Source: Bryobacterales bacterium (GTDB lineage Bacteria; Acidobacteriota; Terriglobia; Bryobacterales; Bryobacteraceae). From it: 64,000 bases of DNA. Location: contig PMSX01000329.1 in assembly GCA_003167495.1 (NCBI GenBank), positions 20,430 through 84,429 on the forward strand, read 5' to 3'. Below the pieces are notes generated by a model. It did no database searches, was not told the DNA's origin, and worked only from the letters and a program-made list of their open reading frames with translations. Each line of letters opens with the position of its first letter. The first letter of the stretch is position 1. Position numbers and translations under genes: made by a program. Shown here in pieces: positions 1 to 64,000 of this stretch.

Positions 1-1
1 C

Positions 2-1033
2 GGCAAGCTCGAAGGCGACCCCAAAGACATGCCGCCCGCGCCCGATTTCCCCGATGGCTGGAAAATCGGCAAACCCGACGCCGTCATCGCTATACCCGAA
101 CAAGTGATTGAGGCCACTGGGCCCGATCAGTACGTTTACATCAACGTGCCCACCAACTTTAAAGAGGACCGCTGGATTGTTGCCGCCGAGCTGCGCCCCG
201 GCAACCGGCGCATTGTCCATCACGCGCACGTTTTCGTCGTCGACCCGCCGGATCCAGCTTCGGCTGGCAAGGCTGCTGAGAAAGACCCGCAAAAGGAATA
301 CGCCCAGTGGCTGCGCATCAAAGAAGGCACCCTCGAACGGGTGCGCCCCGAAGCGCCTGTCATCGATAACGGCTGCTCGGTAGATGACAATGGCACGTTC
401 CCCGGCTCACACACTTCAGATCTCGGCAGCCTGATTAGCTCTTATTTGCCAGGCCGAGCGCCAGACGTTTATCCCGAAGGCACCGCGCGCAAGGTACCCG
501 CTGGCTCAACCGTGAACTTTCAAATACACTACTCGCGCACCACTGGCAAGAGAGAAGTAGATGCCACCAGCGTTGGACTCATTTTCGCCAAAGAACCACC
601 TCGCCAAATCTCACGCCGCATTGATTTATCGAATCAGATGTTCATGATTCCCGCCGGCGACTCCGAACACGCCGTCACTGAGTGCCATACCTTCAACAAA
701 GACATCCTGGTCACCAGCCTCACACCACACATGCACTTGCGCGGTAAATCCATGCGCATCGTGGCCGATCTCCCAAGCGGCGAAAAGAAAACCCTCCTCT
801 ATGTGCCCGCCTATAGCTTCAACTGGCAGATCACGTATCGAGCCGAAGAGCCTATCTTCCTGCCCAAAGGCACGCGCGTGGAAATTCTTGCCGCCTTCGA
901 CAATTCACCCAATAACCCCGTGAATCCCGACTCCACTAAGCCTGTTCGTTGGGGCAGCGCTAGCGAAACCGAAATGATGGATGGCTGGATCGAGTATCTC
1001 GATGCACCTCCCAAAACCGTGGCCGCCCGCTGA
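2..1033 (+). CDS. Copper type II monooxygenase-like protein, C-terminal part (5' end outside window)
   Basis: The frame is open from base 2, so the true start lies upstream and only the last 343 residues are here. The segment resembles the C-terminal part of large acidobacterial exported proteins in which a redoxin or cytochrome c domain precedes a peptidylglycine-monooxygenase-like copper fold. Visible histidine motifs are IVHHAHVFV near the front and PHMHLRGK in the middle, which match the paired copper sites of that fold, and the end reads MMDGWIEYL. The missing N-terminus would show whether a heme motif is present. Family placement is by motif only; the substrate is unknown. A small c-type cytochrome follows directly on the same strand. 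Confidence 0.7.
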   Translation, partial: GKLEGDPKDMPPAPDFPDGWKIGKPDAVIAIPEQVIEATGPDQYVYINVPTNFKEDRWIVAAELRPGNRRIVHHAHVFVVDPPDPASAGKAAEKDPQKEYAQWLRIKEGTLERVRPEAPVIDNGCSVDDNGTFPGSHTSDLGSLISSYLPGRAPDVYPEGTARKVPAGSTVNFQIHYSRTTGKREVDATSVGLIFAKEPPRQISRRIDLSNQMFMIPAGDSEHAVTECHTFNKDILVTSLTPHMHLRGKSMRIVADLPSGEKKTLLYVPAYSFNWQITYRAEEPIFLPKGTRVEILAAFDNSPNNPVNPDSTKPVRWGSASETEMMDGWIEYLDAPPKTVAAR

Positions 1034-1058
1034 CTGAGATGGCCGAGAGAACACATAA

Positions 1059-1134
1059 GAAAAAAAGGGGACATTCCGGGCTCCTACCCGCACTCCCGCG
1101 CAAGACATCAATGCAGGCGTGTCCCCTTTTTTTC
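1059..1134. repeat. REP-like palindromic element, 15-bp perfect inverted repeat
   Basis: Bases 1059-1073 (GAAAAAAAGGGGACA) are perfectly complementary to 1120-1134 (TGTCCCCTTTTTTTC), with 46 bases between. The GGGGACA/TGTCCCC ends flanked by A and T runs resemble the dispersed palindromes that go with REP-associated tyrosine transposases. No transposase lies nearby, so this would be a stand-alone copy. As RNA it could also act as a terminator between the two flanking genes, since the right arm ends in a T run. Only one copy was noticed in the window. Confidence 0.65.
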
Positions 1135-1542
1135 GTTCCGACCTACCTGAAAACCCTCTTCCTCCTTATCGCCGCCATCTTGACCACGCACGCCCAGTCC
1201 CTCGACTACCAAACCTACAAAACAACCGTCGAGCCCATCTTTCTCAAAAAGCGCCCCACTCACGCTCGCTGTGTCGTCTGCCACGCCGGAGCCAACCACG
1301 CTTTCCGCCTGGAGCCACTCGACAAAGGCGCAACCACGTGGAATGAAGATCAATCGCGCAAGAATTTCGAGACAGTCTCGCACTTAGTCAAGCCCGGCGA
1401 GCCGCTGAAAAGCATCCTCCTGATTCAACCCTTGGCCCATTCGGCCGGGGGTGCTGAGTTTCACTCCGGAGGCCGCCAGTTCGCCTCTCAGGATGACCCC
1501 GATTGGCAAGCCATCGCCGACTGGGTAAAAGCTGCCAAATGA
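1111..1542 (+). CDS. Small secreted c-type cytochrome-like protein
   Basis: A 143-residue protein with a hydrophobic N-terminal stretch (about residues 15-29, ending THAQS) that reads as a Sec signal, followed by one heme-binding motif CVVCH at residues 54-58. It is therefore likely an exported single-heme protein of the electron-transfer type, like the short cytochrome-like domains common in Acidobacteria and Planctomycetes. The start is uncertain: ATG 1111 lies inside the REP-like palindrome, and an in-frame ATG at 1039 would add 24 charged residues unlike a signal peptide. No good ribosome binding site is seen before either. The repeat may have displaced the original start. It ends 33 bases before the convergent DUF4230 gene. 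Confidence 0.6.
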   Translation: MQACPLFFVPTYLKTLFLLIAAILTTHAQSLDYQTYKTTVEPIFLKKRPTHARCVVCHAGANHAFRLEPLDKGATTWNEDQSRKNFETVSHLVKPGEPLKSILLIQPLAHSAGGAEFHSGGRQFASQDDPDWQAIADWVKAAK

Positions 1543-1575
1543 CCGAAATGTAGGACGGCGCCTCGCACGGCCGAC

Positions 1576-2166
1576 TCACGTCCCATACGCAAAGTCCGCC
1601 TTCTGCACGCCAAACGCCAGCAAAATACTCCGAATATCCATCTCCGCGTTCCTCCGCGCCTCCCCCAGTATCCCCATTTCCAACGCCGCTTTCTTGATAT
1701 CGTCCAGCGCCTGCATCCTCGCTTTATGCTCTAAATCCAGATCTGGCGTTACCCAGGGCGTCCACCAAGTAATACTGCGGTCCCAAACCTTTGTATACTT
1801 CTCATCCAGATAAGCTTCCTGAATGTGCGGCTGCGGCAACCGAATACTAACAACGCCGCGATTCAAAATAGTCACATCACCAGGCGTCAACTCCGCGAGG
1901 TCAACTCCCGCCAGCACCTTCCCCTGCACCAGGAGAAGAATCGACTCTGTCCCAACTGGCGATTTTTCCTCCTTCATCCCGACCACCTTCTCAATACCGT
2001 ACTTGACTGTCACCAATTCGTTCAACTGACGGATTTCCTTAACAACCGCGGGCGAATCGAGAGCTAGGCGCGGTCTATCTGTTCGAACCACGCGTAGGTA
2101 TACAGCAAGGGCAATCAGAAGACAAACCAGACACGCCGTGGAGAAGACGGCCAAAAACTTCACCAT
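1576..2166 (-). CDS. DUF4230 domain protein
   Basis: A 196-residue protein with one N-terminal membrane segment (about residues 4-24) and a soluble remainder matching the DUF4230 pattern: a region on establishing a parameter (residues around KYGIEKVVG), a central V-Q-G-K-V-L-A-G-V-D-L stretch, and a helical C-terminus rich in charged residues. The function of the family is not known; it is usually a membrane-tethered extracytoplasmic protein. It begins 4 bases after the stop of the upstream beta-propeller gene on the same strand, so the two are probably cotranscribed. Confidence 0.8.
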   Translation of the reverse strand: MVKFLAVFSTACLVCLLIALAVYLRVVRTDRPRLALDSPAVVKEIRQLNELVTVKYGIEKVVGMKEEKSPVGTESILLLVQGKVLAGVDLAELTPGDVTILNRGVVSIRLPQPHIQEAYLDEKYTKVWDRSITWWTPWVTPDLDLEHKARMQALDDIKKAALEMGILGEARRNAEMDIRSILLAFGVQKADFAYGT

Positions 2167-2170
2167 CTTC

Positions 2171-3160
2171 TTACGGTACCGTCACCGTCCCATTTCTCTT
2201 AGGCACCTCACCCACCGCAATCCTCGCCACCTCTTTCATCGCGCGCGTATCCACAGCCGAAACATAATTCTCTCCTGCGTTAGCCACATAAACCAACTTG
2301 CTATCCGGCGTGAAGGTCAACCAATCCGGAGTTGAACCCGTTGCCACGTTGCCCAGCAGTTTCAAGTCAGGCAAAGAATAAACAAAAACGCCACTGGCCA
2401 CCGAACTATCCACCCACAACATCTTCCCGTCCGGCGATACTCCAATCCCATGCGAAGGTGCTCCGCTGTGCGCCGCGCCCCGCCGAGGCTCATCCGGCAA
2501 AGTCACTCGCTGAATCTCCTTATGAGTCTTGAAATCGATCACAACAAACCCATGAAGGCGCGATAGCTGCACAAACATACGCCCAGTCGATCCATCCGCC
2601 GCCTTCTCAAATGCAATCGGCCGCACACCCTCCTCAAAATCGAGGTTCCAAACCACTTGCATGCTGTCCTCATCAATCACTGTGATGCTCTTGCCAACCT
2701 CCGACCCGGCCACCACGAACCTCCCATCCGGCGTCACATAAACGTTATGCGTGTTACCCTTTACGGGAATCGTTTTGAAGTTCTTGAGCGTCTGGGCATC
2801 GATCACATCCACGGCGCCCGGCGCAGTCAAAATCGCTGCAAAAACCCGCTGTCCATCCTTCGAAACCGCGATATTATTCGGATGCCCGCTCAGCGGAACC
2901 TTGTCTACTACGCGACCGTCCCTGGTCTCCACTACCCACACAGTGCTATCGGCCTCGCAAGTGATGTACGCACGCGCACCGTCAGGTGAAAACGCCACAC
3001 CGTGCGCCGCTTCAATGCCTTTGATCGTCATCGCCACCGTGTTGGTAACAGGGTCGATCACATCCAAGTCATCTCCCGCACTATTCGTCTGATAGATACG
3101 CACGGAAGCCGCTAGCAACGGCAACGCCGACAATAAAGCACAACACACCGCTGTTTTCAT
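2171..3160 (-). CDS. Exported YVTN-type beta-propeller protein (YncE-like)
   Basis: From ATG 3160 the protein has 329 residues with a Sec signal (MKTAVCCALLSALPLLAAS). The rest is built of repeated propeller blades with the usual signature, for example FSPDGARAYITCEADSTVWV, VSKDGQRVF, VTPDGRFVVAG, VSPDGKMLWVDSS and FTPDSKLVYVANAGENYVSA. Such proteins act in the periplasm or outside and serve in binding or as quinoprotein-like scaffolds; the specific ligand cannot be told. A longer form starting at 3223 would put 21 basic residues before the signal and is less likely. It precedes the DUF4230 gene by 4 bases. Confidence 0.85.
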   Translation of the reverse strand: MKTAVCCALLSALPLLAASVRIYQTNSAGDDLDVIDPVTNTVAMTIKGIEAAHGVAFSPDGARAYITCEADSTVWVVETRDGRVVDKVPLSGHPNNIAVSKDGQRVFAAILTAPGAVDVIDAQTLKNFKTIPVKGNTHNVYVTPDGRFVVAGSEVGKSITVIDEDSMQVVWNLDFEEGVRPIAFEKAADGSTGRMFVQLSRLHGFVVIDFKTHKEIQRVTLPDEPRRGAAHSGAPSHGIGVSPDGKMLWVDSSVASGVFVYSLPDLKLLGNVATGSTPDWLTFTPDSKLVYVANAGENYVSAVDTRAMKEVARIAVGEVPKRNGTVTVP

Positions 3161-3229
3161 AAACAAACTCTTTCTCCGCCAGTCTATCGCGTTATAGTGG
3201 GGCGGCGCCAAGCGCGGCCTCACCCGTTT

Positions 3230-5947
3230 CTACTCGTGACGCAACGCTCCTAACGGATCAACCCGCGAAGCCCGTCTCGCTGGCCCCAGCCCAGCCAACA
3301 AAGTAACGCAAATCAACAGCGACGCAGTCCCTCCCATTGTGAGTGGGTCAGTGGTCTTCAGTCCGTACAGCATCGACGCGATAAGCCGATCGAGCCAGAA
3401 CGACGCGCCGATTCCTAACGCCAAGCCAAGAATCGCCATCCACAATGCCTCTCGTATCACTGACGCCAGCACTTGTTCCATCCGTGCTCCCAGAGCCATG
3501 CGAATGCCGATTTCTCCCGTCCGCCGTGCCACCGTGTAAGCCATCAGACCATAGATGCCAATGCTAGCCAGCGCCAGCGCGACTAGGCCAAAGCTACTTG
3601 TCAATTGCGCAAAGGTCCGTTCGCTCGACAAACTGGCTTGGATTTTTTGCTCTTGTGTTTGCACGTCAATCAGTGGTAAATCCCGATCAAGCGATTCGAC
3701 GGCCGCTCGCGCTTGGCTCAGCACGCCAAAGGGCTCACCCATCGTACGAATTTCGAAGATCATTCGGCTGGAAAAGTCTCTTTGCTGATAAGGAACAAAG
3801 AACGTCGGCGGGGTTTCGCTGCGTAGATCCGCGTATCTGGTGTCAGCTGCAATACCGACGATCTGCACGGACCCCTCCGCATCCTCATACTCAAATGTCT
3901 CACCGATAGGGTTTTTGTTGGGGAAGAAGCGCCGCACCAGCGCGCGGTTCACAACAGCCACCTTAAGTGACTTTGCACTGTCTTGCACGCTAAAGCCGCG
4001 CCCCGCGAGAATAGGGATTCCCATAGTTTGAAAGAAGTCGGCACCCACACCGTTCGTCTGAACACGCTCATCGTTCTCGTGAACGGGCCTCCCAGATACG
4101 TGAAAGCTCGACCCCGAATGTCCATCGCCAATAAGTGCGATGTTGCTCAGCGTCACCGAACGAACGCCCGGAACCGCCGCGAGCTTTTCTTCCAGTTGCG
4201 CGTAAAGGGAACGCATCAGTACATCGGCATATCGAGCCCGAGGTGGGTTCAACTTGAAAACAAGCATGTGGTCTGACCGGAACCCGAGTGGCGTATCGCT
4301 CAGATTTACCAATGTACGGACAAACAGTCCAGCCCCCATCAGCAGTATGGTAGAGAGCGCTATCTGCAACACGACGAGTGACTGGCCCACTCGAACTTTT
4401 CGTCGGCTCATGGAAGAGTGACTCGCATCCTTTAACGACGTGTTCAAGTCCACGTGCAATGCTTGCCAGATAGGGACTGCACCGAACACCATGCCGGTGA
4501 CGAGAGAAAGTCCCACCGTGAACAAAAGAACGCCCAAATCTAAATCGGCTTTTACGCCGGCCTGATTTGATGAATCGGCAACCAACCCTAAAATGACGTT
4601 TCGACCCAGAAACCCACAAGCCAGGCCAGTCAACCCTCCCATGAGTGAGACCAGTAGACTCTCTGTAAGAAGCTGTCGAAGGATACCCGCGCGTCCTGCT
4701 CCCAAAGCGAGTCGGGTACTGATCTCCCGCTGCCGGCCAGCTCCGCGCGCCAACAGCAGATTCGCCAGATTCACACATGCCAGAAGCAACACCAAACCTG
4801 CCAGCGCAAGCAGTAGATACGATCGCGTTGCATATCCGGCTAAATTGTCCAAGCCTCGATCTCCCGGCTCCAGCCTGAGATGAAATTGGTTCAGGTTCTT
4901 TGCCTCCGGCAGCGTAGCCCTTGCTGTCTGCCGCAGCACCACGTCCAAAGCGGCCTGTGTTTTCGCTTCCGGCACATCCACACGCAAACGGGCTAGAATC
5001 ACGACCCACCAGGATTGGGGGTTATTCAGGAGAGAGTTGCCCCCAGCGCCGATAATTTGTGCACGCGGCGTCAACAACGGCTGCAATGTCAACGGCACAA
5101 AAACGCGCGCCATGGTGCCCATCGTCAAACCAGTGAACTCGGCCGGCGTCACTCCCACAATACTGACGGGCGTTCCATTGAGTGAGACCACCCTGCCCAA
5201 CACGGAGGCCGACCGCCCAAATTTCTCGTTCCAATAGTCTTCGCTAATCACGGCCGCCGGGGCTGATCCAGGGCCGGCGTCGTCAGACTCGGTCAGAGTC
5301 CGCCCCAATATCGGCTGCACTCCCAACGCGCGCAAACCATCGCCACTCACCATCTCCGCAGCAATCAATTCAGGGTGGCCGTCTACCGTCGCAGTCATCT
5401 CCACGTCCTTGAACGCAATCAGGTTTTCGAAGACGTCGCTCTTCTTCCGAAGCTCCTGTAACACCGGATACGAGAACACATTGCTACCCATACCGCCTTC
5501 CTTCGTGCGATAAACATCGCCCCAGACCGGCGGCACTGGCTGTTCAGACCCTTGGCTCACCCACGTCAACATTCTCAGTTGCCGCGGGCTCTTCACGGGC
5601 AGGCTATTCAATAGCACTGTCTTAGCCACCGCGAAGATGGCTATGTTTGCGCCAATTCCGATGGCGAGAGACAGTATGGCAACGAACGCAAATCCTGGAC
5701 TCTTGCCAAGAGTCCTCAGGGCGTAGCGGAGATCTCGGAGAATCATTTGAAAATGCTCCTTCGGGGCGTGATATAAAACACCGGTTATGGCTTCGATCAA
5801 GATCGGAAATCGTTCCCAGAAGTTCACGGCATCGCGGTAGCGATCCGACAGAACCATCGTCATTTCGCGGCCGTACTCATCGCGGAACTCCCCGGGATAA
5901 AGCCACAGAAGAATGCGGAATACCGCAAGATCGGGTTCGCGGGACAT
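3230..5947 (-). CDS. ADOP-family duplicated ABC permease (MacB/FtsX type)
   Basis: A 905-residue membrane protein. The first 80 residues carry the cytosolic segment typical of acidobacterial duplicated orphan permeases (LYPGEFRDEYGREM). Then comes one MacB_PCD domain after the first helix (about 85-105, SLAIGIGANIAIFAVAKTVL), three helices of an FtsX unit (about 375-495), a second periplasmic domain, and a second FtsX unit near the C-terminus (MAYTVARRTGEIGIRMALGA). The family has no ATPase partner in its operon and its substrate is unknown. It starts 2 bases after the stop of the PadR gene, so the regulator and permease form one transcript. Confidence 0.93.
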   Translation of the reverse strand: MSREPDLAVFRILLWLYPGEFRDEYGREMTMVLSDRYRDAVNFWERFPILIEAITGVLYHAPKEHFQMILRDLRYALRTLGKSPGFAFVAILSLAIGIGANIAIFAVAKTVLLNSLPVKSPRQLRMLTWVSQGSEQPVPPVWGDVYRTKEGGMGSNVFSYPVLQELRKKSDVFENLIAFKDVEMTATVDGHPELIAAEMVSGDGLRALGVQPILGRTLTESDDAGPGSAPAAVISEDYWNEKFGRSASVLGRVVSLNGTPVSIVGVTPAEFTGLTMGTMARVFVPLTLQPLLTPRAQIIGAGGNSLLNNPQSWWVVILARLRVDVPEAKTQAALDVVLRQTARATLPEAKNLNQFHLRLEPGDRGLDNLAGYATRSYLLLALAGLVLLLACVNLANLLLARGAGRQREISTRLALGAGRAGILRQLLTESLLVSLMGGLTGLACGFLGRNVILGLVADSSNQAGVKADLDLGVLLFTVGLSLVTGMVFGAVPIWQALHVDLNTSLKDASHSSMSRRKVRVGQSLVVLQIALSTILLMGAGLFVRTLVNLSDTPLGFRSDHMLVFKLNPPRARYADVLMRSLYAQLEEKLAAVPGVRSVTLSNIALIGDGHSGSSFHVSGRPVHENDERVQTNGVGADFFQTMGIPILAGRGFSVQDSAKSLKVAVVNRALVRRFFPNKNPIGETFEYEDAEGSVQIVGIAADTRYADLRSETPPTFFVPYQQRDFSSRMIFEIRTMGEPFGVLSQARAAVESLDRDLPLIDVQTQEQKIQASLSSERTFAQLTSSFGLVALALASIGIYGLMAYTVARRTGEIGIRMALGARMEQVLASVIREALWMAILGLALGIGASFWLDRLIASMLYGLKTTDPLTMGGTASLLICVTLLAGLGPARRASRVDPLGALRHE

Positions 5948-5949
5948 CG

Positions 5950-6327
5950 TTAACCCCTCTTTGGTAATAGTCCAGTGGCTCGCGCGTCTCCAAGTAGCCG
6001 CTCTAAGCGCCGCGCTTCCGCCACCGCCACCTGCCGGCCCAAACGGGTAAGCGCATAATAGCGCCGCCGCTCATCGTCATGCTCAGGATCAGGCCGTTCT
6101 GACAATTCCTGCACAAGGCCCTGCTCCAGCAACCGCTTGATCGACGCGTACAAGCTGCTGGGGCTCAGGCGTAATTTCCCATCGGTACGCTCGGCAACAT
6201 CCTGCATCACGGAGTAACCATGGCGTTCCCTATCCGCCAGCGAAACGAGGATATGGAAAGTGTCTCGATGAAGCGGCAGGAAAGACTCGGGAGTTGGCTC
6301 TTCGTGGATCGGCTGGCGTGGCGGCAT
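5950..6327 (-). CDS. PadR-family transcriptional regulator
   Basis: A 125-residue winged-helix repressor. The PadR signature is plain: FHILVSLADRERHGYSVMQD, LSPSSLYASIKRLLEQGLVQ and DDERRRYYALTRLGRQV, followed by a short C-terminal helix. It probably controls itself and the ADOP permease that follows after 2 bases. A promoter with a perfect 17-base spacer ends 6 bases before the ATG, so the message is predicted to begin at or next to the start codon. The ligand that releases the repressor is unknown. Confidence 0.93.
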   Translation of the reverse strand: MPPRQPIHEEPTPESFLPLHRDTFHILVSLADRERHGYSVMQDVAERTDGKLRLSPSSLYASIKRLLEQGLVQELSERPDPEHDDERRRYYALTRLGRQVAVAEARRLERLLGDARATGLLPKRG

Positions 6328-6362
6328 AAACGCACTATACCAGTTTATGCTATAGCTGTAAA
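6327..6362 (-). promoter_or_regulatory. Promoter of padR-ADOP operon, leaderless, with palindromic operator candidate
   Basis: Read on the minus strand, TTTACA (6362-6357) and TATAGT (6339-6334) are separated by exactly 17 bases, and only 6 bases lie between the -10 box and the ATG at 6327. Transcription would therefore start about at the A of the start codon. The spacer holds the palindrome GCTATAGC (6349-6356), and CTATA/TATAG halves lie at 6335-6339 and 6351-6355, a plausible PadR site covering the promoter. Confidence 0.65.
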
Positions 6363-6652
6363 GGGCATACTCCTGGGATCCCCCGATTCCTTCAGGCCGT
6401 CGGGTATTACAAGGCGACTGAATGCTAATGCACGAATTGCCCGCGTCTATCGTCTAGTATTCCAGCGTAGTCCAACACGAGGCGAAACGGCTGAGTTGCC
6501 AATGGATTTAGCGGCCAGGGCTGTCTGAATAGCGCCGCCTCGTCGGCCGCCGAGCCCGCACGGCCCACGTCGCCGGAAATGTGGTCCACGGCATCATCAC
6601 TCGAGCGGCCCCGGGAACCAAATTCCGTTCCGCTCCGTCTAACAAAGGCACA
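6363..6652. other. Intergenic stretch between padR and efflux operon
   Basis: About 290 bases with no convincing gene. It separates the divergent padR operon from the rightward efflux operon and must hold the latter's promoter, but no clear -35/-10 pair was found. An AAAGG ribosome binding site lies just before the adaptor start at 6653. An in-frame ATG at 6581 exists but the added residues look random. Confidence 0.5.
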
Positions 6653-7618
6653 ATGACCTGGCTTACTCTTTTCACTATGCTGGGCGTTCTGGTCGCGAAC
6701 CCTGCGCCGTCAGGGCTGCGGCCATCCGTCCGCTGCACCGGTCGTACCACAGCCCTTCATTCCCTCATGCTCAAGGTGCCCCGCCAATTCGGTACTGGCG
6801 GGCAACTCACCTTGCTCGAAATTGCCGAAAATGGTTCCCGTGTCAAACCCGGCGAACTTCTTGCCGAGTTCGATTCCACCGACCAACTCAAGCAAGCCCG
6901 CGAAGCTCTGGCAAAATTTGACGACTTCTCGCACCAGGTCGATCAAAAACGCGCCGAACAAAGCAACAGCGCCGAAAAACGCAATTCCGATCTCATTCAA
7001 GCCCAGGCCGACCTCAAAAAAGCCGAGATTGACATCCAAAAAGGCCCCGTTTTAAGCGATTTAGACCAGCAAAAGAATGCCGTCAAACTCGAGGACGCCC
7101 GCGCCCACATAGCCAGTCTGCAGCGTTCCAATCGCTTCCATGAGCAGGCCGAAGCCGCCGACCTTCGCATCCTCGAATTGCAGCGCGACCGCCAGAAGCT
7201 CACTGTCGAACGCCAAAAAGAAAATGCAGCTCTTCTTACACTTCGTTCCACAATCTCCGGCATGGGCGCCCTAGCGAATACTTGGCGCGGCAATTCAATG
7301 GGCCATGCCCACGAAGGCGACACCCTCTTTTCCGGCGAAGATTTGCTCCAGGTTTTCGATCCCTCCACCATGGTCGTCTTGGTCTCCGTCGCCGAACCCG
7401 ATGGCGCTATTTTGAAGCCCGGCTCCAAGGCTACCATTCACCTCGACGCGTTCCCCGACCAAAATTTCACTGCCCATTTCGATTCAGCCAGCCCCGTAGC
7501 CACTTCCGGTTTTGGCAGCTCTGTTAAGTCTTTCACGGCCCGCTTTGTCTTAGATCAAACCGATCCACGCTTGTTACCTGACTTGTCGGTTGCAGCCGAT
7601 ATTGAGGTCGCGCAATAA
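6653..7618 (+). CDS. Efflux periplasmic adaptor (membrane fusion protein), first of three
   Basis: A 321-residue HlyD/RND-type adaptor. After an N-terminal hydrophobic segment (TWLTLFTMLGVLVANPAPSG) it shows a lipoyl half-motif (ENGSRVKPGELLAEFDS), a long alpha-helical hairpin rich in Q, A, K and E (about residues 75-195), then a beta-barrel part (VAEPDGAILKPGSKATIHLDAFPDQ). It would sit in the periplasm and connect the permease to TolC. ATG 6653 is preferred because AAAGG lies 5 bases upstream and the signal begins there. Its stop overlaps the next start by one base (TAATG), which implies coupled translation. It is shorter than the two adaptors that follow. Confidence 0.85.
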   Translation: MTWLTLFTMLGVLVANPAPSGLRPSVRCTGRTTALHSLMLKVPRQFGTGGQLTLLEIAENGSRVKPGELLAEFDSTDQLKQAREALAKFDDFSHQVDQKRAEQSNSAEKRNSDLIQAQADLKKAEIDIQKGPVLSDLDQQKNAVKLEDARAHIASLQRSNRFHEQAEAADLRILELQRDRQKLTVERQKENAALLTLRSTISGMGALANTWRGNSMGHAHEGDTLFSGEDLLQVFDPSTMVVLVSVAEPDGAILKPGSKATIHLDAFPDQNFTAHFDSASPVATSGFGSSVKSFTARFVLDQTDPRLLPDLSVAADIEVAQ

Positions 7619-8859
7619 TGTCGAGAGCGCACTCCCTCTGGCTTCGCCTCGGACTTGTCGTCCTGGTGATCGCCGGAACGGCATTTGCCTGGAAACAATA
7701 CGCCCACCGTCAGCACGACGTTGCAGACGTTCCCACCGCCACAGCGCGGCAGGGCGAATTCGCCGTTATGATCCACTGCCGCGGCGCCCTCACCGCAAGG
7801 CGCTCAGTTCAACTGGCGGCACCGGTGGGCGTGCAGGATCTACAGATTGTGTGGCTCGCGCCTTCTGGCAGCGAAATCAAGGAAGGCGAGCCCGTTATTC
7901 GCTTTGATCAGAGCAAGCTCCAGCAGGAAGTAACCGAAAAACGCGTCGCGCTTCGCCAGGCCCAAGCCACACTCGACCAAGGCGAAGCGCAGGCCCACAT
8001 GCGCGCCGAACAAGACAAAGTTGATGTCTCCTCCGCCCGCTATGACATGGAGAAGGCTCGCCTCGAAGCCTCCAAAAAAGCCATCGTCAGCGCTTCCGAC
8101 GGCCAAAAAAGCGCCATAGATCTTGGCTTGGCCCAGGAGAAAGTCACACTCCAAGTCTCTGGCACCGATCTTCACGCTCAGTCGGATGCCGCGAAAAATG
8201 CCTCCTCGCGCCGTTTGCGTGACGAAGCCCAAGCCGAATTGGCGAGGTCGCTAAAGCGTCTCACACTCATGGAGCTGAAATCTCCTTTGAACGGCGTAGT
8301 CACTTATCTCAATAACCGCTCCCAGGGATGGATGAACGCTCAACCCTTTAAAGCGGGAGATCACGTCGCTTCCGGTGCGGCCATTGCTGAAATCCCAGAC
8401 CTCTCCACCCTTGAGATGGAAAGCAAAGTGGAGGAGACAGACCGCGGCCGAATCACCGAGGGCGATACTGTCCTAGTCCACGTCGATGCTTTTCCAGAAA
8501 AAGTATTCGATGCAAAACTGCTCATTATCTCCCCTCTGACTGAACAGAGTTTCGATGAGTGGCCTCCCGTTTCCACCTTTCGAGCCTTTGCCGAAATCAG
8601 TCCTCCCGACCCGCGGTTGCGGCCAAACATGAACGCTGCGGCGGACATCATCCAGACGAAACTCCCCAACGCCATTAGCATTCCCGCCAGAGCCATTTTC
8701 ACCTCCCAAGGGCAACCCGTCGTTTATGTGAAATCGGACCGTGGCTATGAAAAAACGAAAGTCACTGTGCGCGCTCGTAACACCGACGAAGTCGCAGTTA
8801 ACGGATTGCGAGCGGGAAGCGTCGTAGCGCTCATCGATCCGGAGCTAACAAAGAAATGA
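7618..8859 (+). CDS. Efflux periplasmic adaptor, second of three
   Basis: A 413-residue HlyD-family adaptor with one N-terminal membrane anchor (SLWLRLGLVVLVIAGTAFAW), a lipoyl-like start (VQDLQIVWLAPSGSEIKEGE), a long coiled-coil hairpin (about 90-210), a second lipoyl half (LKSPLNGVVTYLNN) and barrel and membrane-proximal domains (IPARAIFTSQGQPVVYVK). It has the full adaptor architecture of MacA-like proteins. It overlaps both neighbours, by one base upstream and by ATGA downstream. Confidence 0.9.
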   Translation: MSRAHSLWLRLGLVVLVIAGTAFAWKQYAHRQHDVADVPTATARQGEFAVMIHCRGALTARRSVQLAAPVGVQDLQIVWLAPSGSEIKEGEPVIRFDQSKLQQEVTEKRVALRQAQATLDQGEAQAHMRAEQDKVDVSSARYDMEKARLEASKKAIVSASDGQKSAIDLGLAQEKVTLQVSGTDLHAQSDAAKNASSRRLRDEAQAELARSLKRLTLMELKSPLNGVVTYLNNRSQGWMNAQPFKAGDHVASGAAIAEIPDLSTLEMESKVEETDRGRITEGDTVLVHVDAFPEKVFDAKLLIISPLTEQSFDEWPPVSTFRAFAEISPPDPRLRPNMNAAADIIQTKLPNAISIPARAIFTSQGQPVVYVKSDRGYEKTKVTVRARNTDEVAVNGLRAGSVVALIDPELTKK

Positions 8860-10166
8860 GCACCTTGGTTCAGCCCGTGGTCGCAGTCCCGGTTCGCAAA
8901 GCCCTCATACGCACTTTTTTTTGGCTTGTCTCTATCGCTTTGGTTGGCTGGTTAGGCTTCTGGGCCAGCCGCGCACTCACAACTGCCAAAGCACCAGTCA
9001 TTCCCACCGCCAAAGTTCGCCGTGGAGATTTGAGTCTCGCGCTAACTGCCCGCGCCGAACTTCGCGGTGGCGCCCCGGAAACGCTAACCGCCCCCATGAT
9101 CGGCGGCGAGCAGCACATCACTTCCATGTTGAAGTCCGGCGATAGCGTCAAACCGGGCGACGTAGTCGTAGAACTCAACACGAGCGAACAGGAATTCAAG
9201 TTGAAGGAAGCTGAATCGGATCTGGCTGAGGCCGAACAACACCTCCTCCAAGCCAAAGCACAGAGCGCGGCCGACACCGAAGAAGACGCCTATGCGTGGT
9301 CAAAAGCCAAGTCGGATGTGAAACTGGCCGAATTGGACGTCCGCCGGAACCCGATCCTGGCTGCCATCGTGGCACGTCAAAACGACCTGGCGCTGGCAGC
9401 TGCGCGCGACAAACTCGCTCAACTCGAACACAACATCGGCAACCGCCAAACGACGAACAAAGCCTCCATCGCCATTCAGGAAGCCGCACGAACGAAAGCG
9501 TTGGAAGCGATCAAGACGGCGCACCAGAACATCGAATCCATGACACTGAAGGCCCACCACGCCGGTTATGTCTCCATCAAACCAACCGACCCAAACATGA
9601 TCAGCCCCGGTATGGTGATCCCGCCGCTGCAAGTGGGAGATACCGTGCGCCCGGGATTGGCCATCGCGGAGATTCCCGATCTCGATAAATGGGAGGTCGC
9701 CGCCAGGATGGACGAAATGGATCGTGGCCATGTCGCCCTCAACGACAAAGTCGATCTCACAGTCATTGCTTTGCCCGGCCGCAAATTTCACGGCCATGTC
9801 AACAATCTCGGAGGTACCGCGGGCTCCTTTTGGGATCGCCACTTCGAATGTAAAATCGCGCTCGATGATCCTGTTCCCGAACTTCGGCCCGGTATGAGCG
9901 CCATAGTTGTCATGACGACGGACGAGTTACGAAACGTTCTATGGATTCCGGCCCAGGCTCTCTTTGAAGCTGATGGCCGCACTTTCGTCTACACTCGCTC
10001 GGGCAAGAGCTTCGTGGCCCAGGATGTGAAACTTGTGCGGCGCAATGAGACTCGCGCGGTGATAGACGGATTGGTTGAAGGGCAAGAAGTAGCACTCTCG
10101 AATCCTCTTGAAACCGACAAGAAGAAGGCGGCTGCCGCTAACCCGCTGCAATCGGTGCAAAGATGA
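8856..10166 (+). CDS. Efflux periplasmic adaptor, third of three
   Basis: A 436-residue adaptor of the same family with a single anchor helix (FFWLVSIALVGWLGFWASRA), the lipoyl half (MLKSGDSVKPGDVVVELNTS), a charged helical hairpin (about 105-220), the returning lipoyl half (LKAHHAGYVSIKPTDP) and a C-terminal domain (WIPAQALFEADGRTFVYTRS). It overlaps the second adaptor by ATGA and the permease start by 4 bases (ATGA at 10163). Three different adaptors in a row suggest either a mixed hexamer or alternative assemblies; the sequence does not decide. Confidence 0.9.
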   Translation: MSTLVQPVVAVPVRKALIRTFFWLVSIALVGWLGFWASRALTTAKAPVIPTAKVRRGDLSLALTARAELRGGAPETLTAPMIGGEQHITSMLKSGDSVKPGDVVVELNTSEQEFKLKEAESDLAEAEQHLLQAKAQSAADTEEDAYAWSKAKSDVKLAELDVRRNPILAAIVARQNDLALAAARDKLAQLEHNIGNRQTTNKASIAIQEAARTKALEAIKTAHQNIESMTLKAHHAGYVSIKPTDPNMISPGMVIPPLQVGDTVRPGLAIAEIPDLDKWEVAARMDEMDRGHVALNDKVDLTVIALPGRKFHGHVNNLGGTAGSFWDRHFECKIALDDPVPELRPGMSAIVVMTTDELRNVLWIPAQALFEADGRTFVYTRSGKSFVAQDVKLVRRNETRAVIDGLVEGQEVALSNPLETDKKKAAAANPLQSVQR

Positions 10167-11415
10167 ACCAGACTCTTGCACTCTCCCGCTATGGGTCCGA
10201 CCTCGCTCAGGCCGGCCAGAACCTTCTCGCCCAAAAAACGCGCAGCATTCTCACCGCCTTGGGAATTATTTTTGGTGTCGGCGCGGTTATCGGCATGCTC
10301 GCTATAGGCGCGGGCGCTCGCGCCGAGTCTCTCCGTTTTATCGAACAATTAGGCGTGCGCAATCTCCTCGTGGCATCGCGGGCCGCCACCAGCGACCAGG
10401 AATTGCAGCAGCGCCGTCGCTCCTCGCCCGGCCTCACCGAGCGCGATGTCCGCATCCTCGAAGCCAACGTAGACTCGCTCGAAACCCTTTCGCCCCGCAA
10501 AGGTTTGCATCCGAGCTCCGTCCTCCCAAAACCCTCTAGAGACATGCCTGAATTATTTGGTGTTCGTCCATCTTACGCCTTGATTCACAATTGGCAGCTT
10601 GCCGAAGGCCGCGTATTTACCCCCCAAGATAACGAGGCCAGTGCAGCCGTGTGCGTTTTAGGCGAAGCCGCGAAGGTCTCTTTGTTCGGCTACACTTCGG
10701 CCGTCGGAAAGTTCGTCAAAGTCAACGACACGTGGCTCGAAGTCATCGGCGTGCTGAAAGAGCAAATCGCATCCGGCTCCAGCTTGACGCAAGATCCGAA
10801 CCAAGTCATTTACACGCCTCTGCAGACCGTGCAATACCGTTTTTTTGACATCAGCGGCTATTTAAGAGACGAACTGGACGGCGTCGACGTGCGCCTCAAA
10901 CCCACTGCCGATAGCGTCGAGGCTTCCAAGATCGTCGTGGCCATCCTCAACTCGACTCACCACAACACACCAGACTTCGCCGTCACCATTCCTGCCGAAC
11001 TCCTTGCCGAACAGCAGCGCTCACAAGCCATTTTCACCTATGTCATGGTCGCCATCGCCGCCATCTCTCTACTGTCGGGGGCATCGGCATCATGAACATA
11101 GTGCTCGCCACTGTGCTTGAGCGCACTCGCGAAATCGGTATCCGCCGCGCTACCGGAGCAAGGCGCTCCGATATCGTGCGCCAGTTTCTCTTCGAATCAA
11201 TCTTGATTTCCATGACCGGCGGCATTATCGGCATTGGCTTTGGCTACTTTCTTGCCTGGCTCATCGCTGCTTCCGCGGGCTGGAGCACCATCGTCACGCC
11301 AACGTCCATTGTGATCGCTTTCGGAGTGTCAGTGGCAGTCGGCCTCGTCTTCGGCATATATCCGGCGCGAAAGGCCTCGCGCATCGATCCTATTGAAGCT
11401 CTCCGTTATGAATAA
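10163..11415 (+). pseudogene. MacB-type ABC permease split by a -1 frameshift at a G run
   Basis: Two frames together make one normal permease. The first (10163-11095, 310 residues) has the first helix (SILTALGIIFGVGAVIGMLA) and the periplasmic MacB_PCD domain. The second (11092-11415, 107 residues) begins [20 protein letters not shown] and carries the remaining FtsX helices. In the family this junction reads GGIGIMNI; here the five Gs at 11077-11081 are one base short, giving a stop right after. Joined, the protein would be about 417 residues, the usual size. The second part has its own ATG overlapping the stop (ATGA), so it could be translated as a separate chain. It may be a true mutation, a recoding site or a sequencing error. 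There is no ATPase domain. Confidence 0.8.
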
Positions 11416-13012
11416 ATCGCTTGCCACATTCCTTGTCGCCGCTAGTGTTTGGCCCTCGGTGGCCGCGGACTTTTTGAGCAGTTATTTGAGCCGCAAAACG
11501 GAACGTCAGCAAGTCAACGTGCGGGAGGTGGAGGGCCTTGACAAACACATCGCCGGCGGTAGGCTCCATTTGCGATTGCATGAGTTCTTGGAATTAGTGT
11601 TGAAGAACTCCGCCGATATTCAGATCACAAGAATGGATGTGTATTCCGCCGCCGACCAAGTCACGGCGGCGAAAACTCCCTTCGATCCAACTTTGATGCC
11701 TAGCTTCAGTACCCAGCGCACGCTGACTCCTCCTTCGCCTTTCTACTTTTCCCAAGGCGCGTTTAGCAACCTATTCCAACAGTCAAATCTGCAATACAAT
11801 CAGTTGCTCCCAACCGGGCAAACCATTAATACCTCCTTTGGCGTTACGCGAACCTCCGGCGCCTTCTACAACTCAGCTGAATTGTTCGGCACCCTCACGT
11901 TCTCTGTCACTCAGCCGCTGCTTCGCAACCGCAGCGGTATTGAGGCGCGCGCTCCTCTCATCCTAGCTCGCACTCAGTTAAACATAACCTCCGAGATAAG
12001 CGAATACACCATCGGGACAGCCGTAGCGGATGCAGCGCTGCAATATTGGCAAGCCATTCTGGCGAGAGACGGAATTCATGTACAGGAACAGGCGCTGGCG
12101 CTTGCGCAGAAAGCCAATGAGCGCGATAAGAAAGCTCTCGAACTCGGAGCAATCTCAAAGCTGGACATTTACCAATCAGAGGCGCAGGTGGCCGACAGTA
12201 CACGAAATCTGGTTCAGGCGCAGCATCAATACACCGCGACCTTGGATGGCTTGCGCCGGCTCATTGGCGCCGACTTAACTCCCGCCCTCCGTTCCACTGA
12301 GATCGTTCTTGAAGACGATGCCTCCGCAATCCCCTCTAAGAGCGACATCCTACCTTTCGAGGAAGCACTGTCGAAAGCACTCGCCGTCCGCCCCGAATTG
12401 CAAGTGGCCGACCAGCAGATTTCGATGGATGAACTGAATGCCCGCGTCTCCCGCCAGACCTTCTTGCCCAGACTCGATCTGCAAGCTACGGGGGGTTCCA
12501 GCGGTCCGGCCGCCAATTTCGGAGTGGCCGGCGTCGTTTACCCTGGTCTATCGACGACATTGCAACAAGTTCTCTCTTTCAATTATCCCAGTTACGGACT
12601 GAGCTTAAACATGACCATCCCACTACGTAACAGCCCGGCACAGGCCAGTCTTGCCGACGCCCTTGTAAGCGAAACACGACACACCTACCAAAAACGTCAA
12701 ACGCAGGAGCAGATTATTCTCGATGTTCGCCAGGCTATCAATGCCATTGATCTGGCAAGAGCGACAATTGATGCGGCCATCACCGCGCGCGACTTCGCCC
12801 AAAAGAATGTTGAAGCCGAACAACAGAAGTTTGAATTGGGAGCCATTCTCGTGTTTGAACTACTGGACTCACAAACGAAATTAGCCGCCTCAGAGACTGC
12901 ATTATTAAGTGCTTACGTCAACTATCAAGAAGCCTATGTCAGCTACCAGCGTGCCACCTGGACTCTTTTAGATGGCCTAGGTATGGTGGTGGAGAAGCCT
13001 AAAGTTCCTTAA
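11408..13012 (+). CDS. TolC-family outer membrane efflux protein
   Basis: A 534-residue protein with a Sec signal ([19 protein letters not shown]) and two OEP repeats with the typical pattern of long helices and short strands, for example [20 protein letters not shown] and [20 protein letters not shown]. It would form the outer-membrane duct for the adaptors and permease encoded upstream. ATG 11408 overlaps the end of the permease by 8 bases; an in-frame TTG at 11393 is less likely because the signal starts at the ATG. Its stop shares TTAA (13009-13012) with the convergent M61 gene. Confidence 0.92.
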
Positions 13013-14883
13013 GGCTTCACCATCGGTTTGAGAATTTCATCCAGCAGAGCCGGCGTCTCCGACAACCGCACCATGTGCGGATACCTTTCGCCATCGTGAT
13101 AATCAATCTTCACAACTTTGAAATACCCCGCATTCTCAACAATGATCTCAATCGGTTCCTTAGAATTCTTGGCATCGGCGATCGCGCTGTGCAATAGTTC
13201 TTCCGTTGCCCGCCTCCCATTAATAGCGATGAGTTTCATACCAGGCCCGAGCCCGGCTTTGTAAGCGGGTGAATCCACTAAGACGTCCTTGATGACTTCG
13301 TCCGCCGTAGCAATGCCGAGCGAATACCACGCATTTACGCCATGCTCCCGCGCCTCAAGAGCACGCCCGTATTCATTAGTGTGGTCGCTGTATTCAAGTT
13401 TGTACCCACCATTGGTAATTCCATCCAGCGGCGCATGCGGCGATTTCGAGTTCAACCGCTGAGTCAGAAACCCTTTCCAATCGTGCGGCACAATCGCATT
13501 CAAGCCAGCCACGATATCGCTGAACTGATAGGGAACCACCTCCGGTGGCGTGTTTCCGCCGAAGCCCAGAAAACGGGCAGCGAAGTCGTTAAGGCTTACC
13601 TTGTCGCCCGAAAGCTTCCGCAAAGTGGTATCCACATCGAGCCAGATGAGTTCACCTTCCGCGTAGTAATCCACTGAGCGGCGCCAATTGTCCCAGTCAC
13701 TCGGAGTGCTGTAGAGGGTCTGCGCCGCGGTCGCCGTATCTTGCAAATCACGCCATGTGCGGCCCGGGCGGTGATCCAGTTCTGCGGCGCTCACAGCCAG
13801 TGCCTCCCGATATTGCTCCGCTGTCCAAATGCCGCTACGCGCGGTCAACACGTCGCCTAGATATTCCGTCAGTCCTTCATACACCCAGAGCAATTCACCT
13901 TTCATTGGCTGCTGAAAGTTAGGTGTGGCCAGACCGGCAGGGCGGCGATATTTTCCGTTCCACGAGTGCGTAAATTCATGCGGCAAAAGCCCACCATTTA
14001 TCAGCTTTAGATCTTCATCCAGGAAATTGCGCGCCTCTACACGGTCGTCGCTCGACTGATGGTGTTCTAAACCGAAGTGCGCCACACTGTCACTCAGCGT
14101 AAATAGGAAGTGGTATCGGTCGTAATGGCGTGATTTGTAGAGAGCTCCCGTCTCCTTCACCAAGTTACTGAACTGGGAGATCTCCTCAGTCGAAAGGTTG
14201 ACATCTTCCGGACCGTCGCCAACCATATCTAGAAAATGCTTGGGCGAAACTTCAGGCGCGAGAGGAATCTCCTTGAAAAAGCGTCCCGCCAGCACCGGCG
14301 AATCCACAAGCGTTTCTAGAGACACATCTTCAAAATGAGTAGTTGCGCCTTCGACGCCTGCTTTGGCAAGCGCCGTACCAATTTGCCAACCGTCTGGCAA
14401 TTTCACCGAAGGTGTGAACTTGATTTCCCCCGCGGGCGTTCCAGCAGGATAAAGTGCAACTTCATTCCACGCGACAACAGCAAGATTGGGACTCGTAGAC
14501 GCGCCGGCCGAGAAGCCCGCTGCGGGCGCGGTAGCCAGAAAATCTACGTTCGCCTCGACCACCGTAACGCCGGCTGGAATATTGAGGCGGAAGGCGAACA
14601 TATCCACGTCGTCCCGCTCCCACGGAATGGTTTGCCCGTTCGCCGTGAAGACAATCCCCGCAAAGTTATCGATAGGTCCCGTGGGAGAGTGCTCACCCGG
14701 AATCCATTGCGCGTACTCTAGCGTCACGGGGCCAGGTTGGACCGGAATCGAAAGATGCGCATGCAGAATTTTGCGCGGTGCGTCTGCCAAATCCAGATCA
14801 ATCTTGATGCTCTTCGTCTGCGCAAACACTGCTGATATTGACACAAGGAAGGAAAAGGAAATCCGTTTAGAAAATGAGATCAA
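13009..14883 (-). CDS. Exported M61-family metallopeptidase with PDZ domain
   Basis: A 624-residue protein with a signal peptide (RISFSFLVSISAVFAQ). It has the M61 (glycyl aminopeptidase) layout: an N-terminal beta domain, the zinc motif HEFTHSWNGKYRRP with H302, E303 and H306, and a C-terminal PDZ domain (about 520-600, VLVDSPAYKAGLGPGMKLIA). It would cleave small peptides outside the cytoplasm. TTG 14883 is chosen because GAGGAT lies 5 bases upstream and the signal starts there; a TTG at 14910 would add nine residues. No ATG fits. The gene stands alone and converges on tolC. Confidence 0.88.
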   Translation of the reverse strand: MISFSKRISFSFLVSISAVFAQTKSIKIDLDLADAPRKILHAHLSIPVQPGPVTLEYAQWIPGEHSPTGPIDNFAGIVFTANGQTIPWERDDVDMFAFRLNIPAGVTVVEANVDFLATAPAAGFSAGASTSPNLAVVAWNEVALYPAGTPAGEIKFTPSVKLPDGWQIGTALAKAGVEGATTHFEDVSLETLVDSPVLAGRFFKEIPLAPEVSPKHFLDMVGDGPEDVNLSTEEISQFSNLVKETGALYKSRHYDRYHFLFTLSDSVAHFGLEHHQSSDDRVEARNFLDEDLKLINGGLLPHEFTHSWNGKYRRPAGLATPNFQQPMKGELLWVYEGLTEYLGDVLTARSGIWTAEQYREALAVSAAELDHRPGRTWRDLQDTATAAQTLYSTPSDWDNWRRSVDYYAEGELIWLDVDTTLRKLSGDKVSLNDFAARFLGFGGNTPPEVVPYQFSDIVAGLNAIVPHDWKGFLTQRLNSKSPHAPLDGITNGGYKLEYSDHTNEYGRALEAREHGVNAWYSLGIATADEVIKDVLVDSPAYKAGLGPGMKLIAINGRRATEELLHSAIADAKNSKEPIEIIVENAGYFKVVKIDYHDGERYPHMVRLSETPALLDEILKPMVKP

Positions 14884-15032
14884 GGCATCCTCAATAAAAA
14901 TGGCCGACAATTACAGATTACAGTGCTTTACTTGGGGGCCGACGAGTTCCTCGTCTTCAACCTTAACGCCACGGCTGGTTGCGAGAGGGGTTGCGACACG
15001 AAAAACGCCAACGCCGGTAATAACATTGAGTA

Positions 15033-15494
15033 ATGGCCCAACTCGCTCAAATCAATATTGGCCGCTTGATGGCTCCGGTCGACGATCCGCGCATTGCGGA
15101 ATTTGTCGCCCAGCTCGATGAAGTCAACGCGCTGGCCGAACAGAGCGCTGGGTTCGTCTGGCGTTTGAAGTCGGATTCCGGCAACGCCACAGATATTGCT
15201 TACAGCGAGGATCCCATCGTGATCGTCAATATGTCCGTTTGGGAGTCGATTGAGAGCCTGAAGGCGTTTACCTACGGCCCAAGGCACTTGAACGTGTTTC
15301 GCGACCGGCAAAAGTGGTTCGAAAGAATGTTACTGCCCCATTATTGCCTCTGGTGGGTGCCCGACGGACATGTACCTAGCGTGAAAGAAGGACGTGAGCG
15401 GTTGGAGCACTATCAAAAATATGGAGCCACACCTCAAGCATTTTGGTTTTCGCAATGCTTCCTCGCCCCTCAGCGTGAGACTGTACCGGCTTAA
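15033..15494 (+). CDS. DUF3291 domain protein
   Basis: A 153-residue soluble protein that matches DUF3291 over its full length: an N-terminal QLAQINIGRL strand, GFVWRLKSDSGNATDI in the middle, and VNMSVWESIESLKAFTY, W and H-rich residues and the ending HYQKYGATPQAFWF. The fold is a dimeric alpha/beta barrel similar to small monooxygenases, but no activity is established for the family. It is followed after 2 bases by the methyltransferase gene, so they are probably cotranscribed. Confidence 0.88.
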   Translation: MAQLAQINIGRLMAPVDDPRIAEFVAQLDEVNALAEQSAGFVWRLKSDSGNATDIAYSEDPIVIVNMSVWESIESLKAFTYGPRHLNVFRDRQKWFERMLLPHYCLWWVPDGHVPSVKEGRERLEHYQKYGATPQAFWFSQCFLAPQRETVPA

Positions 15495-15496
15495 AA

Positions 15497-16318
15497 GTGT
15501 GGTCTGTTTTAGTTCCCGCGAACAACTCGGAGATGGATTCGTTGAGTGCCGTCCTATGGGAGATGGGTACCGCTGGGTTAATAGAAGAGCCCACCGGACT
15601 GCGAGCGTTTTTTGACGATTCCGTCGACCGCTTATCCATCTGCGCAAAGTTCGAGCTGGCGCAATTGGCCACGCGCTACGAAGCTCCGTTCGACCCAGGC
15701 CGGATCGCGCCCTCCGAATGCGACCCCCTCTTGATCGGTAAACGTTTCTACGTGGCTCCCTCGTGGGTAGCTGGACCCCCGCCCGAAGGCCGTTTCCGCC
15801 TCACTATCGACGCCACTAGCGCCTTTGGAAGCGGCCGGCACGAAAGCACGCAAATGTGCATTGAGGTGCTGGAAAAGCACCTGAAGCCCGGCTGTTGCGT
15901 GACGGATATCGGTTGTGGATCGGGCATTCTGTCGGCAGCGGCGGCCCTACTTGGCGCGCGTGCCGTCTTCAGTTGCGATATCCACCAGGACTCCGTCAGA
16001 ACCGCGAAAACGTTAATTCAAACGCCGGTTTTCGTCGGTTCGGCCGACGGCATCCGCAGCCAGGTAGCCGATGTCGTGCTAGCGAATCTCAGTGTGAGAA
16101 TCCTCGACGTGGTCGCCTATGATTTGCAACGTATCGCCAAGCCAGGGGGACTCATCGTTCTGGGCGGCTTTCTGCATGAGAATCCTCCCAAGAAGTCTAG
16201 GCCTCGGGAGGTTTGGAAGAAGGGAGACTGGCAGTGCTGGGTCTGCCGTCCCGAAGACATCGACGCGCCAGAACGACCTGGTGGATCGGCAGCGCATGAA
16301 CAAGACTGGTGGCTATAG
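15497..16318 (+). CDS. prmA: Ribosomal protein L11 methyltransferase-like (PrmA family)
   Basis: A 273-residue methyltransferase. The PrmA motifs are present in order: FGSGRHESTQMC (the family has FGTGxHxTT), the SAM-binding DIGCGSGILSAAAALLGA, then ANLSVRILDVV and PGGLIVLGGF. PrmA trimethylates ribosomal protein L11. The start is GTG 15497, two bases after the DUF3291 stop, and the N-terminal domain is about as short as in other acidobacterial members. The altered catalytic loop leaves a small chance that the substrate is another protein. Confidence 0.82.
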   Translation: MWSVLVPANNSEMDSLSAVLWEMGTAGLIEEPTGLRAFFDDSVDRLSICAKFELAQLATRYEAPFDPGRIAPSECDPLLIGKRFYVAPSWVAGPPPEGRFRLTIDATSAFGSGRHESTQMCIEVLEKHLKPGCCVTDIGCGSGILSAAAALLGARAVFSCDIHQDSVRTAKTLIQTPVFVGSADGIRSQVADVVLANLSVRILDVVAYDLQRIAKPGGLIVLGGFLHENPPKKSRPREVWKKGDWQCWVCRPEDIDAPERPGGSAAHEQDWWL

Positions 16319-16342
16319 CTTCGCGAAAAGACCCGCCGTAGC

Positions 16343-17743
16343 CTAATGCAGATTCGCTGCGAACACGAGGGCCAAAAGCAGGAGCGCGGCGGTGGCAGCC
16401 AGACCCGTCTTGAAGTGGTTCCAAGCATCCTGCGTCATGGCTATCTTGACCCTCGCAGCGCGAGCGGTCGACTGAGGCCAAGCCACAACCATCGGAAGCG
16501 ATTCCTGTTCGGGTTCCACAGCGACGATTTCGGGAATGAGAGCCGTTTCGTCCGGCGGAGCCGCCTCGCTCGGAGGGAGACTTTCCGCCTGTTGCTTGAG
16601 CGCGGCACAATGTAGGATTTCCGAATCTAAACCTGGGTGGGAAGGGTCAGTTTCACGCAGCGACTCCCATTCTTCCAACGCTTCTGCGTATTGTGCCTTT
16701 TCCTCAAACGCGCGTGCCCGCTGCGTCGCTGAAGTCACCAAACGTATAACCCATTCGCGGGCTTTTGCTTTTTCTTCCAGGGCGCAGAACAAGACGCTTG
16801 CGGGACGTTGCCGCAGCACCTGCTCGCAACTTTGCAGCGCTTCCTGCAAACGGTCTTCCGCAATAAGTTGCGCAATATGGTCATAGGTCAAATGCAAGCT
16901 GCGCATTTCCTCTATAACGGACAGGAAGACTGGATCGCCGGGATAGGGATCGGCAAACGGCGCTACGAGCTCTCGGAACCGGCGAAGAGTTTGCGGATTG
17001 TCACTCGCATCCAAACGATCGCGAAAGTCAGTCAGTCTGCGAAAGTTCTTCTCGCGTTCATCGCCCGAACGCCGCACCAGAAGCTCATCCAGTGCACGCA
17101 ACCGCGCTTCCAGGTTCTCATCTTTCGGGTAAGCTTTAGCCAGTTCAGCCAGACGGGCGCGCAAATGCGGGAGATGTTCTGTATGCTCCGCACGGCCGGA
17201 TTCATCTAAAGCAACCCGGATGCTTTCGTCGCGCTTTTGGCGCTCGATGCTAGCCCAGAGCGCGCTTGGGACAACCGGCTCAGCAATAAGACCCGCCAGT
17301 TCGTGAAGCAACGTTTCGGCAAAACGCCAATGACTGCCTAGCACCGTGTAGGCGGCTGTAATGAAGGATTCGTAGGTTCGCTCTTCGAGTATTCGATGGC
17401 CGCGGCTCAATGATAGGGTCTCGCGAAACTTGCCAAACGAAGTCACAAAATGGTCCTCGCTCAACTCATTGGAAGCTTCCGCCAACGCCACTTCAAGGCG
17501 CGCCTTGCGTTGCGCCAGTTTCAAACAACTCAAATGGAGCGCTGGAAAAACCGAGTCGCCGGGGAAAACGCTATCCGCCTCCTGGAGCAATACAGTGGCC
17601 TTCTCGTCATCTCCCGCGCAGAGAGCTGCGCTAATGCGCGAGAGCAGATCGTCGCGCAAAGGTCCGGCAAAGAGCGGAGGGATACAAGCGTTCTCCTGCT
17701 TAAGAGAGTCGCTTTCGCGTACGCGAGTAACCAACAATGACAT
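16343..17743 (-). CDS. Unknown TPR-like helical protein with C-terminal membrane anchor
   Basis: A 466-residue protein of unknown function. Nearly all of it is charged alpha helix with degenerate TPR-like units, for example QYAEALEEWESLRETDPSHP and LQEALQSCEQVLRQRPASVL. Near the end lies a Pro/Glu-rich linker (about 395-420) and a single hydrophobic segment of about 19 residues (GLAATAALLLLALVFAANLH) that finishes the chain. There is no N-terminal signal. The layout is that of a tail-anchored cytosolic scaffold. Similar helical regions occur beside acidobacterial Ser/Thr kinases, but no kinase is near. It is divergent from the MFS gene at 17819. Confidence 0.75.
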   Translation of the reverse strand: MSLLVTRVRESDSLKQENACIPPLFAGPLRDDLLSRISAALCAGDDEKATVLLQEADSVFPGDSVFPALHLSCLKLAQRKARLEVALAEASNELSEDHFVTSFGKFRETLSLSRGHRILEERTYESFITAAYTVLGSHWRFAETLLHELAGLIAEPVVPSALWASIERQKRDESIRVALDESGRAEHTEHLPHLRARLAELAKAYPKDENLEARLRALDELLVRRSGDEREKNFRRLTDFRDRLDASDNPQTLRRFRELVAPFADPYPGDPVFLSVIEEMRSLHLTYDHIAQLIAEDRLQEALQSCEQVLRQRPASVLFCALEEKAKAREWVIRLVTSATQRARAFEEKAQYAEALEEWESLRETDPSHPGLDSEILHCAALKQQAESLPPSEAAPPDETALIPEIVAVEPEQESLPMVVAWPQSTARAARVKIAMTQDAWNHFKTGLAATAALLLLALVFAANLH

Positions 17744-17818
17744 GATTCAACCGAATTCCTAACAGACGTTCCAACCATTCTAAGCCAATTACGCTGAGTT
17801 GGTACGCTACCTTGAGCG

Positions 17819-19090
17819 ATGAGGACAGAAGAAAGCGCAAAATTGACTCCTGGCCAAATTCGCGGATCCTGGGCCGCCTGGGGTGGCTGGACTCTGGACG
17901 GCATGGATTCGTTCATCTACGCGTTGGTTCTGGCCCCGGCGATGCGCGAACTTTTGCCGAAATCCGGTATTTCAGCCACCCCCGCTAACGCCGCGTACTA
18001 TGGCAGCATTCTGTTCGCACTCTTTCTGGTGGGCTGGGGCCTTTCTTTTCTGTGGGGTCCAGTAGCCGATCAGTTTGGCCGCGTGCGCACCCTGATGCTG
18101 ACAATTCTGTGTTATTCGCTTTTCACCTTCTTAGACGGCATTGCAAACAACGTCTGGCAATTGGCGATTTTCCGGCTGTTAGCGGGCATTGGCATCGGCG
18201 GTGAGTGGACGCTCGGCGGAACACTTTTGGCCGAACAGTGGCCTGAGAACAAAAAAGTGCACGGCGGAGCGTACATGCACAGCGGCTATGATGTCGGAAC
18301 CCTATTAGCCGGGCTTTTGAATTATCTGGTGGGCGCGCGCTATGGCTGGCGAGCCATGTTCCTTCTGGGCGGCACACCCGCATTGCTCGTCGCCTTCATC
18401 CGCTGGGGCGTGGCTGAACCCGAGCGTTGGCAAGAACGCAAAAAGCTCACCGCCCCTCAGGCATTCCTTCGGTTATTTTCAGCGCAATTCCGCAGGCGTA
18501 CAATTTCGAACGGACTGTTCGTGCTCATTTCGATGATTGGCCTATGGGCCGGCTCCGTTTACGTGCCGACCGCTGTCGCTCAACTAGCGGCGCGCGCCGG
18601 CCGGCCTTCGGAGGCGCCGCACTTGGCATCAAACGCAATCGTTTTGCTGTCAGTCGGCACAATCTTGGGATGCCTGTTTACTCCGTGGCTGCTAGCTCGT
18701 CTCGGACGGCGGGGCGCACTCGGCTTCTTCTTCGCGCTTATGGCCATTTTCATCACATTAGCTTTTGGCTATTCGTTTTATCTTGCGCAAGACGCGTTGC
18801 AGTGGTTCATGGCATGCCTTTTCTTTGTAGGTGTGGGAGGAGCAAGTTTCTGCGTCTACACGATTTGGCTGCCGGAACAATACCCCACGGAATGCCGCGC
18901 CAGCGCCTTTGCTTTCGCCACCGCTTTTCGGCGCTTTCTGGCGGCAGGCATTACGTTCTTGGTGGGAGCGGGAGTTTCTTACTTCGGCACGCTGGGCAAG
19001 CCAGTAGCGCTCACAGCCATTGCGTTTGTGCTTGGCCTGATTCTTTTGCCCCTAGGCCAGGAAACCAGGGGCCAAACTTTGCCCGATTAA
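17819..19090 (+). CDS. MFS transporter, metabolite:H+ symporter type
   Basis: A 423-residue protein with about 12 membrane segments. The MFS motif A appears between helices 2 and 3 (GPVADQFGRVRTL), and GIGGEWTLGGTLLAEQWP resembles the fourth-helix signature of carboxylate and aromatic-acid symporters. It likely imports an organic acid with protons. The acyl-CoA ligase starts 6 bases after its stop, so the two probably form an uptake-and-activation pair. The substrate is inferred only from this context. Confidence 0.87.
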   Translation: MRTEESAKLTPGQIRGSWAAWGGWTLDGMDSFIYALVLAPAMRELLPKSGISATPANAAYYGSILFALFLVGWGLSFLWGPVADQFGRVRTLMLTILCYSLFTFLDGIANNVWQLAIFRLLAGIGIGGEWTLGGTLLAEQWPENKKVHGGAYMHSGYDVGTLLAGLLNYLVGARYGWRAMFLLGGTPALLVAFIRWGVAEPERWQERKKLTAPQAFLRLFSAQFRRRTISNGLFVLISMIGLWAGSVYVPTAVAQLAARAGRPSEAPHLASNAIVLLSVGTILGCLFTPWLLARLGRRGALGFFFALMAIFITLAFGYSFYLAQDALQWFMACLFFVGVGGASFCVYTIWLPEQYPTECRASAFAFATAFRRFLAAGITFLVGAGVSYFGTLGKPVALTAIAFVLGLILLPLGQETRGQTLPD

Positions 19091-19096
19091 CTAAAT

Positions 19097-20545
19097 ATGA
19101 ACCTCACTGACCTTTTCGATCTTTCGTTACGGGGCCTCCGCGCCGACTCAGTTGCCCTTGAATTCGAAGGCCAAGAATACACCTTCCGGCAACTCGACCA
19201 GCGCAGCAACAGACTCGCGCACTTTCTGCTCGACATGGATTTCAAGGCCGGCGACCGTCTCTGCGTATATTTCGCCAATTGTGTCGAAATGATCGATCTC
19301 TACCTGGCTTGTATCAAGACCGGCCTTATTTTTGTGCCGATCAACATTCTCTATCGCGACCGTGAGATCGGTCACATTTTGAATGATGCCAAACCGAAGG
19401 CTGTGGTGGCCGATGAAGTCATCGCTACCGGCGGCATCCCCGTTTGGACTCTCGACACTCTACGACAAGCGGTGCAGAAACAACAGAGCACGAGGCCAAG
19501 CGCGCCTTTGGACGGCGATGCGCCAGCCGGGATCATCTACACATCGGGCACAACGGGAACATCGAAAGGCGCAGTCCTGACTCACAACAATTTCGCTGTG
19601 AATGCGCTAAATCTGCTCACTTGCTGGCAAATTACCTCGGAAGATCGCTTTCTGTTAGGTTTGCCGCTGTTCCATGTGCACGGCTTAGGAAATGGTCTGC
19701 ACTGCTGGCTCATGAGCGGCTGCCGCATGCGGTTGCTCACGCGCTTTGAACATCAAAAGGCCGAGCAAACGTTTGTCGATTTCCGGCCAACTCTCTTTTT
19801 TGGCGTTCCAACCGTTTATGTACGTCTGCTCGAAATGAACTCATCGTCAGCCGCCGAGATTGGTCGCTTTATGCGTCTATTTGTCTCTGGCTCGGCGCCG
19901 CTCCCCGCTCATGTGCTCATGGAGTTCAGAAAACTGTTCGGCCACACGATTCTCGAACGCTACGGTATGAGTGAAACGCTCATGAACATCAGCAATCCCT
20001 ATGTCGGCGAACGCAGAGCGGGCACAGTGGGCTTGCCTTTGCCCGGTGTCTCCGTGCGCCTCCTTGATCGCTCCTTGCAGCCAGTTGCCGACGGCGAAAC
20101 TGGCGAAGTGTACTTGCGCGGTCCGAATGTTTTTTCAGGCTATTGGGAACGCGAGGACGCCACTCGCGCCAGCTTTGTCGATGGCTACTTCAAAACAGGA
20201 GACCTCGCCACTCGTTCGAATGACGGTTACTATACGCTTTGCGGTCGGAGTAGCGACCTGATCATTTCGAGAGGTTTCAACATATATCCGCGAGAGCTGG
20301 AAGAATTCCTCCAAGAGCAGCCCGAGGTTGCCGAAGCAGCGGTGGTGGGTTGGCCCGACGCCGTACGCGGAGAAGTGCCGGTCGCCTACGTCGTGCTGAA
20401 AGAACAAATCGCTGTTGAGGCCCTGGAATCAAGGTGCAAAGAGAAACTGGCTTCTTTCAAAATGCCCCGCAAATTCATACCTATTAATCAACTGCCGCGC
20501 AACGCCATGGGCAAAGTGCAAAAACACCTTTTACCGAAAAGTTAG
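19097..20545 (+). CDS. AMP-forming acyl-CoA ligase, malonyl-CoA synthetase-like
   Basis: A 482-residue adenylate-forming enzyme. It has the P-loop-like YTSGTTGTSKG (148-158), the A5 motif ERYGMSETLMN, TGDLATRSNDG, and the C-terminal catalytic lysine in PRNAMGKVQK. The stretches LPLFHVHGL, ERYGMSETLMNISNPY and GRSSDLIISRGFNIYPRE resemble malonyl-CoA synthetase (MatB/ACSF3) more than fatty-acyl ligases. It would turn a short acid, perhaps malonate or methylmalonate, into its CoA ester using ATP. The adjacent MFS gene may supply the acid. The family is certain, the substrate only likely. Confidence 0.85.
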   Translation: MNLTDLFDLSLRGLRADSVALEFEGQEYTFRQLDQRSNRLAHFLLDMDFKAGDRLCVYFANCVEMIDLYLACIKTGLIFVPINILYRDREIGHILNDAKPKAVVADEVIATGGIPVWTLDTLRQAVQKQQSTRPSAPLDGDAPAGIIYTSGTTGTSKGAVLTHNNFAVNALNLLTCWQITSEDRFLLGLPLFHVHGLGNGLHCWLMSGCRMRLLTRFEHQKAEQTFVDFRPTLFFGVPTVYVRLLEMNSSSAAEIGRFMRLFVSGSAPLPAHVLMEFRKLFGHTILERYGMSETLMNISNPYVGERRAGTVGLPLPGVSVRLLDRSLQPVADGETGEVYLRGPNVFSGYWEREDATRASFVDGYFKTGDLATRSNDGYYTLCGRSSDLIISRGFNIYPRELEEFLQEQPEVAEAAVVGWPDAVRGEVPVAYVVLKEQIAVEALESRCKEKLASFKMPRKFIPINQLPRNAMGKVQKHLLPKS

Positions 20546-20547
20546 CG

Positions 20548-22599
20548 TCACCAGTTCAGCGGTTTCGACCCGTTTGACCATCTCACAATCTCAATCAAGT
20601 TATTGAAACTATCCGTCCAAGGCCGCAAGCCGTCGCGCTTCTCAATGGGAGATGAGTGCAGACGGATCGCCGCGTTATCCAAAACCGCTGGATTGTTGGT
20701 CACCAGTACCCAATCCGCGGCAAACACACTATTGTCTGGGTCGTCATGATTCGTCACTTGCACGGCTTGATAACCCGCCTGGTTGGCCAGTTGCTGAACA
20801 ATCGGCGCCAACGCTAGATAGTGATTCGAAACATGAAAAGCAATCACGCCGTTCGGCTTTAATAGTCGGAGGTAGAGCGCTAGAGACTCCCGCGTGAGCA
20901 AGTGTACTGGAATTGCGTCGCCCGAGAACGCATCCAACACAAGAAGATCGAACGGCTCATGTTCCCGCTGGAGTGACAAACGCGCATCGCCTTCCACAAT
21001 CTCCACATGAGCGGGAGACTGGCGAATGAAATAAAATAGCGCGTTTGCAATCGTAATCACCTGCGGATTGAGTTCGTAGAAAACGAACGTGTCGCCAGGC
21101 AGGCCGAAAGCCGCGAGCGTCCCGGTACCAAGCCCCACCACTCCCACGCGCCGGGGTGTGTCCGGTAGGCACTCACGAAGCACAATTCCAATGCCGGAAT
21201 CGCGTCCATAGTAAGTGAGTGGGCGGCGCTGGCGGTCGGCCCAGAGGAATTCCGCGCCGTGTTGGATTGTGCCGTGAAAAAGCGTCCGCGTTTGCTCGGG
21301 CCCGGCATGCGGCGACTGAACCACGCGCAACGAACCATAAAAATTCCGCACCAACAGAAGAGAGTTTTCGTGATAAGCCTTCACGTTCGCCACGAACACC
21401 GCGGCCATGCAACCTACCACGCCCACCCACAAAATGCGCAACGGCCAGCCGCTGCTCAATGTAGAAACAAGGGCGAGAACAGCAATGGCAAAAAGAGTAA
21501 ATGGCAACTCATAGACGCCATCGAAAACGCTGGGGGCGACGAGCCCAACAAAGATCGCTCCGGCGGCGCCACCGGCAGCGATGACCAGGTAGAAATCAGT
21601 CAGACCCGAAATCTCAGGACGGTTCAGATAGAGTTCGCCTTGACAAAACATGAGGCAAACGAAAAGCCCGCCGAGGAAGATGGGCAAACTGTATTCCATG
21701 GCGTCGATCGCATCTATGTTGTAAACGGAATACGCCAACAACCCCAGCGCCAAGGCGAGCAGGCGAAGCCACACTCCGCGCTGATAGAAGCTCCCTGCGC
21801 CAAAGCCAAAAACGAAACTGAGCAGATAAATCGCAAGCGGCAAAACCCACAACAGCGGCACCGCCGCGACATTTTGCGTAATGTGGTTCGTCACCGATAA
21901 AAGCAACATCGAGCCACAGGCTGAGAGCGAAAACCAATAAAACCGCCGGAATATAGGCAGCGGTTCAGGTTTAGCGTCGGACACCATACGCGACGTCTCC
22001 GACCGGCTCAAGAACGCGAACCCACCGCACAAGGCAACGAACCCTCCGAATCCCACCGACCACCAAACACGTTGCGACAAAATGTCGAGACTCGGTTCAA
22101 TGAGAATCGGATAGCCGAGTAATGCGGCCAGCGATGCAAAGTTCGACAGCGCAAAAAGCCGGTAAGGAGCCGGTTCGCCCGTTCGCGCGAGCCAATACTG
22201 CACCAGCGGACTAGTCGCCGAAAGAGCGACAAAGGGCAACCCGAGCGTCGCGCTTAGCATGATCAAGATCTTCCAAGTGGGTTGCCAAATGGGTGGCGCG
22301 CCGGCAACGGGCTGCCACCAATCAGACGGCCCGATTGGAAGCAGAATCAGCGATAGCAGCAGCAAGGTAATATGCACTACCGCCTGTGTCAACGGTTTCG
22401 CATAACGGGTGAGAACCCGCGCATACAGATAGCCCAACAACAACGCCGTTTGATAGAAAACAAGGCAGGTAGACCACACGGCAGCCGATCCGCCGAACCA
22501 GGGAAGAATGCGTTTGGCAAACAGCGGTTCCACAGTGAAAAGCAAAAACGCACTCGTAAAAATGGCGGTCGCGGCCAGCACTCGCCGGACGGTTAACAT
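20548..22599 (-). CDS. Membrane spermidine synthase-like protein
   Basis: A 683-residue protein in two parts. The first roughly 430 residues hold many membrane helices (for example ATAIFTSAFLLFTVEPLFAK); the last roughly 230 form a Rossmann fold like spermidine synthase with VGVVGLGTGTLAAFGLPGD, FYELNPQVI, VEGDARLSL and DLLVLDAFSGDAIPVHLLT. Such fused proteins are common in Acidobacteria, and their product is not established; true polyamine synthesis is doubtful. ATG 22599 is favoured for a weak GAAG before it, though an ATG at 22632 would touch the start of the divergent mutarotase. It ends 2 bases from the convergent ligase. Confidence 0.83.
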   Translation of the reverse strand: MLTVRRVLAATAIFTSAFLLFTVEPLFAKRILPWFGGSAAVWSTCLVFYQTALLLGYLYARVLTRYAKPLTQAVVHITLLLLSLILLPIGPSDWWQPVAGAPPIWQPTWKILIMLSATLGLPFVALSATSPLVQYWLARTGEPAPYRLFALSNFASLAALLGYPILIEPSLDILSQRVWWSVGFGGFVALCGGFAFLSRSETSRMVSDAKPEPLPIFRRFYWFSLSACGSMLLLSVTNHITQNVAAVPLLWVLPLAIYLLSFVFGFGAGSFYQRGVWLRLLALALGLLAYSVYNIDAIDAMEYSLPIFLGGLFVCLMFCQGELYLNRPEISGLTDFYLVIAAGGAAGAIFVGLVAPSVFDGVYELPFTLFAIAVLALVSTLSSGWPLRILWVGVVGCMAAVFVANVKAYHENSLLLVRNFYGSLRVVQSPHAGPEQTRTLFHGTIQHGAEFLWADRQRRPLTYYGRDSGIGIVLRECLPDTPRRVGVVGLGTGTLAAFGLPGDTFVFYELNPQVITIANALFYFIRQSPAHVEIVEGDARLSLQREHEPFDLLVLDAFSGDAIPVHLLTRESLALYLRLLKPNGVIAFHVSNHYLALAPIVQQLANQAGYQAVQVTNHDDPDNSVFAADWVLVTNNPAVLDNAAIRLHSSPIEKRDGLRPWTDSFNNLIEIVRWSNGSKPLNW

Positions 22600-22632
22600 A
22601 TCATGTTCTTCGAGTACCTTTTCGGAGCGCAT

Positions 22633-23772
22633 ATGCAATTGACCAGACGCCAAGCGCTAGCATTGACGCCCACTTTGACACTCTTATCCTGCACGAGCGA
22701 CAAGAATAACAAACCTATGAACGGAATCACAGAACAGGCTTGGGGCTTTTTGCCCACAGGCGAAACCATCAGTCTTTATACATTGCGCAACGAAAAAGGA
22801 ATGGAAGCCACTATCAGCAATTTTGGCGGGCGCTTGGTGACTCTCAAAGTTCCCGACCGTACCGGCAACTTTGCAGATGTCGTGCTGGGCTACGACACGA
22901 TCGAGCCTTACACAAAACCCAATCCTTTTTTCGGAACCCTCGTGGGCCGCTATGCCAACCGCATTGCAAATGGAGAGTTCACGCTTGACGGCAAGAAATA
23001 CACCCTGCTCAAGAACAACGGTCCCAATTCGCTGCATGGTGGCGCCAAAGGGTTCGACAAGAAAGCGTGGCAGCCCGAAATCAGCAAAGATGGTCAGTCG
23101 CTGCGACTCACCTATCTGAGCAAAGATGGCGAAGAGGGTTATCCGGGCAATCTCACGGCAGTCGTAACCTATGCGCTTGGTAACGATAACTCGCTTACCA
23201 TCGACTACGCAGCCACCACCGATGCCGACACCGTTTTGAACCTCACAAATCATTCATATTTCAATTTGGCGGGCCACGGCAACGGCAAAATTCTAGATCA
23301 TATGTTGACGGTCAACGCGGACAAGTTCACGCCCGTCAATGCGAATCTGATCCCGACCGGCGAATTGCGCAGCGTCGAGGGCACACCGTTCGATTTCCGC
23401 CAGCCGACCGCGATTGGCGCCCACATCGATTCGCCGGACCAGCAGATTCAATTCGGTAAGGGTTACGACCATAACTTCGTGTTGAACCGTGCCGGTGATG
23501 GCCCGTCGCTCGCCGCCCGTGTCACCGAGCCACAATCTGGCCGCGTGATGGAGGTTCTCACTACCCAACCAGGCGTGCAACTCTACACGGCGAATCACAT
23601 CGAAGGCAATATCCAGGGCAAAGGAGGCGCGGTTTATCACTTTCGCGGCGCCTATTGCTTTGAGACACAACACTTCCCCGATTCGCCGAACCAGCCCAAT
23701 TTCCCCACTACGGTTTTGAAACCGGGCGAGAAATACCACCAAACCACAATTTTCAGATTTTCTACGGCGTAG
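22633..23772 (+). CDS. Exported aldose 1-epimerase (galactose mutarotase)
   Basis: A 379-residue protein. It begins TRRQALALTPTLTLLSC, a signal that ends at a lipobox-like cysteine, so it may be a lipoprotein. The mature part is a mutarotase: SNFGGRLVTLKVPDR, GRYANRIANGEF, NGPNSLHGGAKGFDK (catalytic His region), LTNHSYFNLAGHG and the glutamate-bearing PGVQLYTANHI. It interconverts sugar anomers in the periplasm. ATG 22633 has GGAG 5 bases upstream; an ATG at 22603 is less suitable. It leads a sugar-oxidation gene group, where supplying the beta anomer to a dehydrogenase would make sense. Confidence 0.9.
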   Translation: MQLTRRQALALTPTLTLLSCTSDKNNKPMNGITEQAWGFLPTGETISLYTLRNEKGMEATISNFGGRLVTLKVPDRTGNFADVVLGYDTIEPYTKPNPFFGTLVGRYANRIANGEFTLDGKKYTLLKNNGPNSLHGGAKGFDKKAWQPEISKDGQSLRLTYLSKDGEEGYPGNLTAVVTYALGNDNSLTIDYAATTDADTVLNLTNHSYFNLAGHGNGKILDHMLTVNADKFTPVNANLIPTGELRSVEGTPFDFRQPTAIGAHIDSPDQQIQFGKGYDHNFVLNRAGDGPSLAARVTEPQSGRVMEVLTTQPGVQLYTANHIEGNIQGKGGAVYHFRGAYCFETQHFPDSPNQPNFPTTVLKPGEKYHQTTIFRFSTA

Positions 23773-23803
23773 ACATTTAGTCATACAATTCGGACAGACA
23801 CTC

Positions 23804-25594
23804 ATGCTGCTACAATTTCCCGGACCAAATCCCAATGAAGTGGACCTCACACCCACTTACGATGCCGTTGTTGTCGGCTCTGGCGCTGCTGGTGGCATGG
23901 CTGCCTACGTCTTAACTACCCACGGCTTCAAAGTCTTGCTGCTCGAAGCCGGAAAGTATCAGGACACCGGCAAGATCTTGCACTCCATGGAGTGGCCATA
24001 CGATCATCCGCGGCGCGGCAAAATGCCCTCCGATCACCACGCTTTGACATTGAACGAGTACAACGTTCGCCAATCGCCATACGCTCAGAATTCACAGTAT
24101 TCGAAGGTGCAATCGTACGTTCAGGGCTGGTCGGGCACGGATTACAGCAAGACCCTTGTGGTCGACGAAAAGGAGAATCCCTACACGGGCACACGTTACG
24201 CCTGGGTGCGCGCGCGCGCCGTGGGCGGCAAGACCAACATTTGGGGACGCTTGGCGCTGCGCCTGTCCGATTACGATTTCAAAGCGAAAGACCGCGATGG
24301 ATACGGCGAAAATTGGCCTATTTCTTATGCCGATATTGAGCCCTACTACGACAAAGTCGATTTGTACCTTGGCATTTCAGGCCACCCCGAGAATTTGCCG
24401 CATTTGCCCGATAGCAAATTTCAACGGCCCGTCAAGCTAACTTCTTCCGAAGTGCATCTGCGCGAAACACTAAAGGGTATGGACCGCGTGCTCACACCCT
24501 ACCGTGCCGGAGTCACCACAGATGGCTTGAAACACAATAAATATCGCAGCCGCTGCTACGGACGCGGCGCTTGCGACAGACACGTGGGAGGTTGCGATAT
24601 TCACGCCGCCTTTGACTCTCCCACTGGGTTGATCCGGCCCGCCTGGGACACTGGCAATCTCACCATGCGGACCAACGCCACTGTCTACGAAGTAACAGTC
24701 GACAAAGATTCTGGCAAAGCGACCGGTGTTTCGTTCTTGGACAGTGAGACGAAAAAGAGCTATCAAGTCAAAGCAAAGACCGTCATTTTGGCGGCGTCCA
24801 CACTCGAAAGCGCGCGCTTGCTATTGCTTTCGAAATCCTCCCTTTACCCAAATGGAGTCGGCAATTCCAGCAGCCACGTTGGCCACAATTTCTGCGAGCA
24901 CATGATGGGCCCGTCGGTTTCAGGTTTAATGAAAGACCTGGTGGGCAAACCTAAGACCAATGACGACGGCCGTCCCGGTGGTTTCTATATTCCAAGATTT
25001 CGCAATCTCGACGGCAAACGTTCCGAATTCCTCCGTGGCTACGGCTTTGAAGGAAGCAGCGGCACTACCATGCTGCCGGGCAGCGCTTATGCCACGCCCG
25101 GATTTGGCGAGGAATTCAAAAAACATGTGCGTGATTACGCCGGCGCAACTATCGAAATCGGCGCATTCGGCGAAGTCCTGCCCCGCTATGAAAACGCTGT
25201 CGATATCGATCCTGACGTCAAGGACGCCTGGGGCGTTCCCGTGCTGCGCTTCAGCTATAAGTTTGGAGAGAACGAGCGGAAAATGGCGAAAGATATGGCC
25301 ATTGCCGGGCGTGAAATGTTCGAAGCCGCAAAGTTCGAGGTGCTTTCCAACTCGGACGAAATGCTACCCGAAGGTTGGTCAATTCACGAACTCGGAACCG
25401 CCCGCATGGGCAACGATCCCAAAACTTCAGTCGTGAATCAGTTCCAACAGTGTCACGACGTGAAAAATCTTCTAGTCGTCGATGGCAGTACCCACGTAAA
25501 CGCTTCCTGCCAGAATCCCACTTGGACAATCATGGCGCTTTGCTGGCGCTCGTGTGACCACCTGGCGGACCAACTCAGAAAAGGAGAGGTCTAG
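23804..25594 (+). CDS. GMC oxidoreductase, large subunit of a sugar/glycoside dehydrogenase
   Basis: A 596-residue FAD enzyme of the glucose-methanol-choline family. The FAD motif VVGSGAAGGMAAY is near residue 23, and a Rossmann-linked LLLEAG follows. The C-terminal active region reads HELGTARMGNDP and SCQNPTWTIMALCW. Three cysteines at 251, 257 and 264 (RCYGRGACDRHVGGC) may bind an iron-sulfur cluster as in FAD-glucose dehydrogenases. There is no signal of its own; export would ride on the Tat signal of the small subunit, which starts inside the stop codon (TAGTG). A glycoside 3-dehydrogenase or gluconate-type dehydrogenase is the best guess. Confidence 0.88.
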   Translation: MLLQFPGPNPNEVDLTPTYDAVVVGSGAAGGMAAYVLTTHGFKVLLLEAGKYQDTGKILHSMEWPYDHPRRGKMPSDHHALTLNEYNVRQSPYAQNSQYSKVQSYVQGWSGTDYSKTLVVDEKENPYTGTRYAWVRARAVGGKTNIWGRLALRLSDYDFKAKDRDGYGENWPISYADIEPYYDKVDLYLGISGHPENLPHLPDSKFQRPVKLTSSEVHLRETLKGMDRVLTPYRAGVTTDGLKHNKYRSRCYGRGACDRHVGGCDIHAAFDSPTGLIRPAWDTGNLTMRTNATVYEVTVDKDSGKATGVSFLDSETKKSYQVKAKTVILAASTLESARLLLLSKSSLYPNGVGNSSSHVGHNFCEHMMGPSVSGLMKDLVGKPKTNDDGRPGGFYIPRFRNLDGKRSEFLRGYGFEGSSGTTMLPGSAYATPGFGEEFKKHVRDYAGATIEIGAFGEVLPRYENAVDIDPDVKDAWGVPVLRFSYKFGENERKMAKDMAIAGREMFEAAKFEVLSNSDEMLPEGWSIHELGTARMGNDPKTSVVNQFQQCHDVKNLLVVDGSTHVNASCQNPTWTIMALCWRSCDHLADQLRKGEV

Positions 25595-26115
25595 TGAACT
25601 CCCATTTAGATCGCCGCGACCTACTGAAACTACTCACAGCATCAGCGCTCGCTGCACCGTTGCAATTGACAGCGGCGGGCACCGGCAAGCTGTACTTCTC
25701 AGCGGACGAATTTGTTCTGTTGGATCTCTTAACAGAGCACATCATCCCGCGCGATGCTCACTCGCCGGGGGCGCACGATGCCTCAGTCGCGGACTATATC
25801 GACAGAAGCGTCGCCGAAGCATTCTTGCCCGAAGAAAAAGAGTCTTGGAAGACAGGTCTCGCGGAGATTGACCGTCTCTCCGTAGAAAGCACCAAACGTC
25901 CCTTCGTAAAAGCAGGCAAGACTGGTCAGATCGCCCTCCTACATAAACTCGCGCAAGCAGAAAACGACCCCAAAACCGACGGCGAGAAATTCTTCGCGCA
26001 GCTCAAAGAAGCCACTGTGTTCGGCTACTACACCTCCGAGATCGGCATCCACAAAGACATCGAGTACAAGGGCAACGTCATTCAGGAACAGTTCTCAGGC
26101 TACGACGCCGTCTGA
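25594..26115 (+). CDS. Gluconate 2-dehydrogenase subunit 3-like small subunit, Tat signal
   Basis: A 173-residue protein that starts at GTG 25594, with AAGGAGAGG just upstream. The N-terminus SHLDRRDLLKLLTASALAAP has the twin-arginine and hydrophobic region of a Tat signal. The mature part contains LDLLTEHIIPRDAHSPGAHDA, which is the family's hallmark, and ends with YYTSEIGIHKDIEYKG. The subunit normally guides the folded GMC partner across the membrane and caps it. Its gene overlaps the large-subunit stop by one base. Confidence 0.9.
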   Translation: MNSHLDRRDLLKLLTASALAAPLQLTAAGTGKLYFSADEFVLLDLLTEHIIPRDAHSPGAHDASVADYIDRSVAEAFLPEEKESWKTGLAEIDRLSVESTKRPFVKAGKTGQIALLHKLAQAENDPKTDGEKFFAQLKEATVFGYYTSEIGIHKDIEYKGNVIQEQFSGYDAV

Positions 26116-26133
26116 TAAAATCTGGAACTCCCA

Positions 26134-27537
26134 ATGGCACTGGAACATTTCGACGTACTGATTATCGGTGCGGGCCTATCCGGCGTCGATGCCGCCCATC
26201 ACTTGCAAAAGTACTGCCCGCACAAAAGCTACGCCATTCTTGACCAGCGCGAGCAAATCGGCGGCACTTGGGACCTATTCCGCTACCCCGGAGTCCGCTC
26301 AGACTCGGACATGTTCACCATGAGCTTTTCATTCCGCCCATGGACGAGTCCCAAAGCCATCTCTCCCGGCGAAGCTATCCGCGAATACGTCACAGCCACC
26401 GCACAGGAGGCCGGCATTGATCGACACATCCGCTTTCGCCACGAGATTAAGAGTGCCGCCTGGTCATCCCATTCGGCGCAGTGGGAGGTCAATGCCGTGC
26501 GCAAACTCCCCGGCGGAGGCGAAGAGTCAGTCACGCTCACCTGTAATTTCCTATTCTCCTGCGCTGGCTACTATCGCTATTCGGCAGGCTATCTTCCCGA
26601 ATTTCCGGACATCCAACGCTTCAAAGGCCCTCTCATTCATCCACAGGCTTGGCCGGAAGGGTTGGATTACTCGGGCAAGCGCGTCGTTGTTATTGGCAGC
26701 GGCGCCACCGCCGTAACGCTACTACCTTCCCTCGCCAAGACCGCCTCCCACGTAATAATGCTGCAACGTTCTCCCACATATGTTGTCTCGCTGCCCGGAC
26801 AAGACCGCATTGCAAACTGGCTGCGCGGCGTCCTTCCTCCAATGTGGGCCTATCGGATCAGCCGTTTGAAAAACGTTGCGTTCATGCTCTACTTCTACCA
26901 ACTGGCGCAGCATTTTCCGAATTTCGTCAAGACCGGCATTATCAAAAAAGTGAGTGAAGCGGTAGGTCCTAATTGCGATGTCGCAACCAACTTCACTCCA
27001 CGCTACAACCCCTGGCAGCAGCGACTCTGCCTGGTTCCCGACGGAGACATGTTCAAGGCCATCAAAGCTGGTCGCGCCAGTGTCGTCACCGGTCAGATTC
27101 AGACGTTCACCGAAAAGGGCGTCCAGCTCGAATCCGGCGAAACAATCGAAGCCGATATCGTCGTCACGGCAACGGGCCTCGCAATGCAGGCATTCGGCGG
27201 CATCGAACTTTCAGTCGATGGACGCAGTGTCGATCTCAGCAGCACCCTGGCTTACAGAGGTGTGATGATCTCCGGCGTCCCCAACCTCGCATCGGTGTTT
27301 GGCTATATCAATGCATCCTGGACACTCAAAGCCGATTTGATATGCGCTTACGTGTGCCGCCTGTTGAACTTCATGGACAGGAAAGGCGTGCGCCAGGTAA
27401 CGCCGCAGAGGCGCAATGAGACAGCAGCGGCCCCGTTCGTCGAGAACTTCACATCCGGCTATATGCAGCGCTCTTTAGCGAGTGCCGAAGCAGGGTTCGA
27501 AGCCGCCGTGGCGCGTTTATCAGAACTACATCCGTGA
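26134..27537 (+). CDS. Flavin monooxygenase, Baeyer-Villiger type
   Basis: A 467-residue enzyme with an N-terminal FAD motif (LIIGAGLSG, from residue 8), GTWDLFRYPGVRSDS, the Baeyer-Villiger fingerprint FKGPLIHPQAWP at 163-174 and an NADPH motif VVVIGSGATAVTL. Such enzymes use NADPH and oxygen to oxidise ketones to esters or hetero-atoms. It starts 18 bases after the dehydrogenase small subunit on the same strand, so it may be cotranscribed. A link to oxidised sugars is not established and may be chance. Confidence 0.87.
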   Translation: MALEHFDVLIIGAGLSGVDAAHHLQKYCPHKSYAILDQREQIGGTWDLFRYPGVRSDSDMFTMSFSFRPWTSPKAISPGEAIREYVTATAQEAGIDRHIRFRHEIKSAAWSSHSAQWEVNAVRKLPGGGEESVTLTCNFLFSCAGYYRYSAGYLPEFPDIQRFKGPLIHPQAWPEGLDYSGKRVVVIGSGATAVTLLPSLAKTASHVIMLQRSPTYVVSLPGQDRIANWLRGVLPPMWAYRISRLKNVAFMLYFYQLAQHFPNFVKTGIIKKVSEAVGPNCDVATNFTPRYNPWQQRLCLVPDGDMFKAIKAGRASVVTGQIQTFTEKGVQLESGETIEADIVVTATGLAMQAFGGIELSVDGRSVDLSSTLAYRGVMISGVPNLASVFGYINASWTLKADLICAYVCRLLNFMDRKGVRQVTPQRRNETAAAPFVENFTSGYMQRSLASAEAGFEAAVARLSELHP

Positions 27538-27677
27538 CATCATCAGCCTCAAGTGGAGTTCGTTTAACGACGGTGCATTGGAATTCTCAAACCCAACGCC
27601 TCAAATGTCGTCAGGCAGTGCCCCGAAGGACCGAAACCAGAAGGAAAGTGCTGTTGGCCTCGCCCGGTAGCTTCTCC

Positions 27678-27722
27678 TTGCCAAACTAGGTGAGATCGTG
27701 ATATCCTCCTAGTTAGACTAGG
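27678..27722 (+). promoter_or_regulatory. Promoter and PadR operator of the second padR-ADOP operon
   Basis: TTGCCA (27678-27683) and TATCCT (27702-27707) are separated by 18 bases. The perfect inverted repeat CCTAGT-TAG-ACTAGG (27708-27722) directly follows and covers the expected transcription start. Another ACTAGG half-site is at 27685-27690 between the promoter boxes. The arrangement is that of an autorepressor site. The leader to ATG 27735 would be only about 20 bases. Confidence 0.7.
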
Positions 27723-27734
27723 AATCAACCAGAC

Positions 27735-28076
27735 ATGGGTAAAACCGCAGATTTGCTCCCAGGCACGCTTGACATGCTCATCCTCAAAGCAGTGTCCTTG
27801 AAACCACTGCATGGATACGGCGTTTTGCAGCGCATCCGGCAAATCTCGGGGGATGCGCTTGAGATACCACAGGGGTCGTTGTATCCCGCGCTCTACCGGC
27901 TCGAGCATCAGGACCTCATCGCGGCCGAGTGGGGTCAAAGCGACAACAATCGCCGGGCAAAGTATTACACGCTAACCGCTGCGGGACGGCGGCGGCTGCG
28001 TGAGGAGACCGCCGGGTGGAACCGGACAGCATCAGCGATTGCCGCAGCCCTAAACGCGACACCAGAGGAGGTGTGA
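27735..28076 (+). CDS. PadR-family transcriptional regulator
   Basis: A 113-residue winged-helix regulator: LPGTLDMLILKAVSLKPLHG, IPQGSLYPALYRLEHQDLIA and NRRAKYYTLTAAGRRRL. It belongs to the short PadR group that precedes ADOP permeases in Acidobacteria. It is preceded by a strong palindrome (27708-27722) and followed after one base by the permease gene, so autoregulation of both is very likely. Confidence 0.95.
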   Translation: MGKTADLLPGTLDMLILKAVSLKPLHGYGVLQRIRQISGDALEIPQGSLYPALYRLEHQDLIAAEWGQSDNNRRAKYYTLTAAGRRRLREETAGWNRTASAIAAALNATPEEV

Positions 28077-28077
28077 C

Positions 28078-30756
28078 ATGTTCAAGCGCCTTCGTTCTTT
28101 GTTCCGCGTGCTCACCTCCCGACGCGATTTTGAAGACGGGATGACCGAAGAGTTGCGTTTTCACATTGAGCAATACGCCGGCGATTTGGTGCGCTCCGGC
28201 ATTTCCCCGCAAGACGCCGCCCGTCGCGCACGCATCGAACTCGGCGGCCTCAACACCGTAAAAGGCGAGTGTCGTCAGGCTCGTGGGCTCCAGATGTTGG
28301 ATGAGGCAGTTCGCGAACTGACCTACGCTTCAAGATTGCTGCGCAAATCTCCCGGATTTACCGCCACGGCTCTCCTCACCCTCGCCATCTGTCTTGGCGC
28401 TAATCTAACGATTTTCGCGGTCATCGACTCAGTTCTCCTTCGGCCGCTGCCCTTTCCCAGCGCCGAGCGGCTCGTGACCCTGTACAACACTTACCCGAAA
28501 GCCGGCGTCGAGCGCGACGGCTCCTCTCTCACCAATTATTACGAACGGCGCGGCCATATTCCCGCGTTCAGCGCAGTCGCCATCTATCGTTACGGCTCGG
28601 CAATCATCGGCGATCCCGGCTCAACGCAACGCGAGCAGATCATCCGCGTGTCTCCCGACTTTTTTGCCACTCTCGGCCGCGGCCCCGTCATCGGCCGCGT
28701 TTTCACCGAAACGGAAACCACCTATCAAACCGATAGCGTTGCCATTCTCACAGACGCCTATTGGCGACAACATTTTAACGCCGCCCCGAGTGTCGTTGGA
28801 CGGCAAATTCGTGTAGACGGACTTGCCAAGACTGTGATCGGAGTGTTGCCTCCCGATTTCCGCTTCCTGTCCTCCCAGGCCCAACTCTACTTCCCTCTCT
28901 CCTCCAACCCCGAACAACGTATGCCCCTGCAGAGGCACTCAGGAGGGAACAGTATCCAAATGATCGCGCGCCTCCGGCCGGGAGCCACGTTAGCCCAGGC
29001 GCAATCACAGATCGATACGCAGAACGCCACTTTAGAGCTAGATGACCCACAGGCCAAAATGATGGCCGATGCGGGGTTTCGCTCCCTAGTCGTTCCGCTG
29101 CATGACGACCACGTCGCAACCATCCGTCCCACTTTGCTGTTGCTGCAGACCGGCGCGCTTGCTCTCCTCCTAATCGGCGTCGTCAATCTTGCCAACCTTC
29201 TTCTCGTTAGAGCCAATAGTCGAGCCAAGGAATTGGCTGTCCGGCGGGCATTGGGCGCGAGCGCAGGGCACGTTGTGAGTGAAGTGATTGTCGAGACCAC
29301 ACTCCTTACCATGGCAGGAGGGGTCCTTGGGCTCGTTGTGGCCATCGGTGGCATCCGTCTCCTCACTTATCTGGGTGCTGATCGTCTACCCTTGGGATCT
29401 CACATCACCTTTGATGCGAGACTAGCCGCCGTAGCCTTGCTCGGCGCGATTGTCTTAGGTATGCTGCTCGCGGCGCCCATCGCCTGGGTCAACTTTCGGG
29501 GCCAACTCATCCATGCGCTTCAATCCGAAACTCGCAGTGGCACCACCAGCCGCGGTGCGCAGCGCCTCCGCCACTCTTTCATCGTCGCCCAGATTGCGCT
29601 GGCCCTCGTTCTTTTGGCCGGGACCGGCTTACTTGGGCTCAGTCTCAAACATGCCATGGAAGTATCTCCCGGCTTTCGAGTCGACCACATTCTTACGGCC
29701 CAAATTTCGCTACCCTTCAAAAACTACCCAAATGGAGCGACAGCCCTCGCCTTTACTGAGAGACTGATAGGCTCGATCAGCGGGCAACCCGGAGTCTTGG
29801 CCGCAGGCGTCGTGAATAATGTGCCTTTCAGTGGTAGCAACTCCAAAAGTTCTGCGGCGGTCAAAGGTCACGTTACCCGGCCGGGCGAATCACCGCGTGG
29901 AAATTACTCCTACAGCGTTGGTGGCGATTATTTCGGCGCTATGGGCTTTACCCTGCGTGCCGGACGATTCCTCACGGGCGCCGATTCGCGCCGCCAAGAG
30001 CGAGTGTGTGTAGTGGACGATGATTTCGCTCGTTACTACTGGCCCAATGGCAGCGCCCTGGGACATCGTTTATTCCAAGGCTCCACAGAGCCGGGCAAGG
30101 ACGCCGAAGCATACACGATTGTCGGTGTCGTCGGCAGGGTCAAACAAGCGGGCCTAACCGACGAAGAGGCCCAAGGCGCGATTTACTATCCCTTCATCTT
30201 TCACCCAGAGAGCGACATTTTCGTCGTCGCCCGCACCAGTCTCTCACCCGAATCTCTTGGATTGACGCTTCGCAGGGTTGTACGGCAAATGGATCCCGAC
30301 CTCCCTGTGAACGATCTTCAGTCAATGGAGACCCGCATTTCCGACAGCCTTGTCACTCGCCGCTCGCCAGCCTTGCTAGCTGCCCTCTTTTCGGCAATCG
30401 CCGTGTTGCTTACCGCCATTGGTACCTACGGAGTTCTAAGTTACGCAGTAGCCCAGCGTCGCCGCGAGATTGGTGTACGCATGGCATTGGGGGCACAACC
30501 GGAGCAGATTCGTAGCCAGTTTCTCTCGCTCGCCTTACACCTGCTCGCTTACGGCGCGATTCTTGGCGTCCTCGGAGCATGGCTGGCCGGCCGCGCCATG
30601 CAGACGCTACTCTTCCATGTTTCCGCTCTCAACTGGCCAACCCTCGCCGGCGCTGCGGGCGTTATGGCCGTGGTGTCCCTCGTTGCTTGCCTGCTCCCCT
30701 CTCAACGCGCTGCGCGGATCTCCCCGATGGAAGCCCTCGACGACCGTTCGAACTGA
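28078..30756 (+). CDS. ADOP-family duplicated ABC permease (MacB/FtsX type)
   Basis: An 892-residue membrane protein. Its first 80 residues form the cytosolic ADOP segment (FRVLTSRRDFEDGMTEELRF and ISPQDAARRARIELGG). The first helix follows (ATALLTLAICLGANLTIFAV), then a MacB_PCD domain, an FtsX unit (LLQTGALALLLIGVVNLANL with RALGASAGHV), a second periplasmic domain and a final FtsX unit (LSYAVAQRRREIGVRMALGA). It begins one base after padR. Substrate unknown. Confidence 0.94.
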   Translation: MFKRLRSLFRVLTSRRDFEDGMTEELRFHIEQYAGDLVRSGISPQDAARRARIELGGLNTVKGECRQARGLQMLDEAVRELTYASRLLRKSPGFTATALLTLAICLGANLTIFAVIDSVLLRPLPFPSAERLVTLYNTYPKAGVERDGSSLTNYYERRGHIPAFSAVAIYRYGSAIIGDPGSTQREQIIRVSPDFFATLGRGPVIGRVFTETETTYQTDSVAILTDAYWRQHFNAAPSVVGRQIRVDGLAKTVIGVLPPDFRFLSSQAQLYFPLSSNPEQRMPLQRHSGGNSIQMIARLRPGATLAQAQSQIDTQNATLELDDPQAKMMADAGFRSLVVPLHDDHVATIRPTLLLLQTGALALLLIGVVNLANLLLVRANSRAKELAVRRALGASAGHVVSEVIVETTLLTMAGGVLGLVVAIGGIRLLTYLGADRLPLGSHITFDARLAAVALLGAIVLGMLLAAPIAWVNFRGQLIHALQSETRSGTTSRGAQRLRHSFIVAQIALALVLLAGTGLLGLSLKHAMEVSPGFRVDHILTAQISLPFKNYPNGATALAFTERLIGSISGQPGVLAAGVVNNVPFSGSNSKSSAAVKGHVTRPGESPRGNYSYSVGGDYFGAMGFTLRAGRFLTGADSRRQERVCVVDDDFARYYWPNGSALGHRLFQGSTEPGKDAEAYTIVGVVGRVKQAGLTDEEAQGAIYYPFIFHPESDIFVVARTSLSPESLGLTLRRVVRQMDPDLPVNDLQSMETRISDSLVTRRSPALLAALFSAIAVLLTAIGTYGVLSYAVAQRRREIGVRMALGAQPEQIRSQFLSLALHLLAYGAILGVLGAWLAGRAMQTLLFHVSALNWPTLAGAAGVMAVVSLVACLLPSQRAARISPMEALDDRSN

Positions 30757-30846
30757 ACGCCATCGTTGAGGACCATTCAGCTTGGGATGCCGATTTGTTA
30801 TATTGATCCAGCAACGATTCTGTTTATCGGCTTCGCCGCAGGATTA

Positions 30847-30876
30847 TTGGCAACATCTGTTTCGAAGCGGTAATTT
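30847..30876 (+). promoter_or_regulatory. Candidate promoter of sigma factor gene
   Basis: TTGGCA (30847-30852) and TAATTT (30871-30876) lie 18 bases apart. Transcription would start near 30883, which is also the first possible TTG start codon of the sigma gene, so a leaderless message is possible. Confidence 0.45.
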
Positions 30877-30882
30877 CTCTTT

Positions 30883-31470
30883 TTGCGCACTAGATCCCCG
30901 ATTCCCGGTTGGCTTCCCTTGGCTCAGCGTAATGACGTCGATCTGCTGTCTCGCATTAAGCGTCGCGACCCCGAGGCGCTCGGAGAACTGTATGACCGCT
31001 GCGGCAACCTCGCCTATTCCATCATTCTGCGAATTGTACCGGACCGAGAAGTAGCCGAAGACTTGCTGACTCAGACGTTCGTCACAGTTTGGAATCAAAT
31101 CGCCCGATGGAAAGACGCTCGCATTGAGGATCTGCGCCTTTGGTTGCTGCTCCTGGCGCGTAATCATGCCATAGAGTACTTGCGCTCTCGCAACGAACCG
31201 CTGCCCAAGGCCCTGCCCCGGCCTACGGCGCTCACTCAACCAAGCGTTTTGCAAGACTTCCCGAGGCCGCGAAACAATGAGCAGTGGACCCAGCTGCGAT
31301 ATGCCTTTTCAACTCTCACAGAGAATGAGTCGCGTGTGTTGGAAATGGCGTGTTTTGACGGCATTCCCGCCGGCGAAATCGCGGTGAGTTTGGGTGAGAC
31401 CGTTGTGGCCGTTAAAGAGACTATCAACGCCGCTCTGCGGAAGCTCACCACTGCCGTTCACGAAAGTTGA
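30883..31470 (+). CDS. ECF-like sigma-70 family RNA polymerase sigma factor
   Basis: A protein of up to 195 residues with sigma region 2 (DPEALGELYDRCGNLAYSII, EDLLTQTFVTVWNQIARW) and region 4 (FSTLTENESRVLEMACFDGI and ETVVAVKETINAALRKL). It lacks region 3, as ECF factors do. No ATG is available: TTG 30883 or TTG 30919 (starting LAQRNDVD) must serve. No anti-sigma gene lies beside it, so how it is held inactive is unclear. Region 4 is somewhat degenerate in the helix-turn-helix. Confidence 0.85.
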   Translation: MRTRSPIPGWLPLAQRNDVDLLSRIKRRDPEALGELYDRCGNLAYSIILRIVPDREVAEDLLTQTFVTVWNQIARWKDARIEDLRLWLLLLARNHAIEYLRSRNEPLPKALPRPTALTQPSVLQDFPRPRNNEQWTQLRYAFSTLTENESRVLEMACFDGIPAGEIAVSLGETVVAVKETINAALRKLTTAVHES

Positions 31471-31540
31471 AGATTTTTTTTCTTCAGTCGAATGAGTGGT
31501 TTACGCCAAAAAACCACAAAGGTCGCTTCGCCGCTCATTC
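31468..31540 (+). promoter_or_regulatory. Leader with competing hairpins before the glycosyltransferase gene
   Basis: Three stems can be drawn. TGAAGA/TCTTCA (31468-31473 with 31481-31486) has a loop of seven Ts. GTGGTTT/AAACCAC (31496-31502 with 31511-31517) and the longer GAATGAGTGG/CCGCTCATTC (31490-31499 with 31531-31540, one G-U pair) share bases 31496-31499, so they exclude each other. This is the form of an attenuator-like switch, but no T run follows the last stem. Confidence 0.4.
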
Positions 31541-31586
31541 ATCCTGGGGTCGTTCCCAAAAGGATTTTTCCCAGGAGTAAAGCAGT

Positions 31587-32597
31587 ATGAGCGTAGTCTT
31601 AGCCTACAAGAATTTTGCCGCGAACCGAAACATCAGTCACATCGGCCTCGGCGTCGCGGCCGTTAACACCGCGAAAGTTTTACGCCGCGAAGGTATTCAA
31701 ACCAACGTCTGGCCCATTCTGAGCGCCGCCGATTTGCGGGCCAGATTGAAAGAACACCCCGCTGAACAAGTCATCATCTCAGCACCATGGATACCAACCG
31801 CCGATCTGCAAAGTTTGGCAAACGAATTTACCGAAACTTATTTCGCTGTAACCTGCCATTCGAACGTTGGCTTCTTGCAGGCCGATCCGAATGCCATAAA
31901 ACTGGTGCGCGAAACGCTCGATCTCCAGATGGCCACTCACAATGTGCGCCTGGGGGGCAACAGTCGCCGCTTCTGCCGCTGGATGGAAGACTCCTTTGGC
32001 GGCCGTTGCCACTTCCTGCCGAACTTGTATTATCTGGATGGCCCACCTCCTCGCCAGAGATCGTTTTGCGGTGGTGATTCCTTGCGCATCGGCGTTTTCG
32101 GCGCAATCAGGCCACTGAAGAACTTGATGAGTGCAGCCGGCGCGGCGCTCGAAATGTCCCGTAACCTACGCGTGCCCTTGGAACTTTGGCTCTCCGCCGG
32201 CCGGTCCGAAGGCGGTGGCGAAAGCGTGATGGCGGCCGTGAAAGAAATGGTCGCGGGGTTGCCCAACGTCAAACTAATGCTCAAGGGCTGGCAATCTTGG
32301 CCCGCTTTCCGCCAAACCGTCGCGCACATGCACCTCCTCTTGCAACCCAGCTACACCGAATCCTTCAACATGGTGACAGCCGACGGCGCCGCGGAGGGAG
32401 TCGCCTCCGTAGTCTCGGAGGCCATCGATTGGGCCCCTTCCGATTGGAAAGCCGATGTCGACGACGTGCTTAATATTGCCCGCGTAGGCCGCCGTTTACT
32501 CTGCGATACAAACGCCGCGGAAGAGGGCGTTCGCGCGCTCGAAGATTACGTTGCCAATGGCATCGTGGCCTATCGCAAATACTTCACGATTCGATAA
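31587..32597 (+). CDS. GT-B fold glycosyltransferase (GT4-like)
   Basis: A 336-residue protein read from ATG 31587 with AGGAG about 9 bases upstream. The first half lacks clear motifs apart from CHSNVGFLQADPNAI. The second half has IGVFGAIRPLKNLMSAAGAA, NVKLMLKGWQSWPAFRQTVA and LLQPSYTESFNMVTADGAAE, the glycosyltransferase 1 pattern in which the E-x7-E-like site binds the nucleotide sugar. The acceptor is unknown. Its last 14 bases overlap the end of queA on the other strand. Confidence 0.8.
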   Translation: MSVVLAYKNFAANRNISHIGLGVAAVNTAKVLRREGIQTNVWPILSAADLRARLKEHPAEQVIISAPWIPTADLQSLANEFTETYFAVTCHSNVGFLQADPNAIKLVRETLDLQMATHNVRLGGNSRRFCRWMEDSFGGRCHFLPNLYYLDGPPPRQRSFCGGDSLRIGVFGAIRPLKNLMSAAGAALEMSRNLRVPLELWLSAGRSEGGGESVMAAVKEMVAGLPNVKLMLKGWQSWPAFRQTVAHMHLLLQPSYTESFNMVTADGAAEGVASVVSEAIDWAPSDWKADVDDVLNIARVGRRLLCDTNAAEEGVRALEDYVANGIVAYRKYFTIR

Positions 32598-33615
32598 GCA
32601 TGCAATCGCCATATGAAAAAAACCGGTAGCGCGCGGCAACGGCGTGCCGGTAAGCGGCCAACGTCAGTTCGCGCCCCGCAAACGCGCTCACCAGCATCAG
32701 CAAGCTTGATTCAGGCAAATGAAAGTTGGTGAGCAACGCGCCGGTCGCCAGAAATCGAAAACCCGGATGAATGAAAATATCGGTAGCTCCGCTCATCGGC
32801 GCCAATCCACCGCGCAGCTTAGCGGTTTCCACCGTTCTCACACTCGTCGTACCGATACAAAAAACTCGCTTCGCCTCGCGCATAGTCTGCGCGGCTTCAG
32901 CGCTAATCTCGAAACGCTCTTCGTGCAGCTGTACTTGTGACAGTTGCTCGACCCGCAAAGGTGCAAAGGTCCCAAGTCCCACATCTAACGTTACTTCGGA
33001 GACCTTCGCACCCGCGGCACGGCACTCATCTAAAATCTGCGGCGTAAAGTGCAGCCCCGCTGTCGGTGCGGCTACAGATCCGCTATGCCGCGCGAATACA
33101 GTTTGGTATCGTTCCTTGTCATTCGCATCCGGCGTCCGATCAATATAGGGCGGCAATGGAATTTCGCCGATTTCCAGCAGCACATCGGCAATAGGCTGAG
33201 ACGACGCCACGTCAAAGCGAACCGTACGTTCGCCAAATTCGCCATGCGCCACAACCTCTGCCCGCAAGTCGTGCGGAAACAAAATCACATCACCCCGCCG
33301 CACTCGCTTACCCGGCTTAACCAAACAGCGCCACACCTCTCGCCGCTCGTCCTCCGCGCGCAACAGAAACACTTCCACCGCCACTTGTTGAGCGCCGCTT
33401 TTCACGCCATGCAGTCTGGCCGGAAACACCCGCGTATTGTTCAGCACCAGGCAATCGCCCGGCCGGATGTAACGGCTGAAATTGCAAAAGAAATCGTCAT
33501 GGAAGTTCTTCTTGCCGCGCGAGACCACCAACATACGCGACGTGCCTCGTTCCGCCAAAGGTTCCTGCGCAATCAATTCGCGCGGGAGGTCATAATGAAA
33601 GTCGGATACTTGCAA
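32584..33615 (-). CDS. queA: tRNA preQ1(34) S-adenosylmethionine ribosyltransferase-isomerase
   Basis: A 343-residue enzyme of queuosine synthesis that transfers and isomerises the ribose of S-adenosylmethionine onto preQ1 in tRNA. It matches QueA end to end: [34 protein letters not shown]-like [31 protein letters not shown] and [17 protein letters not shown]. The start is TTG 33615, which gives the canonical N-terminus; no ATG is possible there. That start lies 21 bases inside the divergent tsaD gene. Confidence 0.95.
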
Positions 33616-34665
33616 ACCCTTATTTTAGGTATTGAGAGTTCGTGCGATGAAACAGCCGCCGCCGTAGTTGCCGGTGGGCGCCACATTCAATCCAGCGTCG
33701 TAGCCTCTCAGCTCGATACACACGTCAAGTACGGCGGTGTCGTTCCAGAGCTCGCTTCGCGCGAACATTTACGCGCCATCGTCGCGGTTGTGCGCCAGGC
33801 ACTCGAAAACAGCAGCGTTGATTTCCCCTCCCTCAACGCCATTGCAGTCACGGCCGGACCAGGGCTGGTTGGCTCGTTGCTCGTCGGCGTCACCTATGCC
33901 AAAGCCCTTTGTTTCGCCCAAAAAATACCGCTGATTGCTGTAAACCACGTCGAAGGGCACATTCATTCGGTCCTGCTCGAAAATCCTGAAATTCAATTTC
34001 CCGCGCTTGCCTTAGTCGTCAGCGGCGGCCACACGCATCTGTTCGAAGTCAAAGCCATGGGCCACTATCGCTTGCTAGGCAAAACGCGTGACGATGCCGC
34101 CGGCGAAGCTTATGACAAGGTTGCCAAGCTCTTGGGCTTTGGCTACCCCGGTGGACCTATCATCGATAAGCTCGCGCCCTACGGCAATCCGCGCGCCGTC
34201 AAATTCACCCTGGCCAAGATGAAAGGCAACGAGCTCGACTTCAGTTTTAGCGGTCTCAAAACTGCCGTCCTGCGCTGGACTGAGCAAAACGATATCAAAG
34301 CAGAGACCGCCCACAGACGTGCTCTCAAGAATCCAAATCTCGCTGATTTACGCGCGGCCACGTCGCAAACCACGCTCGATCTGTTGGCGAGTTTCCAACA
34401 AACGGTGATCGATGAGTTGCTGCGCCACACCACCCTTGCCGCCGACCAAATGGGAGCCGAATCCATTATCGTGGCGGGCGGCGTAGCGTGCAATGCTGGA
34501 CTCCGCGCCCAAGCCAAGCGCACCGGCTTCGCTTACTGCTTTCCTTCGCCCCAACTTTCTACCGACAACGCCGCCATGATCGCCGCTGCCGCCTATTCAA
34601 AATTTCTTCGTAAAGATTTCGCCGGCTTCGATCTGAAAGCCCAAGCGAGCTTGATGCTAGCTTGA
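33595..34665 (+). CDS. tsaD: tRNA N6-adenosine threonylcarbamoyltransferase
   Basis: A 356-residue enzyme that moves threonylcarbamoyl to A37 of ANN-reading tRNAs together with TsaB and TsaE, which are not in the window. It shows [15 protein letters not shown], the metal ligands H118 and H122 (NHVEGHIHS), [28 protein letters not shown] and [15 protein letters not shown] 33595 is chosen for a strong GGGAGG five bases upstream. Its first 21 bases overlap the queA start on the opposite strand. mrp follows after 5 bases. Confidence 0.95.
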
Positions 34666-34670
34666 GTGTT

Positions 34671-35501
34671 ATGGGTCCACAAGCTCCAGGCGAGCAACCA
34701 AAGCTGCCGATACCCGGCGTGAAGAATATCATCGCGGTCGGATCGGGCAAAGGCGGTGTCGGAAAAAGCACAGTCGCCGTCAATCTGGCCATCACTTTTT
34801 CACGTCTCGGCTACGCAGTCGGATTGATGGATGCCGATGTCTACGGGCCGAATGTTCCGCTCATGATGGGTATTCAACAAACGCCCCAGGCCATTGGTCA
34901 AAGAATTCAACCGCTCGAAGCCCACGGCGTTCGTTTGATGTCCATGGCGTTTCTAAATCCCGGCGACAAGCCCCTCGTTTGGCGTGGGCCAATGTTGAAT
35001 TCGGTCATCCAACAATTCCTGCGTAACGTCGATTGGGGCGAACTCGATTACCTGGTGATTGACCTCCCCCCCGGCACCGGCGACGTGCAACTCACATTGA
35101 TCCAGACCACTCCCCTCACTGGAGCTGTTGTCGTCACCACGCCTTCCGACGTCGCCCTTGAAGACGCACGCAAAGCAGTAAATATGTTTGAACAAGTGCG
35201 CGAACAAGTTCTCGGCATCGTCGAAAACATGAGCTACCTCGAACACAACGGCGAAAAGCTCTATGTCTTCGGCAAAGGCGGCGGCGCCAGAACCGCCCTG
35301 AAGATGAACGTCCCCCTGCTCGCCGAAATTCCTCTCGACCCCGCCACCCGCGAAGGCGGCGACTCCGGCAAACCGATCGCGACGCTCGGTACCGGCAATA
35401 ATCAGGCAAAGCTATTTGAAGATCTTGCCCGCAAAATTGTAGACCTCGCCGCCGAAAGCACCAAGCAAAAACAGCGCCCGAAAATCACCATCGCCGACTG
35501 A
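34671..35501 (+). CDS. mrp: Mrp/NBP35-family P-loop ATPase without cysteines
   Basis: A 276-residue ATPase of the ApbC/Mrp family, which acts as an iron-sulfur cluster carrier. The deviant Walker A motif GKGGVGKST is at 26-34, followed by DADVYGPNVP and IDLPPGTGDVQLT. The protein starts directly before the P loop, so the usual N-terminal MIP18-like domain is missing. Where the family has NMS..CxxC, this one has NMSYLEHNGEKLYVFGKGGG, and no cysteine occurs anywhere in the chain. A cysteine-ligated cluster is therefore impossible. It follows tsaD by 5 bases. Confidence 0.92.
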   Translation: MGPQAPGEQPKLPIPGVKNIIAVGSGKGGVGKSTVAVNLAITFSRLGYAVGLMDADVYGPNVPLMMGIQQTPQAIGQRIQPLEAHGVRLMSMAFLNPGDKPLVWRGPMLNSVIQQFLRNVDWGELDYLVIDLPPGTGDVQLTLIQTTPLTGAVVVTTPSDVALEDARKAVNMFEQVREQVLGIVENMSYLEHNGEKLYVFGKGGGARTALKMNVPLLAEIPLDPATREGGDSGKPIATLGTGNNQAKLFEDLARKIVDLAAESTKQKQRPKITIAD

Positions 35502-35902
35502 AAACTCTCCCGCTCCCAACCGCACAGCCGAAACTCAGCCCCGGCGTGTAAGCGCCGGTTCACCATCCCCCAACCCATTTTCAGGCAAGCAGCCATTATC
35601 CTGACAACCTAGCGGAGCCGCGCCCGCAAGGAAGCGCAAGTCATTCCGGGCGAAAGTCGGGACATGACACACTCATTCATCATTTTCGGAGGAAAACTCG
35701 CCAACTGCAGTAGCTCCGCAAGTGGGTCACAGAACTTTCCAAAATATTTTCTCGCTCCACCCATCTGGAAACTAAGCCTTTACCCGTCTCACCCTCCGAA
35801 TTCTCCATCCCATCCAACCCAGCCGTGAGCTATTTTCAAACCAGCTTCGCGGCGGTAGTGTCTCTCGGCGTCTTTCGTTTAACTCGGATCGCGCCCCTTC
35901 CG

Positions 35903-36032
35903 CCCAACCGGGGCAACCCGGCTCAGATCTTTGCAAATCGAATATTTCACGCTCACTTCCCAAGCCAGCCATTGGGTTCCTTTTTTCAAATGACCCAATG
36001 GCCTCCCGGGCGATCAACCTGACCCGGTTGGG
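35903..36032. ncRNA. Candidate structured RNA: nested inverted repeats
   Basis: An outer 10-bp perfect stem joins CCCAACCGGG (35903-35912) and CCCGGTTGGG (36023-36032). Inside it CCCGG (35917-35921) can pair with CCGGG (36006-36010), and a 10-bp perfect hairpin GCCATTGGGT/ACCCAATGGC (35968-35977 with 35993-36002) has a 15-base loop. The three helices stack in one consistent fold. A competing hairpin with a GCAA loop (35909-35913 with 35917-35921) also exists. The strand is unknown since the structure is symmetric. No known RNA family was recognised. Confidence 0.4.
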
Positions 36033-36109
36033 TTCGCTTTTTCAAAACCTGGCAATCCCCATCCCAATTGGGTTCGTTGCGTAAAATGGCGACTTCCTGT
36101 CAAGTTCTC

Positions 36110-36136
36110 GTTTCGCAGAAAACGCTTTTTGTTCGC
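36110..36136 (+). repeat. Imperfect direct repeat, copy 1
   Basis: Starts GTTTCGCAGAAAACGC and ends TTCGC. It matches the copy at 36184-36210 at 23 of 27 positions. The two copies begin 74 bases apart in the mrp-ridA spacer. Confidence 0.6.
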
Positions 36137-36183
36137 CTGCATCGACAAGATTCGGCGTATCTTCGCCCGAAGGGCCTAATTCC

Positions 36184-36210
36184 GTTTCGCAAAAAACGCC
36201 TTTCCTTCGC
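36184..36210 (+). repeat. Imperfect direct repeat, copy 2
   Basis: Starts GTTTCGCAAAAAACGCC and ends TTCGC; the partner copy is at 36110-36136 with four differences. Neither lies in a gene. Confidence 0.6.
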
Positions 36211-36301
36211 TTTTTGGCTTGCCGAGCGAATCGTTTACCCGTTCTGGCGACAGAGTCCGGAAAATCGGGTATCAGCCTTCGCCGATGCCGGATTGCAGCA
36301 G

Positions 36302-36685
36302 CTAGCTCCGCTCCAGCGCAATCGCCTCAATCTCAATCCCGACATCGCGCGGCAGCCTCGCCACCTCAACCGTTGTCCGCGCCGGCGGGTTGTTCGGGAA
36401 AAACTTTCCGTATTCTTCGTTCATCTTGGCGAAGTTGTTCATGTCTTTCAGAAACACAGTCGTCTTCACCAAGTCATCCAGCGTAAGCCCCGCGGCCGTC
36501 AGCACGATCTTCAAGTTCTCAAGCACGCGCGCGCACTGCGCTTGAATATCGCCTGTGACCAACTCGCCTGTCTTAGGGTCGGCGGGAATTTGACCGCTCA
36601 AGAAAATGAATCCATTGGCCCGCACACCTGGCGAATAAGGCGCCACCGGCTTAGGCCCGTCTTTGGGAAAGATGCTTTCTTTCAT
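36302..36685 (-). CDS. RidA-family reactive intermediate deaminase
   Basis: A 127-residue protein of the YjgF/RidA family. It shows [59 protein letters not shown] and [20 protein letters not shown], including the conserved arginine that holds the substrate carboxylate. RidA hydrolyses the enamines and imines released by pyridoxal-phosphate enzymes. The start at 36685 fits the family; 36700 would add five residues. It is the last gene after a PLP decarboxylase and pyrD, spaced 24 bases from pyrD, a fitting context. Confidence 0.92.
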
Positions 36686-36709
36686 TGCTCTATTGTGCAC
36701 TGCCCGCTT

Positions 36710-37636
36710 TTATTTGCCTGAAAATCGGATCGTGCCCACCAACTCGCTCACACTGCTCGCTCCCAACCGCCGCACAACCCGCTCTAATTCTTTCGCAATC
36801 CTCTGTGGCGCTTGTGGGTCCGCAAAACTCGCCGTCCCCACCTCCACCGCGCGTGCTCCGGCAATCAGAAACTCCGCCGCGTCTTCGCCACTCGCGATCC
36901 CACCCAAGCCAATCACTGGAATCTTCACCGCTTGCGCCGCCTCGTACACCATGCGCAACGCGATCGGCTTAATCGCCGGCCCCGACAAACCACCGAAGCC
37001 CGCGCCAATCCGCGGCGTTCTCGTCTCAATATCGATGGCCAGCGAAATAAAGGTATTCACCAGCGATACCGCGTCCGCCCCCGCTTCTTCCGCCGCCCGC
37101 GCGAATGGCTGAATCGTCGCCACGTTCGGCGACAGCTTCACAATCAGCGGCCTCTTTGCCACAGCGCGCACTTGCCTGACAAGTTGCCCCAGCAACTGTG
37201 GATCGCTGGAAAAAAAACTCCCGCCGTGCTTCGTATTCGGGCACGAAACGTTCAATTCATAAGCGGCAGTGCCTTCCGCATCTTCAAGCGCTCGTACCAC
37301 TTCTACGTAATCGTCCTCGGCATAGCCGAACACGTTCGCAATTACCGGCACCGAAAACTGTTTCAGCTTGGGCAGCTTATCTCTGATGAAAGCCGCCACA
37401 CCCACATTCTGCAGCCCGATGGAATTCATCATGCCCGCGTTCGTGTGCCAAAGTCGCGGCGCACGATTGCCAGCAATGCGCTCGCGCGAAAGCCCTTTCG
37501 TGACCAAGGCCCCCAGCTTGTTCAGATCTACAACCGATGCGAATTCAATGCCGTAGCCAAACGTTCCCGATGCCGCGATCACAGGGTTCCGCAACTGGAT
37601 GCCGCACAACGTCGTCGCCAGCCGTTCGTCAGGCAT
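36710..37636 (-). CDS. pyrD: Dihydroorotate dehydrogenase, class 1B catalytic subunit
   Basis: A 308-residue FMN enzyme that oxidises dihydroorotate to orotate in pyrimidine synthesis. Motifs are NPVIAASGTFGYG, TNAGMMNSIGLQN, the catalytic cysteine C132 in ELNVSCPN, IVKLSPNV, and GLGGIASGEDAAEFLIAGA. The cysteine base marks class 1, and the length and N-terminus mark subclass 1B, which uses NAD through PyrK; no pyrK gene is in the window. The start overlaps the end of the PLP decarboxylase by 8 bases. pyrE, the next step, lies 25 kb away. Confidence 0.94.
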   Translation of the reverse strand: MPDERLATTLCGIQLRNPVIAASGTFGYGIEFASVVDLNKLGALVTKGLSRERIAGNRAPRLWHTNAGMMNSIGLQNVGVAAFIRDKLPKLKQFSVPVIANVFGYAEDDYVEVVRALEDAEGTAAYELNVSCPNTKHGGSFFSSDPQLLGQLVRQVRAVAKRPLIVKLSPNVATIQPFARAAEEAGADAVSLVNTFISLAIDIETRTPRIGAGFGGLSGPAIKPIALRMVYEAAQAVKIPVIGLGGIASGEDAAEFLIAGARAVEVGTASFADPQAPQRIAKELERVVRRLGASSVSELVGTIRFSGK

Positions 37637-39035
37637 TTGATTTCTGCACTACTGCCAGCTCCGCCGCGCATCGCTGAATCAATTGCCAGCTTTCGCGTAT
37701 GTCTCGTTCGGTCGTTTGATGGTTTCCAATCGCGAAACGCAGCACAAACTTGCCTTGTAGCACGGTTTGCGAAAGGAAAAGCTTCCCACTCGCGTTAATG
37801 TCCGCCAGCAACTGCCGGTTCACTTCATCCGAACTGCGATACCGAAAGCACACTAGCGAAAGGGGCACCGGCGCCGCCACTTCGAAGTCTGCATCTTCCT
37901 CTACCAGCCCTTTGAGAACTTGTGCCAGCCGCAGCGTTTCCCGCAGCATCGCCACAATCCCTTCAAGTCCGTAATAGCGCATCACGTACCACAACTTCAA
38001 CGCCCGGAATCTGCGGCCCAGCTGCACCCCATAGTCGTTGAAGTTCACCACGCGCCCATCCTCCGGCGTCTTCAGAATCTCCGCGCTTAACGACGAAGCA
38101 CGCCGGAACACCTCGGGCATGGTCGTGTAGAGCACGCTGCAATCCATCGAAACATAAAGCCACTTGTGTGGATTGAGCACAAAGGATTGCGCCCGCTCCA
38201 CGCCGTCCAGCAAGTGGCTCATCTCCGGCACAATCGCTGCAGGCCCCGCGTATGCGGCGTCCACATGTAGCCACGCTTTATACCGCTCTGCAATATCCGC
38301 AATTGCCGGAACATCTTCAATCGCCGACGCCGACGTGGAACCAATCGACGCCACAATGCAACATGGCCGCTTTCCCGCCGCTAAATCGGCCTGGATCGCT
38401 TGCTCCAACAATTCCGGCCGCATGCGGAACTGGCCGTCTAGCTGAATGCGGCGTACATTATCCTGGCCAAACCCCAGCGTGATCGCCGCCTTCTCCGCCG
38501 ATGTATGCGTGTGCTCCGAAACGTACACCGTCAATCCCGGCTGCATTCCTCTTGTTCTGCATTCCGGTGCAATCCACTCGCGCGCCGCCCCAATGGCCTG
38601 CATTACAGAGACTGAGGCCGTGTCATAGATAATGCCAAACCACTTCGCATCGAGCCGCAGCCACTGCCGCAGCCAACCCAGCGTCACCTGCTCTAACTCC
38701 GTTGCCGCGGGCGACGATTTCCAGAGCATCGCATTCACGTTCAGCGCCGCTGTCAGATATTCAGCAAGTACCGAAGGCGGAGACGCCGAATTCGAAAACC
38801 ATGCGTGAAAGTGTGGATGATTCCAAAGCGTCAACCCTGGCAAAATTTTCGTTTGAAAATCGCCAAAGATCTGCTCAATCGGCTCTCCGTATTCGGGCGC
38901 CGCCGCAGGTAACTGTGCGGTTACGTCGCCCGGCTGCACCTTGGGCACCACTGGAAACTCCCGCACATCTTCCATATACTTCGTAATCCACTCGCTGTGC
39001 TCGTGTGCCGCTTGCCGGAATTCCTCGGGAGACAT
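37629..39035 (-). CDS. Pyridoxal-phosphate-dependent aromatic amino acid decarboxylase-like protein
   Basis: A 468-residue group II decarboxylase. Visible motifs are HPHFHAWFSNSASPPSVLAE, TDTASVSVMQA-like YDTASVSVMQAIGAAREW, HVDAAYAGPA and the PLP lysine in FVLNPHKWLY. Such enzymes turn aromatic L-amino acids into amines and CO2. ATG 39035 gives the usual MSPEEFRQAAHEHSEWITKY start; an upstream ATG at 39086 would add an unlikely basic run. It is the first gene of the run leading to pyrD and ridA. Confidence 0.9.
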   Translation of the reverse strand: MSPEEFRQAAHEHSEWITKYMEDVREFPVVPKVQPGDVTAQLPAAAPEYGEPIEQIFGDFQTKILPGLTLWNHPHFHAWFSNSASPPSVLAEYLTAALNVNAMLWKSSPAATELEQVTLGWLRQWLRLDAKWFGIIYDTASVSVMQAIGAAREWIAPECRTRGMQPGLTVYVSEHTHTSAEKAAITLGFGQDNVRRIQLDGQFRMRPELLEQAIQADLAAGKRPCCIVASIGSTSASAIEDVPAIADIAERYKAWLHVDAAYAGPAAIVPEMSHLLDGVERAQSFVLNPHKWLYVSMDCSVLYTTMPEVFRRASSLSAEILKTPEDGRVVNFNDYGVQLGRRFRALKLWYVMRYYGLEGIVAMLRETLRLAQVLKGLVEEDADFEVAAPVPLSLVCFRYRSSDEVNRQLLADINASGKLFLSQTVLQGKFVLRFAIGNHQTTERDIRESWQLIQRCAAELAVVQKSNA

Positions 39036-39125
39036 TACTAGTCTTATAGCATCACGCCTACGCAAACAGCGGGGGTGCGTTGGCAAGTGTGAGAAAATGT
39101 CGCACGTGTGTCAAGAGGAGACGAG

Positions 39126-39983
39126 ATGTCTGAAATGTCGCGAAGAGAGTTTTCAAAGATAGCCCCGAATGCCGCCGCGCTGGCCTTCTCCGCCGGAGCG
39201 CTGGAACTTTCCGCGCATCCGCTTGGCCTGCCCATCGGATGTCAGACGTATCCCGTCAGAAAGCTGATTGCCGAAGACTTCACAGGCACTCTTAAGCAGC
39301 TCTCGAATGCCGGCTTTCAGGCCATCGAACTTTGCTCGCCAGTCGGCTACGCGGATTCGGGTTTCGCCGGCCTCGCCAAATACAAAGCATCCGAACTCAA
39401 GAAGATTTTGAGCGATATGAACCTCCAATGTGTGAGCTCGCACTTTGACCTCGGCGAACTCCGCAAAGATATGCCGGGCAGGATTGAATGGGCAAAAGAC
39501 CTGGGTTTGACGCAAATGCTGGTCCCAAGCCTTGACGGGCCGAAGCATCCCACGATGGATGACGTGAAGCGTGCAGCTGATGAATATAACAAAATAGCCG
39601 AACAGGCGGCAAATGCCGGTCTACAGCAGGGCCTGCACAATGAAGAGTTCGAACTCACTACGGTTGACGGCAAACGAACCTACGACGTACTGTTTGATCT
39701 TCTCGATCCGAAGCTGGTGAAGTTCCAGTTTCAGGTCTCCACCATCAGTCGAGGATATGATGCGGCGCAGTACTTCTTGAAGTATCCGGGCCGCTTCATT
39801 TCCATGCATTGCCAGGGATGGTCAGACAAAACCAAGAAAATCGTGGCCATCGGGCAGGATACCCTCGATTGGAAAAAAATCTTTACTGCCGCGAAAACGG
39901 GCGGCATCCAGAACTACTTCGTCGAAATGGACCGGGAGAAAATGAGAGCCAGCGTTCCCTACCTGCGCACTCTTGAGGTCTAA
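39126..39983 (+). CDS. Tat-exported sugar phosphate isomerase/epimerase family protein
   Basis: A 285-residue TIM-barrel protein (xylose isomerase-like, AP endonuclease 2 family). The N-terminus MSEMSRREFSKIAPNAAALA has the Tat SRREF motif and a hydrophobic region. The barrel shows IGCQTYPVRKLIAEDFTGTL, GFQAIELCSPVG, VSSHFDLGEL, LHNEEFEL and EMDREK, with metal-binding acidic and histidine residues. GAGGAG lies just before ATG 39126. The gene converges with zero gap on a Gfo/Idh/MocA oxidoreductase that also has a Tat signal, a pairing common in 3-keto-glycoside breakdown. Confidence 0.87.
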   Translation: MSEMSRREFSKIAPNAAALAFSAGALELSAHPLGLPIGCQTYPVRKLIAEDFTGTLKQLSNAGFQAIELCSPVGYADSGFAGLAKYKASELKKILSDMNLQCVSSHFDLGELRKDMPGRIEWAKDLGLTQMLVPSLDGPKHPTMDDVKRAADEYNKIAEQAANAGLQQGLHNEEFELTTVDGKRTYDVLFDLLDPKLVKFQFQVSTISRGYDAAQYFLKYPGRFISMHCQGWSDKTKKIVAIGQDTLDWKKIFTAAKTGGIQNYFVEMDREKMRASVPYLRTLEV

Positions 39984-41555
39984 TCAGACGCGGTACTTCG
40001 CACGGGCAGGAGGATCTACCAGCGCATTCGCCTTTTCCGAACTCGTGATGCGCATCTTCTCCTCGTCCCACACAAGAAAATCGCCCGGCAACCTCTGCGC
40101 AATGCAACCCAGCAGGAAAGCCTCCGTCACCGGACGCTCACTTTCGAAATTGGCAATCGCTGTCGGACCGCCCTTGCAGGCCGCGATCCACTGATCAATG
40201 GCGATGTCTGTGCGCGGTCGGCCAGTTCGAGCTGCTGGAGCCGGTGCCGCATATTTCGAGGACTCTGGATAGACGTGCGGATGATTGCCGTTAAACCCAG
40301 CCAGCAAGATCCCTTTGTCTCCGACATACATGATGCCTTCATTGTCCTCGCCGCCTTCGAATAACTGCTGATCTTCGCGGCGCAATCCTCCCGGTCGCGA
40401 AGGCCGAAGGCCCCCCTCATACCACGACATCCGAACCTCCGGACGGTTCTCGTTGGCGGGAAAGTTCAGATACACGAGCGAAGCTTTCGGAAACGTCTCC
40501 GCGTATGATTCGCTAGTGCTCGATTCGACCGATGTGGGTGGTGTCAGGTTCAGAATTTTGAAAACGCCCGCAAAGCTGTAGCAGCCCATGTCTCCGAACG
40601 AACCGTCGCCAAAATCGTACCATCCGCGCCACACAAACGGTAAGTAGGCTTTGTTGAAGGGCCGCTCCGCAGCCGGGCCGAGCCAGAGATCCCAATCAAA
40701 CCCTGCGGGAACGGCGTCCATGTCTTTTGGCCGCTCGATGCCTTGCGGCCAGAATGGCCTGCTCGACCAATTGTGGACTTCACGAACGTGTCCGATTGCG
40801 CCATCGTCGATCCAGGAAGCGATCAGATGCGTACTGTCGGACGAAGGATTATTGACCGTAATCGCAGCCGCTACCTTCGTCTCGCGAGCGACGGCCGCCA
40901 CCCGCCGCGCTTCGCCAATGCTGTGTGTCATGGGCTTCTGGCACAGCACGTGCTTGTGCTGGCGCATCGCCGCTATTGAGATCGTCGCGTGCCAATGATC
41001 AGGCGTCGCGATATAGACCGCATCCACATCTTTTTCTTCCGCAAGCAGTTCACGATAGTCGTTATATGCGTTGCATCCCTTGTATCCGCCGGAAGCCGAG
41101 CCTTTACGCGAGCCATAATACGCGTCCACCAGACGGCGAGCGGGCTCACGGCCTCCCATACCAAGACTCGTTCCGAATTCGTGTGTGAGTTTCACCCGGC
41201 CAGGCGAGCTCAGGTCCTCGCCCCAGTTTTCGTACCCAGGGCCGAGCAACTTGCGAGCGGACTTCAGCAGATCGTTATCACCGTATTCGACATAGTTCTT
41301 GCTTCCGGCGTTGCAATCGCAGACCGCCACAATCTGCACGTCGGGCCGAGCCAGCAATTCCATAGTGACGGCCTGTCCTTGTCGCCCCAGCCCGATCGAA
41401 GCGATCGTCACTTTATCGCTGGGCGGCACATAGCCGGCTCCTCCCAACACGTGACGTGGAACGATCAGGAACGAAACAGCGCCGGCCGCAGCGTCTCGAA
41501 AAAGCGAGCGCCGGGATATCTCTGTCGTTTTGTTCAAAGCAGAATCGCCAATCAT
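39984..41555 (-). CDS. Tat-exported Gfo/Idh/MocA-family oxidoreductase
   Basis: A 523-residue NAD(P)-dependent dehydrogenase. ISRRSLFRDAAAGAVSFLIV (from residue 13) is a Tat signal, followed by a Rossmann start with VTIASIGLGRQGQAVTMELL. Further motifs are VDAVYIATPDHWHATISIAA, VLCQKPMTHSIGEARRV and CYSFAGVFKILNLTPPTSV. It probably oxidises or reduces a sugar or inositol-like compound in the periplasm with a tightly bound cofactor, as in glucose-fructose oxidoreductase. It lies 29 bases from the ABC transporter gene upstream. Confidence 0.9.
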   Translation of the reverse strand: MIGDSALNKTTEISRRSLFRDAAAGAVSFLIVPRHVLGGAGYVPPSDKVTIASIGLGRQGQAVTMELLARPDVQIVAVCDCNAGSKNYVEYGDNDLLKSARKLLGPGYENWGEDLSSPGRVKLTHEFGTSLGMGGREPARRLVDAYYGSRKGSASGGYKGCNAYNDYRELLAEEKDVDAVYIATPDHWHATISIAAMRQHKHVLCQKPMTHSIGEARRVAAVARETKVAAAITVNNPSSDSTHLIASWIDDGAIGHVREVHNWSSRPFWPQGIERPKDMDAVPAGFDWDLWLGPAAERPFNKAYLPFVWRGWYDFGDGSFGDMGCYSFAGVFKILNLTPPTSVESSTSESYAETFPKASLVYLNFPANENRPEVRMSWYEGGLRPSRPGGLRREDQQLFEGGEDNEGIMYVGDKGILLAGFNGNHPHVYPESSKYAAPAPAARTGRPRTDIAIDQWIAACKGGPTAIANFESERPVTEAFLLGCIAQRLPGDFLVWDEEKMRITSSEKANALVDPPARAKYRV

Positions 41556-41584
41556 GACTGCCTCCTAGAGCATCCTTCGAGTTG

Positions 41585-43393
41585 TTAGCTTATCAATTCT
41601 TCAACTTTGTCGCCCTCCCCAGGCGCCAGGAAAAGATTCGATTCCACCGCATGCTGCCTTGTGTACAAATCGTAGTAACGGCCCTTCGCCGCGTAAAGCT
41701 GCTGATGGTTCCCGCGTTCCAAAATTCGCCCCTCTTCCACTACCAGAATCTGATCGGCCCGCCGTATTGTCGAAAGTCTATGCGCGATCACAAAAGTCGT
41801 CCGCCCCTGCATCAAATGCGACAAACCTTCCTGAATCAGCGCTTCCGATTCCGAATCCAGACTCGACGTCGCTTCATCCAGAATCAAGATCCGCGGATCG
41901 GCAAGAATCGCGCGCGCAATCGAAACCCGCTGCCGCTGCCCGCCGCTCAGCTTCACGCCGCGCTCGCCCACGATCGTGTCGAGTTTTTCCGGAAAATGCA
42001 GCGCAAATTCGTCCACCCGCGCAATCCGGCACGCCTCCATGATTTGTTCCTCCGTTGCACCGGGACGCGAGAACGCCACATTCTCCCGAATCGAGCCGTC
42101 GAACAGAAACGATTCTTGCAACACCACCCCCAACTGTGTGCGATAGCTCGCAAGCTGAACCTTCGACAAATCAAACCCGTCCACCAGCACTTGCCCGCTA
42201 CTCGGCGAGTGGAAAGCTGACACAAGTCCGATGATGGTGGATTTTCCCGATCCCGATGACCCAACCAGCGCCGTCACCGTACCCGGGTGCGAATCAAACG
42301 ATATGCCATGCAGTACCGGTTTCTTTTCCTCGTAAGAAAAAAAGACATTGTCGAACTGCACATGGCCGTTGATTGGCGGCAGCAGCACCGTGCGGCTTGG
42401 GTCGTCATCCTCCGTTGGTTCCTTGAGAATCTGCCGCGTGCGTTCGAGCCCCGCCAACGCCTCCGAAACCTGCGTGCCGATGTTCACTATTTGCACGACC
42501 GGAGCCACCATAAACGCAAGCATCGCGGTGTACATCACAAAATCCCCAACCTGCATGCGATGGGCCGCAATCTGCCGCGCGCCCATGTACATAATGACCG
42601 CGCCCACCAGCCCCATCAACACTGTCGACGCCAGCGTCATGAGCGAAATGGTGGTGAGACTCTGAAACACATTGTCCAGCAGCCGTTGTGCCCCTTTGGC
42701 GAATATCCCTGCTTCGCGCTCTTCGGCGTGATAACCCTTAATCACTCGCACGCCGCCCAACGTCTCCGTCAGACGCCCGGTAACTTCCGCGTTGATTTTG
42801 CCGCGGTCCCGAAATATCGGCCGCACCGTGCGAAACGCCCTCTGCAGCACCACACCAAAAACGAGCAATACAACCAACACGACCGACGTCATCGCGGCGC
42901 TGGTTCGAAACAGCAGCACCGTCGCAATCACCGCAGTAAGCAGGCCGCCCACCAGTTCCACGAGGCCGGTTCCCACCAGATTGCGAACGCCTTCCACGTC
43001 GCTCATAATGCGCGAGACCAGCGTACCCGTCTTGTTGGCATCGTAAAACCGCACTGGCAAGCGGCCAATATGGTCTTGAATCCTGACACGCATTTCATAA
43101 ATCAAGCGCTGCCCCGATTTCGAAAGGAGTTGAGTCAGTGAGAACGACGTCACACCCTGAATAATGGTCGCCGCCACCACTGTCAACACGATTGGCATCA
43201 GCAGCTTGAATTCGCCCTTAAGCATCACGTTGTTAACGAGATACTTTGTGCTGAACGGCAACGCCAACCCGCAAACGCGGTTAACCAGCATGAGCAACGC
43301 TCCAGCCAGCAATAGTCCCTGCCTTGGCTTCATCAGCGCCAACACTTCGGGCAGGAGTGCTTTGAGAGATTCAGATCGCTTTGGCTTTTCCAT
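41585..43393 (-). CDS. ABC exporter, MsbA-like fused permease-ATPase
   Basis: A 602-residue half transporter. Six membrane helices occupy about residues 25-315, followed by an ATPase with Walker A GSSGSGKST (378-386), Q-loop QESFLF, signature LSGGQRQR (from 482) and Walker B ILILDEATSSLD (502-513), and the switch histidine in IAHRLST. It works as a homodimer and is most like lipid and multidrug exporters (MsbA). The amidohydrolase gene stops 12 bases upstream, so all three minus-strand genes here may be one transcript. Confidence 0.94.
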   Translation of the reverse strand: MEKPKRSESLKALLPEVLALMKPRQGLLLAGALLMLVNRVCGLALPFSTKYLVNNVMLKGEFKLLMPIVLTVVAATIIQGVTSFSLTQLLSKSGQRLIYEMRVRIQDHIGRLPVRFYDANKTGTLVSRIMSDVEGVRNLVGTGLVELVGGLLTAVIATVLLFRTSAAMTSVVLVVLLVFGVVLQRAFRTVRPIFRDRGKINAEVTGRLTETLGGVRVIKGYHAEEREAGIFAKGAQRLLDNVFQSLTTISLMTLASTVLMGLVGAVIMYMGARQIAAHRMQVGDFVMYTAMLAFMVAPVVQIVNIGTQVSEALAGLERTRQILKEPTEDDDPSRTVLLPPINGHVQFDNVFFSYEEKKPVLHGISFDSHPGTVTALVGSSGSGKSTIIGLVSAFHSPSSGQVLVDGFDLSKVQLASYRTQLGVVLQESFLFDGSIRENVAFSRPGATEEQIMEACRIARVDEFALHFPEKLDTIVGERGVKLSGGQRQRVSIARAILADPRILILDEATSSLDSESEALIQEGLSHLMQGRTTFVIAHRLSTIRRADQILVVEEGRILERGNHQQLYAAKGRYYDLYTRQHAVESNLFLAPGEGDKVEELIS

Positions 43394-43405
43394 CTTTAAC
43401 TTTCA

Positions 43406-44680
43406 TCATCGCGCGGCACCCCTCTCTACTTCTTTAAAAACCACCCCGCCCTTCATCACAAACCTCACCCGCCGCAACGCTTCAACATCCTTCACCGGAT
43501 CGCCCTCCACTGCTATCAAATCCGCCAACATCCCGGCTTTCACCTGCCCAATATCCATATGCAGCACCTGTCCCGCCACCGAAGTCGCCGAACGCAGCGC
43601 ATCCAAGTTGGGCATCCCGTAGTCCACCATTCTTTCGATCTCCCGCACATTGTCGCCGTGCGGAAACGTCCCAACATCGCTCCCGCTCAAAATCGTGACA
43701 CCCGCATCCAACGCCGCCTTAAAAACCGCGCGCCTGCGCGTCACGGCAGGCGATTCCGTTTCGCCCGGCTTCGGCATTCCTCCACCCGCCGTCAGCGTGG
43801 GGCATAGCGCCACGTGATGCTCCACCATCAACTTGAAGATCTCCGGCGTACCTTCGTTCCCATGCTCGATCGTTTCGGCGCCCGCCAGAATCGCGCGCCG
43901 CATCCCCTCCACTGTGACCGTGTGAACCGCCACCGGTACACCCGCGCTCTTGGCCGTCTCCACTGCCAGCTTCATTTCTTCAAGTGAAAACGTCGGATGT
44001 GAACCCGCATGCGGCCCCCAACGGTAATCGCCGTAAAGCTTGATCCAGTCTGCCCCTCGGCCAATCTGATCCCGCACCGTGCGAATCAAGCTGTCCACGC
44101 CGTCCGCTTCTTGCGCTCCTTGCGGCACAGTCCACTCTGGAACAAAACCTTTGGGCGCATAAGTACCAGTCGCCACAATCGCCCGCGTCGCTACCAGCAT
44201 GCGTGGTCCCGGAATAATGCCTTGTTCCACCGCCTGCTTCAATTCCACATCGGCGTACCCGGCGCCCTCCGTTCCCAAATCGCGAATCGTAGTGAAACCG
44301 GCCATCAGCGTCAAGCGCAAATGGTTCGTCGCCCGCGCCACCCGCAATGCTAATCCCTCGTGCGCCACTTGGTCGTTCCAGGGCGTTTCGCTATACGCAT
44401 GCAACAGAACGTGCGAATGCCCTTCCACAAGTCCAGGGAGCAGCGTCAACGCTCCTAAATCGACGACTTCGGCGTTAGAAGTCGCGATATCCGCCGCCGG
44501 TCCCGCTGCCTCGATGCGGTCACCCTTCACCCGCACCGCCCAACCTTCATGCGTCGCTTCTCCGTCAAAAACGCGCGCCGCCTTCAGAACAACAACAGGC
44601 GCAGTTTGCGCTCCGACGATACCTTGCAAGATGAGAAGGAGGATGAAAAGTGCTGGCCGGCCCCTTAGTCGCATGGCCAA
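43406..44680 (-). CDS. Exported metal-dependent amidohydrolase
   Basis: A 424-residue protein of the amidohydrolase superfamily with a signal (ALFILLLILQGIVGAQ). It has the N-terminal metal motif GLVEGHSHVLLHA, a lysine in ADWIKLYGDYRW that may be carboxylated, VAVHTVTVEGMRRAILAGAE, ETIEHGNEGT and the active-site aspartate in TILSGSDVGTFPHGD. The group includes imidazolonepropionase-like and prolidase-like enzymes acting on amide bonds. The substrate is unknown. The start may be the first or the second ATG (44680 or 44674). Confidence 0.9.
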   Translation of the reverse strand: MAMRLRGRPALFILLLILQGIVGAQTAPVVVLKAARVFDGEATHEGWAVRVKGDRIEAAGPAADIATSNAEVVDLGALTLLPGLVEGHSHVLLHAYSETPWNDQVAHEGLALRVARATNHLRLTLMAGFTTIRDLGTEGAGYADVELKQAVEQGIIPGPRMLVATRAIVATGTYAPKGFVPEWTVPQGAQEADGVDSLIRTVRDQIGRGADWIKLYGDYRWGPHAGSHPTFSLEEMKLAVETAKSAGVPVAVHTVTVEGMRRAILAGAETIEHGNEGTPEIFKLMVEHHVALCPTLTAGGGMPKPGETESPAVTRRRAVFKAALDAGVTILSGSDVGTFPHGDNVREIERMVDYGMPNLDALRSATSVAGQVLHMDIGQVKAGMLADLIAVEGDPVKDVEALRRVRFVMKGGVVFKEVERGAAR

Positions 44681-44775
44681 TTATAAGGTGTTCCACGGCA
44701 CTGCCACCACCGCGTCAACCTCGACCTTCGCCCCGAGGTGCAACGGCGGACACGGAACAATCGCCTGCCTACGCT
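44681..44775 (-). pseudogene. Decayed tail of a RidA-like gene
   Basis: Read on the minus strand, the last about 30 codons before the TAA at 44681-44683 give CPPLHLGAKVEVDAVVAVP and a short ending. The V-E-V-D-A-V-V-A-V strand is the C-terminal pattern of RidA-family proteins. No start or upstream part of the gene exists, so only a remnant is left. Confidence 0.45.
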
Positions 44776-44784
44776 CAGACTCGG

Positions 44785-44864
44785 TAAAAGCCGATGGCGA
44801 AGACTGGCCAGTGAGCTCTGAGGAACTGGCGCCCTATTACGAGCCGCACGGGATTGAGTTTCTA
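44785..44864 (+). pseudogene. Fragment of a GMC oxidoreductase gene
   Basis: The plus strand encodes ADGEDWPVSSEELAPYYE from 44790. The GMC enzyme at 23804 has DGYGENWPISYADIEPYYD in the matching place, as do others of the family. The preceding LRSDSVK may come from LRLSDYDFK with small losses. Nothing else of the gene is seen. Confidence 0.5.
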
Positions 44865-44889
44865 GGGTTCCGCGTTAAAGCGTACCGCT

Positions 44890-45534
44890 TCAACGCCCAA
44901 AGTGAAGCCAGTGCTGAATATCGGGAGCGAACTCGTGAAAAAGATTGATCCCTCCATCGATTAAGACCGTATCCGACCCCGCTAAAAAGATGGAAGAACC
45001 ATTATGGTACCTATCGGGCCACCACATACGTGAAACCGCCGCAGCTCCGTAATCGCCTAAAAACTCGCTGTAGGCCGGCATCATGCCGCCCTCGTCGTTG
45101 TGCCGCCAAACGGTGTGAAGAAAGGCGTCCGCTGCCCGCCCTCCATAACTGGTTCGTTTTGAGCGAATGAAGCGCGTGTCCTCATGATCGATGGCTTGCA
45201 CCGGAAACATAATGCTGCGCTGCACCAGGTATTGCCCGACATGCGATGCATAACGTTCCGAAAACGCACCCCAGCCCTGTCCCCATTCGGGTGGCCTGTC
45301 GCGCTCCTGATCTACGGCAGCGCCAATACCCGCGAAGATAAAGTTGTCGATATCAAACAAATGCCGCGCATCGTAACGCAACTTCTCCTTCACGCTCATG
45401 CCACGCCAGAGGGCCGATTGCTCTGCCGACTGCAACTGTGCCGATTGCAACTGCCCAGGCTGCTGCGGTTGCTGAGCTAGTGCCAAGCCATACATCGACA
45501 GGATTAGCAGGAACGTGCGGTATACCATTCGCAT
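44890..45534 (-). CDS. Secreted acidobacterial protein of unknown function
   Basis: A 214-residue protein with a signal peptide (FLLILSMYGLALAQQ) and then a Q-rich repeat in which QLQSA occurs twice. The remainder (about 45-214) matches a family common in acidobacterial genomes: FAGIGAAVDQERDRPPEWGQ, FSERYASHVGQYLVQRS, DTRFIRSKR, ADAFLHTVWRHNDEGG and a final F-x-P-D-I-x-x-W. Small residues in helices and an invariant W-W-P-D-R (MWWPDRYHN) suggest a membrane-associated structure. The role is unknown. The first ATG is used; a second in frame lies 6 bases on. Confidence 0.75.
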   Translation of the reverse strand: MRMVYRTFLLILSMYGLALAQQPQQPGQLQSAQLQSAEQSALWRGMSVKEKLRYDARHLFDIDNFIFAGIGAAVDQERDRPPEWGQGWGAFSERYASHVGQYLVQRSIMFPVQAIDHEDTRFIRSKRTSYGGRAADAFLHTVWRHNDEGGMMPAYSEFLGDYGAAAVSRMWWPDRYHNGSSIFLAGSDTVLIDGGINLFHEFAPDIQHWLHFGR

Positions 45535-45730
45535 GTTGGACGCCTCATACGTATGATTCGTTACTGGGGTTCGTGAGGTCGGTTGGTTGTGAATACAAGT
45601 TCCCAGGGAATCTTCGCGCGTGAAGTTGCTGGGTAAAGATCCGATCTCGCGGATGTAACCAAATCGGGTGATCGTCTACTCGTCGCGCGTTTGGTCCTTC
45701 AGCACGACCCACAAACACTTAAGTAGGCAC

Positions 45731-45760
45731 TTGACAATTGACCGCTGTCGGATGAATACT
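45731..45760 (+). promoter_or_regulatory. Candidate promoter of third ADOP gene
   Basis: TTGACA (45731-45736) and AATACT (45755-45760) are separated by 18 bases, 62 bases before the ADOP start. ACTTGA (45729-45734) and TCAAGT (45760-45765) form an inverted pair around the promoter. Unlike the other two ADOP genes there is no PadR gene nearby. Confidence 0.5.
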
Positions 45761-45821
45761 CAAGTAATCCGGGGCGGTTTGCTCGTTGAAACGGGATGAA
45801 AAATTGAAATAGGATGAATCT

Positions 45822-48305
45822 ATGGCCAAAGCGTTTTTTCGGAGTAGTACGACGAACTTTTTGAACGACCTAAAGTTTGCGGTCCGTTCCCTCGCCCACA
45901 CCAAAGGGCTGACTATCACGGTAGTGCTCACGCTCGCCCTCGGCATCGGAGCGAACGCCGCCATTTTCACATTAGTGCGAGGCGTTCTCCTACGGCCGCT
46001 TGTCAATCGCGATGAGGATCGCCTCGTCTATATACGGCAGAGTGCTAATGGCATCGGAGTGGAGAATGCAAGGTTTTCAGTGCCGGAACTCCGCGACCTT
46101 CAGGAGCGCGTTAAGTCCATCACGAAGTTCGGCGACTTCTCCACTATCGGGTTCACTATGGTAGGTCTAGGCGAGCCGCGCGAGATTCGCGCCGGAGTTG
46201 TAGGCGGCACGTACTTCGAAGTCATGGGATTGCGCCCGGTTCTTGGCCGCCTGCTCGACATGCGGGATGACGGCCCAACTGCTGCGGGTGCTGCCGTATT
46301 GACCTATAGCTTTTGGAGTACTGTCCTGAAGAGCGATCCGTCGGTACTGAACAAAACCATCCGCCTCGGTACGCGCGAAGCGACGATTGTGGGAGTGCTT
46401 GAGCCATCGGTTCCGTACCCGGCGGAGACGGAACTTATTGCCAATATCGTCACCAGTCCGCATCATTTATCCGCCACGATGGTCACCGGAAGAGAGCACC
46501 GCATGACAGAACTCTTCGGCCGCCTCGCTCCGGGCGTTGACTTAGCGACGGCGCGCGCCGAACTTCAGACGGTTTACGCCTCGATCGTCAAGGATCATCC
46601 TGAAGCCTACTCGAAGAAGGGCGACCCCAGCATCGAGATTATACGTTTGCGCGATCAGATTACCTCACGCGCGAGGACCGTATTGCTGATTCTGATGGCC
46701 GCCTCCGTCCTGGTCTTCGTCATCGCCTGCTCGAACGTCGCCAACCTCATTCTGGCGCGCACCGTCCGCCGGGAAGGCGAACTCGCGATCCGCTCGGCAC
46801 TGGGAGCAACTGCTTCCGCACTGCGCCGCACACTGCTGGCGGAAAGTCTGCTATTGTGCGTCTCCGGTGCGGCGCTCGGCGTCCTGAGTGCTCGCCCTTT
46901 GGTCGCGATTCTGGCCCGTTACGCGGCGCGGTTCTCCGTGCGCGCTCTCGATCTCACGATCGATTCGAGCATGCTCTGGATCGGCGCAGCTCTAGCCCTA
47001 ATCGCCGCCGTCCTGCTCGCGTATGTGCCACGCCTCCCATCGTCTGATGGATCGCAGGGGTTGAACCTGGCAGCCAGCAGCCTCCGGATCACCGGCAGTA
47101 CCAGCCGCCGCCTCCGCATTTTCGCGGTCACACAAATCGCCGCGTCTTTTGTGTTACTCGCCGGAGCCAGCATGCTGCTCAAAACTTTGCTGGCGTTGCA
47201 GGCTACGCAAACAGGCATGGATGTCCGCCGCGTGCTCGCCATGAATGTGCCCGTCATGGATTACGGCAAAACGCCCGAGCAGGTCGTTAATTTCTACAAG
47301 GAGTCGATCCGGCAGATCAAAGCGCTGCCCGGTGTCGATGCCGTCGCGCTCGGTACAATCGTCCCGTGGCGCGATGCAGGCAACTTTGGGCCAGGATTTT
47401 CATTCTCCGCGGATGGCCATGTTCGCGCACCTGGCGAAGAGGACCCTCGCGCGCAATTCCGTTCGATCTCGCCCGGCTTTTTCGCCGCGCTCGGCGTTCC
47501 GCTTATCGCCGGACGCGACTTCAACGACAACGACAAGAAGGACAGCGAGATGGTGGTCATTGTCAGCCAGAGCCTCGCGCAGCGTATGTTCCCCAACCAG
47601 GACGCGGTTAACCGGCATATCTTCTGGACCGATCCGGTAATGAAGTTCGTCGACATCAGCACCACGCCACGTCGCATCGTGGGCGTGGCCGCCGATCTTG
47701 ATGACGAACACGTTGTGCCCGGCCCGGCCCTGAACATCTATGATCCCTTCGGGCAAGAAGGCACCTGGGGAGGCCGGCTGTTTGTACACACCCACGCTAA
47801 TCCCTACTCGCTGCTAACTCCCGTCACCCGCATCATCCGCGATAGGTCTGTTGAACAACCCGTCGAGCACGCAGCGACTCTGGAAGACATTCGCGCCGAA
47901 GTGCTTTCGCCCGATCGTCTCAATACGCTAGTGTTCGGCGTCTTCGCCGCAGTGGCTTTGGCGATCGCCGTAGTGGGAGTGGCCGGAGTGCTCGCCTTCT
48001 CGGTATCTGGCCGAATTCGCGAATTCGGAGTGCGGCTTGCCATGGGATCGGAGCCACGGCACCTGCTGACTAGTGTCGTGAAGGAAGGTCTCATCATGGC
48101 TGGAACCGGAGTCGTTGTCGGAGCCCTTGGTGGTCTCGGTCTGGCGCGTTTGGCGGGTAGCTATTTCTCGGAAATGCGTATGCCCGATGCCGCAGCCGTC
48201 ATAGGTTCAGTGCTAGTGCTGTTGGCCTCGGCTGTCATCGCTTCAGCGTTGCCCGCTGCCCGCGCTGCCCGCGTCGACGTCATGCAAGCCTTAAGATCTG
48301 AGTGA
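45822..48305 (+). CDS. ADOP-family duplicated ABC permease, no PadR partner
   Basis: An 827-residue protein. It lacks most of the cytosolic N-terminal segment of the other two and starts 15 residues before FLNDLKFAVRSLAHTKGLTI, the region before helix 1 (VVLTLALGIGANAAIFTLVR). It then has the periplasmic domain, an FtsX unit (LILMAASVLVFVIACSNVAN and RSALGATASALR), the second periplasmic domain and the last unit (LAFSVSGRIREFGVRLAMGS). AGGATG lies 7 bases before ATG 45822. It stands alone with its own promoter. Confidence 0.93.
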   Translation: MAKAFFRSSTTNFLNDLKFAVRSLAHTKGLTITVVLTLALGIGANAAIFTLVRGVLLRPLVNRDEDRLVYIRQSANGIGVENARFSVPELRDLQERVKSITKFGDFSTIGFTMVGLGEPREIRAGVVGGTYFEVMGLRPVLGRLLDMRDDGPTAAGAAVLTYSFWSTVLKSDPSVLNKTIRLGTREATIVGVLEPSVPYPAETELIANIVTSPHHLSATMVTGREHRMTELFGRLAPGVDLATARAELQTVYASIVKDHPEAYSKKGDPSIEIIRLRDQITSRARTVLLILMAASVLVFVIACSNVANLILARTVRREGELAIRSALGATASALRRTLLAESLLLCVSGAALGVLSARPLVAILARYAARFSVRALDLTIDSSMLWIGAALALIAAVLLAYVPRLPSSDGSQGLNLAASSLRITGSTSRRLRIFAVTQIAASFVLLAGASMLLKTLLALQATQTGMDVRRVLAMNVPVMDYGKTPEQVVNFYKESIRQIKALPGVDAVALGTIVPWRDAGNFGPGFSFSADGHVRAPGEEDPRAQFRSISPGFFAALGVPLIAGRDFNDNDKKDSEMVVIVSQSLAQRMFPNQDAVNRHIFWTDPVMKFVDISTTPRRIVGVAADLDDEHVVPGPALNIYDPFGQEGTWGGRLFVHTHANPYSLLTPVTRIIRDRSVEQPVEHAATLEDIRAEVLSPDRLNTLVFGVFAAVALAIAVVGVAGVLAFSVSGRIREFGVRLAMGSEPRHLLTSVVKEGLIMAGTGVVVGALGGLGLARLAGSYFSEMRMPDAAAVIGSVLVLLASAVIASALPAARAARVDVMQALRSE

Positions 48306-48371
48306 TCGTACGGCCCATTCAATCGCAAGATTCGGATAATTTCGGGCCGTCGATTCCGTTATCGTCAAGGC

Positions 48372-49046
48372 ATGCACAAAACCATCGAGCCGACAATTCT
48401 GTATTTCGGAACGCCAGTAGCTTTGATCAGCACTTTGAACCCGGACGGATCGCCAAATCTGGCGCCGATGTCCTCCGCATGGTGGCTTGGCTGGACGTGC
48501 ATGCTTGGGCTGGGCCAAATGGGGCAGACATCACAGAATCTGATTCGGACCAGCGAGTGCGTGATCAACTTGCCTTCCGAAGACCTCGTTACACACGTGG
48601 ATCGCCTCGCGTTGACCACCGGTAAAGATCCCGTCCCGGAAAGGAAAAGCGAGTGGGGATACCGGTTCGAACCTAAGAAGTTTGGAGTTTCCGGACTGAC
48701 GCCAATAGAATCGCAAGCGGTCAGACCGCCGCGTGTGCTCGAGTGTCCCGTACAGATGGAAGGCATAGTGCACCACTATCGTCCGTTCGGTAAAAATGTG
48801 ACCGCGAACGTTTTCGAGGTGCATATCGTCAAGCTGCATGTGGACGACAACCTCATCGTCAGCAACGGCGCGCGTCCCCACATCGACCCGCTGCGCTGGC
48901 GGCCATTAATCATGAGTTTCTGCCGGTTTTTCGGACTGGGCGGTGAAGTGCACCCGTCGCGTTTGGCCGAGTCCGATTTCATGAAATTCGTATATGCTCA
49001 ACCCCAGGCTGGCGGTGCAAGTGCTCCACCTAACCGCGCATCGTGA
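48372..49046 (+). CDS. Flavin reductase-like FMN-binding protein
   Basis: A 224-residue protein of the flavin reductase-like split-barrel family. The start reads YFGTPVALISTLNPDGSPNL and is followed by APMSSAWWLGW, NLIRTSECVINLPSEDL and GIVHHYRPFGKNVTANVFEV. Members bind FMN and reduce flavin or act as NADPH oxidoreductases of unknown partner. The N-terminal stretch and W-W pair differ somewhat from common members. It stands alone between an ADOP gene and a convergent methyltransferase (26 bases apart). Confidence 0.85.
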   Translation: MHKTIEPTILYFGTPVALISTLNPDGSPNLAPMSSAWWLGWTCMLGLGQMGQTSQNLIRTSECVINLPSEDLVTHVDRLALTTGKDPVPERKSEWGYRFEPKKFGVSGLTPIESQAVRPPRVLECPVQMEGIVHHYRPFGKNVTANVFEVHIVKLHVDDNLIVSNGARPHIDPLRWRPLIMSFCRFFGLGGEVHPSRLAESDFMKFVYAQPQAGGASAPPNRAS

Positions 49047-49072
49047 ATGTGTCGAACGACGAATTGTTCCGG

Positions 49073-49798
49073 TCAGGGCTTGACCCCGCCAAAGACCGCC
49101 AGTTCGAACCACTTGAAGTAGCAGTCCGCATGCACGAAGCCGATCTTGCGAAGCCAATCTACCTGAACGTTTACTGGTTCCAAAATGTTGTCGGCCTTAT
49201 CGGCGCGGCCGTGATATTCCGCGTCAACGAGCGCCCGATCCTTGCCGGTCCAGGAGCTGATGTGGTCGATGTAAACGGCATCGTAGAGAGCCTCCACCTC
49301 GCTGGACACACTGGCGACATGCTCGATATTGATGAAAAGGCCACCCGCTGCAAGCAAGTCGAAAATTTCCGCATAGAGCGAATACTTTCGGGCATGGGGC
49401 AGGTGATGGATTGCAAATCCGGAAACCACCAGGTCGGCGTGAGCGCGGCCGGCGAACTCGGCCAACGGGACGCGCAGGTCGCCGTGAACAATCTCGCAGC
49501 GGTCTGCGTCCGTCGCCATCGCCAGCCTCGCTCGTTCGAGCATCGGTTCGGAATGATCGACGAGCACGGCCGACGCCTGCGGATATTCGGCCAATAAGGC
49601 TCGTGCTAGAAAGCCATCGCCGCAACCAAGATCCAGAATATGGCGGGGTTCCGGCCGAAAATGCCGCACGAGCCTGAGCATGACCCCAACCTGCTCGGGG
49701 CCAAAAGGAATTGCCCCCCGCCGTTCGTCAAGGAATTTCAGAGCGACTACCGGATCCTGCCAACTTGAACTCTTCTTTTCAGTCATGTCTTTGCTCAT
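49073..49798 (-). CDS. Class I SAM-dependent methyltransferase
   Basis: A 241-residue enzyme. The SAM site is HILDLGCGDGFLARALLAEY, followed by VLVDHSEPMLERAR and CEIVHGDLRVPLAE, then VVSGFAIHHLP and LLAAGGLFINIEHVA, the layout of small-molecule methyltransferases. The substrate is not indicated. It is divergent from the phosphoesterase gene, with a 56-base gap. Confidence 0.88.
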   Translation of the reverse strand: MSKDMTEKKSSSWQDPVVALKFLDERRGAIPFGPEQVGVMLRLVRHFRPEPRHILDLGCGDGFLARALLAEYPQASAVLVDHSEPMLERARLAMATDADRCEIVHGDLRVPLAEFAGRAHADLVVSGFAIHHLPHARKYSLYAEIFDLLAAGGLFINIEHVASVSSEVEALYDAVYIDHISSWTGKDRALVDAEYHGRADKADNILEPVNVQVDWLRKIGFVHADCYFKWFELAVFGGVKP

Positions 49799-49854
49799 AA
49801 GCTCGAAAGTAACTAACTATTAACAACTCGCGTTTATAGTATTACCAGACGCCC

Positions 49855-51303
49855 ATGCCTGACAATCAACTCTCTTCAATCAATAATATTGTTGTTCTGA
49901 TGCTGGAGAACCGCTCCTTTGACCACATGCTGGGACTTCTATGTTCGGCGAGCGGCAATGTCTCGCCCACCGGTCAGCCGTTCGAAGGCTTGACCGGACA
50001 AGAATCGAACCCGGGCACCGACGGCACGGCGGTTCCGGTTTTCACAATCGCGTCCAGCGATCCCAACGCGTACTTCATGCCTGGCGCTGATCCAGGCGAA
50101 GGCTATTCAGCTACAAATTCGCAGCTCTTCGGAAGCACGACCGCTCCTACACCGCCGGTGGCAACAAACAACGGCTTCGTTAGCGATTTCAGCTACACGC
50201 TCGGCTGGGAATCGACGGAGGGCTGGTCGATTATTGCGGGCACCACCGCTAACGACATTTTGGGCGTGTTCCCGCCATCAATGCTGCCAGTGCTTTCCGG
50301 CCTTGCCAGCGGTTTCGCCGTTTGTGATTACTGGTTTGGATCTGCGCCGACGGAGACGCTACCGAATCGTGCCTTCGTGAATGCCGGAACCTCCCAAGGC
50401 CACATGGATGACAAGACCACTAAATACACGTGCCCGACCATTTTCGGTCTGCTCTCCCAAAACAACGTGTCATGGAGCATTTACGGCTACGATGAACCGC
50501 CACTGACGCGTTTAGATTTTCCGGATACAACGGCTGCTGATGACAGCCACTTCGGCGAGTTCACCGATTTCCAGACAGCCGCCGCCAACGGAACGCTGCC
50601 ATCTTATACGTTTCTGGAGCCAAGCTGGGAGGCCAGTGGGAACAGTCAACACCCGAACTATAACGTTGCCCTGGGCGAGCAACTGATTCACGACGTTTAC
50701 TACGCGTTGCGGAACGGTCCTGCCTGGAATCAGACGCTACTGATTATCACGTATGACGAGCACGGAGGCTGCTATGATCACGTGCCGCCGCCTTCGGGTG
50801 CGGTGCCGCCCGACGATTCGGTAGGCGAGTATGGGTTCGATTTTACCCGCTTTGGCCCGCGCGTCCCGACGGTGCTGGTGTCGCCGCTGATCGCGGCGGG
50901 TACTGTGTTTCGAGTGGCTGCGGGAGGCATGCCGCTGGATCACACATCTATTTTGAAGACCATCGAAACACGGTGGAATCTACCGGCACTCACGGCGCGG
51001 GACGCTGCGGCAAGCGATGTGGGAGACGTGTTGACTCTGACGCAACCACGCACGGATGATCCGCTACAGGGCGTGACGGTGCCCGTTGCCAGTGGGCAAA
51101 ATCCCAACGAAGACCAACCTTCTCACTTGCAGGAAGTGCACGCCGATCTAGTATCGCAGCTCCCAGTCCCCGATCAGCAAGGTGGAACCCACCACACAAT
51201 GCCCCAGCTGAAAACGAACAGCGACTACAAAGCCTACATCCGCGCACGCACCGAAGCGTGGCGCAACTCACGGAAACCAAGCCCGTCGGCAGCACACGCG
51301 TAA
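49855..51303 (+). CDS. Phosphoesterase (phospholipase C/acid phosphatase-like)
   Basis: A 482-residue enzyme of the PF04185 phosphoesterase family. The family start motif MLENRSFDHMLG is at 16-27 and the metal-binding part reads TYDEHGGCYDHVPPP with D301, E302 and H303. Further conserved spots are DYWFGSAPTETLPNR and FGPRVPTVLVSPLI. Such enzymes split phospholipids or phosphomonoesters. There is no signal peptide, which is unusual for a group that is often exported. The next genes are a PHS-like carrier and PstS, suggesting phosphate scavenging. Confidence 0.88.
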   Translation: MPDNQLSSINNIVVLMLENRSFDHMLGLLCSASGNVSPTGQPFEGLTGQESNPGTDGTAVPVFTIASSDPNAYFMPGADPGEGYSATNSQLFGSTTAPTPPVATNNGFVSDFSYTLGWESTEGWSIIAGTTANDILGVFPPSMLPVLSGLASGFAVCDYWFGSAPTETLPNRAFVNAGTSQGHMDDKTTKYTCPTIFGLLSQNNVSWSIYGYDEPPLTRLDFPDTTAADDSHFGEFTDFQTAAANGTLPSYTFLEPSWEASGNSQHPNYNVALGEQLIHDVYYALRNGPAWNQTLLIITYDEHGGCYDHVPPPSGAVPPDDSVGEYGFDFTRFGPRVPTVLVSPLIAAGTVFRVAAGGMPLDHTSILKTIETRWNLPALTARDAAASDVGDVLTLTQPRTDDPLQGVTVPVASGQNPNEDQPSHLQEVHADLVSQLPVPDQQGGTHHTMPQLKTNSDYKAYIRARTEAWRNSRKPSPSAAHA

Positions 51304-51324
51304 TATCCGCGGACCTCTCGACAT

Positions 51325-52851
51325 TCAAGCGATTGCTGCCTTGGACTTTTCGGGCTCGCTTGTTGCCTCGCCGATATGGTCGAGATTGACACCGGCAGTC
51401 TCGATTCGGAATTGCCACGTCACCACCGCCCCAAGCAGCGACGCGACGATCAAGCCGTAGAGCAGCAATCGCGTGCCGATCGCGACTAACAAAATCGGAA
51501 AGAGGAACGCGGTTGCAACCGCACCGATCTTGGCGAATGCGGCTGCGAAGCCGGCGCCCTTACCGCGGATTGCGGTCGGGAAGACTTCGCCGGCCAGCAA
51601 GTAGGTTTGCGCATTCGGCCCAAGATTGGTCATGAAGTCGAACAGCATGAAGCCGGCGAAAATCAGAGCGATTTTGGCACCGCCGGTAAAATCGACCGAG
51701 AGTGAAGCGAGCAATAGACCAATTGCGCAGCCGACGAAGCCAATGATCTGCAGCCGAATCCGGCCTAACTTGTCCGCCAGCAAAACGGCACAGCCAATGC
51801 CGACAATCAGCAGCGGCGTGATCAGGGCCGCACCTTTGGCGGCTAGGATATCGTTGGCGATAACGTCGCTCATGCTACGCACGTGCTCCCCCTGGTCCGC
51901 CTGTTGCCCGAGGGCCGCGGCTAGAATGGTTGGCGTGAAGATGCCGATGCCATAGGTGCCGAGATCCTGCAGGAACCACGGTACGGAAGCGAGAATCGTT
52001 GCGCGGCGATTGCGCTTGTTAAATAACGAAAAGAAGGAACCACCGGCATGTGTATGACTGCCTTCGGCGGCGTCCGGCGGCGATAGCACGATGTTCGTTG
52101 GATATTGGGGTGTACGCACAAGCAGCCTGCTAGCGGCAATCGCCGCTTTTTCGTGGGATCCACGAGTGAATAGCCAATTTGCGCTTTCGATGATATAGAA
52201 ACGGCCTATGGTGACAACCAGAGCTGGGATTACGGCGGTCGCATACATCCAGCGCCACGCGCTCAGATCAGGCACGATGACCAGCACGGTGTAGCCGGCT
52301 GCGGTGCCGGCCAAAGCACCCACGGCTTGGAATGCGAACGCACCCAGCACGAGGCGGCCACGGCTGGTGCTCGGGATGTTCTCGGAAATGATCATGTGCG
52401 CAGTGGGATAGTCGCAACCAAGTGCGAGCCCAAGTCCGAACAGACAAATCAGCAGGGAGAGAAAGTTCGTGCACATCACGGCCAAGGCAAGGAACGCGGT
52501 GAAGATAATCATCTCCACGACGAACATCGACTTACGCCCAAACTGATCCGATAAACTGCCAAGGCCGACGGCACCGATCAGAATGCCGAAAAGGCTCGCG
52601 GCGCTTAGCAAGCCATCTTGAGCGGCGTTGATATTGAATTGACGCTCGATGAGTGGCAACGCGACGCCGGTCAAGAAAACGACGAATCCCTCAAAGAACT
52701 TGCCGGCGGCGGCCAGCATCCAGATGCGCCGTTGCATCGTTGTCATTGGGGAAGAGGGAAGCGGCGTGCCGTCGGGCCAAATCGGCCGCTCGTCTATGTA
52801 GTGCTGCACCGTGCGCGGTTGGTGCGGGGCTGGGTTGGCAAAATTTGACAC
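51325..52851 (-). CDS. MFS transporter, phosphate:H+ symporter-like (PHS type)
   Basis: A 508-residue protein with about 12 helices. LGSLSDQFGRKSMFV is motif A. Three places are like the eukaryotic PHO84/PHS group: LGCDYPTAHMIISENIPSTS, PWFLQDLGTYGIGIFTPTIL and NLGPNAQTYLLAGEVFPTAI. Phosphate import with protons is thus likely, though sugar carriers cannot be excluded. It starts at GTG 52851, with AAAGGA upstream, only 16 bases after the pstS stop, so they are one operon. Confidence 0.8.
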   Translation of the reverse strand: MSNFANPAPHQPRTVQHYIDERPIWPDGTPLPSSPMTTMQRRIWMLAAAGKFFEGFVVFLTGVALPLIERQFNINAAQDGLLSAASLFGILIGAVGLGSLSDQFGRKSMFVVEMIIFTAFLALAVMCTNFLSLLICLFGLGLALGCDYPTAHMIISENIPSTSRGRLVLGAFAFQAVGALAGTAAGYTVLVIVPDLSAWRWMYATAVIPALVVTIGRFYIIESANWLFTRGSHEKAAIAASRLLVRTPQYPTNIVLSPPDAAEGSHTHAGGSFFSLFNKRNRRATILASVPWFLQDLGTYGIGIFTPTILAAALGQQADQGEHVRSMSDVIANDILAAKGAALITPLLIVGIGCAVLLADKLGRIRLQIIGFVGCAIGLLLASLSVDFTGGAKIALIFAGFMLFDFMTNLGPNAQTYLLAGEVFPTAIRGKGAGFAAAFAKIGAVATAFLFPILLVAIGTRLLLYGLIVASLLGAVVTWQFRIETAGVNLDHIGEATSEPEKSKAAIA

Positions 52852-52867
52852 GGCAATATCCTTTTAT

Positions 52868-53989
52868 TTACGCGCCTGGCTGGCGGATTTTGGCGATTTG
52901 TATTTCACTCAGCGCACGTATGGTTGTCGGTAACACGATGAAATGCACGGGGTCAAGAAAGCGTACCGCACTGCCGCCTTGTGGTGCGATGCACCAGAGC
53001 AGGAAATTGGTGATCGCCTCTGCAACCTGCGGGTTGGGCTGTTTAACCGAGACGATCGCGTATTCGTAGTTGATCAGCGGATACGAATCAGCGCCAGGCG
53101 CAAATACGAGCGTGAGGCGTTCGTCGGGTGGTGTACGCGGAGTGAGCCTCGCGGCGGCCGCAGTAATCGTTACGGCGGTGGGAAGGACGAATTTCCCATC
53201 CTGGTTTTGGAGCATCGCGGTTTCGAGACCAGCTTTATCGGCGTCGGATTCAAAGCTCGCGCCAAGATAGCCAACCGCGTAGGGTGTGCGGCCGAGGGCC
53301 TGCACCATTTCCGGATTTCCAGATACGGTCTGACTGTCGGCAACCGACGGCCAATTTACGCTTGTTCCGTAGCCAACCCGTTTCTCCCAATCGGAAGGAA
53401 CCGTTAGGCCCGATTCGCTCAAGCGGGTCGAGAAAGTTAGGAATTGGGTGAAGATGAAGGTGTCGCCAGAACCATCGGCGCGATGGATCGGAATGATGGC
53501 ATGGTGCGGCAGGTGGACACCGCGATTGAGGGCAGCAATCGCCGCCTCATCCCATTCGCGTATCTTACCGGAATAAATCCCAGCTAACACCGACCCGCTC
53601 AGTTTCAGTGAGGCGCCTCTCAACTCCGGTATGTTTGCTTCTATTGTCTGCGCCGAGATGGCGAGCGGGATGTTCAGGATGTGCGGGTTAGCCATCGCCG
53701 TATTGTCGGACATGTAGGCGTCCGATGTGCCGATCTGCACATGTTTCGCGATTACTTGAGCGATACCGTCACTCGAGTTAGTAGCGCCGACCGTTACGTG
53801 CAAGTCAGGATCAACTTTCGCGTATGCATCAACCCAAGCCTTGAACAGGGGCAAAATCAATGTGGACCCCGTTTCGGAGACAGTCACCGCTGGTGAATGC
53901 CCAGCTGCGAAAGACAAGAACACTAACCCAGCGGTGAACGCGGTAGCGCGTCGTACCCTGCGAAGCATGTTTGTGTGGCGGCCACTCAT
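52868..53989 (-). CDS. pstS: PstS-like phosphate-binding protein
   Basis: A 373-residue periplasmic binding protein with a signal (ATAFTAGLVFLSFAAGHSPA). It resembles PstS: ETGSTLILPLFKAWVDAYAK, SSDGIAQVIAKHVQIGTSDA, NIPLAISAQTIE, LAGIYSGKIREWDEAAIAAL and IHRADGSGDTFIF, which line the phosphate site. The usual PstC, PstA and PstB genes are absent; an MFS carrier follows instead. ATG 53989 has AGGAGAGGAG six bases upstream. Confidence 0.88.
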   Translation of the reverse strand: MSGRHTNMLRRVRRATAFTAGLVFLSFAAGHSPAVTVSETGSTLILPLFKAWVDAYAKVDPDLHVTVGATNSSDGIAQVIAKHVQIGTSDAYMSDNTAMANPHILNIPLAISAQTIEANIPELRGASLKLSGSVLAGIYSGKIREWDEAAIAALNRGVHLPHHAIIPIHRADGSGDTFIFTQFLTFSTRLSESGLTVPSDWEKRVGYGTSVNWPSVADSQTVSGNPEMVQALGRTPYAVGYLGASFESDADKAGLETAMLQNQDGKFVLPTAVTITAAAARLTPRTPPDERLTLVFAPGADSYPLINYEYAIVSVKQPNPQVAEAITNFLLWCIAPQGGSAVRFLDPVHFIVLPTTIRALSEIQIAKIRQPGA

Positions 53990-54155
53990 GCAGCACTCCT
54001 CTCCTGTTTCTCGAGGCTGCGGACTCGGATTGCCGCCAGCCGATGGCTTATGGTTATTCCTGTCTACCGTAACAGGCTTGGGTTGCAGAATGATGACAAT
54101 ATTGCGGCGAGACGGGAACGGTACACGGACAGCCGTTAAGACCGAAGAATTACGG

Positions 54156-54377
54156 ATGACTGAGGCCAGCAGGCCTCTTGCTAAACTTCACTTTACAGAC
54201 ATTAACGCAGGAGTCCGCCGTGCCCGAGACAGCCAGTGGAACTTAGACGTGGAATCGCGCTTTCGAGCGTCGATGATCGAGCTGAGCTTACTCGCATTGC
54301 TCATCGTAGTGCTCGTTGCTTCCATTTACGCCGTCCACGCTCGACCGGCGAACGACGCCGAGGCAGTCGAACACTAA
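54156..54377 (+). CDS. Small single-pass membrane protein (uncertain)
   Basis: A possible 73-residue protein. Its second half has one hydrophobic helix (MIELSLLALLIVVLVASIYA) with a short charged tail on both sides. No family is recognised, and there is no clear ribosome binding site before ATG 54156; ATGs at 54090 and 54093 would extend it. It lies divergent from pstS. Confidence 0.35.
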   Translation: MTEASRPLAKLHFTDINAGVRRARDSQWNLDVESRFRASMIELSLLALLIVVLVASIYAVHARPANDAEAVEH

Positions 54378-54417
54378 TCCATCTACGTTCCGGCACGAAC
54401 ACAGGGCCAACCGGATG

Positions 54418-54675
54418 TCAGGCCCAGATCTTCGGAGGCTCTCCCGGTACGGGCTTGGTCGGCGGTTGCTCTGGCTGCGCAGGGAGAGCCGGCAAGAGCA
54501 CCATCGGCCGTTCTGTTCTGGTTGGTGGTGTTTGCGGCGGAATCGGCACTCTTCCTTTGCCCTTCAGCTTTTTCGCCAGCGGCGTCCAGCAGGCGGAGCA
54601 AATCTCGTACTCTCTGCTATCGATAACTTTCCGCAGGCATCTTACTGTTTGCCCGCACAGAGCGCAAATAGCCAT
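54418..54675 (-). CDS. Small zinc-ribbon protein of unknown function
   Basis: An 85-residue protein. The first 26 residues contain CALCGQTVRCL and EICSACW, two CxxC pairs that would bind one zinc ion. The C-terminal half is Pro-rich and basic (KGKGRVPIPPQTPPTRTERP), and probably disordered. No known family name fits. It stands alone. A longer form from 54786 has an unlikely Arg/Pro-rich start. Confidence 0.6.
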   Translation of the reverse strand: MAICALCGQTVRCLRKVIDSREYEICSACWTPLAKKLKGKGRVPIPPQTPPTRTERPMVLLPALPAQPEQPPTKPVPGEPPKIWA

Positions 54676-54927
54676 AGTAACTACTCTTACTTTAGCATCG
54701 GCAAAGCAGAGGCGGAAGATACAGATCGATACGGGGAGTGAGGTGGGAAGAGGGGTGCGACGCCTTGGTCTTAGGCGCCGCGCCATGTCGTTGCTTTCAA
54801 GGTTATTTGTAGCTTACGGCAATTCGGCGTTCTCGTCTTGAGCTATTGGATCGAATTATTTCTACAACCTTTGGTTGACTGCTGGCCTGTCGATCATGCC
54901 CCCTGGCTTTTCCGTGCGCTGTCGGAA

Positions 54928-55869
54928 CTATTCTTTCCAAAACGGCCAAGCCGCTCCGATGAGTGTGGCGTTCGGGCCCAAAAACGCACGCGAGATCTTG
55001 GTCTCGGAGCGCGCTCGTTCGCTCGCTACTGCGCGAAAACTTTCCCTTAAAGGATTCATGACGAAATCGCCTGCCGAGGATAATCCACCGGCTATAGCAA
55101 CTTCATCTGGAAAGAAGATGTGAGCTAACGACGCGACGGCAACTCCGAGCGCGCTGCCCGCATCGCGCAAGATTGCGATTGCGTTGTAATCGCCGCTTTC
55201 GGCGGCGCTAATCACTTCCCGCAAAGAGAGGCTCCCACCGGCTCCCGTCGCTGTCTGGTAGCGCTTTGCGAGCATGGGCGCGGAAATGATGGCCTCCACG
55301 CAGCCCCGTCCACCGCAGCTGCAGACGGGTCCGTTGCGATCGACAATCAGATGCCCAGGATCTCCCATGCAGCCGTGTGAGAAGCGCAGAAGCTCGCCCT
55401 TCACGGTCATTCCAACGCCGAGCCCAGTGCCCGCGGTCAGGCATAGGAAGCGCTCTGGAGTCTCGTTGAATCCAAAGCGGTACTCGGCCATGCAGGCGGC
55501 GTTTGAGTCGATTTCAAGCTCGATTGGCAAGGCAAACTGCTGGGCGATTCGATCCTTTAACGGAAATCGTTCAAGCCAGGGCAGATTGGGGTTGTAGTCG
55601 AGATACGTGCGCTGCGCGTTAACGAAGCCGGCTACCGCGATACCAATTCCGCGAGGTGGAGCCTCTGCTGCCGCCGCTCCGAGTGTTCGTTTTATTAGCC
55701 CGCACAGGGAGGATACAAATTGGTCGCCATCGGGCGCGGTAGGAATGGAGTCCAGGCAAGACAGCCGCCCCTCCCCGTCGAGCAAGGCTGCTTTCGTGGA
55801 CGTTCCACCGATATCAATGCAAAGAACGCTGCAGAGAACACTCGTTGGATAGGATGGATGTTCACGCAT
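54928..55869 (-). CDS. ROK-family sugar kinase
   Basis: A 313-residue kinase. It shows the phosphate-binding CIDIGGTSTKAAL, a second nucleotide segment GIGIAVAGFVN, LTAGTGLGVGM, the zinc motif CSCGGRGCVEA and FSHGCMGDPGHL with the metal histidine. The group includes glucokinases and N-acetylmannosamine kinases; the substrate is open. ATG 55869 is preceded by GGAAG and lies back to back with the ATG of the EamA gene within CATG (55867-55870). Confidence 0.9.
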   Translation of the reverse strand: MREHPSYPTSVLCSVLCIDIGGTSTKAALLDGEGRLSCLDSIPTAPDGDQFVSSLCGLIKRTLGAAAAEAPPRGIGIAVAGFVNAQRTYLDYNPNLPWLERFPLKDRIAQQFALPIELEIDSNAACMAEYRFGFNETPERFLCLTAGTGLGVGMTVKGELLRFSHGCMGDPGHLIVDRNGPVCSCGGRGCVEAIISAPMLAKRYQTATGAGGSLSLREVISAAESGDYNAIAILRDAGSALGVAVASLAHIFFPDEVAIAGGLSSAGDFVMNPLRESFRAVASERARSETKISRAFLGPNATLIGAAWPFWKE

Positions 55870-56284
55870 GAGACTTCCGCGCTGGCTCACCTACGCACTG
55901 CTTTGCATCATCGCATGGGGGACCTGGGGATTCGTGGCAAAGTTGGGAGCCGACAAGATCGCGCCCGGACCGCTGCAGATTCTGGCTACCGCCGGGACAT
56001 TTCCTTTGGCTTTGCTGGCGTTTCTTCAGCTTCGGATGCGGCTTGAGAAAGATGTTCGCGGTATCAGTTACGGAGTTCTGAATGGTTTGCTCAGCGGGAT
56101 CGGGCTGCTCGCCTATTACGCCGCGGTGAGCCGCGGGAAGGTTTCGGTTGTGGGTCCGGTCACTTCCTTGTTTCCGCTGCTTACTGTTGTTTTGGCCTTC
56201 ATTTTTCTGCGTGAACGGCTCAACCGAATGCAAATGGCCGGGGTTGCTCTATCGTTGGTGGCGATCGTGATTTTCTCACAATGA
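55868..56284 (+). CDS. Half-size EamA/DMT transporter, first subunit
   Basis: A 138-residue protein with five predicted helices and one EamA unit: LLCIIAWGTWGFVAKLGADK at the start and PVTSLFPLLTVVLAFIFLRE with the family's E/R pair. Full EamA carriers have two such units; here each is its own gene. Its last 4 bases (ATGA) overlap the second subunit, so the two are translated together and probably pair as antiparallel halves. Substrate unknown; amines and metabolites are typical. Confidence 0.85.
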   Translation: MRLPRWLTYALLCIIAWGTWGFVAKLGADKIAPGPLQILATAGTFPLALLAFLQLRMRLEKDVRGISYGVLNGLLSGIGLLAYYAAVSRGKVSVVGPVTSLFPLLTVVLAFIFLRERLNRMQMAGVALSLVAIVIFSQ

Positions 56285-56727
56285 AGACACTGGGAACAAA
56301 CACTTGGTTCTGGTATGCGCTGATCACGGTTGCGTCGTGGGGAGCAGTGGGCCTGTTGCAGAAACTCGGCACGAACCGGATTTCGTCCCGTTCCGTACTC
56401 GTGTGGCTCTTTGTAGGATTTCTGGTTCTGGTACCATTTCTGCCATTTTCCCAGTTGTCCGAACTCAGTCATGGTTTGCTATTTATTGGCATTTTGAGCG
56501 GTTTTCTCAACGGGCTTGGATCGTGGTTCCTTTTTCTATCGCTTGAGAGCGGGGCAAAGGCTTCGGTGGCGATTCCGCTCACGGGCCTGTTTCCTCTTAT
56601 AACCGTCGTGCTGGGCGTTTCGATTCTTCGCGAACGTCCCTCTTTTCTGGAATGGGTCGGCGTAGCCTGCGCTCTCTTGGGAGGCATTCTGCTGTCGAGA
56701 GAAACTGAGCCTGTTGCAGCGAGTTGA
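56281..56727 (+). CDS. Half-size EamA/DMT transporter, second subunit
   Basis: A 148-residue protein of the same family, with five helices. It begins WYALITVASWGAVGLLQKLG and ends with IPLTGLFPLITVVLGVSILR and ACALLGGILLSRE. It is related to the first half and overlaps it by ATGA. It ends 22 bases before the convergent Hsp70 gene. Confidence 0.85.
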   Translation: MKTLGTNTWFWYALITVASWGAVGLLQKLGTNRISSRSVLVWLFVGFLVLVPFLPFSQLSELSHGLLFIGILSGFLNGLGSWFLFLSLESGAKASVAIPLTGLFPLITVVLGVSILRERPSFLEWVGVACALLGGILLSRETEPVAAS

Positions 56728-56749
56728 CCTCAGGCCATGCGTTTGGAGA

Positions 56750-58330
56750 CTACCGCCCTGCCCTCGCCTTCTTCTTCCGTCCCGAAGCTTTTACCGCCTT
56801 GGCTTCCGTCGAAGACCACCGGCCAAGCTTAAACGTCCGGCGGAATCCGCTAGTCAAATTCGAAATCGTCACTGATATGGCACCACCGGAGTCACACTCA
56901 TATAGTTCTTCAATCTGCTGTTTGGCCGCCGCCTGCGAATACTCCACCGCCAACAATTTCAGCTCCGGCGTAGCCTGCAGCGCGGGGTCAAGCGGGAAAT
57001 AAATTTCGTCCCACATCGTCACTTCGCCACTTGGTCCGCCATCTTCAGTCCGGTGACTGCACTCCATAAAGCGGAAATGCGCCACATTGTGAACCGGCTT
57101 GTAAGACCGCCGAATCGCTAGCTGCGGAGCACCAACCTTAGGCAAATCGAGCCCTTTCTCAAACAGGGGATCAAACACAATGCGCGAACCGCTCTCCGCC
57201 TCGCGCCAGACGCCAAAAGACCGCGCCAGCCGTTCACTGAGCTGATAGGTTCCGGGCTGATCGGCTTGAATGGCCAACCCAATCGCCGTCGCCGACCGCG
57301 TGTAGGCTGAGCGCTGCACGCGCCGTCCGAACCTTTCGCGCAGCACGCGCGACACCAGCGGCAGTTCGCTGCCACCGCCGGTGACATACAACGCGCCAAA
57401 CTCACCTTCGTGCTTCGCCAGCAGATCTTCGGCCGCGGCAATCGTCTCTTCCACAAGCGGCTTGGCCATCTCGTAAAAGTCGGCCACCTGTACAACAACG
57501 CTGCCCCAGGCCGGGTGAATCGGTTCCAAATCAATCGAGACGCGCCGCGAATTCGGATTCAACGATTCCTTCTTCAAACGGCATTCCTCCAACAACCCGA
57601 ACCAGCCCGCCGCCGAGATTTGATCGCGCGCATCCAGGCTCACGCCCGCTTTGTCCAGCGCCAGGTCGGCCAAGATGTGATCGAAATCGTCGCCGCCAAT
57701 GGATGGAATGCCTTCCGATGCGATCACGTGGTGGACGTTTTCATCCAACTTCACCAGCGATGCGTCAAACGTGCCGCCGCCCAAGTCGTAGACCAAAATC
57801 GTTTCACTATTCGCTTTGCCCTGCCGCTGCCGGTGGCCAAATTCAATACTGGCGGCGCTGGGCTCGTTCAATATGCCAAGCACGTCGAAACCGGCCGCGC
57901 GAAACGCCTCCACCGTGAGAAAACGTTGATTGCTGTTGGAATGCGCGGGTACGCCCAACATGATTTGCAACGGTTCATCGGGAGCGAGCGATAGATTCGA
58001 CCCCTGACGCAGTTCAGCGATCAGCGCCAGGGTCAAACCTTGCAGCAGGCTGTTCAGCGGGACACGCCGGATCCCTAGATCGAGCAAGGTCAGCGGCCCC
58101 GCGTCTTCTAACAGGCGCTTGATTGATCGGACGACAGTCCACGATTCATCGCCTTGCATTTCCCAAGCCTTCCAGCCATAGCGCCGCTCGTCGCCACGAA
58201 TGGCGACTAAGGACGGATACCAATCCGGAGTGGTCCCATCAGGAGACTCGAATGAAACGAGCGGATAGTTGCCGCGATCGGCGGCGGCAACGACGATCCG
58301 ATTAGTCCCGAAGTCGATGCCAAACATCAT
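56750..58330 (-). CDS. Hsp70-family protein (orphan DnaK-like)
   Basis: A 526-residue protein. The actin-like ATPase is complete: GIDFGTNRIVV (4-14), SIKRLLED, GILNEPSAASIEF, VYDLGGGTFDASL, and YVTGGGSELPLVSRVLRERF. After about residue 380 a C-terminal domain about 145 residues long is unlike the DnaK substrate-binding domain. There are no grpE, dnaJ or heat-shock genes nearby. It probably acts on special clients. It sits alone between EamA and STAS genes; the start at 58330 is normal. Confidence 0.9.
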   Translation of the reverse strand: MMFGIDFGTNRIVVAAADRGNYPLVSFESPDGTTPDWYPSLVAIRGDERRYGWKAWEMQGDESWTVVRSIKRLLEDAGPLTLLDLGIRRVPLNSLLQGLTLALIAELRQGSNLSLAPDEPLQIMLGVPAHSNSNQRFLTVEAFRAAGFDVLGILNEPSAASIEFGHRQRQGKANSETILVYDLGGGTFDASLVKLDENVHHVIASEGIPSIGGDDFDHILADLALDKAGVSLDARDQISAAGWFGLLEECRLKKESLNPNSRRVSIDLEPIHPAWGSVVVQVADFYEMAKPLVEETIAAAEDLLAKHEGEFGALYVTGGGSELPLVSRVLRERFGRRVQRSAYTRSATAIGLAIQADQPGTYQLSERLARSFGVWREAESGSRIVFDPLFEKGLDLPKVGAPQLAIRRSYKPVHNVAHFRFMECSHRTEDGGPSGEVTMWDEIYFPLDPALQATPELKLLAVEYSQAAAKQQIEELYECDSGGAISVTISNLTSGFRRTFKLGRWSSTEAKAVKASGRKKKARAGR

Positions 58331-58423
58331 TCTTTACAGTGTAGCGGTCACGTCTTTTAGTTCCAAAATCCCTGGTGATATTACCAGCAGCGCTTGACAG
58401 CGCCCAAACATTTTGAAAGGCTC

Positions 58424-58433
58424 AGGTTAACCT
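58424..58433. promoter_or_regulatory. Palindrome upstream of STAS gene
   Basis: AGGTTAACCT is a perfect 10-bp palindrome 25 bases before ATG 58459, followed by CCTAGG sharing bases with it (58431-58436). It may be an operator; no regulator is known. Confidence 0.35.
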
Positions 58434-58458
58434 AGGATCTAGGCAAAGGAGTTCGGGT

Positions 58459-58818
58459 ATGGCACTGAGTGCAAAAACACGGCAAGTCGGCAATGTCTCA
58501 ATTGTGGATTTGAATGGCAAGATCACGCTTGGAGATAGTTCAGGCGTCTTGCGCGACGAACTAAATGCGCTGCTCGCTATGGGCCGCAAGAGCATCATCG
58601 TGAACATGGCGAACGTTTCGTACGTGGACAGCGCGGGCTTGGGTGAACTGGTTGGCAAATACACCACAGCCACAAACCAAGGCGGTTCGATTAAACTGCT
58701 TCATCTTCAAGGAAAGATGAAAGACCTGCTGCAGATCACCAAGCTGCATACGATCTTTCCAATTTTCGAAGATGAAAACGAAGCAGTCGCCAGTTTTAGC
58801 GCGGGCGCGACGGCGTAA
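58459..58818 (+). CDS. STAS-domain anti-sigma factor antagonist
   Basis: A 119-residue SpoIIAA-like protein. The phosphorylation site is S58 in VSYVDSAGLGELVG, and residues 10-25 (VGNVSIVDLNGKITLG) start the fold. Dephosphorylated, such proteins bind an anti-sigma kinase and free a sigma factor. No kinase gene is nearby. AAGGAG lies 8 bases before ATG 58459. Upstream is a perfect palindrome AGGTTAACCT (58424-58433) that may be a regulator site. Confidence 0.92.
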   Translation: MALSAKTRQVGNVSIVDLNGKITLGDSSGVLRDELNALLAMGRKSIIVNMANVSYVDSAGLGELVGKYTTATNQGGSIKLLHLQGKMKDLLQITKLHTIFPIFEDENEAVASFSAGATA

Positions 58819-58890
58819 ACGTCAGAGCGCGCTGCGATGCGGCCGGATGCGGTAATCGTTGGCATTCGGCATTCGAATCACTTTAGACAT

Positions 58891-58935
58891 CTCGAATAAG
58901 CGGGAGCGGGCGCGTTCGCCCACCCGCTTTTCGAG
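58891..58935. terminator. Bidirectional terminator hairpin
   Basis: A long stem: CTCGAA (58891-58896) pairs with TTCGAG (58930-58935), AAGCGGG (58898-58904) with CCCGCTT (58923-58929), and GGGCG (58908-58912) with CGCCC (58917-58921), with a CGTT loop. It lies 72 bases after STAS and 35 bases before the end of the biotin-carrier gene, between two convergent genes. Only a short T run follows on the plus strand. Confidence 0.75.
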
Positions 58936-58970
58936 CATGGTTGCAATCCCCGCGCGCCATGCTTCGCTTC

Positions 58971-59471
58971 TTACTCCACCACAATCAGCGTCTCACCGGC
59001 GGCCACCCTTGCGCCTTCCGCCACGTGAACCTTCGCAATCACACCAGACTTTGGCGCCTTTACCTCATTCTGCATTTTCATGGCTTCCACCACAATCAAG
59101 CCCTGGCCGGCCTCTACTCGCGCGCCGGCTTCAACCAGCAGTGTGACGATTTTCCCTGGCATCTGGGCGCGGATAACCGCCGGACCTTTGGAAGCGCAAG
59201 TGTCGGGCGGCCCTGGTCGGTCACGTGTGTCCGATACGGAAATAGAATGGCATAGTCCATCGCTGCTCACAACCTCATACGTGTCGCCGTTCGCCACTAC
59301 ATTGACCGTGAAGCTGCACGCCCCGAGCAAAATGGAGAGGACGCCTGGCCTGATTTCCTCAATCGAGGCCGAACTGGGAGCTTCACCGTCCAGCACGTAC
59401 TCCGTCAAGGGCCCGTTGGCACGCATTTCCAGCATGTGACTCTCGTTATCAACGTTAATCCGGAGTTTCAA
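58971..59471 (-). CDS. Biotin carboxyl carrier subunit with BT-like domain
   Basis: A 166-residue protein. The C-terminal 65 residues form a biotinyl domain: QMPGKIVTLLVEAGARVEAG, the biotin lysine K132 in EAMKM and APKSGVIAKVHVAEG. Residues 1-80 match the beta-barrel BT domain found in alpha chains of methylcrotonyl- or propionyl-CoA carboxylases. TTG 59471 overlaps the carboxylase stop as TTGA, with GAGG upstream on the minus strand, and is preferred to ATG 59504. Together with the carboxylase gene it equals one alpha chain in size (about 665 residues). It carries CO2 between carboxylase and a carboxyltransferase, whose gene is not here. Confidence 0.88.
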   Translation of the reverse strand: MKLRINVDNESHMLEMRANGPLTEYVLDGEAPSSASIEEIRPGVLSILLGACSFTVNVVANGDTYEVVSSDGLCHSISVSDTRDRPGPPDTCASKGPAVIRAQMPGKIVTLLVEAGARVEAGQGLIVVEAMKMQNEVKAPKSGVIAKVHVAEGARVAAGETLIVVE

Positions 59472-60967
59472 CGCAGCAGCCCTCGCCTTCCGCTCGTACG
59501 CCATTCAGAAGCCGGCTCATGGGTTCGGAGTTCCGCGGCTGCGGATTTTTGCAGTGCCATGTGCGAAGCCGCCAGCATGCCGGCACGGGAAGCACCAGCC
59601 ATCGGCTTTTCGGCTTTGAGCTGCCGCACAAACCGATCCAGAAAGCCCGTATCTAAATCGCCGGCCACCCACGCAGCGTCGCTCATCAATCGCGCAAACA
59701 AACCCAGGTTGGTTTTGACGCCCAGCACACGATATTCCGCCACGGCACGACGCATCCGCTCAATCGCAGAAGTGCGCGTATCGCTCCAAACGGTCAACTT
59801 GGCCAGCAGCGGGTCGTATTCCAGGGGCACAGTCCAACCTGCATAAACGCCGCCGTCCACCCTCACGCCCGGCCCGCTGGGCTCTTCGTAGTGTGTCAGC
59901 AGACCGGCGCTCGGGAAGAAGTTATTCGCGGGATCTTCGGCATAAAGACGGCACTCGATGGCCGATCCGTTCCAGTGAACATCTTCCTGCGCTAGCGTTA
60001 GCCGCTCCCCTGCCGCAATGCGGATTTGCCAGCGCACTATATCGATACTCGTCACCCACTCGGTGACAGGATGCTCAACTTGCAGGCGAGTGTTCATTTC
60101 CAAAAAGTAGAAATTTCCGCTTTGATCGGCCAGGAACTCCATCGTGCCGGCATTCGAATAATTCACCGCGCGTGCAATGCGTAAAGCCGCTTCGCCAATC
60201 TGCTGCCGCAGTTCAGGCTTTGCCAGCACCAGCGGCGACGGAGACTCTTCCACTACTTTTTGATGCCGCCGCTGGAGGGAACATTCGCGCTCACCCAAGT
60301 GAATCAAGTGGCCATGCTCATCGCCCAGCACTTGCACTTCAATGTGCCGCGGCCGCAGAATCAGCTTTTCCAAATAGACTTCACCCGAACCGAATGAGCG
60401 CTCTGCTTCGCCTGCCGCAGTGCGCATGGCAGCGGCCAAATCCGCTTCATGGTCCACCTGCCGCATACCCTTGCCGCCACCGCCCTCCACCGCTTTCAAA
60501 AGCACCGGATAACCCAATTCCGCCGCAATCTTGCGCGCGGCCTTTGGATCATCGACGCCCTTGTCTGTGCCGGGAACCACCGGCGCTCCAGCGGCAATGG
60601 CAACTCGCCGAGCGGACGTCTTTGAACCCATCTGCTCAATGGCGCGCCAATCGGGGCCGATGAATTTGATCTTTGCTGCGCCGCACGCTTTCGCGAACGC
60701 GGCATTTTCGCTCAGAAACCCATAACCGGGATGAATGGCCTCCGCACCCACTTGCTTAGCTGCTGCCAGGATCTTCTCTTTGACCAGATAGCTTTCGGCC
60801 GATGGCGCCGGCCCGACGCAAATGGCCTCATCCGCCATTTGCACGTGTAGCGAACGGCGGTCGGCCTCAGAGAAAATCGCGACGCTGGCAATTCGCATTT
60901 CACGCAAAGCGCGAATGATGCGAACGGCGATTTCACCACGGTTAGCGATCAAGACTTTACGGAACAA
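59468..60967 (-). CDS. Biotin carboxylase subunit (MCC/PCC alpha type)
   Basis: A 499-residue ATP-grasp enzyme that carboxylates biotin. It has FRKVLIANRGEIAVRIIRAL, HPGYGFLSENAAFA, AVEGGGGKGMRQVD, the loop ECSLQRRHQKVVEESPSP, EMNTRLQVEHPVTE and RLYAEDPANNFFPS. The end (NLGLFARLMSDAAWVAGDLD) resembles methylcrotonyl- and propionyl-CoA carboxylase alpha chains rather than the acetyl-CoA AccC. TTG 60967 is the likely start since it gives the canonical N-terminus and GGAG lies 11 bases before. A longer open frame to 61036 has a basic unlikely start. It is cotranscribed with the carrier gene. Confidence 0.92.
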   Translation of the reverse strand: MFRKVLIANRGEIAVRIIRALREMRIASVAIFSEADRRSLHVQMADEAICVGPAPSAESYLVKEKILAAAKQVGAEAIHPGYGFLSENAAFAKACGAAKIKFIGPDWRAIEQMGSKTSARRVAIAAGAPVVPGTDKGVDDPKAARKIAAELGYPVLLKAVEGGGGKGMRQVDHEADLAAAMRTAAGEAERSFGSGEVYLEKLILRPRHIEVQVLGDEHGHLIHLGERECSLQRRHQKVVEESPSPLVLAKPELRQQIGEAALRIARAVNYSNAGTMEFLADQSGNFYFLEMNTRLQVEHPVTEWVTSIDIVRWQIRIAAGERLTLAQEDVHWNGSAIECRLYAEDPANNFFPSAGLLTHYEEPSGPGVRVDGGVYAGWTVPLEYDPLLAKLTVWSDTRTSAIERMRRAVAEYRVLGVKTNLGLFARLMSDAAWVAGDLDTGFLDRFVRQLKAEKPMAGASRAGMLAASHMALQKSAAAELRTHEPASEWRTSGRRGLLR

Positions 60968-61020
60968 GGGGTAATAGACTCCGACTTTGTTGTAGCAGAT
61001 GAGGCGATTACAATGCTTGT

Positions 61021-61494
61021 ATGGGCGTTGCCTCACAGTTCGTTACGCTGGCCGATTATCAACTCGTCACAATGCAGTTGCTGCTTCTCTTAAACGAAGC
61101 GATTGACAACTAAATTCTTAGTCAACTACGATACGAGCATTATCGTCGAACCAACTGATCCTGCATCCATGCCGCGTCCAGATATTTTCGTAATGGATTG
61201 CGCTCGCTTCCGCACTGCGGCGGCTGAAGATCGTTATCCGGAAGGATCTCCCGAATTAGCAATTGAAGTTGTTTCGCCCAGCAATACAAAGAAGGAACTC
61301 TTAGAAAAGACCGAGCTTTATCTGGCTGGTGGCTCAATGGCCGTTTGGGTGGTGTATTCCAAGAAGCGCACGGTCGTTCTCTGGGAGGCCGGCGGTAAGA
61401 ATAGCGAATTCCGAGAAGGCGATTCGCTGCCGCTCCCATCCGCTCTGAGCAACGCGCGATTCAAGTCTCCGAAATATTCTCGGTTCTCGCCTGA
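61021..61494 (+). pseudogene. Uma2-family (DUF820) nuclease-like gene, decayed
   Basis: Three frames together give a Uma2 protein. The first (61021-61113) reads MGVASQFVTLADYQ and LLLLLNEAIDN before a stop. From 61103 a second frame reads KFLVNYDTSIIVEPTD, RPDIFVMDCARF, SPELAIEVVSPSNTKKELLE and YLAGGSMAVWVVYSKK, the conserved core. The end, VSEIFSVLA, is in a third frame up to the TGA at 61492-61494. About 40-60 residues between the first and second parts are missing. It lies opposite in direction to the truA and carboxylase genes and overlaps the end of truA by 34 bases. Confidence 0.75.
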
Positions 61495-62243
61495 TCGTCA
61501 GCGTATTCCACCGAAACCAAAATTAACCCGCTCGCCGGAACTCTCGGCCCCGGCCCGATTCCGCAATTTGGCTTCAAACGTGCCCGCACATCCTCGTCGT
61601 TCAAATTACCTTTGCCCACTTCCAACAACACGCCCACAATATTCCGCACCATATGCTTCAAAAAACCCGAGCCAGTCACCCTGTAAATCAGCATCGCGTC
61701 CCGCCGCTCCATTTCCGAGCGAAAGATCGTTCGCACCTTGCTGTGACCCTCGGCATCGCGATCGTCCGCCGCCGCGAACGCCGTGAAGTCGTGCTCACCT
61801 ACTAATAACGGCGCTGCCTGCATCGTGGCGCTTTCGTTCAACGGATAAGGATGGTGATACACAAAGCGCCGCACAAAGGGGGAACAAACCTCTTCGCGGT
61901 AAATCCTGAATTCATATGTCTTGCGCGCCGCATCGAATCGTGGATGGAAATCCGCGCGCACCTCACACACGTGGTTAATGCGGATCGTTTTGGGCAGCAG
62001 CCGGTTCACCGCGCGCCGGAAGTTATCCGTGGGAATGCGATTCTCAATTGACACGGCGGCCACCTGGGCAAACGCATGTACACCAGCGTCAGTACGCCCC
62101 GAGCCGGCCACATGCACCGGCCGGCCGTCCATATTGCTGATGATCTCTTCGAGGATGCCTTGAATGGTGAGTAATCCAGGCTGCACTTGCCAGCCGTGAA
62201 AATCGGTTCCGTCGTAGGCGATCTCGAAACGCAGTCTGCGCAT
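61461..62243 (-). CDS. truA: tRNA pseudouridine(38-40) synthase
   Basis: A 260-residue enzyme that makes pseudouridine at positions 38-40 of tRNAs. It shows FEIAYDGTDFHGWQVQPG, the catalytic D52 in GSGRTDAGVHA, RKTYEFRIYREE, HDFTAFAA and GSGFLKHMVRNIVGVLLEVG. It starts 10 bases after pyrE ends and so is probably in the same transcript. Its last bases overlap the Uma2 remnant on the other strand. Confidence 0.95.
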   Translation of the reverse strand: MRRLRFEIAYDGTDFHGWQVQPGLLTIQGILEEIISNMDGRPVHVAGSGRTDAGVHAFAQVAAVSIENRIPTDNFRRAVNRLLPKTIRINHVCEVRADFHPRFDAARKTYEFRIYREEVCSPFVRRFVYHHPYPLNESATMQAAPLLVGEHDFTAFAAADDRDAEGHSKVRTIFRSEMERRDAMLIYRVTGSGFLKHMVRNIVGVLLEVGKGNLNDEDVRARLKPNCGIGPGPRVPASGLILVSVEYADDQARTENISET

Positions 62244-62253
62244 GGCAGAAGTC

Positions 62254-62853
62254 TTAAGAAAGAGGTTCAGTGCGGCGTGAACCAGGCTTCACCAGCGGCA
62301 AGCCTTGCTTGCACAGCGGGCAATCTTCCGGTTGATACGCAATCACTTTAAGCGATAGCAGCGCCACCCGTGGAACGCCCACATCCGCCCGTCCGCCGCT
62401 GCGATCGATAATCGACCCGGCAGCCTTCACTTTGACACCGTAAGAATCCACAACGCGAATCACTTCCTTTGTGCTGCCGCCTGTAGTGATAACGTCTTCG
62501 ATCACCGCCACACTTTCGCCTGGCTTAATCTCAAAACCGCGCCGCAGGGCCATATCGTTCGTGGCAAGATCACGTTCCGTGAAAAGTGATCGCGCCCCTA
62601 GCGCTCTGGCAACCTCGTGGCCGATCACGATTCCACCGATAGCCGGCGCAACGACTACTTGCGGCATCTCACCCGCCATCAGCGTTTTGATTTGTTCGGC
62701 CAACTCTTGCCCGAGCCGCTCCGCGTAGGCGGGGATTGCCAACACTTTGGCACATTGCAGATACTCGCTGCTATGAAGGCCGCTGGTCAAACGGAAGTGG
62801 CCATGCAAGTAAGCTCCGGTCTCTTCGAACAGCGCCATCACGGAAGTTTCCAT
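62254..62853 (-). CDS. pyrE: Orotate phosphoribosyltransferase
   Basis: A 199-residue pyrimidine-synthesis enzyme that joins orotate to PRPP. The PRPP site VAVIEDVITTGGSTKE is at 115-130, and HFRLTSGLHSSEYLQCAK, APAIGGIVIGHEVARALGA and FTERD are also present. A C-terminal CPLCKQG pair of cysteines is common in this subgroup. It leads the minus-strand run pyrE-truA-carboxylase-carrier. PyrD, the preceding step, is at 36.7 kb. Confidence 0.95.
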   Translation of the reverse strand: METSVMALFEETGAYLHGHFRLTSGLHSSEYLQCAKVLAIPAYAERLGQELAEQIKTLMAGEMPQVVVAPAIGGIVIGHEVARALGARSLFTERDLATNDMALRRGFEIKPGESVAVIEDVITTGGSTKEVIRVVDSYGVKVKAAGSIIDRSGGRADVGVPRVALLSLKVIAYQPEDCPLCKQGLPLVKPGSRRTEPLS

Positions 62854-63045
62854 CGCCGTCAGGATACCAGTCGAAGCCCTCAGGATTTTGGAAAAACGGC
62901 AGCGTTAATCCCAGTATCGAACACCGGTTACGGCGATTCAGTACGTTACCATAGGGTTCGCGGACTAAACACGGAACTTCGGCTCCGCGTTCAGCGTCTT
63001 CGCCTAAAGTGGGTCAGTGGTCCTGGGGGTCTTAAGTAAATTCGA

Positions 63046-64000
63046 ATGAGACGATACAAAGCACTCTGGTCAATGCTTTGCAGTTTTACGATGGTTATGG
63101 GCACGGTGAGTGCGCAAAATGCCGTCCGCGTCGAGCCCGCGAAACACATCTTCGGTTGGTACCGGCAACGAAGTGTTGCACCTATCAACCTCACCAACTC
63201 AACGCGGTTGCAATCGTTGATTCGCGGCGGCAACTTATATCTCTCCGCACAAGATGTTATCGCCCTTACGCTCGAAAACAATCTTGATATCGAAATTCAG
63301 CGCTACACTCCGATTCTCACCAAAGAAGTGACGCGCCGAACCCAGGGCGGCGGCGGCATTCGTAGCGTGGGCGTCGGGGTTGCTGCCGGACCCACCAGCG
63401 TGAGCTTGACCGGCGTTAGCGTCAATGCCAGTGGTGGGAGCGCGAGCACCGGCGGCGTGAGTTCCGGCGGTGGCATCGTTACGCAGTTAGGCCCCGTCAT
63501 TCCAAGCCTCGATCCGCAATTGTCGTTGGTCACGCAATTCGGCCACAGCACAACTCCGCAAAGCGACACGTTCGTTACTGGCACCACGTCCTTAATTACC
63601 GATTACCGCTTCTATCAGGGGCAATATTCTCAATACAACGACTTCGGAACCTATTTTCAGTTCACAATTACCGACTCGCATTATAAGTACAACAGCCCTT
63701 ACTTCGCCATCGATCCTTTCAGCCAGGGCGATGCCGATTTTCAGATCACACAAAACCTGTTAAACGGTTTTGGCAGGCCCGTCTTGGGCCGCAATATCCG
63801 GGTATCGAAGAACAACGAAAAAGTTTCCGACCTGCAATTCAAGCAGCAGGTGATTACTACCGTTTCGGCGGTGCTCAACCTGTATTGGGATCTGGTCAGC
63901 TTCAACGCCGATTTGAAAGCCCGCAACGACGAGCTCGCCACTGCAAAAGCTCTGTTTGAGGATAACCAAAAACAGGTGAAAATCGGTACTTTGGCTCCCA
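63046..64000 (+). CDS. TolC-family outer membrane protein, 5' part (runs off window)
   Basis: The frame is open from ATG 63046 to the last base, giving 318 residues. It starts with a signal (ALWSMLCSFTMVMGTVSAQ), then LSAQDVIALTLENNLDIEIQ, the OEP entry helix, and DFQITQNLLNGFGRPVLGRN, with a following helix VISAVLNLYWDLVSFNADLK-like. Between residues 100 and 150 is a Gly/Ser/Val-rich insertion (for example VGVGVAAGPTSVSLTG and SGGSASTGGVSSGGG) not found in common TolC proteins. It is divergent from pyrE with 192 bases between. The tail is outside the window. Confidence 0.88.
   Translation, partial: MRRYKALWSMLCSFTMVMGTVSAQNAVRVEPAKHIFGWYRQRSVAPINLTNSTRLQSLIRGGNLYLSAQDVIALTLENNLDIEIQRYTPILTKEVTRRTQGGGGIRSVGVGVAAGPTSVSLTGVSVNASGGSASTGGVSSGGGIVTQLGPVIPSLDPQLSLVTQFGHSTTPQSDTFVTGTTSLITDYRFYQGQYSQYNDFGTYFQFTITDSHYKYNSPYFAIDPFSQGDADFQITQNLLNGFGRPVLGRNIRVSKNNEKVSDLQFKQQVITTVSAVLNLYWDLVSFNADLKARNDELATAKALFEDNQKQVKIGTLAP

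Follow-up and report, generated by a model that had tools for sequence, protein, structure and literature searches.

Two genes on the reverse strand of the 64,000-nucleotide stretch of DNA under analysis (the window) encode a phosphate-binding protein, PstS, and an MFS carrier. The coordinates confirmed the arrangement recognized in the preliminary description, in which the two genes are 16 bp apart and are faced by a phosphoesterase gene:

52868..53989, reverse strand: pstS, 373 aa, PstS1-type phosphate-binding protein with a signal-peptide-like N terminus
51325..52851, reverse strand: MFS gene, second gene of the pair, 508 aa, GTG start, Pht1/PiPT-like carrier
49855..51303, forward strand: phosphoesterase gene, 482 aa, PF04185 match of 231.7 bits, converging on the pair
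52852..52867, reverse strand: 16-bp spacer from the pstS stop to the MFS start, with a ribosome-site-like stretch (AAAGGA) read from the sequence ahead of the GTG
54082..54099, reverse strand: PHO-box-like site TTGTCATCATTCTGCAAC, 93–110 bp before the pstS start, located by a scan (shuffle p 0.02)

The neighbors of the pair in the window are the phosphoesterase, methyltransferase and ROK kinase genes. The pstC, pstA and pstB genes were not among the window neighbors of pstS, and the permease genes were located on another contig with a pstS of their own.

The pstS product scored 273.9 bits against TIGR00975, above the cut-off of 205, and is 45% identical to the PstS1 chain 7dm1. All six residues that we take to form the phosphate site of PstS (T10, S38, D56, R135, S139 and G140, E. 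coli numbering) are present in the window protein. Position 141, which is Thr in E. coli PstS, is Asp in the window protein and in 33 of 36 MFS-linked PstS; the residue was rejected as a mark of the latter as 7dm1 also possesses Asp. Judged by its sequence, the protein is of the PstS1 type, other relatives of which adjoin PstC. Position 17 of E. coli PstS, which presumably lies on the cleft rim, is Asn in all 48 PstC-linked PstS but in only three of 50 MFS-linked PstS. The rhodamine phosphate sensor can carry its label at this same position (PMC6873202; PMC12049551).

The MFS protein matched Sugar_tr with 152.6 bits, and none of the transporter models exceeded its own cut-off: the PHS model TIGR00887 yielded 112.4 bits (cut-off 610.3), and the best NCBIfam score, 132.8 bits, was to TIGR00895 for aromatic acid/H+ symporters (cut-off 418.55). 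The best solved relative by sequence was 7sp5 (117.9 bits), and a Foldseek search with the predicted structure (pLDDT 80.4) ranked SV2A and GLUT3 beside PiPT. When compared with the PiPT residues listed in PMC6761603, the eight phosphate-pocket residues were identical in all 82 carrier sequences, whereas two of the five proton-path residues (D45, D48, E108, R139 and D149) were replaced. D48 is Val in 80 of the 82 carriers and R139 is Leu in all 82, while E108 and D149 are retained and D45 is Glu. The initial designation of the carrier as PHS-like therefore is sustained by the pocket residues and by 7sp5 as best solved relative, but not by the family models, among which TIGR00887 fell far below its cut-off and TIGR00895 scored best. 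The proviso that the protein might move sugars only is not borne out by the pocket, which by its residues is that of a phosphate carrier.

The same type of PstS adjoins 35 of 80 MFS relatives from other genomes. As these relatives were retrieved with the MFS sequence alone, the adjacency goes beyond chance. The gene order was PstS-MFS in four of the paired loci and MFS-PstS in 31. The pair is not confined to this genome, which had been raised as a possibility, but is conserved in at least four phyla: Acidobacteriota, Pseudomonadota, Eremiobacterota and Verrucomicrobiota. Lichenicoccus roseus, a non-pathogenic isolate, is among its carriers. A sample of 75 loci assembled from the PstS side included 23 in which PstS was beside MFS (13 of these repeating loci of the 35, either as the very same genes or as identical copies), 48 beside PstC, none beside both, and four beside neither; 11 of 41 matches in one later search were not made into loci. 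No PstS more than 35% identical to the window protein was detected in 32 genomes with an unpaired carrier.

Phylogenetic trees placed the paired carriers in one clade of 38 with support of 1.0 and the 44 unpaired carriers outside it. The 38 comprise the 35 loci, the window, and two sequences whose contigs stop at the place expected for PstS; the L011 fragment was left out. MFS-linked PstS likewise formed one clade (40 of 40 rows, SH-aLRT 99) in a tree from which truncated or interrupted PstS (L042, L048, L052, L060, L065 and L073) were left out, as were the truncated L193 and L192, which is one gene with L046. In a 102-row tree, which left out L198, L199, L201, L202, L203 and L207 as the same genes as earlier loci, 44 MFS-linked rows and the contig-edge L200 again grouped in one clade with support of 100. 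As MFS-linked PstS and PstS-linked carriers each constitute one clade, a single change of partner is indicated. No confirmed separation of PstS from the carrier was found within the paired clade in the sample. The mirror-tree correlation between PstS and MFS (r 0.82, n = 29) shows only that the two genes traveled together; adjacent genes do so whether or not their products interact, a caveat that applies to the pair as evidence.

The mean net charge of MFS-linked PstS was -9.4 (n = 40) compared to +2.5 for PstC-linked PstS (n = 23). The gap persisted in a wider set of distinct rows with an overlap larger than in the first set, the charges extending from -17 to 3 in MFS-linked and from -13 to 14 in PstC-linked PstS. 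Paired PstS of Eremiobacterota are hardly acidic (mean charge -0.5, n = 4). The sequence comparison indicates that the paired carriers gained arginines on the periplasmic side: R325 and S326 are present in 38 of 38, and R70 in 35 of 38. The periplasmic-side divergence ratio of the paired clade was 1.58 compared to 1.23–1.54 for the other MFS clades, which is weak as proof of docking because these clades also diverge most on that side.

PHO-box-like sites were scanned with two models. The first (both strands, 320 bp) detected sites at p<0.05 upstream of 15 of 35 paired and seven of 45 unpaired operons. The second, which was revised after the result of the first was known, used different weights, accepted C as the final base, and was applied to one strand and 200 bp with a same-locus control; it located sites upstream of 26 of 35 paired versus 13 of 45 unpaired operons. 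The window site TTGTCATCATTCTGCAAC was again top-scoring under the revised model.

Elsewhere in the genome, a search for PstS and for permease genes, in line with the check for pstCAB that the preliminary description advised, revealed a pst operon on contig C104, known from a pstS gene followed by two PstA/PstC-family permease genes, one product being above the TIGR00974 cut-off. The PstS of this operon is 28% identical to the window protein. There is also one Pit carrier (PF01384, contig C162), and a third PstS-like protein is encoded on contig C183.

Taken together, the sequence evidence favors, with a probability of roughly 0.6, a reading of the pair as a binding-protein-dependent, proton-driven secondary phosphate importer that has a single origin and probably is induced by PhoB. 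In the mechanism that we infer, PstS would capture phosphate in the periplasm, dock on the MFS carrier at its periplasmic face and release phosphate into the outward-open cavity, from which the carrier would move it inward with protons and without ATP. PhoB probably would induce the operon under phosphate starvation. As to the direction of the switch, a Pht1-like MFS carrier would have acquired a PstS1-type protein that earlier served an ABC-type Pst system, after which the PstS-MFS pair would have spread as a unit. The hand-over from PstS to the carrier, as suggested at the outset, gains partial support from the phylogenetic, regulatory and surface-charge patterns. Counting against the importer reading are the replaced D48 and R139, the family models, which all fell below their cut-offs and scored best for aromatic acids, the Foldseek ranking of SV2A and GLUT3, the overlapping PstS charges with hardly acidic Eremiobacterota pairs, and the periplasmic-side divergence of the other clades. 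The other initial suggestion, that PstS scavenges phosphate for another complex, is disfavored because the pst operon of the genome has its own PstS.

The most serious competitor, although unlikely, is that the two proteins are co-regulated but independent, the carrier being a free-standing proton/phosphate carrier and PstS trapping or buffering periplasmic phosphate without docking. The carrier fold evidently has no need of PstS as 44 close relatives in the tree stand without it, and the charge shifts are averages with overlap. Against independence, the association is maintained whichever gene comes first and in different phyla, without confirmed separation, the Asn at position 17 that is invariant in PstC-linked PstS is rare in MFS-linked PstS, and the paired carriers have newly fixed residues on the periplasmic side. 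Service of PstS to a PstCAB complex encoded elsewhere, with the MFS gene a mere neighbor, is considerably less probable. PstA did exceed the cut-off in 20 of 23 searched genomes that have the pair, and PstS1-type proteins beside PstC are common, but the pst operon here is equipped with its own PstS, genomes G500 and G507 that possess the pair also have a PstS match beside PstA and PstC matches, and the trees separate the MFS-linked clade of PstS from the PstC-linked proteins.

Two further alternatives are more improbable still. By analogy, PstS might be a phosphate sensor, as HptA is for glucose-6-phosphate beside UhpT of S. aureus; PMC8774646 provides this precedent, in which the gene of a secreted binding protein is close to that of an MFS carrier for a phosphate compound. 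However, HptA works with a histidine kinase, and neither such a kinase nor a response regulator was identified in 17 paired loci among the 20 flanking proteins (six of the 20 lack a Pfam match, and some may be false ORFs) or among the three other window neighbors. Equally remote is that the pair moves another oxyanion or phosphate compound, such as arsenate, phosphite or an organic phosphate. The replacement of Thr141 and the altered proton path of the carrier relative to PiPT would accord with a different substrate, but the same Asp occurs in a PstS1 chain deposited as a phosphate-binding protein, and the remaining phosphate-site residues of PstS and the MFS pocket are retained.

The chances are about even that the pair represents a new class among secondary importers that depend on a binding protein, with an MFS carrier for the first time as the membrane part, that arose by one transfer of a PstS1-type protein from ABC to MFS with a re-made docking face and that is high-affinity and perhaps one-way. 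The docking face would consist of the acidic binding protein and the arginine-bearing periplasmic rim, and PstS would turn a reversible proton/phosphate symporter into a perhaps one-way importer suited to phosphate-poor soils. In the reviews PMC8276074 and PMC5812351, binding proteins deliver substrate to ABC pumps and, of the ion-driven carriers, to the TRAP and TTT families. The pair resembles the latter two families in principle, as an extracytoplasmic binding protein is encoded with an ion-driven carrier. It differs in that one MFS protein replaces the two membrane subunits of TRAP (Q, M) and TTT (A, B), the binding protein is of PstS type for inorganic phosphate, and dependence on it is putative. 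The window carrier has the MFS fold and all eight pocket residues of PHS-type symporters (PiPT, Pho84 and Pht1), which include its best solved relative, but is bacterial, is ~28% identical to PiPT, has replacements of D48 and R139, and belongs to a family that is encoded in part with a binding protein. The window binding protein and its phosphate-site residues are like those of PstSCAB systems with a PstS1-type PstS, but no ABC permease or ATPase is encoded beside it and MFS-linked PstS form their own clade. In HptA/HptSR with UhpT, the gene of a secreted protein that binds a ligand is likewise close to that of an MFS carrier for a phosphate compound, but HptA signals to the kinase HptS and no kinase was found beside the PstS-MFS pair. 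Literature searches aimed at the pairing or at bacterial PHS carriers listed no PstS-MFS importer. The pairing of PstS with a Pht1/PiPT-type carrier suggests a kind of nutrient importer that was not found described. If so, members of the MFS, a very large superfamily, can also become binding-protein-dependent, and surveys that rest only on pstSCAB and pit genes would miss an extra phosphate route. Present-day genomes still have this type of PstS beside PstC as well as this type of carrier on its own, so that the switch of partner is open to reconstruction and experiment.

The phosphoesterase was rejected as a third member of the unit as only one of 82 loci (L058) had a match of >60 bits, with 28% identity. 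No conserved third gene emerged either from clustering of flanking ORFs, although these came from a rough gene prediction that in GC-rich DNA includes shadow ORFs, or by Pfam among 20 neighboring proteins of paired loci and 20 of unpaired loci. An apparent fusion of PstS and MFS at L051 was discounted because the two sit in different frames. Among individual flanking genes, a Metallophos protein is encoded beside locus L050, and PhoD and a PAS/HATPase kinase flank the unpaired loci L095 and L113, respectively.

The preliminary description of the window placed pstS 16 bp from the MFS carrier gene with a phosphoesterase gene facing the pair, and the gene coordinates agree with this arrangement:

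54082-54099, reverse strand: PHO-box-like site TTGTCATCATTCTGCAAC found by scanning, shuffle p 0.02
52868-53989, reverse strand: pstS, TIGR00975 score of 273.9 bits against a cut-off of 205
51325-52851, reverse strand: MFS carrier gene with Sugar_tr and MFS_1 matches
49855-51303, forward strand: phosphoesterase gene (PF04185), running towards the pstS/MFS pair

On plasmids, the phosphoesterase was best matched (65%) in Caballeronia SBC1 and SBC2, strains in which the PstS-MFS pair is on another replicon. The source assembly (9.39 Mb in 396 contigs; completeness 93.92%, contamination 7.59%) carries the window on contig C24. Elsewhere in this genome, a pstS on contig C104 is followed by two PstA/PstC-family permease genes, one of which exceeds the TIGR00974 cut-off. 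The PstS protein of this operon shares 28% identity with the window PstS. The genome also encodes one Pit carrier (contig C162) and a third PstS-like protein (contig C183; L002:1405-2871, reverse strand) in which a long N-terminal part precedes the binding domain. The adjoining ORF (L002:470-1378, forward strand) appears CHAT-protease-like by eye.

The pair is conserved beyond the window. When loci were fetched with the MFS sequence alone, PstS adjoined the carrier in 35 loci among the best 80 of 100 matches, many of the loci deriving from one metagenome project (JOPF), which biases the sample. These neighboring PstS proteins are nearer to the window PstS (48-70% in most) than to canonical PstS. 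PstS precedes the MFS gene in L041-L044 (Acidobacteriota), and the MFS gene comes first in the remaining 31 paired loci, with 4-base overlaps in L057, L064, L069, L071, and L120, and with PstS cut by a contig end in L048, L052, L060, L065, and L073. In one MAG (L042:4229-5407) the PstS frame beside the paired carrier is interrupted, such that the ORF comprises residues 1-188 and the tblastn match residues 1-369, reflecting either an assembly error or decay. Named isolates in which both genes occur together are Lichenicoccus roseus, Paraburkholderia phosphatilytica, Paraburkholderia oxyphila, and Burkholderia sp. Ax-1724; in Caballeronia SBC1 and SBC2 the pair resides on large plasmids. No further instance of the pair turned up among the sampled Acidobacteriota, comprising 200 genomes of the family searched with the carrier and 297 of the phylum searched with PstS. 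The only other close carriers in the family genomes were that of G157 (67%), whose locus (L005) has no PstS, and a 64-residue fragment in G112, and no PstS besides that of the window exceeded 37% identity in the phylum genomes. The simplest reading is that the pair reached the window genome horizontally.

In a FastTree phylogeny of the carriers that used PiPT as outgroup, a clade of 38 (support 1.0) contained the window and all 35 paired loci, with 44 unpaired relatives outside. A contig edge falls where PstS would be in the other two members, L045 and L053. Searches from the PstS side were conducted in groups around five loci. At E<=1e-60, matches were obtained in 10/249, 22/200, and 7/248 genomes from the families of L062, L046, and L057, respectively, and in 39/149 from the phylum of L058; at E<=1e-50 the phylum of L088 yielded 2/246. 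Among 75 PstS-side loci, the neighbor was an MFS gene in 23 and a PstC-like gene, defined by similarity to that of the window genome, in 48; none had both, and four had neither, namely L200, L231, and L234 (contig end) and L216 (tandem of two pstS genes). Thirteen of the 23 MFS-linked loci were the same as or identical to carrier-search loci and ten were new. MFS-linked PstS proteins formed one clade (40/40 rows, SH-aLRT 99), which in a 102-row tree comprised 44 rows plus L200 with support of 100; this tree carries a warning on the long E. coli branch, which was unused for the clade result. Two PstS1-type genes are in tandem at L200:1-1619 (MFS-linked clade) and at L216:309-2469 (PstC-linked clade). 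Both MFS-linked and PstC-linked PstS occur in G927, G887, and G514, and PstA exceeded its cut-off in 20 of 23 genomes with the pair. No PstS above 35% identity to the window PstS was found in 32 genomes with an unpaired carrier. The simplest history is that PstS switched partners once, from PstC to MFS, with no confirmed separation afterwards. Ten of the 32 genomes (those of L074, L082, L083, L087, L090, L092, L093, L097, L100, and L118) had no match with the window PstS query, and the unpaired Pht1-like carrier might be their main phosphate route.

The closest solved relative of the MFS protein by sequence is the eukaryotic phosphate transporter 7sp5 (117.9 bits), which is taken to be PiPT because the named PiPT variants 9b47, 9b49, and 8fvz come next with nearly the same sequence; the glucose carrier GlcP (98.6 bits) and a xylose carrier (63.7 bits) were also matched. 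PiPT residues described in excerpts of PMC6761603 were mapped through an alignment of 82 bacterial carriers. All eight pocket residues (Y150, F174, Q177, W320, D324, Y328, N431, and K459) are identical in 82/82. Among the proton-path residues (D45, D48, E108, R139, and D149), E108 and D149 are conserved, Glu replaces D45, Val replaces D48 in 80/82, and Leu replaces R139 in 82/82, the latter two corresponding to window residues 57 and 137. The Val and Leu substitutions across the sampled bacterial Pht1-like family hint at different proton coupling. In profile scoring the protein exceeded no NCBIfam cut-off, the top scores being TIGR00895 (aromatic acid, 132.8), TIGR00898 (122.7), GlcP (112.8), and TIGR00887 (phosphate:H+, 112.4). 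An AlphaFold2 model (pLDDT 80.4, pTM 0.81) has the MFS fold, and Foldseek ranked SV2A, PiPT, and GLUT3 near one another; therefore, the substrate cannot be read from the fold. The earlier label of PHS-like holds for the pocket, but PHS membership is not claimed because the protein departs on two defining points, the proton-path residues and the TIGR00887 cut-off. The protein likely functions like a PHS carrier.

The window PstS matches PstS1 chain 7dm1, which we take to be from M. tuberculosis, with 45% identity (275 bits) and E. coli PstS with 32% (about 135 bits). Its phosphate-site residues are conserved. The position of E. coli Thr141 is Asp in 33/36 MFS-linked PstS (the remainder one Ser, one Thr, and one gap), as it is in PstS1. 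At E. coli position 17, Asn occurs in 48/48 PstC-linked and 3/50 MFS-linked rows, duplicates counted. Mean net charge was -9.4 for MFS-linked (n=40) versus +2.5 for PstC-linked PstS (n=23), and in a wider set -8.4 (42 distinct, -17 to 3) versus +3.7 (47 distinct, -13 to 14). The corresponding values were -11.0 versus +2.6 in Acetobacteraceae, -7.9 versus +5.7 in Burkholderiaceae, and -0.5 (n=4) versus +5.7 (n=23) in the phylum of L058. Within single genomes they were -8 versus +3 (window), -6 versus +2 (G927), -17 versus -2 (G887), -10 versus -5 (G514), and -4 versus -3 (G1459). With carrier sides assigned from predicted helices, the periplasmic side was less negative in the paired clade (-0.6, n=38) than in unpaired carriers (-2.8, n=44). 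R325 and S326 are each present in 38/38 paired versus 8/44 unpaired carriers, and R70, S132, and R461 in 35/38, 33/38, and 28/38 of the paired clade. As signs of a new PstS-carrier contact these shifts are suggestive only, because the periplasmic side is also the most diverged in other MFS clades (ratio 1.23-1.54 versus 1.58 when paired) and relatedness is uncorrected.

PHO-box-like sites, defined as pairs of CTGTCAT-like repeats set 11 bp apart, were scored on the strand of the operon, with further 200-bp segments from the same locus as control. Sites at p<=0.05 lie upstream of 26/35 paired and 13/45 unpaired operons against same-locus pieces, and of 24/35 and 10/45 by shuffling; thus, the sites of unpaired carriers also are above chance. 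The first scoring had given 15/35 and 7/45. The analysis itself established the conserved adjacency, the single clades, the retained pockets, the upstream sites, and the shifts in mean charge. In the mechanism proposed beyond these, PhoB would induce the operon and PstS would capture phosphate in the periplasm. Through an acidic face, PstS would dock on the outward-open carrier at a rim that bears arginines and would release phosphate to the pocket (Y148, F172, Q175, W292, D296, Y300, N413, and K441 in window numbering), whereupon protonation would drive phosphate inward. By analogy with TRAP carriers, which are one-way owing to the binding protein according to sections of PMC5812351, PstS-MFS transport may be one-way. 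The portions of reviews consulted list ABC, TRAP, and TTT as binding-protein-dependent systems (PMC8276074, PMC5812351). No PstS-MFS pair or binding-protein-dependent MFS importer appeared in the titles and abstract openings searched, a scope outside which most subscription journals and bioRxiv fall. As far as searched, only the combination is new, since PstS and the carrier each belong to a known family or are closely related to one. The nearest citable neighborhood is HptA near UhpT, in which HptA serves as a sensor and has a dedicated kinase.
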